Source: Plasmodiophora brassicae (lineage: Eukaryota; Endomyxa; Phytomyxea; Plasmodiophorida; Plasmodiophoridae). Taken from it: 64,000 nt of DNA. Location: the NCBI GenBank assembly GCA_039704465.1, contig JASFAU010000005.1, positions 1,054,001-1,118,000 of the forward strand, written 5' to 3'. The notes below the pieces were generated by a model, which saw only the letters and a list, made by a program, of their open reading frames with translations, was not told where the DNA came from and ran no database searches. Numbering within the stretch: the stretch's first letter is position 1; the number at the start of each line of letters is the position of its first letter. Both the position numbers and the translations under genes were made by a program. Below, piece by piece: positions 1 through 64,000 of this stretch.

Positions 1-250
1 CGTAGAGCCTTAGGACGGACGCACTGCAGATCCATAGGATGCGCCGATGGCGATCTGTCCCGGCGATGCCGATGTCCGCCTCGACTTCGTCTATGACCTC
101 GCTGGACTGTGCTACGGCGACCGTATCCCAGGTCGGATCCACTGCTGACTGGAACGCGCCATCCATCGCAAACTCGGCGCTGAGCCGAATGTCCGCCGAC
201 TGCGTCCCGCAGGGCACGCCGTGACCATTGCTGCTGCACCTCCCGTACAT
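1..250 (-). CDS. 5' part of an unrecognised gene, running off the left edge
   Basis: A minus-strand frame starts with ATG at 250 and stays open for 83 codons to the window edge. It has no stop and ordinary coding-like composition (several acidic residues, few low-complexity runs). A TATAAA box lies about 45 nt upstream at 294-299, the expected position for a short-leader promoter in this genome, which supports 250 as the start. I recognise no domain in the visible part; most of the protein lies outside the window. Confidence 0.4.
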   Translation of the reverse strand, partial: MYGRCSSNGHGVPCGTQSADIRLSAEFAMDGAFQSAVDPTWDTVAVAQSSEVIDEVEADIGIAGTDRHRRILWICSASVLRLY

Positions 251-293
251 CAGGTGGAGATACCACGATACGTGGATGACGAGTGGAATCGGC

Positions 294-299
294 TTTATA
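294..299 (-). promoter_or_regulatory. TATA box of the left-edge gene
   Basis: TATAAA on the minus strand, about 45 nt before the ATG at 250. TATA elements at similar short distances occur before several other genes here (14534, 27223, 52423). Confidence 0.4.
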
Positions 300-345
300 G
301 CAAATGAAGCGTTGAGAAGGCTCGGTTTACTGGGGACGGCCTCGA

Positions 346-1823
346 TTAACGCTTGACGAATGGGAAGCTCTTGCGAGCCTTCTTCCTTCCGAACTTCTTT
401 CGTTCCACCATACGCGAGTCGCGCGTCAGGTAGCCAACCTTCTTCATTTCAGGGCGCAGCTCCGGGTTGAAGTTCTGGAGCGCGCGGGCGACTCCGAGCC
501 GGATCGCCCCAGCTTGACTAGATATCCCGCCGCCTACTAGAACGTGACAACCTGACAGAAAGAGCAGTTCACGTAGAATTACCGTAAGTGTCGACACGAA
601 TGTTAAACATGCCGTATGTCCCGGTAAGGAGTAGCGGCTGGAAACACGTGTAGCGATGAATATGGCGGGAGAAGTAATCGATGTAGTTTCGCCCATTGAT
701 TGTCATCTTGTACCCTTCACCAGGTGTGGTGACCGGTGTCAGAAACACGCGAGCAATGGAAGTCTTACGGCGACCTGGCTGACGGGTAAGGCGCGACATG
801 AACATCAGAATATTGTGAAGATATACCTGTTCCGTAAGCTCGACCGAACTGATCAAGTTTAACTTCGCGTTTGAGCGGTTCAGCACCTCCTTTTCGCTCC
901 TCGGTCTCGTACAGACCACCCCTTCTCTGTACTGCAGGCGGCTGCAAGTACTTATGTAACTCGGCACTCATTTCATCTTTCTCAGGATCGTACGTCCCCT
1001 CCAAAACCTGCTGGCGAACAGTTTCCCAACGAGAGCGATGTTCCGGGTCCAAGGAGCCTAACGACGATGATCACGTTGCGGACAGTAATGGATCCGTCTA
1101 CTCACGTACCTGCAACCCACAGCGACCCTTTCTCAGCATCATCTCCAGCTTTCTTAATCGCTTCCTCTTGAGAATAACCCTTGTCAAGATATTCTTGAAC
1201 GCCTACATGCCTGTCAGCGAATTCCATTCCTGCAAATATCAGCCCGCGTTTTCTTGCCAACCTGTCGGGTCAGCAGTGAGACCGGGGGTGAAAGATTGCA
1301 TGCGGTGAGATTTCTGGCTGTGAGGCCGTTTCCAGGACGATCGGCGCATCCGTGAGGCATTTTGTATGGCCAGGATCTCGTCGTACACCTGCATTGGCGT
1401 TTCGTTAGCCAGCGACTAATATGCAACGGGTTTGCACCACCTTGTCGGCTTGAGCAGCCTGTCCCCACTGACGGTACTGGGCTTCCAGTTTTCTCAGCGA
1501 GTCAAGAACGGGGCGATCTTCAGGATCATCACCACCAATTGCTCCTCCATAGAACCCGCCGAACACACTGGATCACACTTAACGCTCAATAAAACAAACG
1601 AACAGAATCACGCCAGCACGCACCCAGCGCCACCAGATGACCTTCCGCCAGCCCTGCCGCCACCCCCAGCAAACGATGCCCGATCCGCCGACCGCAACGA
1701 CGACTTCAACGACTGGATCAATCGGTCGTGCGACGACATGCCACCGGGTTCATCGGCAAACCCACGACAGCGCAGTGCCCGCCAGGCGGCGCTCGCGCGG
1801 GTGCGATGCATGCCGACCAGCAT
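346..1823 (-). CDS. mitochondrial ribosomal protein uS9 (bacterial S9 type)
   Basis: Small-subunit protein of the mitochondrial ribosome. The C-terminal third is a clear bacterial-type S9 domain: the [14 protein letters not shown] block, the [15 protein letters not shown]-binding loop and a C-terminus ending [13 protein letters not shown]. The first roughly 25 residues after the ATG at 1823 are Arg/Ala-rich with few acids, as in a mitochondrial presequence. About 200 residues of extension precede the S9 domain, as in fungal and other mitochondrial homologues. I infer six introns on the minus strand: 1568-1623, 1389-1440, 1230-1282, 1058-1109, 775-826 and 552-597, giving about 388 residues. 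At two introns (1230-1282, 552-597) closer donors would also keep the frame, but those introns would be only 31-32 nt; the longer versions match the rest of the genome. The stop is at 346. Confidence 0.85.
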
Positions 1824-2021
1824 GCCCGAGCGCCGAGCGGTGTTGCCCGGGGTAATGTTGTGGGGTACCCTCGAATAAGTCCGCAACGCCGATGGCACAC
1901 AACCGTGTTGACAGCACTGAGAAGAATATGCAAATGGTGGATGCATAACAGAGACCCTCAGTAGTACAGTTCCGTACTGGATGAAACTTGTCGGATTCCT
2001 GGACGGGTTGCCGGCGGAACG

Positions 2022-2717
2022 ATGAATGTGGCAGTCCGCAACGCAGTGTGCGTTCGGCCGACTAGATGGGAAATGGGTGAAGCCGGCTGTGATGTCGAGC
2101 TACGTGAGCACCGATACGTGTCACCACCGAATCAGCGGGTTGTAAACAAAGCAGACATCAACTTTCTGTTAAACGTAATTGAAAACAGGGGAGGCGAGAT
2201 CATGCTGGAGCAGTATCGGGGAATGTTTGCTCAGAAACCCGATCTGATGGCACTATACAAGTGTGCAGATATAGAAGATCTGGGTATGTGTCTAACCGCA
2301 TCAGATAATCCGTGAAATGTGCTGAATGACCTTTCAGTTAAGCATAAACATTGTGGGCTTCCAAGTATCTACACGCTCCTAAAAAGCGGAAGCGACATGC
2401 CAGAAAAGCTCAACCACAAAGTAATGGCTCTGGGGGCGATGCATGGCAGTGCCGGTGTGGGACCCGAGGATCTCGTGATCGGTACGAGCTCATTTGCACA
2501 TGCGTTGTCCCGCGTATATGGACGCGAACTAAGTCCAGACATGGAGCGCTCTCTCGTCGAATGCTACACGTTCTTCGTTGAGTTGATGAGAACCTCCATT
2601 GAACAAAACGCTCCCGTCACCCCCTTCTATGTCATAGATGACAATATCCTGGGTCTCCATGAAGAACCCAGTGGGCTACAATCATTTCTGGAAAACGCTG
2701 ATATAGCGGACCTCTGA
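2022..2717 (+). CDS. hypothetical protein, about 213 aa
   Basis: I do not recognise this protein. The frame from ATG 2022 joins the frame ending at 2717 if the 54-nt GTATGT...TTTCAG intron at 2284-2337 is removed; intron size and splice sites match the neighbours. The product is soluble and mostly helical in appearance, with a small module (VIENRGGEIMLEQYRG, then a KHKHCGLPS stretch after the splice). That module loosely resembles small winged-helix/LOTUS-type modules, but the match is too weak to name. An earlier ATG at 1981 gives only a 14-codon frame. Confidence 0.45.
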
Positions 2718-2866
2718 AACTGACTTGAACCGGGCCTTCTCATGCCCTGTTATGAGCAACAGGTCTGCTCATCCGCCTAATACACTGCGGTATGTATCCG
2801 GATCCTGTCGTCGAGGAGTGTTCCGACCCGCGTATATTGCGTACGGCGCGGACCGGGTCCAATTCC

Positions 2867-3394
2867 ATGGCGGGAAGGGAGCCAAATACGACGATGACCA
2901 CGCGCGGCTGTCCTGCGGCGCGGTCCCGCGTCCAGGCCTTGTATGGGTCGACCATCGCCGGACACTTGCACGGCCCAGATCGGAAGCTGCTCGTGCGCGC
3001 CAGCCGAAAGGACGATAAAGAACACGTCCGGTTCGTCCCGGCCGACGAGACGTTACCGCGATTTCGTATCCCGCTGACAGAATTCCCGTCGGAAACGAAG
3101 TGGAATCGTCCCGAACTCAAAGCAGAATGGGGGCGCGAATTGACGGTAAAATTTGCCGAATGGCCTCCAGAAAATCAGCTGCCAAGTGCAACGTTCTCCC
3201 CTGCGCTTCAATCGCAGGTTTGCGTCTTACCGGATGACATATTTCGTGGATTGATTCGTTCATTAGATGACTGTTGTCACTCGCAATGTGATGGGCCGAG
3301 GTCATTCTCGTATGCCTCAAACGCAGCCGCAGAGTCAGGACCTGCCCCATGTCCAACCGATTCAACCGTCAGGAGCCTCGGTGATGGGGTATGA
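2867..3394 (+). CDS. unrecognised frame with a segment resembling the second cold-shock domain of RNB-family nucleases
   Basis: The frame, entered here at the ATG at 2867, contains HVRFVPADETLPRFRIP and, about 40 residues later, GRELTVKFAEWPP. Spacing and pattern resemble the beta-strands of the second cold-shock-like domain that precedes the RNB catalytic domain in DIS3/DIS3L proteins. No RNB domain follows: the next gene starts at 3267 in another frame with its own N-terminus. It may be a relic of a duplicated DIS3-like gene, an unrelated OB-fold protein, or an exon of the preceding gene. The true 3' boundary is uncertain because the frame overlaps the start of the next gene. Confidence 0.3.
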   Translation: MAGREPNTTMTTRGCPAARSRVQALYGSTIAGHLHGPDRKLLVRASRKDDKEHVRFVPADETLPRFRIPLTEFPSETKWNRPELKAEWGRELTVKFAEWPPENQLPSATFSPALQSQVCVLPDDIFRGLIRSLDDCCHSQCDGPRSFSYASNAAAESGPAPCPTDSTVRSLGDGV

Positions 3395-6300
3395 CCAGGA
3401 TAGGAGGCAGGCCCAAACGCGAGCCGTCCCAAGACGAGCTAACCGTGCACCTGGCGATGCGCCAGACCAACAGCCTCAACAGGGCGCGACCCAAGATCAG
3501 AGTCATCACCATCCTGAAAGTCGTCATCGTGCACCACCACATCAACATCGGGCACACAGGCCGCCCGCGTATCATTGGCGCCCGAAGCAAGCGGTACCTG
3601 CTGCTAACGGTACTGCTGCGGAAGAGCCCGAGACTTCTACACAAGAACATGCTGCTGCATCGACTGTCCAACAGGCCGATAGCCCATCCAAACCTGATGC
3701 GACACCAAAGAAGAGAAAGTTGAGGACCTGGTTTGACGAGTATCTCTCGCCACAGGATTTGGAAAAGGGCCTAGCGGACAAGACTCTATTGAAGGGCACA
3801 CTTCACGTTAACGCCAAGAACTCTCAGGAGTCCTGGGTTCGCATGATTGGTAAAAAGAGCATCGTGCCTTCTGGTCCTGACGGTAATCTGATTATGCATC
3901 AGATTCGAACGATGGAGGGGACATCATCATTGTTGGGCCAAGAGACCGTAACCGCGCGTTCGATGGGGATATCGTCGCAGTTCGTCTTGCGCCTCGAGAG
4001 CGATGGCCGGCGCGTCGCAAGCGTGTCTATCCGTCTGCGGCTCCGCTTGGTATGCGATATCGTGCATTTGTTCTGCGGTCCCTCTGACATTGTTTATTCA
4101 GTTGAAGCTGAGGACACTGTTGAAACTAGCGAAAGCCCTGTCGCCGCAATTAGTGACGTTGACGACGTTACGGCTGAGATGGACGACCTGGCCATTTCCG
4201 ACAGTAATAACGTGAATGTATGTTGTCATTGAAATATGGGATGTCGGCCGTTTTAAACTCGAATTGCTCTCTTAGTTGCAACGATCTGGTGCAGTGGTCG
4301 GTATTCTCTCCCGTTCGCCAGATGTCACAAAGGATATTATTGGTCATCTCAACCTTATAACAAGCGAGTCGCAAGAAACGGGGACCGCCAAAGAAGTCCC
4401 GACCATAGACCCAGCTTCCAGCATTATTGTGTTCACGCCCGTTTCTAAGAAATATCCACGGTTCGTCTTGCTTGGTGAAGGTTCATTCATCCTCTCACTG
4501 TCGCGTAATCAGAGGATACTTGTCGAGTCGATCATGGCCAAGGGAACTAATGTCATCGGACCCTGGTGTTGCACGCGACGCATGGAATGCGATTTACTCT
4601 GTTTCCTATGGGCACTGGAAAATCATGGATCGCCGCCCAGTGTGCCACAACCTGCGTTGCATTGGGCCGTCCGGTCATATTGAGCCTGAGACCGAAGCGC
4701 TTCTTCGCTCTACGAAAATATTTCACCAGGATACGTTCCCACCAACTGTATGAGTTCAGCGTACCGAGGCCGAACACGCACTGAAGCATTTGTTGCCTAG
4801 GTTACGCAGCACTTACAAGCAGAACTTGGAATATCAGAGGGTCGCATGTGGGAAATCCCATCCGAAGTCATCGCCAATCGTCGCGACCTTCGAAATACGC
4901 GCATCTTTTCCATTGATCCTTTGACAGCGAAGGATCTTGATGACGCCCTCTCCATAACGGAAATCGATGACAATACTGTTGAGGTGCGTTATCGGATACG
5001 GCTCGGTACACCGAGGCGACGAGCCGTTAATCTTGCACCGCAGATTGGTGTCCACATTGCCGACGTGTCGTACTTTGTCCGCGAGGGTTCGTAGCATTCT
5101 TGATGAGGTGCAATACTTTGACTAGCCGTGCAGGATCGCCCGTTGATCTCGAAGCCCGCAAACGATGCACGAGTGTGTATCTTGTACAGAAAGTTATTCC
5201 GATGTTGCCGTCCGTGCTCTGCGAGCAACTATGCAGTTTGAACCCAGGGGTTGACCGCCTAGCCTTCAGCGTGGTTTGGCGCATGACGAAAGACGGTCGG
5301 TTGCATGGCATATCTGATTTCGTATCAATATTCGTCATCAAACAAGTAACATCTAATAGGTCGCCGGTGTCGTGATTTCGAACCTTGGTTTGGGCGCACA
5401 GTCATTCGATCATGTGCGAAGCTGGACTATGGTACAGCGCAGAAATTTGTCGACGGTGTGACCGATACTTCCTTGGCGGTCAGCGAACCGTTCTCTGTCA
5501 GCGAGGTCGCAAATGATTGCAAGTTGATGATGAAGGTAGCAGATTTACATGTCCTATGTCGACTTCCTAAGTGGTAACAGGTTGCCATGGCGCGTCGCGC
5601 TCACCGGTTCGAGACTGGCTCTTTGAGATTGGACAGGCCAAAGATGTGCTTTCAGTTCGACGCCGATCGCAACCCTATCGGTGTGCAGGCGTACACGCTC
5701 TACGATTCTGTACGTATTCCGTGGTGGTTCCGCGTTCCGGTTTAACATGATGGGTTTCAGAATCGCATGATTGAAGAGTACATGCTTCTTGCAAACACGT
5801 TGGTTGCTGAAAAGCTCTCGAACGACGTTCCAGAAGTTGCATTGCTGCGAAGGCATGAAGCGCCTGTGCCGAACAAACTCGTGGAAATTGTTGCGCTTTG
5901 CAATAAGCTTGGCTACTCGATCGATGGGAGTAGTGCACACACGCTGCATCAAACTCTTGAAACTGTCGAAGGTGAGGGTACCGTCGGACCCGTCTGTCCA
6001 GCAGAAGTTCTAATCGACAAGCAGATATCAATGTTCGCGGCTTTATTTACGTACTTATCTCTGTGGCAATGCGTCGCGCACAGTATTTCTGCGTCCATGA
6101 GACTCCAGTTGACCCCGACGAGGTGACAGGCCTTGGTGGCTGGGCACATTACGCTCTTGGGTTTGTGAAACCGTTGGTGTGTTCTGGACACCCTCTTATG
6201 CTTGTGTAGGTTTGAGACCTACACTCATTTCACGTCCCCGATTCGTCGGTACGAAATATAACGCCGACGTGCTTGCTCTGTACTAACTGATGACAGATAT

Positions 6301-6911
6301 GCTGACATTATTGTTCATCGGATGCTTGAATATTGCATTTCGGAGGACGAGAATGTCAAGGCGCTGCCCACTGCCGATACGGTTCGCCAAATTGCTGACC
6401 GATGCAATGACATGAAGTTCCGGTAAGCTCCATGCCTTGCTGTGATGGTGTCTGGAATTCATTGCTTACTCGGCGACCGGTGAAGCGCCAAGGCAGCGGA
6501 GGATATGTCGCTCTTGATGTTTCTGGGGGTCCTGGTCAAGGAGGCGCCTCTCTATGAGTTAGCCTACCTGATCGACTTGGGTGTGCGGACCTGCGTCGTC
6601 TACATTCCTCGTCTTGGCCTTGAGGTGCACTTGATATGAGATGTATCTATTGTCTACCGCTCAGTGTGTTTTAGGAACGTCTTTTCCTGGACAAGATACA
6701 AGACGTCCACAAGGCGGAGATCGAGGAAGACAAGTCAAGCCAGACGAAATCCCTGGTCATTGATTGGAAAGACCATCCAGTTGAGAAGGTCTCGCTATTC
6801 GAACCTGTCCGAGTCCAGCTGAGCGTCAACGACTCGGTCCCGTTCCGCCTGTCTCTCAGCGTCCTTCCGCGTGCGTTGCCTGAGCAAGAATCGACTACGT
6901 CCAGTACATAA
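3267..6911 (+). CDS. DIS3L2/Ssd1-type RNB-family 3'-5' exoribonuclease
   Basis: Predicted cytoplasmic exoribonuclease of the RNase II/R family, DIS3L2 branch (no PIN domain). Order: a Gln/Pro/His-rich disordered N-terminus of about 145 residues, two cold-shock-like modules ([11 protein letters not shown]...[12 protein letters not shown]; then [14 protein letters not shown]), and the RNB domain with the magnesium-binding signature [14 protein letters not shown] and the later [26 protein letters not shown] blocks. A C-terminal S1-like segment ends at TAA 6909-6911. I place 15 introns (40-64 nt), giving 952 codons in frame. The first is 53 nt (GTAAAA...CATCAG, ending at 3903). All three aspartates of the DLDDA core are present, so it is probably active. 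Confidence 0.85.
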
Positions 6912-7036
6912 ACTTCATCCAGACACTCCGCTCAGGAGACTGTATTCCCAAACCGTTCTGGTGGGACACGACTTCAGCCGGTTTAAACGTTGCTGCAACG
7001 GCTGCGCGAACGCACAGCCTATAATCATATCTAGCT

Positions 7037-8785
7037 TCAGACATCAACGTGCTCACTATACATCAAGACGCCTACCTGGTCTACCGACGAGAAGTCCTTC
7101 ATCCCAATCATTGTGCGAACAGCATCACTGCAGCGGGGCGTCTCGGGTCTTTTCACATCGCCAGCTGGGTTCGGTCCTTGTTCTTCGACTACGTCTCCAG
7201 AAGGTGGAACGGGAGTTGACATTCTCCTCGTTTTGCGTTCGCCTTCCGACTTGGAGGTCTGATCAAGCACTCCTAGCAGATCGCGGTATTGGATTTGGCC
7301 GCCTTTGAATCTTGAAGCCGATTCAAACACGGTTCGCAGATCCTGCCACCCTGCTCAGTCGAGATGGTCACATGGTAGCGTCGACGTGCTCACCTGAACG
7401 GACAGCTCCAGATCGTTGTTTATGTCGGCAACCACACGACGGAACTGTGGGAACGAGAGCTGCCCCTTATCGCGTTCGAATGCACCGCGAATGGCGTTTA
7501 GCTTCTGAGGATCACGAATTTCCTGCCGCAATGTGTCGAATGCGGCCGAATGCTGCGCAGGAACCGTCGGCGACGACTTCGCTACGATCTTCTGACGCCG
7601 GCGCTCAAAGTCGTTGAATGTACACAGATAGAGTGGTTGAGCCTGGATCCAAAACGCTGAGCAAATGGAGGCATCCCAGCAAGCTAAAGATTGGGGAGAC
7701 CTGCTGGTTTCGTCGAGTCCACACGTCGCAAGCGACGTTGTCGATGAATTCAAGACTGTTGATCTTGCCATCACGGCTACCGCCAAAGTGCTCGAACAAG
7801 ATCCTCATATCGGCATCCGAGATGTGCATTCCGAACCGGGTGCAACCCTTCCTGAAGTGATCGTAGTCCAGCTCGGGCAGAAGACCTAGGTGATGACGGT
7901 TGAGACACGTTTGCCGGGAACGTCCAACGAGTTCGTACTGTGCTCGTCAGCTTTGAAGCATTTCAGCAGATTGTATCGGCCTCGAGCTCGCTGGTTGACC
8001 TTCTCTCGCAGCAAGTTCGCCAAGGCCTCCCCGTCACTGAGGGCTTTAACTGGTGACGGCGCGATACGAGTGAACATCCCATGTGGCCATGTGAACGTCG
8101 ATACGCCGTTCCCCTTGTCCTCCTGCTTGTGAATATTCTGAAAGTCCTCGAACAGAAGATACCCTGTGGTTGGTTGATGTGTCAGTCGTCATGAGACCCT
8201 TGTGCAAGCAGTTAATCTCACCTTTTCCATCACGATCGTACGTGTTGAACAACGTTAGCGTTGTCTCCTCTCCACCGATCAACCCGAACCTTTCGATCTG
8301 GGCTCGGAAGTCCTCGTAGGTGACGCGGCCGGTTTTCTCACGGTCAAAGAAACAGAACGCGTCCCGCACGAGGTATGCCCTGCAGGTTCGCGAGCTGGTC
8401 AGTGGGACGACCAATGAGTGGAGTTGGGCGAGCACGAACCCTGGAAGGTGGGCGCTTATCTTCGTCAGTAGTCCATGCGGAGTCGCATCCAACCGAGCCG
8501 CCTGCCTCTGGAAGTACGCGTGTCGTGGCGTAATGGACATGCAACTCAGGTGCGTCGACGCCGACGACACCGACCTCACGTCATCATCTAATTGGTACCT
8601 TCGAGCTAACAACCGAGCATGAGTTGGTGCACTGGCGCCGATCTGCACGGAGACAGACGGGTTCGTGGCGTCGAAGGCGGTTTAGGTGTCAAATCCGCTG
8701 ACTGGGGCCGGCTGACTGACAGTAAAGGCGTTCGTGGCCGGTGATGCCCACTGATATAACAGTTAGCTAGGGCGCTGCCTTCCAT
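7037..8785 (-). CDS. multi-EF-hand calcium-binding protein
   Basis: About 471 residues after removal of six introns (51-60 nt). After a Ser/Thr/Pro/Arg-rich N-terminus come EF-hand units. Best are FDREKTGRVTYEDF and the next loop DRDGKGYLLFEDF, which is only complete after removing the 58-nt intron between them. A later pair includes SRDGKINSLEF. The C-terminal 60 residues are disordered. The spacing recalls long EF-hand proteins such as EFCAB6 or axonemal calcium sensors, but I cannot assign an orthologue. Start chosen at ATG 8785, the last upstream ATG before the proline-rich segment. If the final donor-like GTAGGC were used, the C-terminus would differ by about 12 residues. Confidence 0.65.
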
Positions 8786-9110
8786 GCATGGATATGGTGG
8801 CCCATACCCGGAGCGTTTCCTCGTATGCTCCCCGGGTTGCTGTGGCCGGGACATGTCGCGGTCATGGGGCGATAAGCGAACCGTTGCCATGGCCGACAGC
8901 GGCCTCGCCAGTTCAGGCAAGACCGTCGCCAATCCCGGCTGGCGGAACGCCATGCCTAATCTCCTTTCGCCCGCTGCTGCAGTCGATCGACCGTATGTAC
9001 CACACGCAAGGTGTATCTCGTTGGGGATACGTGTCATCAAATCGCATGAAAATATCTTGGACTCAGCTGAACTCCGATCTTCGCCGGGGCTGGAACACGA
9101 TGGGTGACCG
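8786..9110. other. intergenic stretch upstream of the first U1 gene
   Basis: Lies between the start of the EF-hand gene (-) and the U1 promoter (+). Open frames exist on both strands but show no family signal or splice-supported continuation. Probably 5' regulatory sequence for both flanking genes. Confidence 0.3.
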
Positions 9111-9150
9111 GGCCCCATAGGCAGCCGCGACGGGGCGGACCAGGATATAA
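9111..9150 (+). promoter_or_regulatory. snRNA promoter of U1 copy 1
   Basis: Two elements match the promoter of the second U1 copy in sequence and distance: GGCCCCATAG at about -62 (9111-9120) and a TATA-like GATATAA with TATAA at 9146-9150, about -30 from the mapped 5' end of the RNA. The -62 block behaves like a proximal sequence element; the flanking DNA is otherwise diverged. Confidence 0.55.
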
Positions 9151-9176
9151 CAGGGCGATCCGAGGTCGGAAAAAGC

Positions 9177-9372
9177 ATACTTACCTTGGTGGTCCTCCGT
9201 GGTTCAGCCACATTATGGACGATCAGTCAGGTCCTGGAGGCATCCTGGAGCGGCCCACCTGCACGCGTTGAGACATACGCAGGGCGTCATGTGAAGGGGT
9301 GTAGTCTCGGCTCTGCCGGGGCTGACACCATAATTTATGAGTCGAGGGGCTCAGAGTTCGCTCTACCCCTGC
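9177..9372 (+). ncRNA. U1 snRNA, copy 1
   Basis: Recognises 5' splice sites in the spliceosome. The 5' end is ATACTTACC, the canonical U1 donor-pairing sequence and complementary to GGTAAGTAT. It is followed by a four-way-junction-like region closed by GGTGG/CCACC. One arm carries the loop GATCAGTCAG on a GGAC/GTCC stem, corresponding to the U1-70K-binding loop. Near the 3' end is an Sm site, CATAATTTATGAG, then a terminal GGGG...AGAG-TTCG-CTCT-A-CCCC hairpin. Length about 196 nt. It is nearly identical to copy 2 outside stem-loop I. Confidence 0.9.
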
Positions 9373-9634
9373 CCCCCAAACAATCAAATCGAAACGCGAT
9401 GGCAGGAGTGGTGCGGTGCCGCAAGTCCATCATGCACTCGTTTTCAACCGTCCCATGCTGGAGGTGGGTAAACTCGAGCAGCGTCTACGGGAGACGCGTC
9501 TACACTCTACACGCAACAGCCGTGGGGACGGAGGTACACGCAGTTCCGTGGAGGAGCAGGAAGCGGCGACCTTGATGTGGATCGTCGAAAACGATATACT
9601 GGAATTCGGTACTTCAACATTGTCAACCTCACCT

Positions 9635-9853
9635 TTATTCGGTAAAATAGCCATCGTTAATGGCCGGGTTAGGTAGAGAACCGTCCGCCGTGGTTGTAAC
9701 AGCTACCGACACCCTCATGGTCGCCGACGATTGCTTTGCGTACGTCGATACGCCTTGCGCCAACTTGGTCAATCGTCCGATGGGGTTCCACTGAGACGAA
9801 TAGCGCCGTCCGAAGAGTGCCGGGCGTGGCTGTTGGACTCTTGCTGCTGTCAT
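9635..9853 (-). CDS. possible small mitochondrial protein, 72 aa
   Basis: ATG-initiated frame of 72 codons with a presequence-like N-terminus (Arg-rich, ending in a GRRYSSQ cleavage-like motif) and a Ser/Thr-rich remainder. No homologue recognised. It lies between the U1 copies in a poor region, so it could be a chance frame. Confidence 0.3.
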   Translation of the reverse strand: MTAARVQQPRPALFGRRYSSQWNPIGRLTKLAQGVSTYAKQSSATMRVSVAVTTTADGSLPNPAINDGYFTE

Positions 9854-9894
9854 CTGATCCTTGATGGCAGTGGATGTCAGGAACGATCAACCAG

Positions 9895-10050
9895 TTGGTT
9901 ATGCATGTAAAGCATATACCTAGGAACTGCATATACCTGCTGAAGCCTGCCGATATCGGGATTAACAAGCCTCTAAGGACGCGCATTCACAGCCGCTGGG
10001 AGGCCTGGAATCCCTGGATGCTTGAGAGGCCTATCGACGACGCCCTGGGT
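9895..10050 (+). mobile_element. fragment of a pogo/Tigger-type DDE transposase
   Basis: The plus strand encodes LLKPADIGINKPLRTRIHSR followed by WEAWNPWM. This matches the conserved end of the DDE_1 catalytic domain in pogo-like transposases (consensus about QPADVGVNKPLK...W..W). The final catalytic aspartate of the triad is the D of PADIG. The upstream part of the transposase and terminal inverted repeats are not recognisable, so I read it as a decayed remnant inserted between the two U1 genes. Confidence 0.55.
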
Positions 10051-10099
10051 CCACCTAATTAATTCAAGGCCCCAACTGGCGAATTGGGTCATAGACACT

Positions 10100-10400
10100 C
10101 TGCAGAATTGTCAACGGCGTGCGCATATACGGTAGTTCTTGGTCATATTTCGTGAAGAGAGTCTATGCCCCGCATGCAAGTCGTGGCGCTGCCAGGCTCA
10201 CCGAATACACCAATTTGTTGAAGGTCAAAATGCGGCACGGCGGGCAGTCCCCCTCGCACATTTATGCGATGTGACCTCTGCGGTCGTACGCGTTGCATCA
10301 TGATAAATGCCAGGACGCGCTGGCCGAATGCCCAGTATGCGGTCGGATCGGCACCATGGGTCCCAGCTGCGACGGGGCCTGAAACGAACATCCGACTGGT
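10100..10400 (+). other. exon-like open frames of unknown nature between transposase scrap and U1 copy 2
   Basis: One frame encodes a basic segment (GVRIYGSSWSYFVKRVY). After a possible GT...CCAG splice comes a short Cys-rich end with CPVCGRIGTMGPSCDG and a stop. It could be the tail of the transposon-derived protein or an independent zinc-binding peptide. The required intron would be about 90 nt, longer than others here, so the join is doubtful. Confidence 0.25.
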
Positions 10401-10616
10401 GCTCAGTCAGTGCTCGCAAAATTTCGATGCGGTTCGTATTGCTCTGCACCTACTGTCGACCTGTCGTAAAACGCAGTCGCCTGGTTCCATCAATGGATTG
10501 CAGAACGGCCACCTAGCATGTGGAGTCGGTGTCTGTTGACGAGCTTTCACTGCACAGCCATCGAGTTCCCGAACGTTGCTTTTGCAATTGCAAGTCCGTG
10601 CCGTCCTGCTGGATTG

Positions 10617-10660
10617 GGGGGGCCCATAAGTAACTGTCAAGCGGCGAATGGGTGATAAAC
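10617..10660 (+). promoter_or_regulatory. snRNA promoter of U1 copy 2
   Basis: GGGCCCATAAG at about -62 and TGATAAAC at about -30 relative to the RNA 5' end. Both are conserved in position with copy 1, while most of the intervening sequence differs. Confidence 0.55.
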
Positions 10661-10684
10661 AGGCAGTCGACCGAGTGAGAAAGC

Positions 10685-10880
10685 ATACTTACCTTGGTGG
10701 TCCTCCGTGACTCAGTCACCTCGTGGTCGATCAATCAGGACCGGGAGGCATCCTGGAGCGGCCCACCTGCACGCGTTGAGACATACGCAGGGCGTCATGT
10801 GAAGGGGTGTAGTCTCGGCTCTGCCGGGGCTGACATCATAATTTATGAGTCGAGGGGCTCAGAGTTCGCTCTACCCCTGC
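10685..10880 (+). ncRNA. U1 snRNA, copy 2
   Basis: Same architecture as copy 1: ATACTTACC 5' end, U1-70K-type loop GATCAATCAG, Sm site CATAATTTATGAG and a UUCG-capped terminal hairpin. Differences from copy 1 cluster in stem-loop I and are compensatory: the loop-closing stem is GGTC/GACC here against GGAC/GTCC there, and the adjacent small hairpin is GTGAC/GTCAC against GTGGT/GCCAC. Paired changes argue that both copies are under selection as RNA. Confidence 0.9.
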
Positions 10881-11099
10881 CCTCAATTCAATCAAATCGA
10901 AACTACAATAACAACTTGTTCAATCATCTCCCTGTGCACCCGCGCGCTTTGGCCCTGCTGCCTTTCGCCAGAGAAATGATGAACCGGGCGTAATACCTAA
11001 CCTATCCCAATTGACGAAAACGCGGTCGTCTCCAAGCTCCGAAGTTCTGGCGCGCGTACGGCACGGGATTTCGTGTGTCGGTGTGGCGCATGCACCGCA

Positions 11100-12231
11100 A
11101 TGGACGACCTCCTGTACCGGGCCAAGCTCGCTGAGCAGGTCGACCGGTATGAAGAGATGGCCGAGATGATGAAGATGCTAGTCTGCACGAAGAGGCAGCC
11201 GCTGACCGACGAGGAGCGCTCCATATTCGCTGTCGCCTTCAAGAACGTCAGTCCAACGGCGGCGCTCGTATCCGTAACGACTAATGGACGATCAGGTGTC
11301 GGGGGAGCGACGGGCTGCATGGAGGAAGGTATTGTCGATCGAGCGGCAGGAGCTGAGGAACGCGGAAGCTGCGGGCAACGAGACGGACCGGAAGGAATTC
11401 GAGCAACGCGCCGCCGTCGCTCTGGATTACCGGACACAAATCGAATCGGAGCTGTCGTTGATCTGCAACGAGGTATGTGCGATTTGCAGACCGGGGATAC
11501 GCAACGTGTTTAAAAATCCAAATGAAAGGTGCTCGCGTTGCTGTACAACCATTTGGTACCGCTGTCGGATCCGGTTCTGGCCGATCAGCTCTCCACAATC
11601 ATTGCCGGCACATGCGAGGCCGGCGCCGCAGAAGACATTGCCGAGAAGCATCCGGTCGAGAAGCAGTTGGAGAAGCTGGTTGATGAGGTCCCTGCTGATT
11701 GCTTCGCATTTAACCTCACCCTGATCGCTTCCGTAGATAGTGAAGGGTGCGGCGGGCCAACCATCGTCCAAGGAATCAATGGTGTTCTGGTTCAAGATGG
11801 CTGGGGATTACAGGCGATTCCTAGCTGAGGTGCTGATGGATGGATCCGAGCGGCGTGAGGCAGAGGCGCATAAGGCGCTGCAGGCGTACACGATCGCGTC
11901 GTCGATCGCACGCATGTACCTGACGCCCTCACATCCGATCCGTCTGGGCCTGTCGCTCAACGTTTCCGTGTTCTACTTCGAAATCCTGCAGATGCGAACC
12001 GTCGCGTGCCGGATTGCTGAGAACTCGTTCAACGAGGTACCCGTGTGCGTCCCCCTGCGCGGCCATTACAATGAACCTTCGACGCAGGCTGTCGCCGAGC
12101 TCGATCATCTTGACGGAAGTTGCTATCAGGACTCGATGTTGGTCATGCAGTTGCTGAAAGACAACCTTAGAAGTTGGACTGCCACTGAACAGGACGACCA
12201 AGAGGTGCCTGAGACGTCGGCGAAACAGTAG
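11100..12231 (+). CDS. 14-3-3 protein with an enlarged internal loop
   Basis: Phosphoserine/threonine-binding adaptor of the cytosol. The MDDLLYRAKLAEQVDRYEEM start, NVSGERRAAWR, ESMVFWFKMAGDYRRFLAEV, LGLSLNVSVFYFEIL and QLLKDNLRSWT blocks follow the family order, including the basic residues of the phosphopeptide groove. Four introns (49, 56, 49, 51 nt) give 308 residues, against about 245-260 in most members. The excess is an insertion of about 45 mainly acidic/helical residues after YNHLVPL, before the ESMVFW helix. The tail is acidic, as usual. Start at ATG 11100; no TATA box was seen. Confidence 0.9.
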
Positions 12232-12263
12232 ACTCCCTTAAACAGGAACGAAATAGTTTAGTA

Positions 12264-13188
12264 TTAGGGCGATTTGGTGTCGAGTCGGGCGTTGCGCCTC
12301 CGTTCAGTGCAGATGCGACAGTACCAGACGCCTGTGGGGTTCTCGGCGATGCCGGCACATTTGAAATGCCACCACTGGATCGTACAGTTCTCGTCGTCGC
12401 AGGCGACCATTTGCCCATAGGACGGCTGCTTGCAGTAGCAGTACGTCTGTTCTGACTGCGAAGGGCCGGAGACCGGCCTGGGCTCTTCACCATCAGCGGA
12501 TGGCACGTGAGGAGAGGTCGGTATCGACGCCGCTAAAGGAGCCGGCGATAGCGCCACGGTGGACTTGTTGCCCAACAACGCACGCTGTACCGCCCTCGAC
12601 AGCGTCGCAATGCCCAGGTTCTGCGACAGGTACTCCTCGAATTCGCCGTCACGAGAATACGGGCCGATCTCTTGCTCGAACTTAACAAGGTCTCTATCAA
12701 TACGTGCCAGATGACTGCTGGCCTAAACATACGTCAGCAACGTGATATACAGCAACGTACGGCGATGGCATTACAATTCGGTGGCATTCTCTGGCCAGGA
12801 TTAACTTCTCGTCCAGCAGCTTGATACTCTTACGCTCCTGGGATCCCAATATATTTAGGCACCTTCAGGGAATATCACGGCTGCTAAATGCTGACCAGTC
12901 GTCGTAGCTTCTTCAATGCCGCTACATCAACCGTATTCGACGATTTCCGTCCGTCCATCATCGACGCCAACACGATTTCACGTTGCTTCCGAATGGTTAG
13001 CTGCAACTCTGCCAGGGCACCTGAAGTAAGCGCATGGCAGGTGCGGGGGCAGCGGCGTCGTGCAGACACGTACGCTCCGCATACGTGTCCAGCTGGTAGA
13101 TCAGCTGCATGTTCCGCTGCAGGTCGACGGGCAGAAACTTGAGGCTGTCCAGGACGTTCTCGAGGAACGTGCCGTCGGCGGGGATCAT
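12264..13188 (-). CDS. ING-family chromatin protein with C-terminal PHD finger
   Basis: Likely histone-methyl-lysine-reading subunit of a histone acetyltransferase or deacetylase complex. N-terminal ING helix: LENVLDSLKFLPVDLQRNMQ. Then a coiled middle segment (frame around 12600-12720: HLARIDRDLVKFEQEIG) and a Pro/Ser linker. The C-terminal PHD finger has YCYCKQPSYGQMVACDDENC, WWHFKCAGI and WYCRIC, i.e. the C4-H-C3 zinc ligands. Several introns separate these blocks; I did not fix every boundary. Start taken as ATG 13188, directly before the ING helix. Confidence 0.8.
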
Positions 13189-13379
13189 GACCGACGGCGC
13201 ACACGGGCACAGCGCGCGCAGTCCGAGCAAGGGATGTCCTTCCGGCGTCCGCCGACAGTGGCCTCGTCAGACTCAGACGTCGGTCGTCGCCTGACGCTAC
13301 TTGCTGCTGGAAGGCCGCATTTGCACATGGCCATTTGCTTTACACATCGGTGTGTACAACCCAATCTGGGATAGTGTGC

Positions 13380-13500
13380 TACCTATGTAGTGCGTCAGGA
13401 AGCTTGTTGAGGTAGCGGTGGAGTTGCACGGCCCATTGCGCGACCAGGTTGACGTGCTTGATGCCAGCAGGATAGCAGATGAATTCGAAGCCCCATCATG
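13380..13500 (-). other. exon-like segment, possibly the C-terminus of the ankyrin gene
   Basis: A minus-strand frame reads GFEFICYPAGIKHVNLVAQW and continues through a basic end to a stop near 13384. It looks like protein, but a stop lies directly upstream in frame and I found no convincing AG acceptor. It may belong to the ankyrin-like gene at 13630-14235 or be degraded. Confidence 0.25.
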
Positions 13501-13631
13501 CACGTGCTGATGGAATATCCATGGATTCTAGAGGTAGCGGTGCTCATGCGCGACGAATGCCCAGCAATCCGACAGACGCGGACCTCACAATGAATTCACA
13601 GAGGTGACATAACTCAACGAGATGATTTATG

Positions 13632-14235
13632 TAAGTACGGTGTTATTGAACCCGACCGCTTGCCAGCAGAACACGCACGATGCCATTACTCTGATATTGG
13701 CGCGCCATGTTCAGTGCCTCATTGTCATTGGCAGCTGGGTCGGTTCTCGATCGGATCCCCGAGGAGGGCTTCCTAAACCGCTTCGTTCCTGTTCGCCGCC
13801 GGAATGACACGCGTATCCGCCAGAAGTCGACGCACACATTCAGCATGGCCTCCACGAGCCGCGTAACGAATCAATGAAGTCATTCGTCGCCCCCGGATCA
13901 ACGCGCGCGTCGCCTAGCAGCACGCCGACCGTCTGCGTATGTCCACATGCTGCCGCCGTACGAATCGCCTCATTGTTCAATTCGCTGGGATCCGCCCAGT
14001 CGCACCGAAGCAGGTGACGTAGCAGATTCGCATAGCCATGTTGAGTCGCCCAGCAGATCGCAAATCGCCTTCGCTGCAACAACGTCCTGGCAGCCAATGC
14101 TCCACACCTTTGGCTGACTCTGCTCGACGCTTCAGACGCCCCACGTTTCGGTTCCCAGAACGGTCGCGCATCTTGACGCTTGTAACCGCTGGAGCGGGAT
14201 GGCTATATGAAGTCATGCAAGACGGGGCTGATGGC
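13632..14235 (-). CDS. ankyrin-repeat-like protein, ends uncertain
   Basis: Minus-strand exons encode ankyrin-like units: ATQHGYANLLRHLLRC, AAACGHTQTVGVLLGDARVD and RYAARGGHAECVRRLLADTR. A last unit is MARQYQSNGIVRVLLASGR, followed by a stop near 13631. Repeat 3 and the last unit lie in different frames, so an intron is needed; several GT donors and the CCCAG acceptor near 13730 could serve. The N-terminus has no clear ATG and may begin in an upstream exon. Function unknown; such repeats usually bind proteins. Confidence 0.5.
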
Positions 14236-14533
14236 AAACAAAGATAGACCGGGAGTATCCAGTAGGCGGCTCACCGCGACCATGTACGTACGTACCGTGC
14301 CCCCCCAGTCGATCGCTTGGTGTGGTGTCTCCTGAGCCGCCAGAACGTGTTGCCCAGTCCAGCGTCATCCTCTATCCGACGTTGCGCTTACGTCCAACCT
14401 CCGATCCAGGGCCCTGCAACGCCCTGCATTTCGTCAGAGTAGGTGGCACCTTCGAGTGTATGGTAGCAAGGCTGTATTGTGCGCAGGTCCAAACCGGGAT
14501 GATGCCGCCAGTCGCAGCTGGCGTGCGGTACGG
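14236..14533. other. intergenic region, nothing recognised
   Basis: About 300 bp between the ankyrin-like gene and the VPS13 promoter. Both strands have short open frames without family signal; no tRNA or snRNA pattern was found. Confidence 0.3.
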
Positions 14534-14540
14534 TATAAAA
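14534..14540 (+). promoter_or_regulatory. TATA box of the VPS13 gene
   Basis: TATAAAA, 58 nt upstream of the chosen ATG at 14598. By analogy with the U1 genes, transcription would start near 14565. Confidence 0.45.
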
Positions 14541-14597
14541 CATATTTTTGCCTTTTGGTAACGGGGCCTGCGCATCGACCAATGGGCAAGATTGCCA

Positions 14598-17500
14598 ATG
14601 GGCGTCGTCGTTTCTCGCGTGGCGGCGGCCACGGTCGACTGGCTATATCCTGGTCTGGCGATCGGTCGTCGGAACCGTGGACTCGACTGAGCATCCTGTG
14701 GCACAGGCATTTCGTTCGGGAGGCTACACTGGCAGTTCGATGGTAAGGGGCCGTTGACCCGGGCGTCATGTGTATTCACGGTGGTCAGGCCCGTTGACGC
14801 TATACGATGTTACCCTTCCTTTACCGATTCTACTAGCCGAGCTGCACGATAACGGCATATTGTCCAAGATTGCTGGCCGTTGTTCTATTGGGTGTATCAC
14901 CGTTGAAGCACCTTCATTGTGGAAATTCTGGGAACCCCCTCGAAAGGTCTTGCTGGACGACGTCCTCGTTGTTATCGAGGATCTCAGCACTGCCTCTGAT
15001 AGCTCTCATTGGTTGGAGAAAAGTGAGGCTCATGACTTCCTTCTCTTACGCTTGGCCGACGTTCTCAATGGGCGCAGTGCTCTGTACCTATCTGACCTCT
15101 CTCTTCGGTATTCATGTCGCCCGGCGAAGTGCACAACTACAGTCACCGCTTCGGCGCTGACGTCGCTGAGTGATAACGTCTCCTTATCCCAACTAGCACT
15201 CCATCTGTCCGGCTTCGAATCGCCTATTGTCTCGATGGCAGCTGTCAGCTTTTCATTCGGTGCATCATCAGACAGGCCGCACACGTTATCTATTGATTTC
15301 GTAAATGTGGACGCCGCCGATCGGCAACTGCATGTGTTAGAACAAGCGGCACGCTGTTGGTACGAGGCCAATGTTAACTCTCGACGTGCGGACGGTCTGC
15401 TGCAACCGTGTAAAACGGCAAAAGACCGCTGGCTGTACGCGTCAGATCAGGTCATGAAGCAACTCCATAATGCCCACGTGCACTCTGTTGCCTCCGATGA
15501 TTTCTGGATGCTGTTCGTCAAAACTTGGAGATGGAAAGAACGCTGTGTTTACCTTAATGAGCGTTTGCACAATCGTCTCATCGTGGACGATCCGCTGTCG
15601 AAGGCGGAGGAAGCCGAACTCGCGAGGTTGCTGGAGAGAATTCCATCGCGATGGATACGCAAGTACCGTTTAACGTCCAAGTACGGCACCACAGCGTCTA
15701 TCGAGGATGAGGACGACGATCACGACCGAACCCGCAACTCCGTTTGCTCTCGGGTTATGTCCCGGTTGCGTTTCGAGAAGGACGAAGGCGACGTCGCTTC
15801 GGATTTCGATGATTGTCACACGCCCAGAGCCTCGAGCGACATGTTTGCTTTGAACGCAATATTCCAACCGCTTTTAACGGAGCATTCGTTAGTCATCATT
15901 TCCAATCGAAGCCTTGTCGCATACGCGTCCGATATCGACAGATGCGATGTGTGTCTTACAATGACACAAGTGACCATGTCCGGTATCCGGGATGTTAGCG
16001 TATCAGTTGAAACTAAAGTCGGTCATGTCGAATTCCACCCCTTGCTGGACACTGCAGGTTGTCCGGTGCTGTCGAGATTAAATGGACTTGACGTATGTCC
16101 AACGCTGCGCGGCTCGTACTCTGCTGGACAATACGATCTCGAACTGTGCAACGCAAGTGTGACGTACTGCAAAGCGTTCTCCGACTTTGCCCTTCAAGCT
16201 TGGGCGCACATATATGGCTGTTCGTTCAAGAGAGAGCTGTTGGTTCCTGTCGGAGGGCAACAGCAGCAACGGGGGACTGGATTGGGCTTCTGTCTCAGCC
16301 TTGAAAATGTTGAAGTATCAACTTCTGGTGTTGAACCTGGCCCGAGTTTGATTATTCAGTCGGTGGCTCTGGTTGCTCAGTTGTTTAAGGATTCCAGTGA
16401 CTCCTTTCATGAGCACGCAGGAAATGTTAAATTTAACTGTATGCGCCTTCGACCCGATGCCACTTCGTCAGCCGTTCATTTCGGGAGTTGCGAACTCGAC
16501 TTTACAGCCCGAACCCCTGGATATCTTGCTGAACACTGTACGTGTAAATACTCCATAGCCCTTTCTGAGTGCTCCATGTTCTCTCTGGGAACGTTTATTC
16601 TGTTTTACCGGCGCCTGATCTACGACAGTTCTGGGAGCGCTGTCAGTGTAGTGTGTCCAGGGCTCCATCTTTTCGTCGGGGAAACACCCTTGTCTCCGTC
16701 GCTCCGATTCTGCTCTCTTACATGCTCTCTTGACAACGAAGATCTGAATCTGATACTTAACGCCGACTCTGTTGCTGTGGACTGTTTGGAATCTCTGGGG
16801 GGTTCCATGCACGCTAAAGAGTTCGAAGCGTTTTGTCATCAGGCCGAATCTGGTGTCTACCAGATTGACGTGATTGTCGACGAAGGTGCTGCCCGGCTCT
16901 GTCCTACGCTGGACTGTAGCGCCGATTCTGCTATCAGCCTATTCGAATCCCATGTGCTGTCCTTGTTCAGGATCCAATGCTTAGGCTGCGAATACCGGAT
17001 CGATTCCTCGGCATTCTCTTTGGATTTCGCTGACGCTGAAAGGAAGCCGCTGGCATTGGTGCAGCTTAGAGACGTGTCCTTCAACTTCAAACATAGCGCT
17101 CCCGAGTTAAACGATACCTTGACCCTAACGAATGCTATTATAGACGTTAATTCTGTCACTATCGCCAACACGAGTGCCACTGGGGGTGTGGAGCCATACA
17201 TTCCTGTTGTGTTTACCTCTGGCTCACCCTCTAATGTTTCAACGGATACCCGATCTTTGCGGGTCTGCTTTGAAAGGGATTCTCTTGTCATCCAGCCCCA
17301 GTGCTTGGCCATAAACATGCAGTCGAAGCTCTGGATGGATTCGTTTCTTAACTTGTTCTCCTCTTCTGTCGCGACATTTCTTTTCCCTGTACTTATAACT
17401 GGACAAAACCTCACTGTTTCCGTACCTCTTGATGGGGGCAGTGAAACGTTCCTCGACGCCTTAGATGTCTCCTGCCAGTCATTAGAGGTACGACATTGTG

Positions 17501-20500
17501 TGGGGCACAGCACTGACTTTTCCGTCTCTGGACTCATCGTCGGTTCGGGATTCCAGTTCGCGAAGGTGTCTGGAAGTTTCTCACGCGCTTCGAGTCCAAT
17601 TCTGAAAGTGGATTCTCCGCTAATGGTTATTTCATCAATTCCCTCCAAATTTGTTTGTCCGTCTCCGAGCTTGTTTGGTGAAACCTGGACTACTGCTCTT
17701 CGTAATACTGACGTTGACATCTCAATTGCCTTTGTAACAGCGAAATCGGAGAGCATGTATGCGACTGCGTACAACTGCAAATTCATATTGAATCATTCCC
17801 ATGAAAGCAATAACTGGGCTTCGGTTTCGGTTTTGTCCACAGAAGTGTCAGTCATGGATTCGGTTCGTGGCGAACCCGTTCTGTCTTGCGTTGCTTCTTC
17901 CGAACCGCTTCGCGTCAAAGAGGGTGTTGCGGACGAAATCCCGTCGCTGATGCCTTGCTTTAGAGTCGAGTTGTGTGTCAATGACACATTGACTTTGCGT
18001 TCTGCGCTGGTCCGTGTTGGCCACGTGAAAGGTGATGCACCTTCCGGTCACCAAAGCTTCAAGGTATGCGTCCCTGAATCTCATCAGTATGAAGCCTGGG
18101 CGAATTGGGTCATCGGGTTTACCAAGCGGCTGTCTTTGGAAGTTGTATCTGTTGAGCTTCGCTTCGGGCCCGTTCTTCGCGTTGCAGACTTCAAATATTC
18201 GCTCTGCAACTCAGACGCGTTTCACGTGATCAACTGGTCTATGACTTGGTCAATGCTGCACCTTGGGGCATGGGTTGATTTTGTCGAGGTGGATGCTGGT
18301 CGCGCGTCTCTCTCATACGCTGCTGAGACTCGGCATGTCGCTGTTGAATTACGTGATTTCTTGACTGTCGTATGTTCTCCCGCGATGATCGCATCAATTT
18401 CATTGTCCACTTTTGCTCAAGACCTTTTGAAGCTCTCAGACATGCCACAATTGTCGAGATTACACGCCGAGTTGAGCCTAACGGAGTCGTCTTTCGTGAT
18501 CGTTGACAGCTTTCAAGGGAGGAAATCGCCGCTCCTCCGGGCTTCGTTACCGTCGTCAAGAGTGCACATGTATCCGCCTTTGATGTATTCTGCTTTGATG
18601 GATGTGTGTATCGATGTGTATCGCCCTTCAACGGATTCTTGGGAACCAGCGCTTGAAAGTGTCGCCATCAAGATGAACAAGGAACCCAAACCTAATACGC
18701 CAAACGGTATTACGTACCAAGTTGTCACTTCAAGTCCGCTGGAGATGACGTTGACGCCTGGTCACGTGAATCAGATTCGTCGGTTTGGAGGGCAATTATC
18801 AAGCTCTAATGACAGCGTCGATATTGACCGGCTGTCGGTAGTACCTGTCACTGTGTGTAATCTTCTTGGACTTGACATATGCATTCATTTCGGGCATGAC
18901 GATTTCGATATTCCTTCTGGCAATACGTTTACCGCTCACATGCCAGCCGATTTCTCACCAGGCGTTGGATTATCGAAGCCGTATATGATTGGCCTTTCGT
19001 TCCCAGATGATGCAACCATCCATGACTTCGCCGTTAACGTAGCGGGGGAGACCGTGTGTCATCTGTCCAACGGTTGGATGGTCGTTTGCGATTCGTCGAT
19101 CCGTGACGACGTACATGACATCACGTTTCATTCGCGCATGAAGGTTCACAACATGACCAACCTTCCTGTGGACGTCTTATTTACTATGTCGGAATCAGTT
19201 ACAAGTGCAAAGGACCTATCAGGTTTCTTTGGTCAGGTTAATTCTGATGGGCATTTGTGGGTTCCGATTGCTAGCAGCAGATGCGATCGCATTCAGGTAC
19301 GGCAGCGAAACTACCAGTTCAGCTCGCCGTCGAGAGTGGGCGCTGTTCCTGCTGACCGCCGAAAGTCTGAGAAATGCGAGCACCTGATGTCTATATATGC
19401 GACGATGCGTCCCGAATCGGGCGGTATCGCCGAATCTCGTCGGCTAGTTGTATGCACGACCATAGATCCCAAGAGTGTTACTTGCGAGGTCCTAATCAAA
19501 CCTGTCTTCCTTATTGAAAATCTTACTCTGCTACCTGTACTCTATCGACTAACGGCGACGTTTGAGGGACAGTCGGCCTCCAACACTATCCTAACGGAGG
19601 GTAGCATTAACCGCGCTGCATCTCTGCAGCTGTTCTCTGCACGGACGAGTTTCCGGTTACAGTTTCAGTATCCTGGCTGCTCTTGGTCTGACGCAGTGGA
19701 CTGCGCTTGCGACAGCAGTTCGCTTCGAAATTGTCCTGACACGATTGCTTACATTCCGATTCGCGGTGCAGTATCACTCAATCAACTGGAGAATCGAAAC
19801 AATTCGTCGTCGCTGTTCGGCATGTCGACAGGTGATGATGAGCCTCCAGTACAGTTCACGCTGTGCTTCCGTACGACCATTGAACAGGGCTTGAGCCAGC
19901 ATGCTGCGCTGTTCGCGCCGATCTGGGTAATCAATCGTTTATCGTCAGCAATTGAGTATAAAGAAGGCGGAGGCCCAACCGTCGTATCGCGCGTCGAACC
20001 TGGACCGAACCCTAGCATGGTGTCCCATGTCAGCAACAATACGGCGAACGTGCGAATCCCTTCGTTTTCGGCTAACTGGTCGTCGCCTTTGCCGATCCTT
20101 TCAGGAGATCCTCTTCTACCGTTAGTTCTTGAATTCGGCCAGAACAAAAAGACAACAGACCTCGACACCGAAGATGACAGAGACAGCCAAGCCGAGAGCG
20201 AAGACACTTCTCGTTCTCCAAGCAGCCACCGGCATTGTCTGCCAAGCGTCGTGACTCTCATCCGACCTGCGCCACCTCCGTTCGACACCCACACGAAGAT
20301 CGTGACGCTAAGCGCGCAGTACTTCATCTGCAATCGTTTACCTGTCACTTTACGTGTCAGGCAGCCTGATTCTGATACGGAATTTAGTATCGCCCCAGGG
20401 GAGATGTTTGGGGACGTACTTTGGGAAGCCGGATTACCTAAAGTCGTTGCATGCGCAGCTGGACCGTCTGGGTGGACATCCCCTTTCGAAATTTCTTTCT

Positions 20501-23500
20501 GTGACGCACTTGACCTTCATCTACCTGGTAACAACAGTGTGCTCCCGGTGCCTTGGCTGCATGTTGACATTCAGGGTAGTAATGCCAACTCCACAGTGTT
20601 CGCTGTCGTTTCTATCGCCAATCCGAACGTTGCACCTGCAGAGTTCGAAAACGCGACTCCTTTTGATGTCGTATTAGAGCATGAGGATTCCGCGACATTT
20701 CGTGCCGTCGTCCCGAAGCGCTCTGTGGCGGCTTTCAGTTGGTCGGATCCTGTTTCACGCCTGGTTCGAATACGTTTGGATGGCGATCTTACTCACACCG
20801 TTGACCTGAATGACGAGTCCATGTCGGCAGTCGTACGCATTGGAAAGTTCGAAGGTCGTAACGTATACGCTTTATCCTCAGTATCCGGCTCGGCAAACGT
20901 TATTCGCCTTGTTGATTGTGATGCCGATGATGGTCCGAGTACGACGCTTATGGAACCTCGTGAAAATTGCATCGGATTCGCGGGTCGAACCCTCTCGCAC
21001 GTGATCTCATCTTTTCAGTCACGTATCGAGCTACTTTACGTCGGTGGAAAACCTTTACTGCAGTCGCTGCGAATATCGAGACTTCGCCTTGTCCCGAGCA
21101 GTAATGAAGAAAGTTGCCAGCCGAACGATACCGTGATGGTCCTCATCGTCAAGTCGTCCGTTTTCGAATACGCTGTTCGCTTTGACCGCGAGGACGCTGC
21201 ACTTGGCACACTCGACGTCCTGTTCGACCGTCAGGCTGATCCAGCGCTAGCTTTATGTGCACACCGAGTCGATAATGGTGCTCTTCTGTGGAAATGCGGT
21301 ATACCGAGTTCCTCCACGGGTGCTGTTGGGGAACAATGCTCTCCCGTGTTTGATGCTCATGGATCTCGTATTGGCCAGCTGCTCTATTCTGCTGAGCTGT
21401 TTGCAAACAGCACTGGAATTGTTAGACAGTTCGTCGAACAGGTTGGCCGTTCGCTGAGGGATCTCGTGTCTTTTGTCGAAGGCGAACGCCAACGCGCCTT
21501 TCAAGAATTCCTGGCATCGCGATGTTCGGGTATTCTCCCGGCAACAGCTAGCGACAGTGTTGGCCTTCCGCAGCCTCAAAGAACTTCGGTTCCCGGAATA
21601 TTTGGACAGTTCGAACTTGGCATAATTGCTGCTGAAGCGCTTTCGCCTGCCCCCATATCCTGCTTTGCTTCCGTTCGTTACATGGAAGCACATGCGGCCG
21701 TCCACACGTTTGTTTGCAGTCCAACAACCACACCTATGTGGAACATAGTCCACGCGTTCCCTGTCCCGGATTGGTCGGCTCTGAATGCGCCCGTGCAGGT
21801 CACCATCCAGGAGGATGGCAATCCGAATGTGCTTGGTTCAGTTGAGTTCTCCCCGTCTTTGTTTGTTGAGTATCCCATCTTCCATACCGCTCGTCAATGG
21901 GTTGCTATCCCAAACAGCAATGGGCGCGTCTTGCTGCAGTTCCGGTGGACCAGTAAATGCAACGAGATTAGTGAGACGAAGTGCACTGGCATTTCGGTCC
22001 AGGTCTGTGTCGATTATTGCGGTGTATCCATTGTGGATTCTGCATCGGCGGTGGAACTAGCCCATGTTTCTGCACGCTTTTTGGTTGCCTCCCTCGACAT
22101 AGCTGAACAAGAACGGGAACATTCATCCATCTGGTTCAGTATCTCTGACGTTCAGGTTGACACCCCTGATTCGGTCGCTGTTGATTCGCATTGGGCGAAG
22201 TGGGACGTTCCGACGCCAGTCCTGCGATTCAGTGCTGTCTGGAATTATTCTATGCCGCCTGCTGCTGTCCAGTATGCCAGCTTGGCCTTTCATGAGGTCA
22301 CCGTGAACCTTGACGTCGGCTGGATGTGTGCCGTTATTACCACCTTCGACGATGTGTTCCTAGATCACCGTCATCCCGCTATTATCGATGGTTCCCAACC
22401 GGATGGCAGCGTTCTGCCGATGCCACTGTCATCTAATACGTCACTTACTGTTCGAGAATTTCATCTGTCCCCCATTTCTGTATCAGTTACGATTCTGGAG
22501 ACAGGAAATTTCAGGGGTTCCCTTGGTTCGAATTCCAACCACGCGCGGCTTTCGCGTTTCAAAACGAACAACAGCGGTTCAAAGTTGATCACCGTCGATG
22601 GTCTGATCTTGAGCGGTGTCTCTGGCCCACTCGATCGTCTAGTGCATCGCCTACGACGACATATCGAGATGCAGGTGCTATCCGCTTTCGAAGACCAAAT
22701 GGCAGTCGTCCCGCAGTGGCCTCCTGACCAGGCCCAATGCGTGCAATGGGTGCCTCCGATCCTACCGCCAGGTTGTATTATATCCGGTCATAACGCTCCA
22801 CCGTCGTTCCCGGGTGCTGTTGCCAGCGGCCTTCGGAACAGCCTGCTACGGCAGGCGTCATCCCGTTCTGTATCCCCAGCTGGTATTTCAGCAGCAACAA
22901 CTCGCGTGCATAGCATGCTGGCAATACCCCAGGGGCAAATGATGAACCAGCTCAAACGCGAGCTGGGTAAGGCAAAGCAGAACCTGAAGGCTATTCCGAA
23001 AACAGCACGTGAACGACTATCTCTTGTTCCTGCTAGCTTAACGCGCCGAGGACATCCGGGGGTCATCTACAACGTACCATTGAAGCCCGAACCTCAGGGT
23101 TGCTTCGCTTCAGTTGCAGAGGAATCTGTCGGCGAGTTTGGTGCTGCTTCGAAACCGATGTTCTATTTCACGTCTGTCGGTGAGCCATGCGATATGCCAG
23201 TGAAGGTCACCGGAAGCATGTCGCCCGTGTTCCAGATGGCCCGCGTTCCAAGGGCGTTCTACAATCAGTTCGGCAGCATCCGACCCTATGACCTGAGGGA
23301 CGCTCTGGCATGTTTAGCTCTTCGCCAGAATGTGCCCGCTGGCCAGAACGAAGCCTTTGTCAGTCATGTCGCTTTTGCTGGTTCGAACTACGTTCTGCTT
23401 TGCAGCACCCAACGCATCATTCTTTGCAAGCTGACACCGACTCGTTCGGAGACCTGTTGGTTCATTCTCCTGCGGAATATCATCGTTGCCCACGTCACCG

Positions 23501-25887
23501 CCGGCCAACTCGTTATCAAAGCCAACGACAATCACGGTTTCCTAGATGCTTCGGGCATCGCGACATTCAGTACTGACAACGAAGTCGCCTTTGCGGTCGC
23601 ATCAATTGAACCACGTGGTAAACTTGATGGGCCAGCCCAGGCGTCAGCGTTCGTCGAAGACGCCATGCGCTGTCGATCCATTCAAATATCAACCTATCCT
23701 GCTGCGACACAAACAGTGCTCCCCTATTCTTCATCAATCCTGGATGGGGTCCAGCGGCTTGAACCGAAATCACCAGGCGACACTGCGCCGTCGTTGCCGT
23801 CAGATCCACATGATCGACGGGACTTCCTTGAGCATGCGCTGTCAACCCGCGTCATTGAGCTAGGTGATGCGAGCATTGTGGACTTGCTACGACAGAGCCA
23901 GCTAGATTACCAGCGAAACGTTGTCGACGAAGCTCTCGTCGTCACGCTGTTGAGTATCCAGGGCCTTGACACTGATTCCGCCTCCAATGTGCCGTCACCT
24001 GCTGAGAGCATATTCGTCGAGCTGAAATCGGGCAACGGAGACGTTCGGCGTTCGTCCGTTGTCAAACGATCCAACGAAGGTTCTGCCGTATTCGAGGAAG
24101 AAGGCGGTGAACTGCGTTTTCCGGCAACTGGTTTCGGGACCGACTTTAAGGTCAAATTGTATTCCAAGAAGCACATTGGGGACGTCCTCCTCGCCGAAGG
24201 TGTCCTTGAGGTTCGCAACCTGGACTTTGACGTTGCCTATGATCGCACTTGTGTCGCAACTGGGAAATCGTCCTCGGCGAGCGTGCATCTGACTGTCCAG
24301 TGGCGGAATCAACGATTCGAGGATATCGGCAAGGCGATTGCCGACTGTGAACGACGCCACAGTCTTCTTCAGCGCCAGATCCAATGTTTGCGGTCGGCGC
24401 TATCGGATGGCGTCTCTAGCAGCCAGGTCAAGGAGCAGGAATGTGGTGCCGTTATGGAAGCACTCCATGACCGTATGCGCGAGATACACGTGGCGATGTC
24501 GATGATAGAGAGGCGGAACCGTGCTGGCGGAGGTCCAATCCGGCTGCAGATCCAGGGCGCACGCGGATTCGACGACTTGGACGCTGCCCAGTGCAGCATA
24601 TCTGTCAACAAGATCCAGCATCGGTTTGACATCAAGCGCGATGGCACGCTGCAGGAGATTAACGAACTCCTGCGAGTTGACGCGCCGGTTCGAACTTCGG
24701 ATCGCATTAAGGTGAAAGTGACGTCGGGGAAGCAAGGTGCGGCCTGGAAGACCGCGTTCCCACTCGAGGCGCTGTTCGCCGACTCTGGTGCCGGTCCTGA
24801 CGGTTCAACGGACCCGTCCGTCCACAGCGCCTGGATTGACATCTACAACGTCGACAAGACCGCCACCATCGGTAGTGTCTTCATCGTGGGGAATTACATC
24901 AGCGACCGCTCGGCGCTACTCGAGGACGAATTACACTCGACGAGCCGCGACCTCGCTCTGTTCGAGTCCATTAAGTCGGCTGCCGAGTCGGAGCGCGGTG
25001 AAAGACAGGCGCAAGGTCAGCCGGGGGCGGAACCCGCTCCACGTACAGCCGCCGCCGAAGAGGGTCAAGCAGTCGACCCTCCCGCAGATGGCGACCGCGA
25101 TCACGTAACCGCCGCCCAGGTCGAAGCGAGCCCAGTGCCGAAGGCGGGGACGGCTGTCGATGTGCCAGCGGTTCCATCCCCTGCACCACCTGCAATCGCC
25201 AAACCTACGACCGTCTGCGTCGCCGTGCAGACGGTCGACGTCGAAACGGACGAGGCATTCAGGGATCGCGACCGGCAGCTTCGCCTTCGTCTGCACATGG
25301 AGATGGGGCATCGGCGTCAAAGGAAGGTGTTCGATGGCGAATTGCAATCCCTGAGCGCGACCCTCAAACGGCAGGCTGCCGAGCTGGAGGGCGCACGTGG
25401 CCTGGCACGCTCCGCCAGGCTGAAGCTGGAAGCCGCCCATCACGAGATTCAGTTCTACCGGAAGCGGTTCGATGCATTCGCCGACAGCAAGAACGCGGAG
25501 GTGTCCGCCCTGCAAGCGGAAGCGGCCGCCAAGGACGAGCAGTGCGTGCGCCTGATGGAGACGCTGAAGGACCTCGAGCGGAGGCACGGCCAGCTCCTCG
25601 CCCAGGTCGACAACGAGGCGTCGCTGAGGTCGCTGTCCTCGCGCATCGAACGAAGCGTCCTGCAATCGGACCGGGTCCACAGCGCGCTGGACGCTCTCCA
25701 GGACGACTTCGACAAGGTCGTCGTGAGCGAGGGCACACTGAAGAGCCGCGTCTCTGCACTGCGGGCCGAGCTGGCCGACGCCACAGCCGCCAATGCGGGC
25801 CTGCTGCGCCTGCTGGCCTGCGAACAGGCGCGAACGCTCAAGGACGTCGCCGCGTTCGTGCGCACCGTCTCCAGGAAGCCCTGCTGA
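14598..25887 (+). CDS. VPS13-type bridge-like lipid-transfer protein, about 3,733 aa
   Basis: Predicted to move bulk lipid at membrane contact sites. Two short N-terminal exons (14598-14664, 14707-14742) restore the chorein start, VSRVAAATVDWLYPGL then LHWQFDGPLTLYDVTLP. One uninterrupted exon of 11.1 kb follows from 14789. Landmarks, in approximate residues: chorein region 1-130; beta-rich RBG repeats through the first half; SHR-BD segment (APIWVINRLSSAIEYK) about 1740; VPS13_C-type motif LTVREFHLSPISVSV about 2585; PH-like domain (RPYDLRDALACL...LLCSTQRIILCK) about 2865-2950; C2 domains near 3080-3200 and 3280-3400; a C-terminal coiled coil about 3525-3720. The tail after the PH-like domain, two C2 domains plus coiled coil, is unusual for the family. 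The last kilobase is visibly more GC-rich than the rest. Confidence 0.85.
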
Positions 25888-25988
25888 GCCGCACGATGAC
25901 CTGTGTTTAATATAATACCGTTATCGAGGCGACTGCTGGATAGATGAGCGCTGTGCCAATTTATCGGGGATGTGGATCGTTCTACCTG

Positions 25989-27179
25989 CTAGGGGAAGCC
26001 CACATGTGCATTGCGCGCATCGATAAAGATGAACTGGGAGGGCTTCTCGGCGTGCATGGCCAGCGCCTCGTGCATGGCCCGCGAAATGACGCAGCCCTTC
26101 TCGATGCACCCGTCCATGCCGACGTCGGCGTACCGCCGGCGATCCGCCTCGCTGCAGCTGGCCGTCAGGCCGAAGATGACGGATCGAGGGCGCCCGCCTC
26201 GCTGCTCGCCCTCGCGAATCATCCTGGTGGCCTCGCACCCGTCCAGGATCGGCAGCTGGACGTCCATCAAGATGACCGCGTACTGGTAGTCGCTGGCCAT
26301 CTTGACGGCCGTCTCCCCGTCGGACGCCATGTCGCAGGCGTACCCGGACCGCTTCAGCGCCGCCTCCGTGATCTTCTGTGTGATCTTCAGGTCGTCGACC
26401 AGCAGCGCCCGGTTCTGCGGCGACGGCGGCCTGTTCACGATGAACGGCGGCGCGTTCGTCTGGGACGGCGCCGTCGTCGTTGCCGACCCTGCTGCGTCCG
26501 ACGGCGCCCTGCCGTGCGACAGGCGGTCCTCCTTGGCGTCGTCGGTGTCCATGGCGCCCATGAAGATGTCGGGCAGGCTGTCCGGGTCGATGTGATGCCG
26601 CCGTTTGATGCTCTGCACGTTCCTGGCGTTGATGAACACGAAATCCTGCAGGTTCTCCTTCGTGACCGCCAGCGCCTCGTGCATGGCCCGGGACACGATG
26701 CACCCCTTCTCGATGCAGCCGTCCATGCCCGCCTCGTTGTACCGCTCCAGGTCGGCATCCCGGCAGCTGCCCGTTAGGCCGTATATGATGGTGTGCGGCC
26801 GACGCCGCTCCCGTTCGTTCCTGCGGATCAGGACGGTGGCGTCGACGCCGTTCAGAACGGGCAGCTGGACGTCCATCAGGATGACCTGGTAATCGGTCTG
26901 GTTGGCCATCTCGACGGCCTGCTGCCCGTTGCTGGCCAGGTCGCACTGGTACCCGGCGCGATGCAGCGCTGCGGACGTGATCCGCTGCGTGATGACGACG
27001 TCGTCGACCAGCAACGCGAGGCGCCTGCCGGACGCCGGGCCGGCGTGCGCCCGCGGTTTATGGTACAGGTCGACCTGGTCCGGGTCGCCGCAGAACGCCG
27101 GGTCGACGACCGGCGACGCCGCCCGGCCCAGTGCGGGCGAGTGCGATTTCGCCGCCACCGATCGCAGCAGCGATGACAT
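25989..27179 (-). CDS. tandem receiver-domain protein (two REC domains, no output domain)
   Basis: Single-exon protein of 396 residues with two response-regulator receiver domains: the first has LALLVDDVVITQRIT, the phospho-acceptor in VILMDVQLPVLNG and GLTGSC. The second repeats this as RALLVDDLKITQKIT, VILMDVQLPILDG, GLTASC. Acidic pair, acceptor Asp, Thr and Lys are all present in both, so both should be phosphorylatable. The usual Lys-Pro after beta-5 is replaced by EKGC in both. A Pro/Ala/Ser linker separates them; there is no kinase, phosphotransfer or DNA-binding domain. Start at ATG 27179, 44 nt after a TATAAAA box; the frame is open slightly further upstream but only with TTG. Confidence 0.85.
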   Translation of the reverse strand: MSSLLRSVAAKSHSPALGRAASPVVDPAFCGDPDQVDLYHKPRAHAGPASGRRLALLVDDVVITQRITSAALHRAGYQCDLASNGQQAVEMANQTDYQVILMDVQLPVLNGVDATVLIRRNERERRRPHTIIYGLTGSCRDADLERYNEAGMDGCIEKGCIVSRAMHEALAVTKENLQDFVFINARNVQSIKRRHHIDPDSLPDIFMGAMDTDDAKEDRLSHGRAPSDAAGSATTTAPSQTNAPPFIVNRPPSPQNRALLVDDLKITQKITEAALKRSGYACDMASDGETAVKMASDYQYAVILMDVQLPILDGCEATRMIREGEQRGGRPRSVIFGLTASCSEADRRRYADVGMDGCIEKGCVISRAMHEALAMHAEKPSQFIFIDARNAHVGFP

Positions 27180-27222
27180 CGGTCGACCCAACGACAATGG
27201 GCAGCGTGCAACCGTGGCGCAG

Positions 27223-27229
27223 TTTTATA
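27223..27229 (-). promoter_or_regulatory. TATA box of the tandem receiver gene
   Basis: TATAAAA on the minus strand. With the roughly -30 spacing seen at the U1 genes, the transcript would start near 27198, giving a leader of about 20 nt before ATG 27179. Confidence 0.55.
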
Positions 27230-27373
27230 ATTAGGGCGCGCACATTCGGCGACTCCGTCGCCGACGACTTGACCCGACGGCGCGGCGCGGCCCGAGAGCT
27301 GCAGCGCGGCGGCGCGCAGTGCCCGCCCGCCCTCCGCCTCCTGCTCAGAGTGCTCACAGGGGGGCTCCGTGAC

Positions 27374-27475
27374 TGTGCGGACGGACAAACCCCGACCCGA
27401 GTGGTGACCATTGTCCCTTCGGATGTGCGGGCGGACAAACTCCGACCCGCGTGTGTTAACCGTCGTTCCTTCGGA
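27374..27475. repeat. tandem repeat of about 50 bp at the 3' end of the Rav1/DMXL gene
   Basis: Two diverged copies, 27374-27423 and 27424-27475, each beginning TGTGCGG(A/G)CGGACAAAC and ending CCTTCGGA. The second copy contains the last codons and stop of the Rav1/DMXL gene; the first lies just downstream. It looks like a local duplication of the gene's 3' terminus. Confidence 0.65.
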
Positions 27476-30400
27476 TGTATTTCACCGTGCCGTTCGTGCC
27501 GGCGCAGATCAGGTGGCCGGATGCCGTGACGTCGACGCAGGTGACGCCGAACGACGCGTGGAAGTACCGGCGCGCGTCGAACAGGGCGGGGAATTCGGCG
27601 TGCAGGTCGAGCGTGGACGCATCCCAGATGCGGACGCAGCCGTCGCTGTCGCCCGAGATGATGGCGTCGTGCAGGTCGTCGAAGGCCAGGGCGGTGATGC
27701 GGCCGTGGTGCGCCTTGTCGACGTGGGCGACCGGTTGCGTCGGGGGCCCGCGCAGGTCGAACACGTCGAGGTGACCGGCGGAGTTCCCAGCGACGAGTTG
27801 CTGGCGTCGGCCGACGTACGACAACGCGGCGACGCCCCGTTGTCCTCGTTGCCGACCTGTGAACCCGTTGACGAGGGACTGCCTTGGCGGCAGGAGCAGG
27901 TCCCAGAGACGGACGTTCGAGACGGTCTTGTTCTTGGACGTCCCACCGGTTGCGACCCTACCCCATCGTCGACGCGTTAGCCACACTGCTTAACGACGAA
28001 ACGGGCGGATGGACGGCGGCGTACACGCTCGGGGACGCGACGAATTCCGATGTCCAGCATCGGTCATGGGCTTCCCATGCTTGAAACGGGGCCATCGTGC
28101 CGGCGTCGAACGAGTAGACCGCGGCGCCGCCGTTGGACTCGGTGACGGCGATTCGCGATCCCAACGAGGGGCGGTCGAAGCGCAGCGAGGTCACCGTGCC
28201 CTCGAAGTCGACGGGTACTTTGTTCTCGGCGATCGGGCGGGGCTTGCCGAAGTGCCACGTGTACAATGACGATTGCGAGCTCGACACGTCTGGGGAAGCG
28301 GACCTGCATCAGCATTTGCCCAGACAGGGCATCGAGGATGGAAACAGGCTTACAAACGGGGAGCGCAGGGTGGGCGATCAGGGACGAGCACGCCAGGTCG
28401 GGCGTGACGGACGACAGTGGCTGTTGAAGATCGGCGTTAGGCGAGGGCGTACCTTCCGATTGTACAGGCGCACCAACGCTGTCTTCGGAGACGCTCGCTG
28501 TCATCCGGTGGTACACGGGACTGCTGCGAAACAGGCGCTCGCCGAGCGGGACAGGAACCGAAGACGGCAGCGCGGCGGGAACGTCGGGTAAAACCAGATG
28601 CGCACGCAGCAGGGGCACCGGGAACATATACCTTCGAACGATAACTCAGACGTCCTGCAACGTGCGACCGGTTCCGCCCACGTACTCATCGTATGCTGCA
28701 GCGGAGCGCTCCTCTAGCGAGTCGAACCGATGCCGGCATCCTTCCTGGAGGACAGGCGGGCCTGAGTCGTGTCATAGCGACAACGTAGACAGGGCAGACT
28801 AACCCAGGAGGGCAGCTCGTCCTCTAGGAGCTCGTGCGAGTCCCGTGATCGCGTCCGGAACCGGAGCGCCGACTCCAGGTTGATTTCGCGGATCGATTTG
28901 CGAACGGCCACCGCTAACGAGGACGGGTCGCATCGATTGAAAGCAACGCCGACGACGAGCTCAGAAGGCAAGCGGAAGATCTGGAAGCAGGCTGTCATTA
29001 TTGTTGCAACAAGAGACATTGGAACACAACCCACATCAACAGGGCGGAAGAAAGGTCCAGTGGAGCAAACGTTCTCAATGTCTGTTGCTAAGCAAGAGGC
29101 AACCCGTTGTGCATCAGTGGAGACGAACAGGTGGTGCAGGGGGCTGGTCAGGGGTGCTATACTAATAAGAGGGCTGGCCTGTGCCTTCGTGAAGCCATCG
29201 TAACGTACCTGGCGAACGCAGCGGCGCGAGGACAGTCTCGAGCGACACACCCGATCGTGTCAGGACACGGCAATGATCCAGGGCATCACGAACAAAGTGG
29301 ATAAGGTCCTGAAACCAACGTTGAGACGCATAGTTTGGATTCGTTGCATGTAGAACAGTGACTAACGACGGTCATTTCATGGCAAAGGGCCCGCATCGCT
29401 GATATCAAACCATTGACGTCGTCGTACGATTCGTGATCGACAGGTGGCATCGCCTTGCTGACTAGAATCTCTACCATGCGGGACAGGCAAAGGCATTCCA
29501 GAAGGCGCTGCAGTACCTTAACAATCTCAGGGTCCGAATATGGCGAGTCAACAATGGATTCGATTGGTGACGGGTCAGCATCATTGGGGCGACTCCACGT
29601 CTCAGACCTGTCCTCCCCAAACGCTTCGACCATGGCGTCCGACCTCACGCGAAGCAGGCGCACAAGCAGAGCAAGGTCGTGTCGACTGATCAGAAACGCG
29701 CCTGTCCACAATGCGGCGCTGGCGCGGTACGACGTCGGCGAGGAACGAATGGCGCGGCACGCATCCCGAATGGAATCTCGATAGCGGTATGCCAGGTCCA
29801 AGTCTGACGATTGGAATACTCTCGTCATGACCCTGAGGATATCGCTAAGACATCCATCAACGGCAAAGAAGCGGTGCGATCGTTGAAACAGCTCGAGCGG
29901 TTTGCGCACGACTTCCGCTGGCAGGCCTACGAAACGCGAGATTCCTTCGATATCCTCGGAAAGGACTTTGGAAGATGCTGCACGAACAGACAACGCCGAT
30001 CGTGCAAATCGCAAGAGGAACGGATGTCCCGTGTACCGATCCCGGTCCTTCAGAAGGTTGACGATGGCTAGGAACGGCCATCCCCGTTGAGCATATCCAG
30101 ACGCACACTCTAGCACAGGGGGAGGCTCCTTTCCGATTGCGTTAAGAAGGGAATGAACATCAGGCCGAAACGTAGAGGCGTTGTCGTCAACGACCGTAAG
30201 GCACTGGATCGATTCTTCCCACTGCCCGCATAGCCAGTGCACGATATGCTGCATCCACTGATTGTGGGAGGCAACGCTCTCAGGAAGGATATCCTGAAGA
30301 ATTTCGTATCGGAATGTGCCTAAACGAGACCCACACTGGACATACCTCTTTCAGGATCTGAGCGATCAGCGGCGAATCGGCGCCACCCACAAGCCGACAT

Positions 30401-33400
30401 ATAACAAGGGCAAGCTGTGGGTCATGCATGTTTCGCAGGCACACTGCTACTGCGTCCTGAAGACTCTCAGCCAAGATGAACAGAGCAATTGCAGACCAGA
30501 ACCTGCGAATTCGCTAATTAAGCAAATAAAAGACCAGCGTGCACGACGTGCCCTCACTTTCGGGTAGATACAAACTCGAAGGCATTCTTGATAGCGGCAC
30601 TGCGCCTAACCTCGACATACTCATTCAGGCTGAAAATACACGACGGTACACAGGCTTACCAACGAGCATCGTTGAAGTCCCGCGAAAAAAAATCCCACAT
30701 TAGACGTTGGCCAGGGGACGATTTTAGCAATGCCAGGAACACAGACTTCTTGCCCAGCATCATATACCACAGCATGGCGCGAAGAGGGTTGCGATCCTCC
30801 ACAAACTGGTTCTTGGCAATGAATTCAACGACCCTGCGAAGCTCAGGGACCGACGTCAACCAGTACCCTGCTCCAAGGGCTTGGAACGCGTTCCAGTCGG
30901 GAATCGAGGGCGGAAAACACAGATGAGCCAGGGCGCTCTGTGACGATGAATGAAGTGCCCATGCAATGTCGACCTCGTCAAGCTGTGGCACCCTTCGCGA
31001 TTGATGTGCGACCCGTTCGAATTCAAACAGGCGAGCCGCGACCATAAAGCGAGTTCCAGATATGTCCAAGTCTGCAGAATCTTGTTTAAGGCGCAGCAGC
31101 GTCCTAGCGACCACGACCAGTTGAAGGTTTTCTGGAGGCGTCAGCAAATGAATAGAACGCATGGTCAACGCTTCCGTTAAATCTGCCAGGTCCTTCTCCG
31201 AGAATGACACATGTTCCCTAGAGATGCTCGAATCTAACAAGACAGATAATGGAATCGCAGGAGCCATATCGTTTTGTTCCGTCACCGAATCAATAACCAT
31301 TGATACGATAGTCTCGACCATCTCAGAGTGCCCCGTCATGAGCAGTTCCGTCAACAGGGACGGGTGGTAGACAGGTACAGGCATAATCGAAGTGATGGAA
31401 TCGCCTGACAGCATGGACTCCACAACGACCATGTATCGGCCGGCAGCAATGAGAAGCGTGCCCGATTGCGAGCACGCCAACGCCGTAATCTGGCGACCAG
31501 ATAGCAACGGGTGAGGAAGGTCGACACGGGCCTCGATTGTCTGCCAACGAAGCGACATGAATTCATGGTCACGCAGGACATGGTCTCGATTTGGCATGTG
31601 CATTTTAACGGAAAGCGACGTATCTGATGCCCTATCAACAGAAACCAACCGCAACAGACAGTCGCCGAGGTCAGCCCATCGAAGATAACTGGATTGCGAT
31701 TCCAAAGAATGAACAAAACGCAACGAAGGTGCTGTGGGGTCAACTTCCCAGACGGTAATCGTTACGCCACTCAGTACGGCGATTCTGTCAGCGAGCGGAT
31801 CAAACGCAATGTCAACGATCGGGTCAGATAGCGTCCTCGACACAGGATGCTCAGTCCATTGCCAATCCGTCATCGATACGGACCAAAACTTGAGGTTCCG
31901 TCCTGAGCCGATGCACAGCCCTCCCAAGAGGCCGTCATCGTATAAGGCAAAGTCGAACGCGTCGATGGGTTCAGGGGCTGCAAGCTCTGAGACATGACGA
32001 ACGATCGGCGTCGATGATGGCACAGAGTATATGACCACCACATTGCGATAAACTACAGCAAGGAAAGGTTGGGAGCCTTTCTTTACCACACGTAAACCAA
32101 CAAATGTCTCTCCATTCTGGACTCCTTCCAGAGGCGTTACTGTCCAACGCCCATTGGACGAACGAGAAAGAATGCAAACCGAAACACAATCGACCGCTTG
32201 CCTGACCGTGAATAGGGCCGGCTCGCAAGGGTGCCAGTAAAGGTATTGAAATGGGCCCGGGAAGTCTGCGACGAGAAGCAGGCCTTCGCCGTGGGATTGG
32301 AATTCCAACGGGGACAAAGGGTGCAGACGGGCCATTTGCCAGATTACGACACGGCCCGAGTCGTCTCGGGAAGCAACGAAAGGTAGATCCTTGGAGCATT
32401 GTACGTCTCGAATCGGCGCAACATGACCTCCAGTGCTGGTTAGTCTTGAGACGATTCGATCCGGAACAGAAATCGATTCACAATCGATGCGTCCATCAAT
32501 ATCAACGCCAGTGGCAAAGACGGTCTCGGGTTGAGGTTGCATTGCACCGGGCGCGACGTCAGACGGTGGACTTTCCCAGGAGCAGGGACGACTGAAGCAT
32601 GCAGAGCAATGCAGAATAAACAATGACTTGTCAAGATGGTTCCATCCTGGCAACGAAATTCGATAAAACTCCAGAACGCGGACGACTGGACGCGGTTGAA
32701 TAAAAGCACCGTCGACACAGGTGATGATCAAATGGCCGCTGTTATCAACAGTGGCGACCCAAAGAAGGCGTGTTTGGCGAGCATGCCCGTTTGACGCATC
32801 CGCCACCGGCCTTTCAGTTGCCAAGCGGCGTTTCCTCATGACGATGAATGACGCACCCAGGATGTCGCTATACCTGGAGACGGCGACGAAGCCCCCATCA
32901 GCAAGTTCAATGTATAGAGTCGCGAACCCTCGCGAGTAAACAAACAATGCGTTCCTCAATGTCGCGTCAGTGCACCATTCCATCGTTGCTGTCGGACCGC
33001 CGATGGGGAACGACGATTTCAACTGAAGCGTGGGTGCTTTCATGCACATGATAGATACAGATTCCGAGGTTCGGAAGGCCAAGTGCCGAGAGTCAGGCGA
33101 CGGATGCAGTCTTCCGGTACTGGAACCATTCCAGACACGAATTGCAGGATCATCGTTGGAGTCGTCACGAGCCCAGATGCCCTCTTCGTCCGCGTAAAGG
33201 ATCCGGTTACCACTTCCCAGAGCGACCGCTACGACGTTGGTGGCCAACGGAAATGATGCGGAATCTTCGACACGACCGTCGTCTAGGTACTTCAACGTGG
33301 CCAGGAATAGGCTACCAGTAGACTTGTCGACATAGACAGCCGCCACTCGAGACCGATCGGCATCAAGGGCGACAACATCGCCACCAACCGCAACGACGCA

Positions 33401-33538
33401 GCGGGCGCCCCGACCGGGAACCCAGACAATGACGTGGTCACCGCGTCCCACAACAACCCTGTCGGTGCCCGGCACGCAACATGACAGCTGTTGCGATGTC
33501 GCGCCGCCCCATGACCCCACAAAGGCCTTCCTCGTCAT
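27456..33538 (-). CDS. Rav1/DMXL (rabconnectin-3 alpha) V-ATPase assembly regulator
   Basis: Large WD40 protein of the RAVE/rabconnectin complex, which promotes V-ATPase assembly on endosome and vacuole membranes. The first exon, 30660-33538, encodes about 960 residues of N-terminal WD repeats and the start of the Rav1 C domain. The 54-nt intron 30606-30659 then gives the family block RWRSAAIKNAF. Further exons carry LAESLQDAVAVCLRNMHDPQ and NQWMQHIVHWLCGQW. C-terminal WD repeats follow: RLPSELVVGVAFN, HPALPVYVSSSQSSLYTWHF, NVRLWDLLLPPRQSLV. About eight or nine introns (49-83 nt) give 1,868 codons; one junction near 28640-28740 can be spliced two ways with the same total length. ATG at 33538 faces the STN1 gene across about 107 bp. 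Confidence 0.85.
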
Positions 33539-33645
33539 CTGCTCGGCAATGGCCCCATGGCAGTCTGCAACCGCGGGGCCTGCAAAAATCGGAACTACAG
33601 GTCCGTGCGTGTGTTTTGTGGAGCGCAGCGCGCGACACCCATTCC
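33539..33645. promoter_or_regulatory. divergent promoter region between Rav1/DMXL and STN1
   Basis: Only 107 bp separate the ATG of the minus-strand Rav1/DMXL gene from the ATG chosen for the plus-strand STN1 gene. No TATA box is visible. Both promoters must lie here or inside the 5' coding parts. Confidence 0.4.
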
Positions 33646-34907
33646 ATGCGACAGCAGGAGCTGCCGTTCTCTTACTGGGGGCTGCAATCCACCTACTGGT
33701 CCTTCGTGCGCATTCTTATTTGCGACATATATCGACTGGGGGCCTTCCGTGAGCATCCTGGTCAGGCCGCGGGCTGACGTGCACAACTGCTGCTATATGA
33801 TTGTGGTGTCAGGCTGCAGTTTCTCGCTGTGCGGCCGCCCGATTCAGCGCGTCTGTATCGTCGGCGTTATCGTCGAGGCGCGCCTGCATGCGACAAACCT
33901 GGTCGTCATGATCGACGACGGGACGGGTATTATATCGGCGACGTACTGGTTTAATGAACCAGGTAGCTGTGCGGATCACCTTGCTCTTGGCAACCGGGTC
34001 CTCGTACATGGTCGACTGTCGACGTATAGAAATGAGCCCCAAATCCAGATCACATCTTCAGGTATCATCTATGTTATGTCATTCCTTAATACTGCGTTAA
34101 TATGCGTTTGAGGTAGGTATCCTTCATGACCCAAATGCCGAAGTTCTTCACTGGATCCAAGCGGTTCATTTGTACCAAACCGTGTACAGTCAGCCAGATG
34201 CCGTTGCAGACTCTGTTAGGAGGACTATCGAGTCGTCGGCACCTTCGTTTACTTCTGCCCAGAGCACGAACTTGTCGGTCGGCACAGCCTTGCCTGGAAC
34301 AGCATTCTCAAACGTTTCTTTGTAGGCCTTCCACTGCATCTGATGATCTGCGGAAATGCTGCATGCGTCTGTTCTCGCATGGAAACGCGCTTGCATTCGC
34401 AGATATTTGTAATGACGATAACGTCGTCATGAAAGCCGCCGCCACCTTGAATTGCAGCGCATCCCCGAATGACATTGCTTTGGTACCTGGCGTGAGATTG
34501 CCTAGTGGTCGGAGGCAGGCTAAGCGTAAAGCATGCAGGCTGTCGCGAGAGCAATTGCCCAATGTGTTGCTCGTGGGCATTTGATCCAAGTTTGTGAAGG
34601 TCGCGACGAATACATGCTCCTGGACGCCAAGGCCCACCTTGCTGATCCTATTGTCCAAATCCTGCGGCACCAAAACCAGGTACGCGTCCGACGATTCCCA
34701 GTGCCGCATAGAGTTCCTGACGTGGAATAGATTACCGTTTCCCAGTTGCGATCGCAGCTGTGCTCTCATCCACGTTACCGCGGGGTCAGCTTGGAATCTA
34801 TCAAAGAAGCGATCAGATACCTCCAGTCTTTAGGAACCGTTAGCCTCGATTCAACAAACAAATACATCACGCTGTTATCATACGCCCACGTACGCGTTGC
34901 GTCGTAA
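33646..34907 (+). CDS. STN1: STN1, OB-fold subunit of the CST telomere-capping complex
   Basis: Predicted telomere and replication-fork ssDNA-binding partner of CTC1/TEN1. The N-terminus has LPFSYWGLQSTYWSFVRILI, the short lead-in seen in STN1. The OB fold follows: PIQRVCIVGVIVEARLH, MIDDGTGIISATYW, GNRVLVHGRLSTYRN. The C-terminal half has two winged-helix-like segments (DIALAVARAIAQCVARGHLI and SLESIKEAIRYLQSLGTVSL). Five introns (64, 55, 52, 56, 51 nt) give 327 residues, ending at TAA 34905-34907. The OB-fold pattern is also compatible with an RPA2-like protein, but the W-rich N-terminal lead-in and C-terminal layout favour STN1. Confidence 0.75.
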
Positions 34908-34938
34908 CCGCAGGAGTACAAACTTATAGAGTACGTAT

Positions 34939-36872
34939 TTATCTCTTCGCAGACGTCTCCGCTTGGCCAACGCCTTCCGAAATTGCCGTCTCGTTTACGG
35001 GCCAGCCAGTCGACACGAACAAGTCGAAGATCCTGTTCGTCTTGTTGACGTCAATCCGGAGGAGTTGGGATGGCACCGCGTTGAGCAGCCCTCGACTTGA
35101 GCTCTCCTTGACAATGCGATCTTTCAGCGCCTTCAGTTGCAGAGGTTCAAGTCGAAGTTTCGTGCACAGAGCAATCTCGTGTGCGTTCAAGGCCTCGAAG
35201 CCCGGCTTGGACCGATCCAGCTGCCACGATGGGGATGCAGCAGTGCGGCGGGATACATCCTCCATCGGCTTCGGTGGTGCCCCTTCATCGTCGGCCTTGG
35301 ATACTTCATTATCAGCACTCAAGCGCCGCCTCCGAGAAGATCCAGTCTGCTAACTTAAGTCTTAGCAGAGATGCTGACAGAGCCCGGTGCCTTCCAACTT
35401 ACCAATTTCGGCCCCATCGATAGATAATCGACTTTGTCCTTGTCCTTGCGAAGCACTTTGTTTGTTTCGCGCTTCTTCTTTTCGATTTCATATTGAACAC
35501 TTTCGCTAAGAGTTTGAATGCCCATTAGCCTGTGTTCCTGCAACTGTTCAATACGCTTCCGCAAACGGTTCTCATTGATGAGCCCTGCAAAGGGAAGTCA
35601 GGGACGCCCACTCTGGTATAGCGTGCGCCCGTACCCTGAATGAATTTCGCATGGTCTTCTTTGCTCTGAAACCGGGCAAAGCAGGCCATCTTCTGGCACA
35701 GATCGCGCTCTTCGCGACTGCGCTTTCGTCCCTAAAGACAGGAGATCAGCATCACCGTACGAAAGACCCTCGACGTGCAGTGCATACACTCGGTATAAGA
35801 AGCTCACGGTCCAATATGAAATCCTTTCGACGCTGCCTTTCATCCAGCGTCTTGTTATAGATCGCGATGACGTCCAGCTTCAGACGTCGTTCTTCAGGGG
35901 AATCAGTCGGCAGGAACTCCATATCCGACAGGTACTTCTCGGCCTCGTTATCGTATTCCGTGTCGAAATCGCCTGATCCATGAGATCAGCACAACCATCC
36001 ATACGAACATAGGCAGCGTAACGAACCTCGCTTGGCGCAATACCCCACCATTCGCGCCAGGCTCTCCTGCGCTTTCGCAGGCGGCGCAGTCGACGGTTTC
36101 GCGCTGCCTGCTTTCTTGCCCATCGACGCTGATGCCGGTTCCGCTCCCGGCTCCGACAGAATCGACAGTCTCCTGTCGATTGGGACGCTAACTGGACCAT
36201 CCTTCTTATAGTCCTACACCGACCCGCTAAGCTTAAGAGTTCGATATTCCCGACAATGCCGCGCGTCGTACCTTGAAATCAAGAAGTGGGGCATCCATCT
36301 GAGGGAGCGGTGCCGTCGCACCAGACAGATACACTGCAGTGTAATGCGCCTGGCACTTCTGTTTGGATTTCGTGCCGACGTATTCAGCGATGTCGGCCCA
36401 GTTCCCAAAGCCGCACGCCACGATGCCTTCGAGCAGCAAGCGCTCTTCGTCGGCGCCCCAATCCCGATCAAAAATCGGTTCGCTGATATACTCGATGACG
36501 CGATACGGGTGGTCGTTCTTATGCGACAGCATTTCCACGCCCGTTGAGAAGCATTCCAAGCAGAGGTCGAAATCGGTGCATTCAGCGCACCGGATTCGAA
36601 CGGTCGTAGAAATATCCTTCCGGCAATAATCGCATTCGTAACGATTCGCACCGGCTGCAAACCCGAACCATGAGCGGTCGATCGAAACGCCACAACCGAC
36701 CACGACGATACCTTTCTTCTTGGGCGGTTCGACCACTTCCGGCACTTCCGGTTCGGGAGCTGCCGGCGCACTCGCCCGCCGCTGTCGTTTCTGTTCGCGT
36801 CTGTGAAAACTGTCAGCGGATGACGATATCGTCGTGAGCGTCGCGATCGCCTCACCCATCCGTGTCGCCCAT
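34939..36872 (-). CDS. ADA2: ADA2 transcriptional adaptor (ZZ, SANT, SWIRM)
   Basis: Subunit of GCN5-containing acetyltransferase complexes (SAGA/ADA). Order: short N-terminus, ZZ zinc finger (YECDYCRKDISTTVRIRC...FDLCLECF), SANT domain (WGADEERLLLEGIVACGFGN), central ADA2 region (KRGDFDTEYDNEAEKYLSDM; ERRLKLDVIAIYN) and C-terminal SWIRM domain (IALCTKLRLEPLQLKALKD...IDVNKTNRIFDLFVSTGW). Seven introns (46-58 nt) give 518 residues. The start ATG at 36872 requires a 46-nt intron after MGDTDG; a downstream ATG at 36859 would avoid it. One 57-nt intron just before the ZZ finger keeps the frame open if retained, so 19 residues there are uncertain. Confidence 0.9.
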
Positions 36873-37080
36873 CGCGGCACACCGACCTACCGCGCACTGA
36901 ACTGCTTCCGCAAAACTCCGTGACCATGACATACATCTCGCCAAGCAGGGCCTGTGAACACGACTAGGCACAAGCGAACAGGCGGCTGTGTACACACGAA
37001 GGACGTCCTCGGGTGGCATAGGTTGCGATCACGCAAACGTGTCCGCTGCTGGGAAGGTCGACACGGATTTTGGCCAGAGG

Positions 37081-37817
37081 TCAGCGAAGATCAAGGCGCG
37101 TTTGCTGGACAACTGATGACAGGGCACACTCAATCTCGACGGAGTCCAGTTTCTTGCGAAGGAGTATAGGACCTTGGGGCTTCGTAAATGTCTGGCGCCG
37201 CGACACCTCGTTGCAGATACGTTCAACGCCGGTCAGTGTCGCACGGGACGGAGGTCGCTCTTAGTTTCTCGTACCGTGATGGTGGTGACGCCGACAAGGA
37301 TCGACAACGCCAGGCCTGGTGCCGCCATCTCGAGGTGCAGTATCGCGAATGCGAACATCACAGGCGGCAACGACACTGAGGTGATAGTGTCCATTGATTT
37401 CAACCAGGAATGAACGTGGAGGTGTGCAGTGTTCACTGCATCGACTACCATAGCAGCGACTAACCGATCATCCGCTTCGTAAGCAACCCGTTCGCAACGG
37501 CAGCGAAATGGCATCACCTTCGTAGGCAACACGGTCGACTGCAGGTCTGCGCCATACTAAATGTGAGGTCGGCCATTGCAGGATCCAATCCAGAGCACTG
37601 CAGAACGACGAGACGCGCCAATACATAAAGTTCCGCTTCCGGGGCGAACCAGCAACCGCAGCAGCAACCGAGGCCATGATAAACCGACCCGAGAACCAAA
37701 TGAATCGGATCCGGATGAAGGTCGAGTAGGCCAGCGTGGTGCCGGTCGAATCATACATTGCCCGTGAATCGCAGGTAGTATACAGAAATAGTGAGGTTTG
37801 TGTGTCGAACGACGGCA
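37081..37817 (-). CDS. putative multi-pass membrane protein, unrecognised
   Basis: Several hydrophobic stretches occur in order on the minus strand: a segment around IRFIWFSGRFIMASVAAAVAG, another around SLPPVMFAFAILHLEMAA, then LALSILVGVTTIT. A basic soluble C-terminus contains RRQTFTKPQGPILLRKK and ends at TGA 37081-37083. At least two introns are needed (one 44 nt ending just before ADDRLVAAM). The last junction is not settled because several short GT donors precede the AAGAG acceptor. I cannot assign a family. It is directly downstream of the thioesterase-like gene, on the same strand. Confidence 0.5.
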
Positions 37818-37917
37818 TATGTACCGGCATAAACTTGACATTCAATAGTCATCCAAGGAGTTCTGATTCGATGTGCTAGGCAACGGGAAGTTGAGTATGC
37901 ACCAGTGACAGAGGGGA

Positions 37918-38792
37918 TCATTGCACATCTCCTAGGCCGGGTAAGGGATCCGGCATGAACCTCGTCATCATGTCCTCCCTGGTCAAGCCGACAAGCTTCA
38001 TGTTGATCCACAGCAGGCTGTACGAGAACCTCTCGTGCACCGTGTTTTCGGCCGTAGGCTTCTGGTCGTGCACTTCGACATTGCCCCAGTTTTCGTACGC
38101 TTCGCGAGCCTGGTGAACTGTTTCAAACCATATCTTAGGATCGTTTCGGAACAGACGTTGCACGCAGCCAAATCCCACCAGTTATCGCTGCGCCAGGGCC
38201 ACCCTGGAAAGCAATCATGGGGACGTACTCCTGCGAGTCGTGTGGTGGCGGTAACGGAATTTCATCAGGTTGAATCGATATCACGCCGCTGATCGGAATG
38301 TCAAGTTCCTTGCTGGCCGGTACGTTAGACGCAGGGATAAGCACCGGCGCCATGTGGGAAACGAACCATGATATTGCAACGTGAAGGGCCATAGTGGCGC
38401 CCTCCTTATAGCCACCAATGAATACCGGCACGTTCTGCCTACAGATCAATTGCCGGATATCATCCAGGTCCTTCTCGCGCGGTTCGTCTCCCGGGTACCA
38501 TGGGTGCGTCCTCGTTTCAGGGTCGTAACGAGCTGGGCGACAGGTCGGACCTCAACCAGTACTCCACATCATCAGATGACCACCAACCACGCGGCAGCAG
38601 CAGCTTGATCTTGTGCTTCAGGCCGCCCGTCTTCATGTACACCTCCCGGAAGTCCTTCGGGCCGACCTGGTTCCCGTGCAAGAAGACCAGCGACGTGAAG
38701 AACGTCGACGGATCCGCGTCCGTCGTCGACGACGCCATCGCCCGTCGTGCCAGCCGACCGCATCGTCCCACACGCAACCGCCGCAAGAGCAT
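37918..38792 (-). CDS. acyl-protein-thioesterase/carboxylesterase-like protein lacking the catalytic serine
   Basis: Alpha/beta-hydrolase of the phospholipase/carboxylesterase (APT) type: SLVFLHGNQVGPKDF at the oxyanion-loop position, KLLLPRGWWSSDDVEYW, then, after a 46-nt intron, THPWYPGDEPREKDLDDI. The nucleophile elbow is next. Where active APTs have GFSQGGA, this protein reads GYKEGA (coding around 38400), so lysine replaces the serine, and there is no splice site there that would change it. The Asp and His positions are also hard to find. The N-terminus MLLRRLRVGRCGRLARRA resembles a mitochondrial presequence. It is probably a pseudoenzyme. One intron near 38180-38250 is not settled. Confidence 0.65.
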
Positions 38793-38952
38793 CCCGGGCG
38801 ACGACGCTGGCGGCGGTCACCCCGCAACGGGACGGGGACAGTCCGAATGCAGTTCGTGCGCAGTCATCTGCACCGCCACATCATGGACCATCGCAGAGCA
38901 CAACGCGCACACAACGACACAGTGGGGGAGGGGTGAATTCACAATTTCCGGC

Positions 38953-41900
38953 CTACGGCGACGCCACCTGGAAGCAGGTGTCGCTGAACCAGGCGTGGTC
39001 ATCGAGGAAGTGGCCGACCACACGGAGGCCCGCCTTGGCCGCGAACGCCTCGATCTGCGCCAGGTCGTACTTGTACGAATTCTGCCCCCCGGGCACCGGT
39101 TAGCGTGTCGCACGGTGGTGCCCGCCACGCGCGCGGTTTACCTCGACGTGGATCGATTCGCGCGCCCGGAAGGGTATTTCCAGACGGCGCCCGTCGCCGT
39201 CGACCGTCACGACCAGGTCCTGCTTGGCGACCAGGTGGCTCTCCATGCGGCGACGGTCCGGATTGAACAGCGCCTCGTGCTCGAACTGTTCGCGCACGAT
39301 ATCCCCGCCCAGCTCGCGATTGATCCGATCCAGCAAGTTGTAGTTGAACTCGGCCGTCACCCCTGCGTCACGTCAGCAAACCGCTTGCCGTGTTTGAACA
39401 ACACGAGGCGTTTCTGACCGGCGGCGTCGCTGTAGGCATCGACCATAATGGAATGGTTCTCCTTGACGAGGTCGAAACCAACGATCAACAGATCGCCAAT
39501 GTTCAACGCTTCGCGGAGGTCGCGTAGAAGGGCCCCCGCTTTGTCACTGTCATAGTTGCCGATGGAACTGCCCAGGAACAGGACGACATTCGACATGCCC
39601 GGCCGGTCGACCTTCGTGGTCCAGCGCAGCGCTTCAACATTGTCACCGAGCAGCAACGTGGCATCGTCGACGTCGACCGCTGACGAGCGCAGGACGCTGT
39701 GCAGCGCGTTCAGAGCGCCCTGGGAGATGTCGATCGCCGTGTACGACAGCTGGATGCCACGCGAGCGGAGCGCTCGCAGGAACGGGATCGTCTTCGTCCC
39801 ATCACCTTCCGCAACGTCAGGCGCTTCCCGCGATGGATTCGCGAGTGGCCCCGACCTGCACCAATCTCGATCAGGTTCACCGAGGCCGGGTTCGCCAGCC
39901 TGGTCAGCAGGTCGGCGATCGCCGGTGCGTGCTTCTGCAGGATGTGGGCCTCCGTCCGCGTCAGATAGTACTCCTTCGTTTCCGTTATCTTCGTGTACCT
40001 GACGCGACGGTTAGCTTGCCAGCGGATCGAGCAATGCAGAACGAATCGCTTCCAGTTCCGATCCACGATCATCGTAGAAGTGCACGGAATCGATACGTTT
40101 CGGGTTAGAGCACAGCCCGACACGAACGTCGCCAGCGAACCGATCCGCCGCCGACGCGCTGCCCCAACCCGGGAGCGTCGCGAATCGCATGCGTTCGCGG
40201 CCAGCAACGACGTCACGACAGATGCGGAACTTGGCGAACGGGTAGATGTAATTCCTCTGGTACCTGTGCCACACAACCGCCCCGTTACGAAGAGAGGCCC
40301 AGCTGACGAGCTGGGGGCGAGCAGCAGACCAGTTCCGGAACGAGGGGCGCGTTAGGTTCTCGGTCGTCGCCCAGGATCCCCCTTTCATCACATAATGCTT
40401 GCCTAGAGCGGGGGCATTCGTTCAACATTGGACCGTGGTACGTCTCTCGGCGGTTCACTGGTACCGTCGAAGAAATCGGCCGAGTAGCCGGGGTACGACG
40501 CCACCGGTACGAAGTCTTTGGGATCGCCCAGAGGAGCGAACGGCGTTGACGTCCACTCCCATCCGTTGCCAACCAGGTCCCGCACGCCGAACGGGCTCGC
40601 TATTGACCAGCTGAGTTCGCAACGGTCGTCCGTCCAGCGACGACGCCCCGCACCTGAGTTCGACTCGTGCACAGGCTGCGTTCCCCAGTGCCGAAAGTTG
40701 ATGTTGACGTCGGCACGCGCGGGGCCCTCGTCTCCCCATGGGAACCGGGCGCGAGCATCACCGTATGCAGCGCGATGATATTCTACACGCAGCAAACCGG
40801 TGTCGACACATCTGAACGGTGAGTCGTTCGGTGGGGACGTTACCGGGTTCGGTCATAAGGCGCCCGCCATGGGACCGGCAGTACGCCTCCGCTTCGGCGT
40901 TCGAGACGAACACGGGATGGTCGGCCACCTCTGACAGCGGCACGTACTCGAACAGCGTTCGCACCAGCCTGCGAGCGGTGCGTCATCAGAGCAAGATCGG
41001 GCGCACGGACGCGTGACCTTGACCATTGCCCCGAGGCATCGTCGCGCTTCCACAGCGCCGGGTGTCGAACCTGGTCCCGGACGATCCACTGCCAGATGTC
41101 TGGTGCCCAGCTGGATTCCTCGCTGTAGGCGCCTTGTCCGACCCATTCCAGGTACTCTGCGTTCGTGACCGGAAGCGATTGCACGTGGAAGGCGCCCACC
41201 TCAACCGACACCTGCGGGAACTCATTGTCCCATCCGACTACGAGCAGCGTTACGAGGTCATCGACGGCAGCGGTTCGGCAATGGGCGTACAGGATGTGTC
41301 AGAGCGCGCCATGCCCAGGACGGCCGTTCCATCTGGGACGGTGCACTGAACACGGTCCCACGTCGTCGTGCCCGCTGCTCCTGGACGGCGCTCGGGCACC
41401 GATTCGGGACGCGACACGTGCATGGGATCGCATTGCATCATCATGTACAGCAGCGCTGGCAGGGGCGGTCAGCAACGCGGGCACATCCTGAGGCGGTCGC
41501 CGTACGTACTCTCTTGGTGCATCTGCTCGTGCTCGACGATGATATCGACGACGCCGCCGAGGCGCATCTCGTGCAGTGTACCGATGCACCCGACGACACG
41601 ACGGCGGACGTCGTTGACGTAGTGGACGACCGCATCCATGGCCGGCCAAATGTCTTTGTTCGCATCAGCACTGTGCGCATGGCACTCGCCTGTGGTCACG
41701 TCCGGGTCCATGCCACGCTCGCTACGTTCGTTCCAGCACGATCAGCGCCCCGGGGGGACGTATCGCACAAAGTACATACAAGAGAGCGTCGAAGTCGACG
41801 TTGCCCCGGCGTGGAGCGCGTTTGCCCAAGGCGGCGACAACCTGGTTCATGGCGAACGCCGGCAGGTGGCCGACGTAGAACAGGAACGGGTGCCGCAACG

Positions 41901-42036
41901 CGATGGGTCGCAGCAGGAACCCGTCACCGTTCAGGCAGGAGAAGATCTGGTCCGTCCTTGCCCATGTTTCGCGCAACTCCAACGCTTTCGTCAGCGTCTT
42001 CGAATCCGGGCTGCCTTCCACAACGAACGACGCCAT
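38953..42036 (-). CDS. EgtB-EgtD ergothioneine synthase (copy A, lacks the PLP domain)
   Basis: Bifunctional enzyme. The EgtB half joins cysteine to hercynine via a sulfoxide; the EgtD half makes hercynine from histidine and SAM. Order: DinB domain (RHPFLFYVGHLPAFAMNQV; iron-ligand motif EHEQMHQES), FGE-sulfatase domain (PVTNAEYLEWV; GNGWEWTS; VMKGGSWATT; FRNW), then EgtD (LIEIGAG, NVVLFLGSSIGNYDSD, EFNYNLLDRINRELGGD, a C-terminal ASP stop at 38953). Fungal Egt1 has the opposite order, EgtD then EgtB. Many introns; for example the first, after FDALL, is about 57 nt. Start ATG 42036 reads MASFV, aligned with RLASFV at the PLP/EgtB junction of copy B, so this copy is a 5'-truncated duplicate with a new start. 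No disabling change was seen. Confidence 0.8.
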
Positions 42037-42417
42037 GCACTGTGGCGTTCGTTAAACAGAATGCGGGTCGACCGTATGACTGGCCCGAAGGTGGGCGACC
42101 GACGTTCTCGATAACGCGGCAGAGACCCGATGGTGCCCCGTTCCAGAAGACCGCCCGCCGACGTGAAGTCGCACGTGGGGGATGCTGGATGATTTCTAGC
42201 CCAGACGACGAGTGGGAGCGCGACCCCCGTATAACGGCCTGCATTTACCCAGAGAAGCGTCGCTCTGTGACTGTGTAGGGCCAGGCCGCCTAGCCCTTCG
42301 ATTGAGTGACCCACGCGAACGAATCTACGATGCGTTTTCGGTTGCTGATCGAAGATTCAGCGTCGACATCTTGCCAGGTCACATGTGCCAGGCCCATCGG
42401 CAACGGAGGACGCTGGT

Positions 42418-45400
42418 CTATTTGGAGACAACTTGGAAACACGTATCGGTGAACCAGGACTTGTCGTCGAGGAAGTGGTGGACCACGTGCAACCCGACCT
42501 TTCCTGCGAACGTCTCGATCTGCCCCAGCTCGTACTTGTACGAATTCTGTGAGCGACGCTGTCGTTTAGGGCATGATCGCTGTGCGGTTAGTGTGCCGCG
42601 ATACCTCAATGTGAATGGTTTCACGTGCCCGGAACGGGACCGCCAGACGCTGCCCGTCTTCATCGCCGTCGATGGAGACGACCAGGTCCTGGCTGGCGAC
42701 CAGGTGGCTCTCCATCCGGTTGTGCACCGGGTTGAACAACGCCTGGTGCTCAAAGCGAATGCGATCGAAATCGCCGCCCAGTTCGCGATTGACACGATCC
42801 AGCAAGTTGTAGTTGAATTCGGCGGTCACGCCTGCAGGCAGAAACCTTCAGCAAACCGCTCGACATGCAGGTAGCAACCGCCCCTGACCAGCTGCGTCGC
42901 TGTAGGCATCAATCATAATGGAGTGGTTCTCCTTGACGAGGTCGAAACCAACGATCAACAGATCGCCAACGTTCAACGCATCGCGAAGGTCGTGTAGAAG
43001 GGCCTCCGCTTTGTCATTGTCGTAGTTGCCGATGGAGCTGCCCAGGAACAGGACGACATTCGACATGCCCGGCCGGTCGACCTGCGTGGTCCACCGCAGG
43101 GCCTCAACGTTATCCCCGAGCAAGAACGTCGCATCGGTGACGTCGACCGCCGACGAGCGCAGGGCGCCTCGCAACGCGTCCAGCGCGCCCTGGGAAATAT
43201 CGATCGCAGTGTACGACAGCTGGATGCCACGAGACCGAAGCGCTTGCAGCAATGGGATCGTCTTCTTCCCGTCACCTGCCACAGCCATGGGTTGGGAACG
43301 CGTCGTGTGATCAGCGAACATTCATGGCTAACCCGACCTGCACCGATTTCGATCAGGTTGATGGACGACGGGTTCGGCAGCAGCGTCAGGACGGCAGCGA
43401 TCGTTGGCGCATGGTCCTGCAGGATCCGCGTCTCCGTCCGCGTCAGGTAGTACTCCTCCGTTTCCGTGATCATCGCGAACCTATTCGGATTAGGGGGACC
43501 ATGCCAGGAAGCACATCTGGCAACCGCTCACAGTTCCGATCCACGGTCATCATAGAAGTGCATGGAGTCGATGCGCTTCGGGTTCGAGGACAGCCCAGCA
43601 CGAACGTCGCGTGCGAACCGACCCTCCAACGACTGCTTGTTCCACCCCGGTAGCGTCACGAACCGGTACGACGTGGCGTCGCGGTCGTCCGCCTCAATGT
43701 CGCGACAGATTCGGAACTTGGCGAACGGGTAGACGTAATTCTTCTGGTACCTGTGCCGGTGTGGCTTCAGACGTCGACGCGCACGTTTACAGATGATAGG
43801 GGCGCAGCGAACCAGTTCCGGAACGACGGGCGCGTCATGTTCGTCGCTGTTGCCCACGATCCCCCCTTCATCACGTAATGTTTCCCTATCGTGACAGTAT
43901 CAGGCACCCACGTCCAGGTTCGATGGCCATTGTCGGTACCGTCGAAGAAGTCGGCCGAGTACCCGGGGTACGATGGCATCGGTGTGAATTGCAGAGGGTC
44001 TCCCAGTGGCATGAACTGGGAAGACGTCCACTCCCACCCGTTGCCAATCAGGTCCCGCACCCCAAACGGGCTCGCTGCGAACCGTTAAGCGCCAGGCGAA
44101 GGGAACCTCGACCACAACGCACCTGAATTCGACTGCCACACAGGTTGGGTACCCCAATGCCGAAAGTCAACGTTAACGCCGGCCTGCTCAGGAGCATCAT
44201 TGCCCCATGGAAACGGATGACAGGTGTCACCGTATGCAGCGCGATGGTACTCTACGTCAAACGCATTTGGACATCGTGTACGGAAGCGAGCGTCGGCTTC
44301 AGCGTACCGGGTTCGGTCATGAGTCGACCGCCATGGGACCGGCAGTACGCATCTGCTTCGGCGTTCGAGACGAACACCGGATGGTCGGCGACTTCCGACA
44401 GGGGTACGTACTCGAAAAGCGTACGCACCATCCTGTGGCAGTAAACGTGGGCACACAACCATCCGCTTCAGCGCAGTACTGACCACTGCTTTGAGACATC
44501 GTCGTACCTCCACAGCGCCGGGTGTCGAATCTGGTCCCGCACGATCCACCGCCAGACGTCTGGTGGCCAGTTGGACTCGACCGTGTACGCCCCTCCGTCG
44601 ACCCACTCCAGGTACTCTGCGTTCGTGACAGGAAGCCGTTGCACACGAAAGGCGCCAACGTCAACGGACACCTGCGGAAACTCGTTGTCCCATCCGACTA
44701 TCAACAGCATTAGAAAATCACCGACAAGCGGTTCGGCAATGGCCTACAGGTCGTGGCACAGCGAGACATGCCCAGCACAGCCTTTCCCCCAGGGATGGTG
44801 CACTGCATCGGTTCGCATGACGCCTTATGCATTGGAATCAGCGGGCGCTCCCGAAGCGATTCGGGCCGCGACAGGTGCACGGGATCGCATTGCATCATCA
44901 TGTACAAAAGTGCTGCAAGGAGACAGCCATCAGGAGCACAGTTCACGTATGGCAAGGCCGCATTACTCTCTTGGTGCATCTGCTCGTGCTCGATGATGAT
45001 GTCGACGACATATCCGAGGCGCATCTCAAGCAGGACCTCGACGCACCCTAGGATTCGCTGTCGAGTATCACAAGCATACTTGACGACATCATCAATCGCC
45101 GGCCAGACGTCGTTGTTCGCATCGGCGCTGTGCGCGTGACATTCCCCTGTTACCACGTCCGGGTCCATGCCACGCTCACTACACACTGTAAGGGCAGTGT
45201 CCAGTTGGAACCGTTGCATGGTGCACGTACAACAGAGCATCGAAGTTGGCGTTGGCGCGAACTGGGGCGAGCTTCCCCAGGGCGCGGGCGACCTGGTTCA
45301 TGGCGAACGCGGGTAGGTGGCCGACGTAGAACAGGAACGGGTGCCGCAACGTGATGGGGCGTAGCAGGAACCCGTCGGCAGACAGAAAGGAGAAGACCTG

Positions 45401-46858
45401 GTCCGACCTCGCCCATGCTTTCTGCAGCGCCGCTTCCGTCTTTGTTGACATTGCTCGAGGGTACTGCTCCTTCACGAACGATGCCAGGCGCCGAACGCCT
45501 TCCCGGATGACCTTCTCACGTGTTACCAAATGGGAATGTCGACACCCAAGATGCGAACGTACGTCGGGTTGATCTGCGAATACAACACGGACCCATCTAC
45601 GTCCTGGATAACTGAAACGGGACCCAGGATGGACCACGACCTTCGCCTGCGTTAGGATGTCGTTGACCAGAGCGCCGTCGTCGTCATGGCCATCGTTCGT
45701 GTTCAGCTCCACCATGATGGTCAACCCGGCATCAGCGACGACGTGCGCGTTGATTCGGTGCCGGTGGAGTTCGTTGTAGATCAATCGGTATGCAGCCGTC
45801 AGACGTTTGCTAGCGCATTCCATTAGCGCCGCTGGCGTGTCTCGATCGTGGAACGCCTTGGCAATGAACTCTTGCGTAGGATTGCTGATCTGGGTCAGGG
45901 TGGACAACGACGAGAACGTTGACGACTGGTGTCGGGTGTAGACGGCACCAACGTGAAGGCCAGCAAGGCCCGCTTTCGACAATCCCGTTACCACGTGGAC
46001 GTGGTCGTTGCTGTGGGCGTAGCGCAACGCGGAACAGAACTTGGAATTCGGCCACGAATGCAGCGATACAGCCAGCACCTCGTCCACGATCACGTGGATA
46101 CCGCGCGTATGCTCGACCACCTTCTCCAGGTCCGACCTGTGGTTGGACACAAGCATTAGCAAGAATGGCGACCGCAATGAACGTTCGTAACCTGGTCCAC
46201 AGTTGTCCCGTTGGCGTCGTTGGATTACAAAGGACCAGTGCGGCAATCGACGGGTTAGCGTTCAGACACGACAGCAAGGCATCCACCGACTATAACGGAG
46301 ACGAATGACGAAATTGGCATTTGAACAACAATTGCGATCGCTTGCGAACCTTCCCCAAGTCGACAGCGATTTCAATTGTGTCGAGGACACCTCTGCAACG
46401 AATGCACCGCATGGCACCTGGATGTGTTGGCGTCACGATGCCGACCACCTGCCCCGGTTGACATAGACTCTGCCGTTTCGTTGAGCTGAATATCCCTGAA
46501 ACCGGACGGCACAACTGACGTGAACAAGAAGGTCGAAAGCAGCATCACATCCGGAGGTCATCGTCAGGTTGGAAGCGTCCAGTTGGCGTCGATCGATGCC
46601 ACTGATGACAGATAGCAGCTCGAGAAACGCAGCCCGGCAGTCGCGCGAGCCCTGCTGAATCCCGTATCTAGTGACGCCCCGGTATTAGATCACCGACATC
46701 GTCATTTGCCCATTGAATCCGTACCGAGTCGTTGCCGTGGTAGGGGCGCAGCTCTGCAGGCGTGGCCGCCAGAAATCCAGGAGAAGGCGGTTCTCTGCAT
46801 AGGCCAGCTCAATGACCCCGTCCGGGTTGCGCCCGTCCTCGTACGCATCCAGCGACAT
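42418..46858 (-). CDS. aminotransferase-like/EgtB/EgtD fusion (copy B), candidate complete ergothioneine pathway enzyme
   Basis: N-terminal fold-type I PLP domain of the ACC-synthase/aminotransferase kind: NPDGVIELAYAEN, MTSGCDAAFDLL, LCNPTTPTGQLW, DEVLAVS, the Schiff-base lysine in GLSKAGLAGLHVG, and the carboxylate-binding arginine region SRFSYPGRRWVRVVF. The same open frame (45179-46246) continues without a break through VRRLASFVKEQYPRA into the EgtB DinB domain (RHPFLFYVGHLPAFAMNQV; EHEQMHQES), then FGE-sulfatase (GNGWEWTSSQF; KGGSWATATN) and EgtD (FLGSSIGNYDND; NYNLLDRVNRELGGDF), stopping at 42418. Introns are about 50-56 nt. Inference: the PLP domain could be the C-S lyase that releases ergothioneine. 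ATG 46858 gives a rather short N-terminus; an upstream exon is possible. Confidence 0.8.
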
Positions 46859-47036
46859 GCGCTCGTGCTTGTTCGTCAAGTGCACAACTCTGCAACTCGG
46901 ACGTCAATGGATGGCAGGGAATGGCCCGGGGACGATTGCCATTTTCGGCCGATCACTGACTGGGGTTCGGCGTCGAAACGATTCCGCGCCAGGCGCGATG
47001 CAGTTAAGGTGTGATCCAGGTGGCCGGCCTAATGGG

Positions 47037-47400
47037 TCACATCCCCGGATTACGGGTTCGATAGCGACGTGCCTGGTTGCTGGCGATTCCTGGCAAAGTT
47101 GTTGGGTCTTCGCAGCAGCCTCCTTTCATCATCTCCTCACGATGAACTGTTTCCAAAGCCCTTTCCCCTTGCGTGAATTGTGTCACGACGTCCGCCAAAC
47201 CCAAACGGCTGGCAGCAACAGTCGCCTCTCTGACAGCGTACATCCGGTCTGAAATTCCCGTTGGTGATCGTCGCTAAAGAACTGTTCTCGACGCGGCGAC
47301 GCGACTCGCCTTCCTGCCATGTCGTAGGTCCTTGTCCTGGAGCTCGAATCCAGGTATGCCTTTCGGACGAGTTCTCAGCGATACGTTGCATGGTCGGGAC
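47037..47400 (-). CDS. hypothetical small protein, exon structure uncertain
   Basis: The minus-strand frame ending at 47037 reads RMYAVREATVAASRLGLADV and onward through HREEMMKGGCCED to a basic C-terminus, and looks coding. An upstream basic segment (RPKGIPGFELQDKDLRHGRK, around 47310-47370) is in another frame and could be joined through an intron ending in CTTTAG. No family recognised; it might instead be part of an unseen upstream region of copy B, which starts 180 bp downstream. Confidence 0.35.
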
Positions 47401-47522
47401 AGGGCTCGGCGTCTAATAAAGTCACCTATTAGGTGTGCAGGTTTCGACCGTTGGGATCCTGGCGAGTGATGTCGTCGCAGAACTCGTCCACAGTAGTACC
47501 ACAACAGGGCTTGCAAGCGCCT

Positions 47523-48694
47523 TTATCCATACGTTGTCGCCGGCTTCAGGTCCAAGAGATCAAATGCTAATCGGACGAGATCTTCACCAGTCTGGATGTT
47601 GTATGATGCGACTGACGATGGGACCTGTACCGCCCCCGCATAACGACCATAGATGTCCTGTGTCCACGACGGGAGAAACCAAAACCTGACCATGGACGAG
47701 TAAGTACGGTTCGGGGTGTAAACGTACGAGCGATAACTTATACTTCTGGAACGGCGTGAGGTAAATCAGATCGCCCGAGTTCTCGTAGAGGGGATCGGTT
47801 GCCGCGGCAATTGACGTAGATGCGCCTTGGTCGGTGTTAAGGAACACAACGCTCGCCAGCGTCTTGAAGAGCGATCGCAGCGGTTCGAAAAGGAACGACC
47901 GCCAGATGTCAGAATTTACAGGCCCAGGGTTTAGTGTTATCGACGTCACACCGTCACGTTCTGTTCGGGTACGTTGGCAGTGATACGTGTACAGGATCTG
48001 AGCGAGCTTTCTACAAAGCAGCAGATAGTAAGAACGACATTTCGTATCCGGGGAATACAACGAACGATGTCCCATATGATTGCGTAAGGCTGAAGCGGGT
48101 CGCACGGACGAAGAAATTCGTCGCTCCAAGACGATGAATAACTGATGACACGTGGACAACACGCGACGGTGCCGATTTGACAAGCATGGGCCATAGAAGT
48201 TCAGTCAGCAGCACATGCGACAGGAAGTTGACCTACGATAAACGATACAGTAAGAAACAAAGACTGCCAGAAACGCATAAGCGCTGCCGTCTAAAACCTG
48301 GAATAGAAGTTCATACCCATCGACAGTGATCGATTCCTTGTTTCCAGCCAGCCCAGCATTGTTAACTAGAATCTGTTCCAGAGCCTTACTGACCACATGC
48401 AAGCGTTTGGACGCTTCTCCAAGTTACGTGCAGATTGGAAAACTGTGACGAGAACTTCTTGGCGAACGCCCTGACAGTCGACAAATCTTCCAGGTCAACA
48501 TGCATGTAGATCAGCCGCGGCGACGACGCGCCGGCCGCCCGCAGAATATCCCGCTCGATGCACTGCCTAGTCTTGCGTTCGTTCCGGCACGCCAGCACGA
48601 CCGTGTAACCCTTGTCGTACAGCGCTGCCGCCGTCCGCAACCCGATCCCCGACGACGCACCCGTCACGATCGCCACGCAGTCACCGACAGCCAT
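47523..48694 (-). CDS. short-chain dehydrogenase/reductase, retinol-dehydrogenase-like
   Basis: NAD(P)-dependent oxidoreductase of the classical SDR fold. Glycine-rich cofactor motif VTGASSGIG with CRNERKTRQ after beta-2, the MHVDLEDLSTVRAF acidic turn, LVNNAGL, VVHVSSVIHRLG, and the active-site region where SKLAQILYTYH supplies the Lys of YxxxK. Then LNPGPVNSDI, the PG motif. The last exon, joined by a 40-nt intron, begins DIYGRYAGAVQVPSSVASYN and ends at 47523. Start ATG 48694 gives MAVGDCVAIVTGASSG. Some internal splice points, including around the catalytic Tyr (near 48015), were not fixed. Substrate unknown; RDH/WWOX-like members act on retinoids, lipids or steroids. Confidence 0.75.
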
Positions 48695-49060
48695 TTTCCA
48701 GACTGAACCGCTTGTAGGTAAGGCAGTACCAGGTAACGCATTGCTGGCTGCACGGCTGCAGGCCACGCATGGGACCGGATGTGCAGTTGGCAGTCTGACC
48801 CGGACCCGGGGCACATTCGGCGGGCCTGTAACGGGCACCCGCCCCGTGACCTGCAATCCGTCCTATTCAACGATGGCTCGTGCCAGCGCTAATTTCCCTA
48901 ACTGTATCGCCAGACGCCTGTCAACAACGGTAGCGATTGTCCTGTTGCTGCTGATCTGTCACTAAATACCAACGGACGCGCATGCAATAGCGTATTCCGC
49001 GTCGCCAGTAGCCGGTCGCGCGACAAATCCAACATCGGGGGTTGCGGAACTTGTGCCCGA
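48695..49060. other. intergenic region, nothing recognised
   Basis: Upstream of the SDR gene. The minus-strand frame continuing upstream of ATG 48694 is Pro/Arg-rich and lacks support. No RNA gene was recognised. Confidence 0.25.
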
Positions 49061-49067
49061 GAAATCG

Positions 49068-49491
49068 TCATTGTCCACCACGAACCGGTCGCGTCAGCAG
49101 CGGTAGTCTTGTGGGATGCATGTCTGTGTTACGACCTGCACACGCGCTTGTGGCCCCGGAAGATCTCCCTCCGTCGTGCGCGGAGGCAAACGGGTTCCGG
49201 ATAGCCAACTCAAAGGTATCGCTCCGTTTCATTAGCAGATTCGTCCACCCGAGTTGCCATTCGACCATAATTGTCGCATAGCGTTATTGAAACGGCATTC
49301 GCGTGGAGAGAAGAAAATCGAAGACCTGCGGGCGACGACATTCGGCAACGGACGTCAGCTCGCGAAGTCTGCCACTGTCGCAGCACGCGAATCCCCATAG
49401 CATCAAGGGGCATTTCCCGGCGTCCATTGACGTTCCACAGCGCTGCGCAGGAGAACGCATCGATCACCTCCCTGAGCGTGTGCGGCTCCAA
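49068..49491 (-). CDS. doubtful hypothetical gene
   Basis: Two minus-strand frames, 49210-49491 and 49068-49268, have coding-like composition (LREVIDAFSCAALWNVNGRR; VSITLCDNYGRMATRVDE) and could be joined. But the longer frame has no ATG at its 5' end and a stop lies just upstream. No domain recognised. It may be a decayed gene. Confidence 0.2.
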
Positions 49492-49727
49492 AGTTCACCA
49501 CTGCACGTAGCCAGCCACACTACCAACTCCAGTGATCGTTGTGTCTTCCAGCTGTGGCATCCGCGAGTCCGAGCTTCTCTGGCTACATGGCGTATGCCCT
49601 AGTATCGTGCCTCTTACAGGGTACTGCAGTACGCCACACCTTAGTAGCACCTATATATGATCTAAGGTAGATTAACGGTACGATCGCCACAGTGGATCTA
49701 TCTGCCGTGGCGTCACCTCCGTCGGTC

Positions 49728-51277
49728 ATGACGGCCTGTGCTGACCTGTTGGCGCTGGGGATGCTACTTTGCCTAGCAGGTACTCATGTTGTTGTTAGCG
49801 GCGCACTGTTGTTTCCATGGGCGTCACCCGGAAGTTCGCTTGCTGAAGTGTCGCTGTATACCCCACCGTTGACGTCTTTCTGGGCCCTCAGCCCGCGGAT
49901 TCCAACAACACCAGGAGCGGGCCCCTTGTGCTTTTCAACGGGGACATGTGCAAACCAGCGTCAATGTACGCTCCAGGCAGTATTATCATCGTTACGTCTG
50001 AGGCGGCCGCGGCCGCCGCATGCTCCTATGAAGCCCAATACCTCGCTCTGTACGCCACTGGAGCATCCACTGTCATAAGTGAGTTTCGCAATGCGTTTCT
50101 TGGGTAAGCAGCATCACATCTGACGTACCGTCCAATAGCACCATTCATCGGCATCGTACCATCGGTCCACTTTTACGCCACTGACGGGTCTCGCGGCGCC
50201 CAGACTCGCCATCTGCCAATGCTATTCCTTCAAGCCGGGCCTACGAACGATGTGTACAGCACCCTCATGAATGATGCGCCAGGGAAGAACGCCACCGTCC
50301 TGCCCGACGTCAACGTTTGGCAGGCCACGCTCGCGTCCTGGTACTACCAGCTATTCGTTCGGTTCCTGCCGAGCACTGTCCTGATTGGGTCGGGTGTGGC
50401 GTCTTCCATTTTCTTTGCTGCCCATATGCGCATCATCGACGAGAAGTACAAGATTGCTGTTCCAGTGGACAGACGGTCGTTACGTCGCTGGGCAGCATTC
50501 CATCAAAAGGAGATTGGCCACCCGCACATCGTCCTCGCCGTCGAGATGATAACAGCCACAGTATCCGGTGCTGTATTAGCCATTGATGGTTTCTACAGCA
50601 CATCGAACCTGCCGTATCCGGTCGTGCAATACTTCATAACCCTTCTCAGCGGCTGGAGTTTCGCCGCTTCTCTGCTATCGGCATCGGTTTGGATTCGACA
50701 CCTGTCGCGTGTCGTCGAGTCGAAAACGCTGCTGACTCGTATCCTACGGGGGGATAAACGCATCGCGTTCATCCTACTGGCCGTCGTCCCAATTGCAATT
50801 GACACGGTGGCTAGCGTCTTCTTTGCAATACCGATCAACGCACCCATTGTTGCAACGATCGTCTCCGCCGTCATCTTCCTGTTGCAGTTAGTTGTCAGTC
50901 TGCATGTCCTCGTTGGCGTTCTGCGTTACTACTGGACGGCCAGGAACGTTCGTTTAAAAACATCGCGGGCTGTCGCCGGGCCTGGCGAACGCATGGACAC
51001 GATTCTGCTCCGACTGAGTCGCTGTGCCCTGGGTATGTCCTTGTCGATGATCCTGCTCTGCACTGGGACCGCACTGATGGCGGTCTCCTCAACCTTTATG
51101 TATACTCCATCGGGATGGACCACGTGTTTCTCGTTGTCGTACAATGGACGTGCACTGGACAGCGCCTTCCGAGTCGCCATGTTCAAACCTCGAACTACAC
51201 GACGGTCAGCGGCATCCAGTGTCGCCAGCATCGTGCCGAAGACGGACCGTACCGGTCCCAAGAAAGAACCCGCTTGA
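49728..51277 (+). CDS. PA-domain-like ectodomain plus multi-pass membrane protein, 481 aa
   Basis: A signal peptide (DLLALGMLLCLAGTHVVVSG) precedes a roughly 140-residue lumenal/extracellular part. After two introns (49848-49891, 50079-50138) that part reads GPLVLFNGDMCKP, YLALYATGASTVI and RHLPMLFLQAG, resembling a protease-associated (PA) domain. Then come six clear transmembrane segments between about residues 215 and 440 (for example TVLIGSGVASSIFFA, IAFILLAVVPIAIDTVASVF, VSAVIFLLQLVVSLHVLVGV) and a short basic cytoplasmic tail. A seventh helix is possible near the tail. It could be a receptor-like or sorting protein of the endomembrane system; I know no named family with exactly this layout. 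A TATATAT element at 49652-49658 lies 70 nt upstream. Confidence 0.65.
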
Positions 51278-51358
51278 GTCACAATCAAACTCGTCCCAAG
51301 CGTCGGTCACTAGGGGTAACGTCTGACACACACGTAATACAGGCTGGATGGGAGTTTA

Positions 51359-52398
51359 TTAGGACAGCGTAGGGGATGTATTCTGGGGGCGCTTATAGGC
51401 AAGGTGCTTTGCTTTGCGGTAGATGGCCAATATTTCCGAGACACGAACGTCGCTGTTCATGTCGTCCATGGTCGGCTTGCGCTGATGCTGTTTGACGAAC
51501 TTTTGCTGCCACTCCGAGAGCTCGTGCTTGATGCCCGCTCTGATGGTGGTGACATCGTGTTCACTGAACGGCCAGTCGGAATCCTTCGAACTGTCTTTCC
51601 GAATGGCTTCGTAAGCGCATAACTGGAGCGGTTTGCGACTCACCCATCCGTCTTCCTGTTTGGATACAAGAAGTAGGGTCTGCTCGGTATTGCGCCAGCC
51701 AACTGGGACCAGCAGGCATCCGTTGTTGGCCAGCATCTCAATCCAGGCACTTGGGACCGCGTCAACACAACCACCCACCTGAACACCACAATATCAGTTG
51801 ATGACGAAGCGTACTGTTCAGTGTAACGAACATGGATGCAGTCAAACTGCTCTACAGGCTGCCATGTTAGGGCATTATCACAAACCCAATGGACTCCGTT
51901 ATCCCTCTTGGACGCGAATGCGATTACTTCCGGGCAGATGTCAAGCCCTGGCAAACACCGCGAATTGGTATACAGTGCGGTACCGTATTTGTGATTTTAT
52001 ACATACCGGTGACGTCAGCACCCATTTCTTTCATCATGGATGCAATAGCGCCCTGCACAAACGGCAGGTCAGACCTAGAAGGATGCACTCCGCGATGATT
52101 GACGTACTGTTCCAGTTCCAATGTCAAGGGCTCTCTTGCCAGGTGCTATGTGCTCCTGCAGGTGTTCGAGAGCCGTCACTTGCATTGAAGGGGAGCAGAG
52201 CCTACTGCTCGGCCCGCAAGCCACCGCGACGTCGCCGTACAGAATCGGTTCCGGATCCTTGGCAGGCACATACGCCGTTGGCACGAACTCCGCCCGATCG
52301 ATGGCGGCGAACGCACGCCTGACCCGTTCCGATCGCAGCAACCCACAAGCCGTCAGCTTGTCGACCAGTTCAGCATGCGATTTCGCACCGCCTTTCAT
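51359..52398 (-). CDS. protein-L-isoaspartate O-methyltransferase
   Basis: SAM-dependent repair enzyme that methylates isoaspartyl residues. MKGGAKSHAELVDKL then RVRRAFAAIDRAEFVP, ILYGDVAVACG and ALEHLQEHIAPGKRALDIGTG (motif I of the methyltransferase fold). A middle exon has the glycine/acidic CPEVIAFA region, then VPSAWIEMLANNGCLLVPVG. The C-terminal extension of about 80 residues beyond the conserved core is charged and ends at 51359. Introns occur near 52100, 51990 and 51790 but were not all fixed. ATG 52398 lies 30 nt downstream of a TATATA element, so the leader must be extremely short. Confidence 0.75.
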
Positions 52399-52422
52399 TG
52401 ACAATACCGTCAACGACTGCGA

Positions 52423-52428
52423 TATATA
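52423..52428. promoter_or_regulatory. TATATA element in a divergent promoter
   Basis: Self-complementary TATATA, 30 nt before the ATG of the isoaspartate methyltransferase (-) and 58 nt before the ATG of the small plus-strand gene at 52486. Being palindromic, it could serve both. Confidence 0.4.
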
Positions 52429-52485
52429 CACAGTGGAAACAAGCGGCTCGCACCAGCGCCATACTGCCTCGACAGGCTCAGCAGC

Positions 52486-52737
52486 ATGTCGTCGGAGACG
52501 GATGTCATGACCGTCATGCGCTGCCGCGCCGCCAGCCGAGACGCCACGCGACGCATCATGGCCGGCGCCCCAATCCACAGGGTGTACCGCGTCCCCTCCG
52601 CAACCCTTCCAATAACCAAATGGCCGCACGTCCCACTACGTTACGGGGCCGCCAAGTCCACGAGGCAGCTACTGGCAACTGCAGTTCTGACTGATGCGCA
52701 CAGTGGTAGAAATTTCATTCAACGTGATAGCATATGA
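52486..52737 (+). CDS. possible small (mitochondrial?) protein
   Basis: ATG-initiated frame of 83 codons with a basic, alanine-rich N-terminus (VMRCRAASRDATRRIMAG). Alternatively, a 55-nt intron with typical ends (GTCCCA...TGCAG, from 52627) would shorten it to about 49 residues ending KWPHF. Either product resembles small inner-membrane or respiratory-chain subunits, but I cannot match one. Confidence 0.35.
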   Translation: MSSETDVMTVMRCRAASRDATRRIMAGAPIHRVYRVPSATLPITKWPHVPLRYGAAKSTRQLLATAVLTDAHSGRNFIQRDSI

Positions 52738-52814
52738 TGGCGTAGGGATAGTCGCGCCCGCAACGTTACGAGCGGAACGGGGAGCCGAGGTTTGACAATT
52801 GGGGGAGGGGCCGT

Positions 52815-53884
52815 CTAGATATGTTTGAACCGGGACTCGAAGGCGGCGACGGCGTCGCGGGCCAGCTGTTGGTCCCGTGAGGTGAAGCAGAGCTGGGTGG
52901 TGTAGCTGGGAGGGTCTCCCTGCGACATTTTCGGGTACGATCCGATTTCAACCTGTCATCAATCATGTGGGGTCGTCCGCGACCTGGACGAAAAAGCTTA
53001 CGGTTGGGAATTCTGACTGGACTTCGGCGAGACAGTCGGCGATCTCGGATTCGCCGACTGCCAGATTCAGCGATAGCCGGTGGAATTTACCGGTTCCGCA
53101 GTCCAGCTGTGCCAGGATGGATTTGACCATGGACTCAAACAGGGACGGGATACCTGGAAGGATGAATACGTTGCGGACCTGAACAGCAGGCACCCAAAGC
53201 CCGGGCGTGCTGATGATCTTGTCGGCAGGATACGGCAACGTTGCCATTCTCATGTGCGCTAAGCGATCATGTGTCACAACACGTCGCATGGTGAAGAAGC
53301 GGCTAGGAATTTAACCGCTGTTTAGCTTGACGCCTCTACTGGCATAATACGCTCGCATAGATTCTACAGTGGGGTGATGCACTTCGAGCGATAACCCGAA
53401 CGCCTGCCTGATTGCCTCGTACTGCGAACAGCATCATCAGACTCGGCAACCGAAAGACCGGCTTTGTGCCACTTAAACCGTTATGTCATCCTGATAGCAA
53501 GAAATACAGTGTTAGATACATACGCCAGAGACCAGCTATTCGGCGCAGCTACAAAGGCATACATGAGTGCATCCGATGCCCCCACTTGTAAAGACCTGCT
53601 TGACACAGATACGATCAGCAGCGTGCATTGGGAGGAACGCATACGAGATGAAGCCGCACATAGTCGAATGACGATGAAAGACGGCGTACCGTGCTGGATA
53701 TATCATCAATGAGATCGGGAATCGTCTCAATCCGAGCGAACCGCACGCCCTGGTCGAATAGCGTCCGCGCTAGATAATACGAATTCGTGTCTTTCGTCTT
53801 GCCGGACAGGACCTCGTTACCAATGATGACCGCCGCCGCCTGGGGAATGCGACCGCGGGCGACAGTGGACGCCCAACGCTGCAT
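52815..53884 (-). CDS. MoCF/CinA-type protein, like the N-terminal domain of FAD synthase
   Basis: Molybdopterin-binding-fold protein of the CinA/FLAD1-N type, 256 residues. AAAVIIGNEVLSGKTKDTNS, then TSGGIGCTHDDIT, HHPTVESMRAYY, MATLPYPADKI and NVFILPGIPSLF match the family in order. The C-terminus is VEIGSYPKM, ending AFESRFKHI. Five introns (64, 72, 57, 57, 49 nt) keep the frame. Eukaryotic FAD synthases often fuse this domain to a PAPS-reductase-type catalytic domain; that domain is absent here, so the protein may be a FAD or nicotinamide-nucleotide hydrolase or a stand-alone subunit. Confidence 0.75.
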
Positions 53885-54175
53885 GAGAGGCGTCAGCAGC
53901 GCCGCGTGTGGGACGACGACAGAGCTTTAGTCCCACGGAATTACCCACACAGGCCGCGATGCGGGGGGGGCCGGGGCGTAACCGCACAGATCGCAGTGCC
54001 CTCCAAAACGCGTCATGCAAAGCTCTGTAGCTCCAGTGCCACAAAAGTTGGAAAGCAGGTCCAAATATTTGGACGTGGTTCGGTCAAAAACTCGGTCCCA
54101 TCCAGTGGTAACTTGTCGATGATGTCGCTGACGCCGTGGCGGATGCCGTACAGGTGCTACGAAGTACCTGCCGCG

Positions 54176-54490
54176 ATGTCGACACGGCTGATACTGACGC
54201 TGGCGGCGATAGCGTGCGGAGCGGCATTGACATCTTCGGTACGGTTCGATGAGAATGGAGATTTCATCAGCGAGGGCGACGACCTGCCTCCAAACAGCGC
54301 TGTAGACTCGGAGATGGAGAGGCTGACGAACGGGCACCCTGTCAACCGGTATGATGCAGACGGTGTCCGCTACCCGCGTTCCAGCAGACAAAACCTGCGA
54401 GAACGAGGACAGGTTATTCAACGCGACGTTTTCGCCGCACTGGCACTCGCCAACAAGACTGACGCGATCGCACATATACCGTTACGATGA
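54176..54490 (+). CDS. small secreted protein, 104 aa
   Basis: ATG 54176 starts STRLILTLAAIACGAALTSS, a typical signal peptide. It is followed by an acidic, then basic, mature part of about 80 residues without cysteines. No domain recognised. Single exon. The frame is open upstream but the signal peptide marks this start. Confidence 0.45.
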   Translation: MSTRLILTLAAIACGAALTSSVRFDENGDFISEGDDLPPNSAVDSEMERLTNGHPVNRYDADGVRYPRSSRQNLRERGQVIQRDVFAALALANKTDAIAHIPLR

Positions 54491-54549
54491 TTCGGGGACA
54501 ATGTAACAGAGAATTATTCCGCCGCTGAATGATCTTTGAGTGGTTTGTT

Positions 54550-55581
54550 TCAGCGTCCTGGTCGCAGGTACAGAGCGCCGATATGGACGGTCTGGAACCG
54601 GGATTTAGCATACCGCTCCAGATCAAGTTCGCGGTCTTCCGCTAACAGGGCTTCCATATCGAGCACGGACCCTCCAACAATATTATACGTGGGGTTCTGT
54701 CCATTACATAGTAATGTCAGTTCAAGAACGGAAGTGCTCTTGGGACGCGGGCATCACCTGGTAGACATCCTGGACTCGGTTCACAGTGATGATGGACATA
54801 GTCGCTTCTAACGGGCAAGCACTAAACGGGTATTCCGCGGAAGGAAACAGCCCCAGCTTGCCCAAAGCCTCGTTTCCATGAACTTCGAGTTTGTTCGGAT
54901 GGGACCGTTCGGAAGGCGAAAGACTATCCATAACCTTAATGCAACAGTCAGTCAGTACTCGAGTGACGCCACATAACGGACAACATGTACACTTGCCTGG
55001 CGCGCGGTCTTTGTTCGGTAGAAGCATCCGCTAAGGTCCCATTCGTAACACCACTCACTAGTGCCTGCATACCCAATGTGAACTGCGACGCAACAGGGAA
55101 GCATGTCTAACCAACCAAGAACTGGAAGGTACTGGTAATGCGTGCCGCGATCAAAGAGTGGCGGCACCTGAACAGGTCCATCTCGATTAAAGCTTCTGGT
55201 GATGTTCTTGTGCAGTCGAAGATGAAACGCCAAGCACTGCGACTCGCACCCGCCCAACGCTTTCGCGACGGTACCCAGCGAAAATTCCCGGTAAAACACA
55301 CAGTCGTCGACGACGAAAAAGACAACGTGAGAGTGCACATTTAGCACCGCATCGAGCAGCACCTGGAACGTTTCACGTTCACGTTCGCGGTGGAACGTCA
55401 CCATCGGAAACAATCGCGCCAGTCGCTTGTACGACTCCGCCAACCCTGCCGTAGACGCCGCATAGATAACGTGGACGTCGATCGCCTGCCCGTCGAGGCG
55501 CATACACGCCTGCATCGACGTCAGGCAGGCGCGCAGCTGGAACGCTCGGTCCTTGGAGAACGCCACGCACAGGAACTGCAT
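54550..55581 (-). CDS. glycosyltransferase-like protein with a GC-AG intron
   Basis: 302 residues. The N-terminus FLCVAFSKDRAFQLRACLTS and the acidic FFVVDDCVFYREFSL resemble the nucleotide-sugar and metal-binding parts of family-2-like glycosyltransferases. The second half carries HPNKLEVHGNEALG, ITVNRVQDVYQNPTYN and AEDRELDLERYA, a pattern I know from uncharacterised glycosyltransferase-like proteins. Two introns are needed. The first (54935-54996, 62 nt) begins GCAAGT after CAG and ends in TTAAG, a GC-AG intron; the GT four bases inside gives an immediate stop. The second is a normal 61-nt GT-AG intron. No signal peptide. A TATAAA box is about 70 nt upstream. Confidence 0.6.
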
Positions 55582-55739
55582 TGCGAATGCCGAACGCGCG
55601 CGTTGCGCGTCGCCGTAACATAATCCCCCGCACTGTGTGGGGACCCTGTTTATAGAACGGGCCGTGCGCTAATTTGTTGCCACTTGGCAACTTGGCGCAG
55701 GTCAAGGGCAAGGCAGACCTGAACGCGTGTTCGTCCACG
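55582..55739. promoter_or_regulatory. divergent promoter between the glycosyltransferase-like and SETD3-like genes
   Basis: 158 bp between the two start codons. CTGTTTATAGAACG near 55647-55660 reads as TATAAAC on the minus strand, about 70 nt before the glycosyltransferase ATG, and as TTTATAG on the plus strand, about 90 nt before the ATG at 55740. Confidence 0.35.
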
Positions 55740-57119
55740 ATGTCAGCGAGATGCAGGAGCGCGGCGAGTAACGGGCTGACGCCCGGCGAATGCGATGTGC
55801 TCGAGGAGGTGGTCCGGTCGCTGGAGCAGACGACGCCGCTCGATGGGCTGAAGGCCGTCGAGCCGCTGCTCGACCGCCTGTCTCAGATTCAACCGCCGTT
55901 GCAGTCACCATCAGAGCCATCACGAGCGAAGGCGCTCGCCGATCTTCAGCAGTGGTTCGCGAAATCGAATCCGTCTGGCGGAGCAGATCAAACCTGGTCG
56001 TTGTCAGCCGACGTGAATGGCGTCAAGGCCTGTCGCGACCTCCCTGCTGGATCGACGTTCATTACCGTCCCGAAGTCCATGATGGTGATGGCCACCGAGT
56101 CAACGGTCGCGATCGACGCGGTCTGCGAGAAGATCCCAAGCGTGGCGCTTACGTTGCAACTGATCCATGAGCGACGAGTCGGCGGCGAATCCCGCTTCGC
56201 GGCCTACATCGCGTCTCTACCGGCCCTGGGAAGCACCGAACTCGACGCGGCAGCGTTCTGGCCCATTTCCCAGATCAAGACGGCGCTGGAGCCGACGACG
56301 GCGTACTCGGGCGCGATCCGAACCCGCCTGTCCACAGTGCAGCATTATGTCTATCTGGTTGGATACGTTGTCCTGCCCCCAGGTTTCACACGCCTATCGT
56401 GGGCGGAATGGTCCTGGGCAAGCGCGATCGTCCTGTCGAGGCAGAACAGCATCGTTCCCGGGACGCTGGCGTTGATCCCGTGCTGGGACATGGCCAATCA
56501 CGATCCTAACGGATGCAGGTCGTTCTACAACGAAGACGGCAACGTTCTTGTTAGCGAGACGTCATCGTCGGTCGCCGCTGACAACCAGATCTTCATCAAC
56601 TACGGCTGCCGCCCTGCCTGGCAACTCGTCGTCTATCAAGGTTTCGTCGGATCGTCGTCCGACTGCGGGTCGTCGCTAATGCGAGCCGCTCTGAACGATC
56701 TCCAGCAACCTCGGGACGATATTGTCAAGCTGCGGTCGATGTTGCTGGAGAAACGTGACATCGCCAATGCTGACATGCAGGTTGGCGACGATGGCAGCGT
56801 CCCTGATGCACTGCTGTGGGCGGCCCGTATCAACAGTCTCGATCGGGAATCGGCAGCGATCGCGCTTCGCAACCCGAACGCATCTTCGGTGTCACCAGCG
56901 AACGAGCGGGCCGCCCTGCTGTCCCTGTTCTACGTGCTCAGCACCAGGTTGGAAGACCGTGAGGCAGTTTGCAAGCAGAACGCGCCAGGGATGGGTGCTG
57001 TGCCCGAACGACGTGCCCATGTCGCCAAGATGCTGACGTCGATGGAGATATCGACGCTGAGGAAGACGATCGGATGGATCCAGGCGAGGATCGCTGAGTG
57101 TGGCAATACATGTAAATGA
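55740..57119 (+). CDS. SET-domain methyltransferase of the SETD3/RuBisCO-LSMT type
   Basis: Single-exon protein of about 459 residues from ATG 55740 (the frame is open upstream only with TTG). GVKACRDLPAGSTFITVP begins the split SET domain. After the iSET helices, LIPCWDMANHDPNG supplies the catalytic NH of the NHxxx motif. FINYGCRPAWQLVVYQGFV gives the YG..R and nucleophile-proximal Tyr region of the SET C-flank. The Rubis-subs-binding C-terminal helices follow. Members methylate actin histidine, elongation factors or other lysines; the actual substrate here is open. Confidence 0.75.
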   Translation: MSARCRSAASNGLTPGECDVLEEVVRSLEQTTPLDGLKAVEPLLDRLSQIQPPLQSPSEPSRAKALADLQQWFAKSNPSGGADQTWSLSADVNGVKACRDLPAGSTFITVPKSMMVMATESTVAIDAVCEKIPSVALTLQLIHERRVGGESRFAAYIASLPALGSTELDAAAFWPISQIKTALEPTTAYSGAIRTRLSTVQHYVYLVGYVVLPPGFTRLSWAEWSWASAIVLSRQNSIVPGTLALIPCWDMANHDPNGCRSFYNEDGNVLVSETSSSVAADNQIFINYGCRPAWQLVVYQGFVGSSSDCGSSLMRAALNDLQQPRDDIVKLRSMLLEKRDIANADMQVGDDGSVPDALLWAARINSLDRESAAIALRNPNASSVSPANERAALLSLFYVLSTRLEDREAVCKQNAPGMGAVPERRAHVAKMLTSMEISTLRKTIGWIQARIAECGNTCK

Positions 57120-57149
57120 GCTCATTGATCAAGCATATACCTTCATTGT

Positions 57150-57806
57150 TCACATCGCATGGCGCTGACGCTCTTGTTTCGCGGCCTCGTCTTCGAGGCG
57201 GCGTTCGCGTTTCGCGGCCTCGAACTTGTCGATGATCTCCTGCTGGTGCACATGGATATCGTCCTTGGGGCGATGTTTCTTGATAATCCCAATGTCAAAG
57301 TCCAGCTCTCGGATGGGGTCCTGATGACCCTCGAACGGATGCACGATCATGTCAATGGTCTCATCGAGAATCCCAATAATGACGTTGAATCGCGCACGAT
57401 CGCCTTCAGTCATGGTCGGCAATTCCAGGTGCTCGCCATCGCCGGCGTCGTGGAACCCCATGGCTTTCAGCAGATCAATCGTGCCGGGAACCGGCATCAG
57501 CCGCTCCTGAATCGCACGTGCCGTCATCTTCAAATGGTGGTACACGGTGTCCTCCTCCGGATGGTGCTGCACGTTCGTCAGGATCTGCTTCAGCAAGCGC
57601 GCGGCGCCCAGCAGCGCGCTCGGGTTCTCGTGCGTCACCAGGACGCGCAGCGCATCGAACACACCACTGTCGCTGACGATCGCCGACATGTTCGGCGGCC
57701 CCACCCACTTCGGATCCATCGCGCCAGACTCTGTGTGTGTGTTTATGAGTGGCTGCAACGCACTTTTGAGCCGCATGTGCCGACCCGACGACTCCGTGGA
57801 TGACAT
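57150..57806 (-). CDS. PUB-domain protein, 218 aa
   Basis: Single exon. The middle is a PUB (PUG) domain: LLGAARLLKQILTNVQHHPE, YHHLKMTARAIQERLMPVPG and TIDLLKAMGF, the helical fold that binds the C-terminal tail of p97/CDC48. Charged helical C-terminus (DKFEAAKRERRLEDEAAKQE). It has no UBX or PNGase domain, so it is probably a minimal p97 cofactor. It ends 30 bp from the convergent SETD3-like gene. Confidence 0.7.
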   Translation of the reverse strand: MSSTESSGRHMRLKSALQPLINTHTESGAMDPKWVGPPNMSAIVSDSGVFDALRVLVTHENPSALLGAARLLKQILTNVQHHPEEDTVYHHLKMTARAIQERLMPVPGTIDLLKAMGFHDAGDGEHLELPTMTEGDRARFNVIIGILDETIDMIVHPFEGHQDPIRELDFDIGIIKKHRPKDDIHVHQQEIIDKFEAAKRERRLEDEAAKQERQRHAM

Positions 57807-58299
57807 ACTACGTCAAATGCACCCAAAATAGAAGCACGGGAGAGCCTGATTTCGTGAGAGCACTGGAACGAAACACAACGTCGACAGGAGAACGAACCTT
57901 CAGGACGAGGTGGAGTCTGGCATGGACTATCCAGGATGGAAGCTACCGTTCGCCTCCAAGGTCCTCATTTTTCGCTACGTCCTGTCACATGGATGTCATG
58001 TTATATGACATAATCCACGGAGTTTGGGGTTAGGAAAAGTCCGACCAGTTTTCGATCAGGAAAACGACAGCCGTTTTCGAAACGTAAGGTGAAAGCGACG
58101 ACTGGCAACTGCCAACTTGCCGGTTGCAGTCACTGAGTCGTGCAGATAAACGCGCGGCCAATGGGTCCCCGACGTCTGTGACGGGGTGCGCTCCAGAAGG
58201 GTCTGGAAGCGGTCGGCGCCGGTTGGTCCGGTTGGGCGGGCGAAGTGGCCGTGGCGGTTGGCAAAGCGCTTACTGTGCAGGTCTGTCTGCGGGTGCACA
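57807..58299. other. intergenic region
   Basis: Holds the promoter of the PUB gene (-) and presumably that of the small mitochondrial gene at 58300. Contains GTTTTCGATCAGGAAAACGA-like inverted elements near 58050, but no gene was recognised on either strand. Confidence 0.25.
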
Positions 58300-58652
58300 A
58301 TGAGTCCAGTGTGGCGAGCGCGATTCGGCGCCAGGGCGCTGTCAACGAGGCGAATGGCCCAGATGACTATCGTTGTGCCTGTGGACCCTCCCCTTCCGTA
58401 CGTCATCAGCAGCCAACTCGAAGTGTACCCCAATCACCACCTGTTACAAGACCGCCTCCTTCGAGCAGAGTACTGGCGCTTGTATGGTTACTTGGTCGCA
58501 TTGCGTCCTGACTGGCCATACGTAGGTTGGTCTACTTTGGCATGAAGAACAAGAACCTACCAGCGCGGCGGAACCCCGGCGGCGCCCTGCAGAAGCATGT
58601 TGACCCGCTAAACGACGGCCTATGGCCGTTCCCGTGGGGTTTCAAGAAGTAA
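58300..58652 (+). CDS. small mitochondrial protein, 104 aa, unrecognised
   Basis: Two exons, 58300-58525 and 58564-58652, joined by a 38-nt intron (GTTGGT...TACCAG). The N-terminus SPVWRARFGARALSTRRM looks like a presequence. The mature part has VVPVDPPLPYVISSQLEVYP, AEYWRLYGYLVALRPDWPYV and a C-terminus NDGLWPFPWGFKK. Size and Trp/Pro-rich end resemble accessory respiratory-chain subunits, but I cannot identify one. The 38-nt intron is at the short end for this genome; the clean C-terminal frame supports it. Confidence 0.5.
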
Positions 58653-59063
58653 TCCATCCCGCTTCCACAACTCGCTCAACCTACCGCTCACCCACTATTG
58701 ACCGTTTCAAACATCACCGTCATCCACACTGTGTACATATTTATAAACCATTACCAACTCCTGCCTCCTGGCCGACAGTCTGGCCGGCCGATCCTGCGTC
58801 GGGTTGCCAGCTGTTGACATACATAATCTTCTGTCGCCTACCTACGGTACAGTAGGCGTGCTGGACGCAGTGTCACCCAAAAATAGCATTCTGCGTGACT
58901 CGCGCTGACTGGAGGCCACGCCGTTGCATTTGAGAAACCGTGCCTGGGTTTTTTCTCGAACCGTCGACTGTCTCGATAGTCGAGGCCCAGCGCAGCCGCT
59001 CAGTGAACTCTTAAGCGCCGGTTACTTGGCGCGGGTGCGCGCGAGGCAGCCACTCACCGGGAG
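58653..59063. other. intergenic region with a TATA box and a strong hairpin
   Basis: No protein gene recognised. A TATAAA at 58742-58747 is followed, about 90 nt later, by a perfect 7-bp hairpin CGCCTAC/GTAGGCG (58835-58858) preceded by CATAATCTTCTG. The rest is probably the upstream region of the Qc-SNARE gene. Confidence 0.3.
58773..58858 (+). ncRNA. weak candidate Sm-class small RNA
   Basis: If transcription starts about 30 nt after the TATAAA at 58742, an RNA of about 86 nt would end with an Sm-like CATAATCTTCTG (compare CATAATTTATGAG in U1 of this genome) and a perfect terminal hairpin. It has neither the U5 loop, nor U4/U2/U6 signatures, nor the -62 element of the U1 promoters, so this is only a structural suggestion. 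Confidence 0.2.
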
Positions 59064-60037
59064 ATGTCGCGGAAGGGCGCCGATGGGTACCTTCTGCGGA
59101 AGATGATCGAGGACCTGCAGTCCATCCAGCGGGAATGCGACCCGCAGGCCGTCGAGGCCGACGAGGGCAAGGACAAGCTGGACGCGTTCGAGGCGTCGAA
59201 ACGCGACCTGACCTTTATGATCGTTGAGCTGAAGAAGGTAATTCCTTTATGACACTCGGCGTAATGTTCCTCCTGATAATCGTATTGCTACCAGAATATT
59301 GAACGGCGTAACGAAATGCTGCAAAACCATGGCCGACAGGAGCAGACGATCCGGTTGAAGGCGGAGAACGAGAAGGCGCTGACGAGTGCCAAGTTGAAAT
59401 TCAACGAGATGCGAAAGGCGTATGACGCGCAAGTCGCCAAGAAACGTGGCAAGCGCCTGCCCGATGACGTCCTCGCCAATCGGAAGGAAATGATTGAGCT
59501 GCTCGAGCAGGACATCAAGGACCTCGAGCAGGCGCACAGTCAGATCCGGCCACGACGTGGAGGCGACGGAAACCGCGATCTTGCGCGCCAGTTGAAGGAG
59601 AACCGGCAGAGGGAACGCGAGGAGGATGCGAAGCTCGGGAAGGAGGCCGTGCCGATGGGCGAGCTGTCTGCAGGAGCGCAGCAGTTCCAGATGGAGAAGG
59701 AGGACCATGATGCCAAGACCGATCAGCAGCTGGACCTGATCAGGACAGGCGTTCGCGACCTGCACGACATTGCCAGCGAGATGCATGAAGAGCTCCAGGT
59801 CCAACAGGTTGTCATCGAAGAGGTCAACAAGGAGTTCGACGTTCTCGAGAAGAAGTTTAAGACTGCGAACCAGCGACTGAACACGCTTCTCGAAGAGGTA
59901 CGGTGATTATGGTTCGTGTACAATGGCCACTGACTGACTGGCCTCTGTAGAGTGGCGGGACTGCACGATGGTGCTCGTTGATGATCGCATTTATCATATT
60001 GCTGGCGTTGCTGGGCTATATCTTCCAACTGTTCTAA
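59064..60037 (+). CDS. Qc-type SNARE, SYP7-like, tail-anchored
   Basis: 287 residues from three exons (introns of 57 and 53 nt). The N-terminal helical region includes LKFNEMRKAYDAQVAKKRGK and RKEMIELLEQDIKDLE. The SNARE helix follows, TDQQLDLIRTGVRDLHDIAS through MHEELQVQQVVIEEVNKEFD, with glutamine at the central layer. A last exon encodes the C-terminal anchor SLMIAFIILLALLGYIFQLF, ending at TAA 60035-60037. Layout matches the SYP7/syntaxin-8-like Qc family acting in ER or endosomal fusion. The SYP7 type is best known from plants and amoebae, which may help place the organism. Confidence 0.75.
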
Positions 60038-60038
60038 T

Positions 60039-60044
60039 TATAAA
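60039..60044 (+). promoter_or_regulatory. TATA box after the SNARE stop codon
   Basis: TATAAA two bases after the SNARE stop codon on the same strand. It precedes the small frame at 60131 by about 90 nt and the E2 gene by about 360 nt. Confidence 0.3.
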
Positions 60045-60130
60045 CGAGCACCTGCCCCGTTGAAGCACGCGCTGACCAGCTGCCCCCCGTCGACACCTGG
60101 TACTACACGGAAGCACCTGCACCAGGCAGG

Positions 60131-60400
60131 ATGGCCAGCACCATGGTGATCTCTACAACACACATTCGGCGGATGACGTCAGCACCTGTCGCCCCGATCC
60201 TGTGGACGCGTTACGCGCATGGTGCCACCTGATGCACTTTGGAACTTGGAAGCCTGCTGCGGCAATGGGCCCTACAGTGGGCAACCGCAGACGTATACCC
60301 ACCTGGTCGTCTCCTCCGGTGCCGTTCTTTTGAGAGCGTCGAAGGCGGAGCTCCCTCAGTGGTATTTTGTGTCGGCGGCATCACGGCGGGGTGCTGCTCG
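60131..60400 (+). other. uncertain small exon(s) between SNARE and E2 genes
   Basis: ATG 60131 opens ASTMVISTTHIRRMTSAPVA, a presequence-like stretch. A typical 56-nt intron (GTGCCA...CTACAG) would join it to a short basic tail, giving about 48 residues. It might be a tiny mitochondrial protein or 5' untranslated sequence of the E2 gene. Confidence 0.25.
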
Positions 60401-62447
60401 ATGCTGGTCCGGTGCGGGGCATGGCGTCGATCGTGGGCGTGGGCCACGCGTGCCTTCTCCAGCAAATGTATGTACGGGGGAGGGTGCATGTGCGTCGCCT
60501 ATCACGTGCTTGACGATCCGCCTTGGGGGGCAGATCCGGAGTTCACCAAGCTGACCATGCCGGCGCTGTCGCCGACGATGACGAAAGGTCCACCCGGGCG
60601 CTCCGGTTGAACGTCGTCGGTAACACTATCGTGATTAGGTGGGATCTCGAAATGGGTCAAACAAGTGGGGGACCGGATCGAACCCGGCGACGTGTACGTT
60701 GGATGCCGGCCGCATCCGAGTGTGCCTCAGTGAGACGTGTGGCAGGATTGCGTCGATCGAGACCGATAAAGCGACTGTAGATTTCGGTACCTGCTGCTCA
60801 CGTGGTGCCATGCTTCAAGTAATGTGCTGCTGTTGCAGAGGCGCAGGAGGAAGGGTACCTCGCAAAGATACTTGTTTCTGAGGGGGCCGTTGATATCCCC
60901 GTCGGGCAATTACTGGGCGTTGTGGTTGACGAAGAGGACAGCGTGCCGAAGTTCGCCGACTTCCAAGCCGAGGCACCGGGGCAGGCAGCGTCGCAGACGG
61001 AGGACGCGTATGAGTCGGAAGATGAGGCCGAGGAGGCACCAGCGAAGACGTACCCCGCTCACGACCTGTTGAAAATGCCAGCTCTGAGCCCTACTATGAC
61101 CAAGGGGTACGATGCCTGCATTCGCTGGTTCTCGCATGGACTGAGTCTTACATTGCCATGCAGGTCTATTGCGAAATGGCTGAAGAAGGTTGTTGCTGAG
61201 TGCGCAGGGGAATCGATAGCTGTGTTTGACAGTACCGCGTAGAAAGGTGACCCTGTCAAAGCAGGCGACGTCCTCGCTCAGGTGGAGACCGATAAGGCGA
61301 CCGTTGACTATGGTACTTTCACGCGAACGCTACTTGCTTATCATTTGCTCAACGGTTTTTAGAGGCGCTTGAAGATGGGTTTGTCGCAAAGGTCCTGGTG
61401 GACGCTGGGACACCAGATATTGCTGTGGGACAGCCCGTCGCCGTGATTGTCGAAGACAGTGACGCTATCGAGGCGTTCCATGACTTCAAACCGCCACGTG
61501 CGTCAGGGCCCAAGGCGCCTTCGACACAAGCGCGAAAAGAGGCACCGAACCCGTCTGCTTCGGCCACGAAGGAAACGACCAGACCATCAGGTCCTTCGAA
61601 AGCGTCGCAGACACCACGAGCATCAGCTAAACAGCGCTCTGACGGCGGCCGAGTCTTCGCCAGCCCTTACGCACGTAAGATCGCTGCCGAGTTCAACATC
61701 GACATATCGCAGGTTCCAGGATCAGGACCTGAGAACCGGATCGTGGCCGCTGATGTTCAGAAGTATGCTGAGGAGAGGGGAGCCGGAACAGGTGCGCCTA
61801 GCGCAGGCATCGCTGTCGGTAATGTGGATGCCGAGCGCGTTGCTCTGTCAAAGAAGTCGATCCCGCATTACTACCTGACGTCGGCCGTCAACGCAGACGC
61901 GATTATCAAGACGATTGCTTCCATCAAGGACGACTGCGATGCTGCCGCTGTTCCGGTTGACGTCAGGTCGTTTGTCGTCAAAGCTGCTGCGGCTGCAATG
62001 AAAGACGTACCGGTCGTGAACTCCCGATGGAATGACGACTCCATTCGGCAATTCGACTACGTCGACGTTGGCGTCACCATCGTGGGCGCCCAGGGCCAAG
62101 TCGTCAAGCCCGTCGTCACCGATGCCGACCTGAAAGGCCTTCGCGAAATCGCCCGTGACCTCGCAGGCGAATCGGCATCCGCCGACTCCACATTCACCAT
62201 ATCGCATTTGGACATCCCGGCCATGGCGCAAGCCTCGGGAATCGTCGACCCGGATCAGGCAGCCATCCTCACGATCGGCGCCGTGTACGACGTCGTCCTC
62301 GAACGGCAACCGGGTCAGTTCGCGCGCTCGCAGGTCTTCAACGCGACGCTGTCCTGTGACCATCGTATCATCGACGGCGCCGTCGGCGCCCAGTGGCTCC
62401 AGGCCTTCAAACGGTATTGCGAGGACCCGCTGTCGCTCTTGCTATAA
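60401..62447 (+). CDS. pyruvate dehydrogenase E2 (dihydrolipoyl acetyltransferase), two lipoyl domains
   Basis: Core enzyme of the mitochondrial pyruvate dehydrogenase complex, moving acetyl groups from lipoyl-lysine to CoA. Seven introns (66, 51, 52, 52, 57, 54, 50 nt) give 554 residues. Presequence VRCGAWRRSWAWATRAF; lipoyl domain 1 (KLTMPALSPTMTKG ... IETDKATVDF); lipoyl domain 2 (LLKMPALSPTMTKG ... VETDKATVDY); Pro/Ala/Ser linker; peripheral-subunit binding domain (VFASPYARKIAAEFNIDISQ); then the catalytic domain ending with the active-site SCDHRIIDGAVGAQWL. In both lipoyl domains the DKA lysine sits between exons spliced with the same phase, suggesting internal duplication. The E2 of pyruvate, not of branched-chain or oxoglutarate dehydrogenase, is favoured by the PALSPTM motifs. 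Confidence 0.9.
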
Positions 62448-62629
62448 AATTGGTCAAAGTTCGCGCAGTTTTGGCGTAACCAGATGTAACCGCGAGCGAG
62501 CGTGTCAGCGTGAGGTGCCCCGTTTGCAGTTCGTGCGGGACTGCGGATCGGGATCGGGTCGGAAGAATCCAGACAACGGACCTGACTGCGTCCGGGGCTA
62601 CGGGGCGCACACTGTGAAGAGTGGCAGCA

Positions 62630-63724
62630 ATGAGCAGTGTAATGAGGGTACCGCCGCCACTGGCCGACGCAGACCTCAACAGCAGGCTGGCGGGGCCGGT
62701 CGGTCGGTTCCAGATCGGCCGTCGCGTTCCAGAACGGGACCAGACCGGTATGGTGGCCGAAGGGCAGTCGTCCAGCAGCGACGACCTGGAGAAAGACCTG
62801 CGCCTGGCGGCCGAAATCGGAACCGGGTTGCTGGCGCGCAACGAGGAGCTGGAGCGGGCGCTCGCCGATGCGCAGGAACGGGAGGCGTCCGCCCTGGCCA
62901 CCTGCGATGATCTCCGACGCCGGATCGCCATCAGCGAGGACGAGATCCTGGCGTTATCCGCCGACGTCATGCAATTGTCGAAACCGGACCCGCGCCTGAA
63001 GGAAGCCGCTGCCCGCATTCGTCAGCTGGAGAACGCCCTGCGCGATGCCAAACAGGTGGCCGACGAGAACGACGACGCCGTTGTGAACCAGCACACCGGT
63101 GGCGGTGAATCCGACGACCACTACACTGCCGCGGGCCTAGGGCCGATCTCCAGACGGAACGCCCTGTCGGAACTGAAGTCGTTTGCTCGCGAACGCCAAC
63201 TTGAACGAGAGCTGGCGGAAAGGCAGCGATCACTGGCGGAGACGCGAATGGCGCTAGAAGACGCCAGGACGCAGACGGCAGGGCGCTCGGGGACGGTCGC
63301 AAACCTAACGGCAGCGAATGCACGCCTTCGGGAGACCGTTGAAGCACTTGAAGAAGAGCTGGCGAAGAGAGGGGAGCAGCGCTCGAGAGCGTCGTCGGCG
63401 ACGACGTTGCTCGAGGAGATGACGAAGAACGATGAGCCGGCGTCGATCGGCAACGATAGGAACGGCGGGAACGTGCTGGTCGAGTTCTTCTTCCTGACGG
63501 CGATGGCGTGTAAGCTCGAGCTGGTCCGACAAGGGCTGTCCAGTGAGGTCTACACGATCACCAACGAGCAGCTGTACGACGACATGGTGCGGGAGCAGCA
63601 ACCCGTACCGTTCTGCTACTACCATTACTGGATCAAGGCGCGCCTGACGCAGACGCTTCGCATGCGAGATCAACAGGCGAAATCGGAGACGAGCATCTGG
63701 CATGCACTCTGGAACTGGATATAA
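62630..63724 (+). CDS. coiled-coil protein with a CC1-box-like motif, candidate dynein adaptor
   Basis: Single-exon protein of 364 residues, mostly coiled coil. Near residue 55 it has LRLAAEIGTGLLARNEELE, which fits the CC1 box (AAxxGxxLL followed by N) that binds dynein light intermediate chain in BICD, Spindly and HAP1-type adaptors. Two further heptad-rich stretches follow (to about residue 130, and 180-265). A globular-looking C-terminus contains YTITNEQLYDDMVREQQPVP and ends WHALWNWI. Start is ATG 62630, the first ATG after GTG. The CC1-like element is seen in the sequence; the dynein role is inference. Confidence 0.55.
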   Translation: MSSVMRVPPPLADADLNSRLAGPVGRFQIGRRVPERDQTGMVAEGQSSSSDDLEKDLRLAAEIGTGLLARNEELERALADAQEREASALATCDDLRRRIAISEDEILALSADVMQLSKPDPRLKEAAARIRQLENALRDAKQVADENDDAVVNQHTGGGESDDHYTAAGLGPISRRNALSELKSFARERQLERELAERQRSLAETRMALEDARTQTAGRSGTVANLTAANARLRETVEALEEELAKRGEQRSRASSATTLLEEMTKNDEPASIGNDRNGGNVLVEFFFLTAMACKLELVRQGLSSEVYTITNEQLYDDMVREQQPVPFCYYHYWIKARLTQTLRMRDQQAKSETSIWHALWNWI

Positions 63725-63893
63725 ACGACGGGCGGCGCGTCGACGAACAATATCGGCTGTGGTATATTACGTGTCAGAGGTCGTTAATTGTCGGGTCGCT
63801 GACGCGAGGATCTCTTCTGTCGTATTCAGCGCCGGTCGCGAGCACCTGCACGAAACAACATGTTAAACGTCGTAATCCCACACGACAACAGCA
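63725..63893. other. convergent intergenic region
   Basis: Between the adaptor-like gene and the minus-strand frame at the right edge. A GGTATATTACG near 63759-63769 is AT-rich but not an obvious signal. Confidence 0.2.
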
Positions 63894-64000
63894 TCAGCGA
63901 CCGCTTACCCAGATGCCATCCCGGTTGCGGTTGAGGTTCTTCTGTTCCCGCGATCGGCGCTGGCGGCGAACGACAATGTACGCGCAGGCTGCAACAGCGA
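63894..64000 (-). CDS. 3' end of a gene running off the right edge, possible membrane protein
   Basis: Minus-strand frame open from the edge to TGA at 63894. It encodes a short hydrophobic stretch (AVAACAYIVV) followed by basic cytoplasmic-like residues (RRQRRSREQKNLNRNRDG), as after a transmembrane helix. A GTAAGC donor near the end could mean further exons downstream. Too short to name. Confidence 0.3.
   Translation of the reverse strand, partial: AVAACAYIVVRRQRRSREQKNLNRNRDGIWVSGR

Follow-up and report, generated by a model that had tools for sequence, protein, structure and literature searches.

A probable single-chain ergothioneine synthase with an ACC-synthase-family PLP domain in Plasmodiophora brassicae

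Within the window analysed, a whole stretch of 64,000 nt of Plasmodiophora brassicae DNA, a minus-strand gene (gene A) encodes a PLP domain, a DinB/FGE sulfoxide synthase part and an EgtD methyltransferase domain in one predicted chain. Judged from its sequence, gene A probably encodes a complete ergothioneine synthase, for which a predicted lyase was independently recruited. With slightly less assurance, the full aerobic pathway in one polypeptide, with an ACC-synthase-family lyase, appears to have been kept in Rhizaria, Mesostigma and at least one other lineage.

Gene structure and recurrence of the fusion

Gene A, its parts and its tandem copy were located as follows, with the basis of each assignment in brackets.

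42418..46858, minus strand: gene A, PLP-DinB-FGE-EgtD fusion (splicing model, Pfam, P0001 99% identical)
45485..46858, minus strand: ACC-synthase-family PLP domain, residues 1-368, with Schiff-base Lys221, Asp185 and Arg350 (Pfam, PDB profile search, tree, residue table)
45231..45514, minus strand: exon 6, with the PLP domain end, the linker (residues 369-386) and the DinB start (splicing model, Pfam)
44911..45430, minus strand: DinB domain, residues 387-524, with presumed iron ligands H423, H516 and H520 in P0001 numbering (Pfam, alignment)
43708..44802, minus strand: FGE-sulfatase domain, residues 561-818, with hercynine-pocket residues Y/N/W (Pfam, alignments to EgtB-IV, EgtB, OvoA and OvsA, motif scan)
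42433..43617, minus strand: EgtD histidine N-alpha-methyltransferase domain, residues 849-1167 (Pfam, profile searches, Foldseek)
38953..42036, minus strand: gene B, tandem paralogue of gene A (75% identical) that has DinB, FGE and EgtD but no PLP domain

Gene A starts with an ATG at 46858 and its stop codon ends at 42418 on the minus strand, which bears out the boundaries first given for it. The splicing model predicted 18 exons and 17 introns of 48-62 nt, all with GT-AG borders (17/17), and the spliced frame stays open across 1171 codons to give a 1171-aa chain. Four Pfam families were matched over their cut-offs in this chain, namely Aminotran_1_2 (residues 19-368, E 1.4e-32), DinB_2 (387-524, E 5.4e-8), FGE-sulfatase (561-818, E 9.9e-39) and Methyltransf_33/EgtD (PF10017; 849-1167, E 1.1e-87). 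The open spliced frame and the four domains confirm the original prediction that PLP, EgtB and EgtD parts lie in one chain. The frame 45179-46246, which had been read as unbroken coding sequence, stood in part: 46136-45563 and 45514-45231 are coding, but between them the frame runs across a 48-nt intron (45562-45515) that happens to be in frame, and both of its ends are intronic or out of frame. The Plasmodiophora brassicae record P0001 is identical to the gene A protein at 1160 of 1174 aligned positions (99%). Exon 6 begins one codon later in the P0001 record than in the gene A model. Rfam had no match in the whole window, and in an exon-by-exon search of the genome A and B were the only loci with matches to the EgtD and FGE families.

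In gene B, GT is missing where the intron at the EgtB/EgtD boundary would have its donor site, and the gene's divergence was calculated as dN 0.156 and dS 0.597. Its start, MASFVVEG, gives only a hint of a possible relic of the PLP helix LASFVKEQ (14/16 nucleotides, E 0.042).

All four domains were found in the same order in P0003, from the streptophyte alga Mesostigma, and in the ENA protein P0022, and the first three (PLP, DinB, FGE) in P0004, at identities of about 32-40% depending on the alignment. DinB_2 falls under the Pfam cut-off (24.8 bits) in P0004 (23.7) and P0022 (19.8), which counts against our reading. As had been supposed, no described protein with the order PLP-DinB-FGE-EgtD was found in the portions of the literature that the search covered. 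Patterns from the three-row alignment A1 matched 83 stretches of viral contigs, with 0 relatives among them. In prokaryote genome contigs 51 stretches were matched, nine of which code for PLP-domain relatives, and the DNA retrieved around these had no tblastn match at 1e-3 to the EgtB or EgtD part. Among candidates having exact words in common, to which the search for stand-alone relatives of the PLP domain was confined, one fish ACCS-like and three aminotransferase-like proteins were obtained besides P0001.

The PLP domain and the final C-S cleavage

A profile of the four fused PLP domains matched ACC synthases (ACS) in the PDB at 2.5e-65, the next family being the PatB C-S lyase at 2e-20. 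In a small tree, a 100/100 group united the fused domains with a fish ACCS-like protein and three ACC synthases of plants, and stood apart from the 12 remaining rows, which were class I aminotransferase-like. A place inside an ordinary aminotransferase clade, named at the outset as evidence against a lyase, was thus not what this small tree gave. Within the ACS group the four fused domains separate weakly (75/54), which counts against our reading. PF00155 was the sole PLP family listed at E 0.01, with Aminotran_5 (PF00266) absent; the domain belongs to the ACC-synthase family and not to class V, in keeping with the claim that it differs in family from EgtE and Egt2.

The residues of the active site were then compared. 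The Schiff-base Lys, the pyridine Asp and the carboxylate Arg, expected of a fold-type I PLP enzyme, are each kept in 4/4 fused domains. The position equivalent to Q98 of AtACS7 is G/E/E/E in the four domains and Q in apple and tomato ACS, which were used here because the AtACS7 chain 7dly prints G at this place; the glutamine of true ACC synthases is therefore missing from 4/4. A passage of PMC8580319 describes C-beta-S lyases among the ACS-like proteins that lack the key glutamine. Two features count against a fused lyase: the PLP-contact Asn is kept in 3/4 domains, with H in P0004, and other PLP contacts have drifted (O3' Tyr to L/F/F/F; phosphate Arg to H/R/K/K). In the AlphaFold model from the 20-row alignment, mean pLDDT was 72.4 and the blocks of the PLP part ranged over 30-80; this low confidence is a further point against our reading, and no conclusion about the PLP active site was drawn from the model. 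Among the 50 Foldseek matches listed, a PLP enzyme was absent.

The main rival to a fused lyase comes from another place in the genome, where locus L018 holds an Egt2-like gene of class V whose product matches NcEgt2 at 4.3e-29. On this account the separate protein, of cysteine desulfhydrase/Egt2-like type, would cleave the C-S bond, the gene A chain would make hercynylcysteine sulfoxide, and the fused PLP domain would serve otherwise, e.g. in general cysteine cleavage, in transamination or structurally. The relaxed PLP contacts and the lack of a PLP domain in gene B agree with it, yet we consider it unlikely. The class V protein has a slightly stronger match, at 6.1e-32, in 8dl5, an entry deposited as 'aminotransferase, class V/cysteine desulfurase', than in NcEgt2; it keeps 6/12 of the NcEgt2 residues checked (K247, Y134, D221, S196, T307, H246) and changes five (Q224, C156, F48, R75, F304), with H276 unaligned; and the EgtE model matches it weakly (47.7 against a cut-off of 400). 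Moreover, EGT2 homologues occur in every plant analysed, including angiosperms without ergothioneine synthesis (PMC13358676), and recurrence of the fusion in three other sequences would be left unexplained.

It seems very improbable that the PLP domain works as an ACC synthase or an aminotransferase outside ergothioneine synthesis and was fused fortuitously or for the sake of co-regulation: plant ACC synthases are its nearest solved relatives, but the glutamine essential to them is replaced in all four fused domains, and the fusion to a sulfoxide synthase recurs at only 32-40% identity.

Sulfoxide synthase, methyltransferase and the PLP/DinB junction

H423, H516 and H520 are invariant in the 20-row alignment, giving the three histidines expected of EgtB, and we take them to be the iron ligands of an EgtB-type site. 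Read off the alignments, the hercynine-pocket positions are Y/N/W in gene A, EgtB 4x8b and EgtB-IV 8vig, Y/N/F in the hercynine-binding OvsA variant 8ux5, and F/Y/A in OvoA; 4/4 fused proteins have Y/N/W or Y/N/F, as in hercynine-type enzymes. EgtB-IV 8vih, with N/N/W and thus N rather than Y first, counts against this assignment. By sequence, then, the gene A pocket resembles those of hercynine binders and not that of OvoA.

The C-terminal domain scored 294.4 bits against the EgtD family PF10017 (cut-off 23) and 278.9 against the NCBIfam equivalog TIGR03438, under the cut-off of 290.9, which counts against our reading. Foldseek backs the EgtD and EgtB folds of the gene A protein, the EgtD domain reaching a TM-score (target) of 0.94 with 4pip.

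An OvoA-like synthase, with an ovothiol-type or 5-thio compound as product, is highly improbable. The NCBIfam model of OvoA (TIGR04344, ovoA_Nterm) outscores that of EgtB (TIGR03440), although both fall far under their cut-offs (236.2 against 400 bits and 194.6 against 360, the latter shortfall counting against our reading too), and over two domains OvoA 8khq is the best Foldseek match. Conversely, among PDB sequences the synthase part matches EgtB-IV best (177.7 bits, OvoA 134.0), the pocket is Y/N/W and not F/Y/A, and the C-terminal methyltransferase is EgtD.

The continuous linker originally proposed between PLP and DinB holds, since exon 45514-45231 codes for the last PLP helix and the DinB start with no stop, and 18 residues separate the two Pfam matches. 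The same junction in three further proteins, 32-40% identical, argues against a coincidence or a faulty annotation of this locus. That two adjoining genes were read as one is hardly credible: an internal ATG lies at 45446 upstream of DinB, but the junction is stop-free within one exon and common to P0001, P0003, P0004 and P0022.

Proposed pathway and comparison with known systems

For the single-chain synthase we favour, the C-terminal EgtD domain would, judging by its family, trimethylate histidine to hercynine. The DinB/FGE iron centre would join hercynine, cysteine and oxygen into hercynylcysteine sulfoxide, as its family, His triad and hercynine-type pocket suggest. The N-terminal ACC-synthase-family domain may then cleave the C-beta-S bond, so that pyruvate and ammonia are lost and ergothioneine is released, which the fusion, lineage and residues point to; this lyase would have been recruited separately from EgtE and Egt2, which are of class V. 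If so, one gene would provide an aerobic ergothioneine route with no need of a separate lyase, the final step would have been solved anew by another PLP family, and ergothioneine production would be predicted in the clubroot protist and Mesostigma. A recent plant survey defines EGT1 as EgtD then FGE (PMC13358676), a definition that gene A fails. Surveys that ask for a class V EGT2 and for EgtD ahead of FGE would miss this architecture, so organisms counted as EGT1-negative may be producers, and a wider search pattern would follow. Gene A could also allow this antioxidant, which is in commercial demand, to be produced from a single gene.

Plant ACC synthases and ACS-like C-beta-S lyases have their PLP family in common with gene A but stand alone, and none is reported, in the passages of PMC8580319 drawn on here, to act on hercynylcysteine sulfoxide. 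The metallopterin-dependent ergothioneine synthase (MES), as presented in part of PMC9516567, likewise unites a PLP enzyme and an ergothioneine-forming domain in one chain, but is anaerobic, combines a cysteine desulfurase with a metallopterin domain, and has its histidine methyltransferase separate. Hydrozoan OvoB-OvoA fusions, mentioned in a passage of PMC9103826 citing Gerdol 2019, also join a PLP lyase to a sulfoxide synthase; they differ in their ovothiol pathway, histidine-type synthase and OvoA methyltransferase. The EgtB-EgtD fusions P0005-P0008 and P0010-P0019, probably bacterial (P0019 alone is so named, a Caulobacter MAG), hold DinB, FGE and EgtD in one chain as gene A does according to their Pfam lists, the order having been checked for P0005, but list no PLP domain. 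In the tree, on long branches, the EgtB domain of gene A lies with the Kickxella Egt1-type P0009, away from these 14. Fungal Egt1 is, like gene A, a eukaryotic chain uniting EgtD with a DinB/FGE sulfoxide synthase, but places EgtD before FGE, whereas in gene A the order is reversed and EgtD is C-terminal; and where fungi use a separate class V lyase, Egt2, gene A carries a fused class I/II ACS-type candidate lyase.

Domain architecture of gene A and of related fusions

Gene A, located at 46858..42418 on the minus strand, is interrupted by 17 GT-AG introns of 48-62 nt, and its spliced frame of 1171 residues carries, in order, the Pfam domains Aminotran_1_2, DinB_2, FGE-sulfatase and Methyltransf_33, each above its cut-off. 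A single exon, 45514-45231, encodes both the last part of the PLP domain and the beginning of DinB. Alignment with P0001, a 1173-aa Plasmodiophora brassicae (Rhizaria, Phytomyxea) record and the closest one found in the database, showed 1160 of 1174 positions identical, the others being 10 substitutions and 4 gap positions (one codon at the intron 5 acceptor and three residues near residue 830). The PLP-DinB-FGE-EgtD architecture is established, and the single polypeptide with PLP, EgtB and EgtD domains that had been proposed is borne out. The frame 45179-46246, originally predicted to run unbroken, is indeed open, but it is partly intronic and so not all coding. The following genes lie around gene A.

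Genes around gene A
47600-48860, minus strand: short-chain dehydrogenase gene, upstream neighbor (PF00106 matched at E 7.3e-25 in a translation joined roughly by hand)
42036-38953, minus strand: copy B, tandem paralogue of gene A without the PLP domain, 75% identity
37940-38760, minus strand: downstream gene, resembling a small serine hydrolase by eye (a rough translation matched nothing in Pfam at E 0.1)

A PLP domain fused to a sulfoxide synthase was found in 4 of 26 distinct proteins from database searches (P0001, P0003, P0022 and P0004), and this distribution is a lower bound, because each search scored only about 8000 candidates, those with the most shared words. P0003, predicted at 1925 aa, contains long inserts of low complexity and comes from a record (jgi/Mesvir1) that we read as Mesostigma viride; P0022 (1271 aa) and P0004 (1108 aa) are predicted ENA proteins in which DinB_2 fell below the Pfam cut-off. 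All four domains occur in identical order in P0001, P0003 and P0022; the C-terminus of P0004 leaves the family before EgtD. In P0004 (27 member sequences), non-family sequence follows the FGE domain, as if by intron read-through. Local BLAST alignments put the identity to the P. brassicae protein at 32-37%, and multiple alignments put it at 37-40%.

Copy B and the origin of the tandem pair

Compared with gene A, copy B showed a dN of 0.156 and a dS of 0.597 over 799 codons, and 11 of its 12 introns match those of gene A in place and phase, one of them with the donor chosen parallel to A, where P0002, the database model of copy B, uses a donor two codons later. In the EgtD tree, copy B was placed beside A inside the fused set (98/97); provided that fusion happened only once, this position fits a later loss of the PLP domain from copy B. 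The EgtB tree grouped the fused set, copy B and a Kickxella Egt1-type protein, whose position is unsure owing to its long branch, far away from 14 EgtB-EgtD fusions. At the EgtB/EgtD boundary of copy B (40066-39989, minus strand), no GT was observed where copy A has its donor; P0002 uses a different intron there, with part of a conserved EgtD motif lost; alternatively, a GC-AG intron could be used. As judged from sequence, the EgtD arm of copy B may be impaired; gene A holds an intact copy. An exon-by-exon search of the genome (25.34 Mb in 21 contigs, including the window) found no further EgtD or FGE loci besides A and B.

Predicted chemistry of the gene A domains

The sulfoxide-synthase part of gene A matched EgtB-IV best (177.7 and 166.3 bits), followed by EgtB (135.2), OvoA (134.0) and OvsA (105.5 bits). 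At three places where 8ux5, an OvsA triple variant that binds hercynine by its title, has Y, N and F, alignments gave Y, N and W for gene A, as for EgtB 4x8b and EgtB-IV 8vig (N, N and W in EgtB-IV 8vih), whereas OvoA has F, Y and A at these pocket places. A motif scan found Y/N/W or Y/N/F in all four fused proteins. Pfam, the PDB match and Foldseek all identify the methyltransferase as EgtD, although its score lies 12 bits below the NCBIfam EgtD equivalog cut-off. Although the NCBIfam OvoA model scored above the EgtB model on gene A (236.2 versus 194.6 bits, both far below cut-off), hercynine chemistry is a better reading than ovothiol chemistry.

The PLP domain proved ACC-synthase-like, as had been suggested: alone, it matched plant ACC synthases (ACS) best among solved structures (1.4e-24), then the PatB C-S lyase (5.4e-10), and a profile of the four fused PLP domains gave 2.5e-65 for ACS against 2e-20 for the next family. 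In a 20-row maximum-likelihood tree, the fused domains grouped at 100/100 with a fish ACCS-like protein and three ACS from plants, and the aminotransferase-like P0024-P0026 fell outside, as did nine bacterial relatives. Within this group, the split between the four fused domains and the four ACS was supported at only 75/54. The catalytic Lys, the Asp and the carboxylate Arg are retained in all four fused domains, the O3' Asn in three, the phosphate Arg in one and the O3' Tyr in none. Q98, the AtACS7 glutamine needed for ACC synthesis, is missing from all four; some ACS-like proteins without it are described, in the part of PMC8580319 (Xu et al., 2021) available, as C-beta-S lyases.

Candidate lyases and comparison with known systems

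EgtE and Egt2 are of class V type and turn up among class V matches, whereas the fused PLP domain has no Aminotran_5 match in Pfam. Genome exon matches comprised 12 to Aminotran_5 and 10 to Aminotran_1_2, gene A among the latter, and 14 stretches were taken from the genome (eight covered by the family scan, the other six translated). The EgtE model gave two weak exon matches, none over the cut-off; in control genomes it matched weakly in 14/14 and passed the cut-off in 0/14. The main rival, a candidate lyase, is a class V cysteine-desulfhydrase/Egt2-like protein at locus L018 (G000:C13:874500-878000), which may cleave hercynylcysteine sulfoxide in place of the fused domain. It matched Egt2 (5uts) at 4.3e-29 and, slightly better, 8dl5 (6.1e-32), deposited as 'aminotransferase, class V/cysteine desulfurase'. 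Under provisional splicing, six of 12 NcEgt2 residues are kept (K247, Y134, D221, S196, T307 and H246), five are changed (Q224, C156, F48, R75 and F304) and H276 is unaligned; R438 is kept, by eye, in a second aligned piece. Another sulfur chemistry is a candidate alternative role for L018. According to the available part of PMC13358676 (Kock et al., 2026), EGT2 homologues occur in every plant analyzed, including angiosperms without EGT synthesis; family presence alone therefore does not show the pathway. That gene A's chain alone turns histidine and cysteine into ergothioneine, with the PLP domain acting as the putative lyase, is the best-supported reading and probably correct.

In the literature searched, mostly at title-listing level, no description of the PLP-DinB-FGE-EgtD order was found. 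The available part of PMC13358676 reports that streptophyte algae and non-flowering plants contain ergothioneine, defines EGT1 as EgtD then FGE, and gives EGT1 from one alga of the KCM grade, Klebsormidium; inclusion of M. viride is not stated there. In PMC10094275 (Zhang et al., 2023), P. brassicae spores and plants were treated with ergothioneine, and the portion available holds no statement on its synthesis by P. brassicae. EgtE and Egt2 are compared in the accessible part of PMC10805701. Precedents for a PLP fusion are provided, as far as the available parts of these sources describe them, by OvoB-OvoA (PMC9103826) and MES (PMC9516567).
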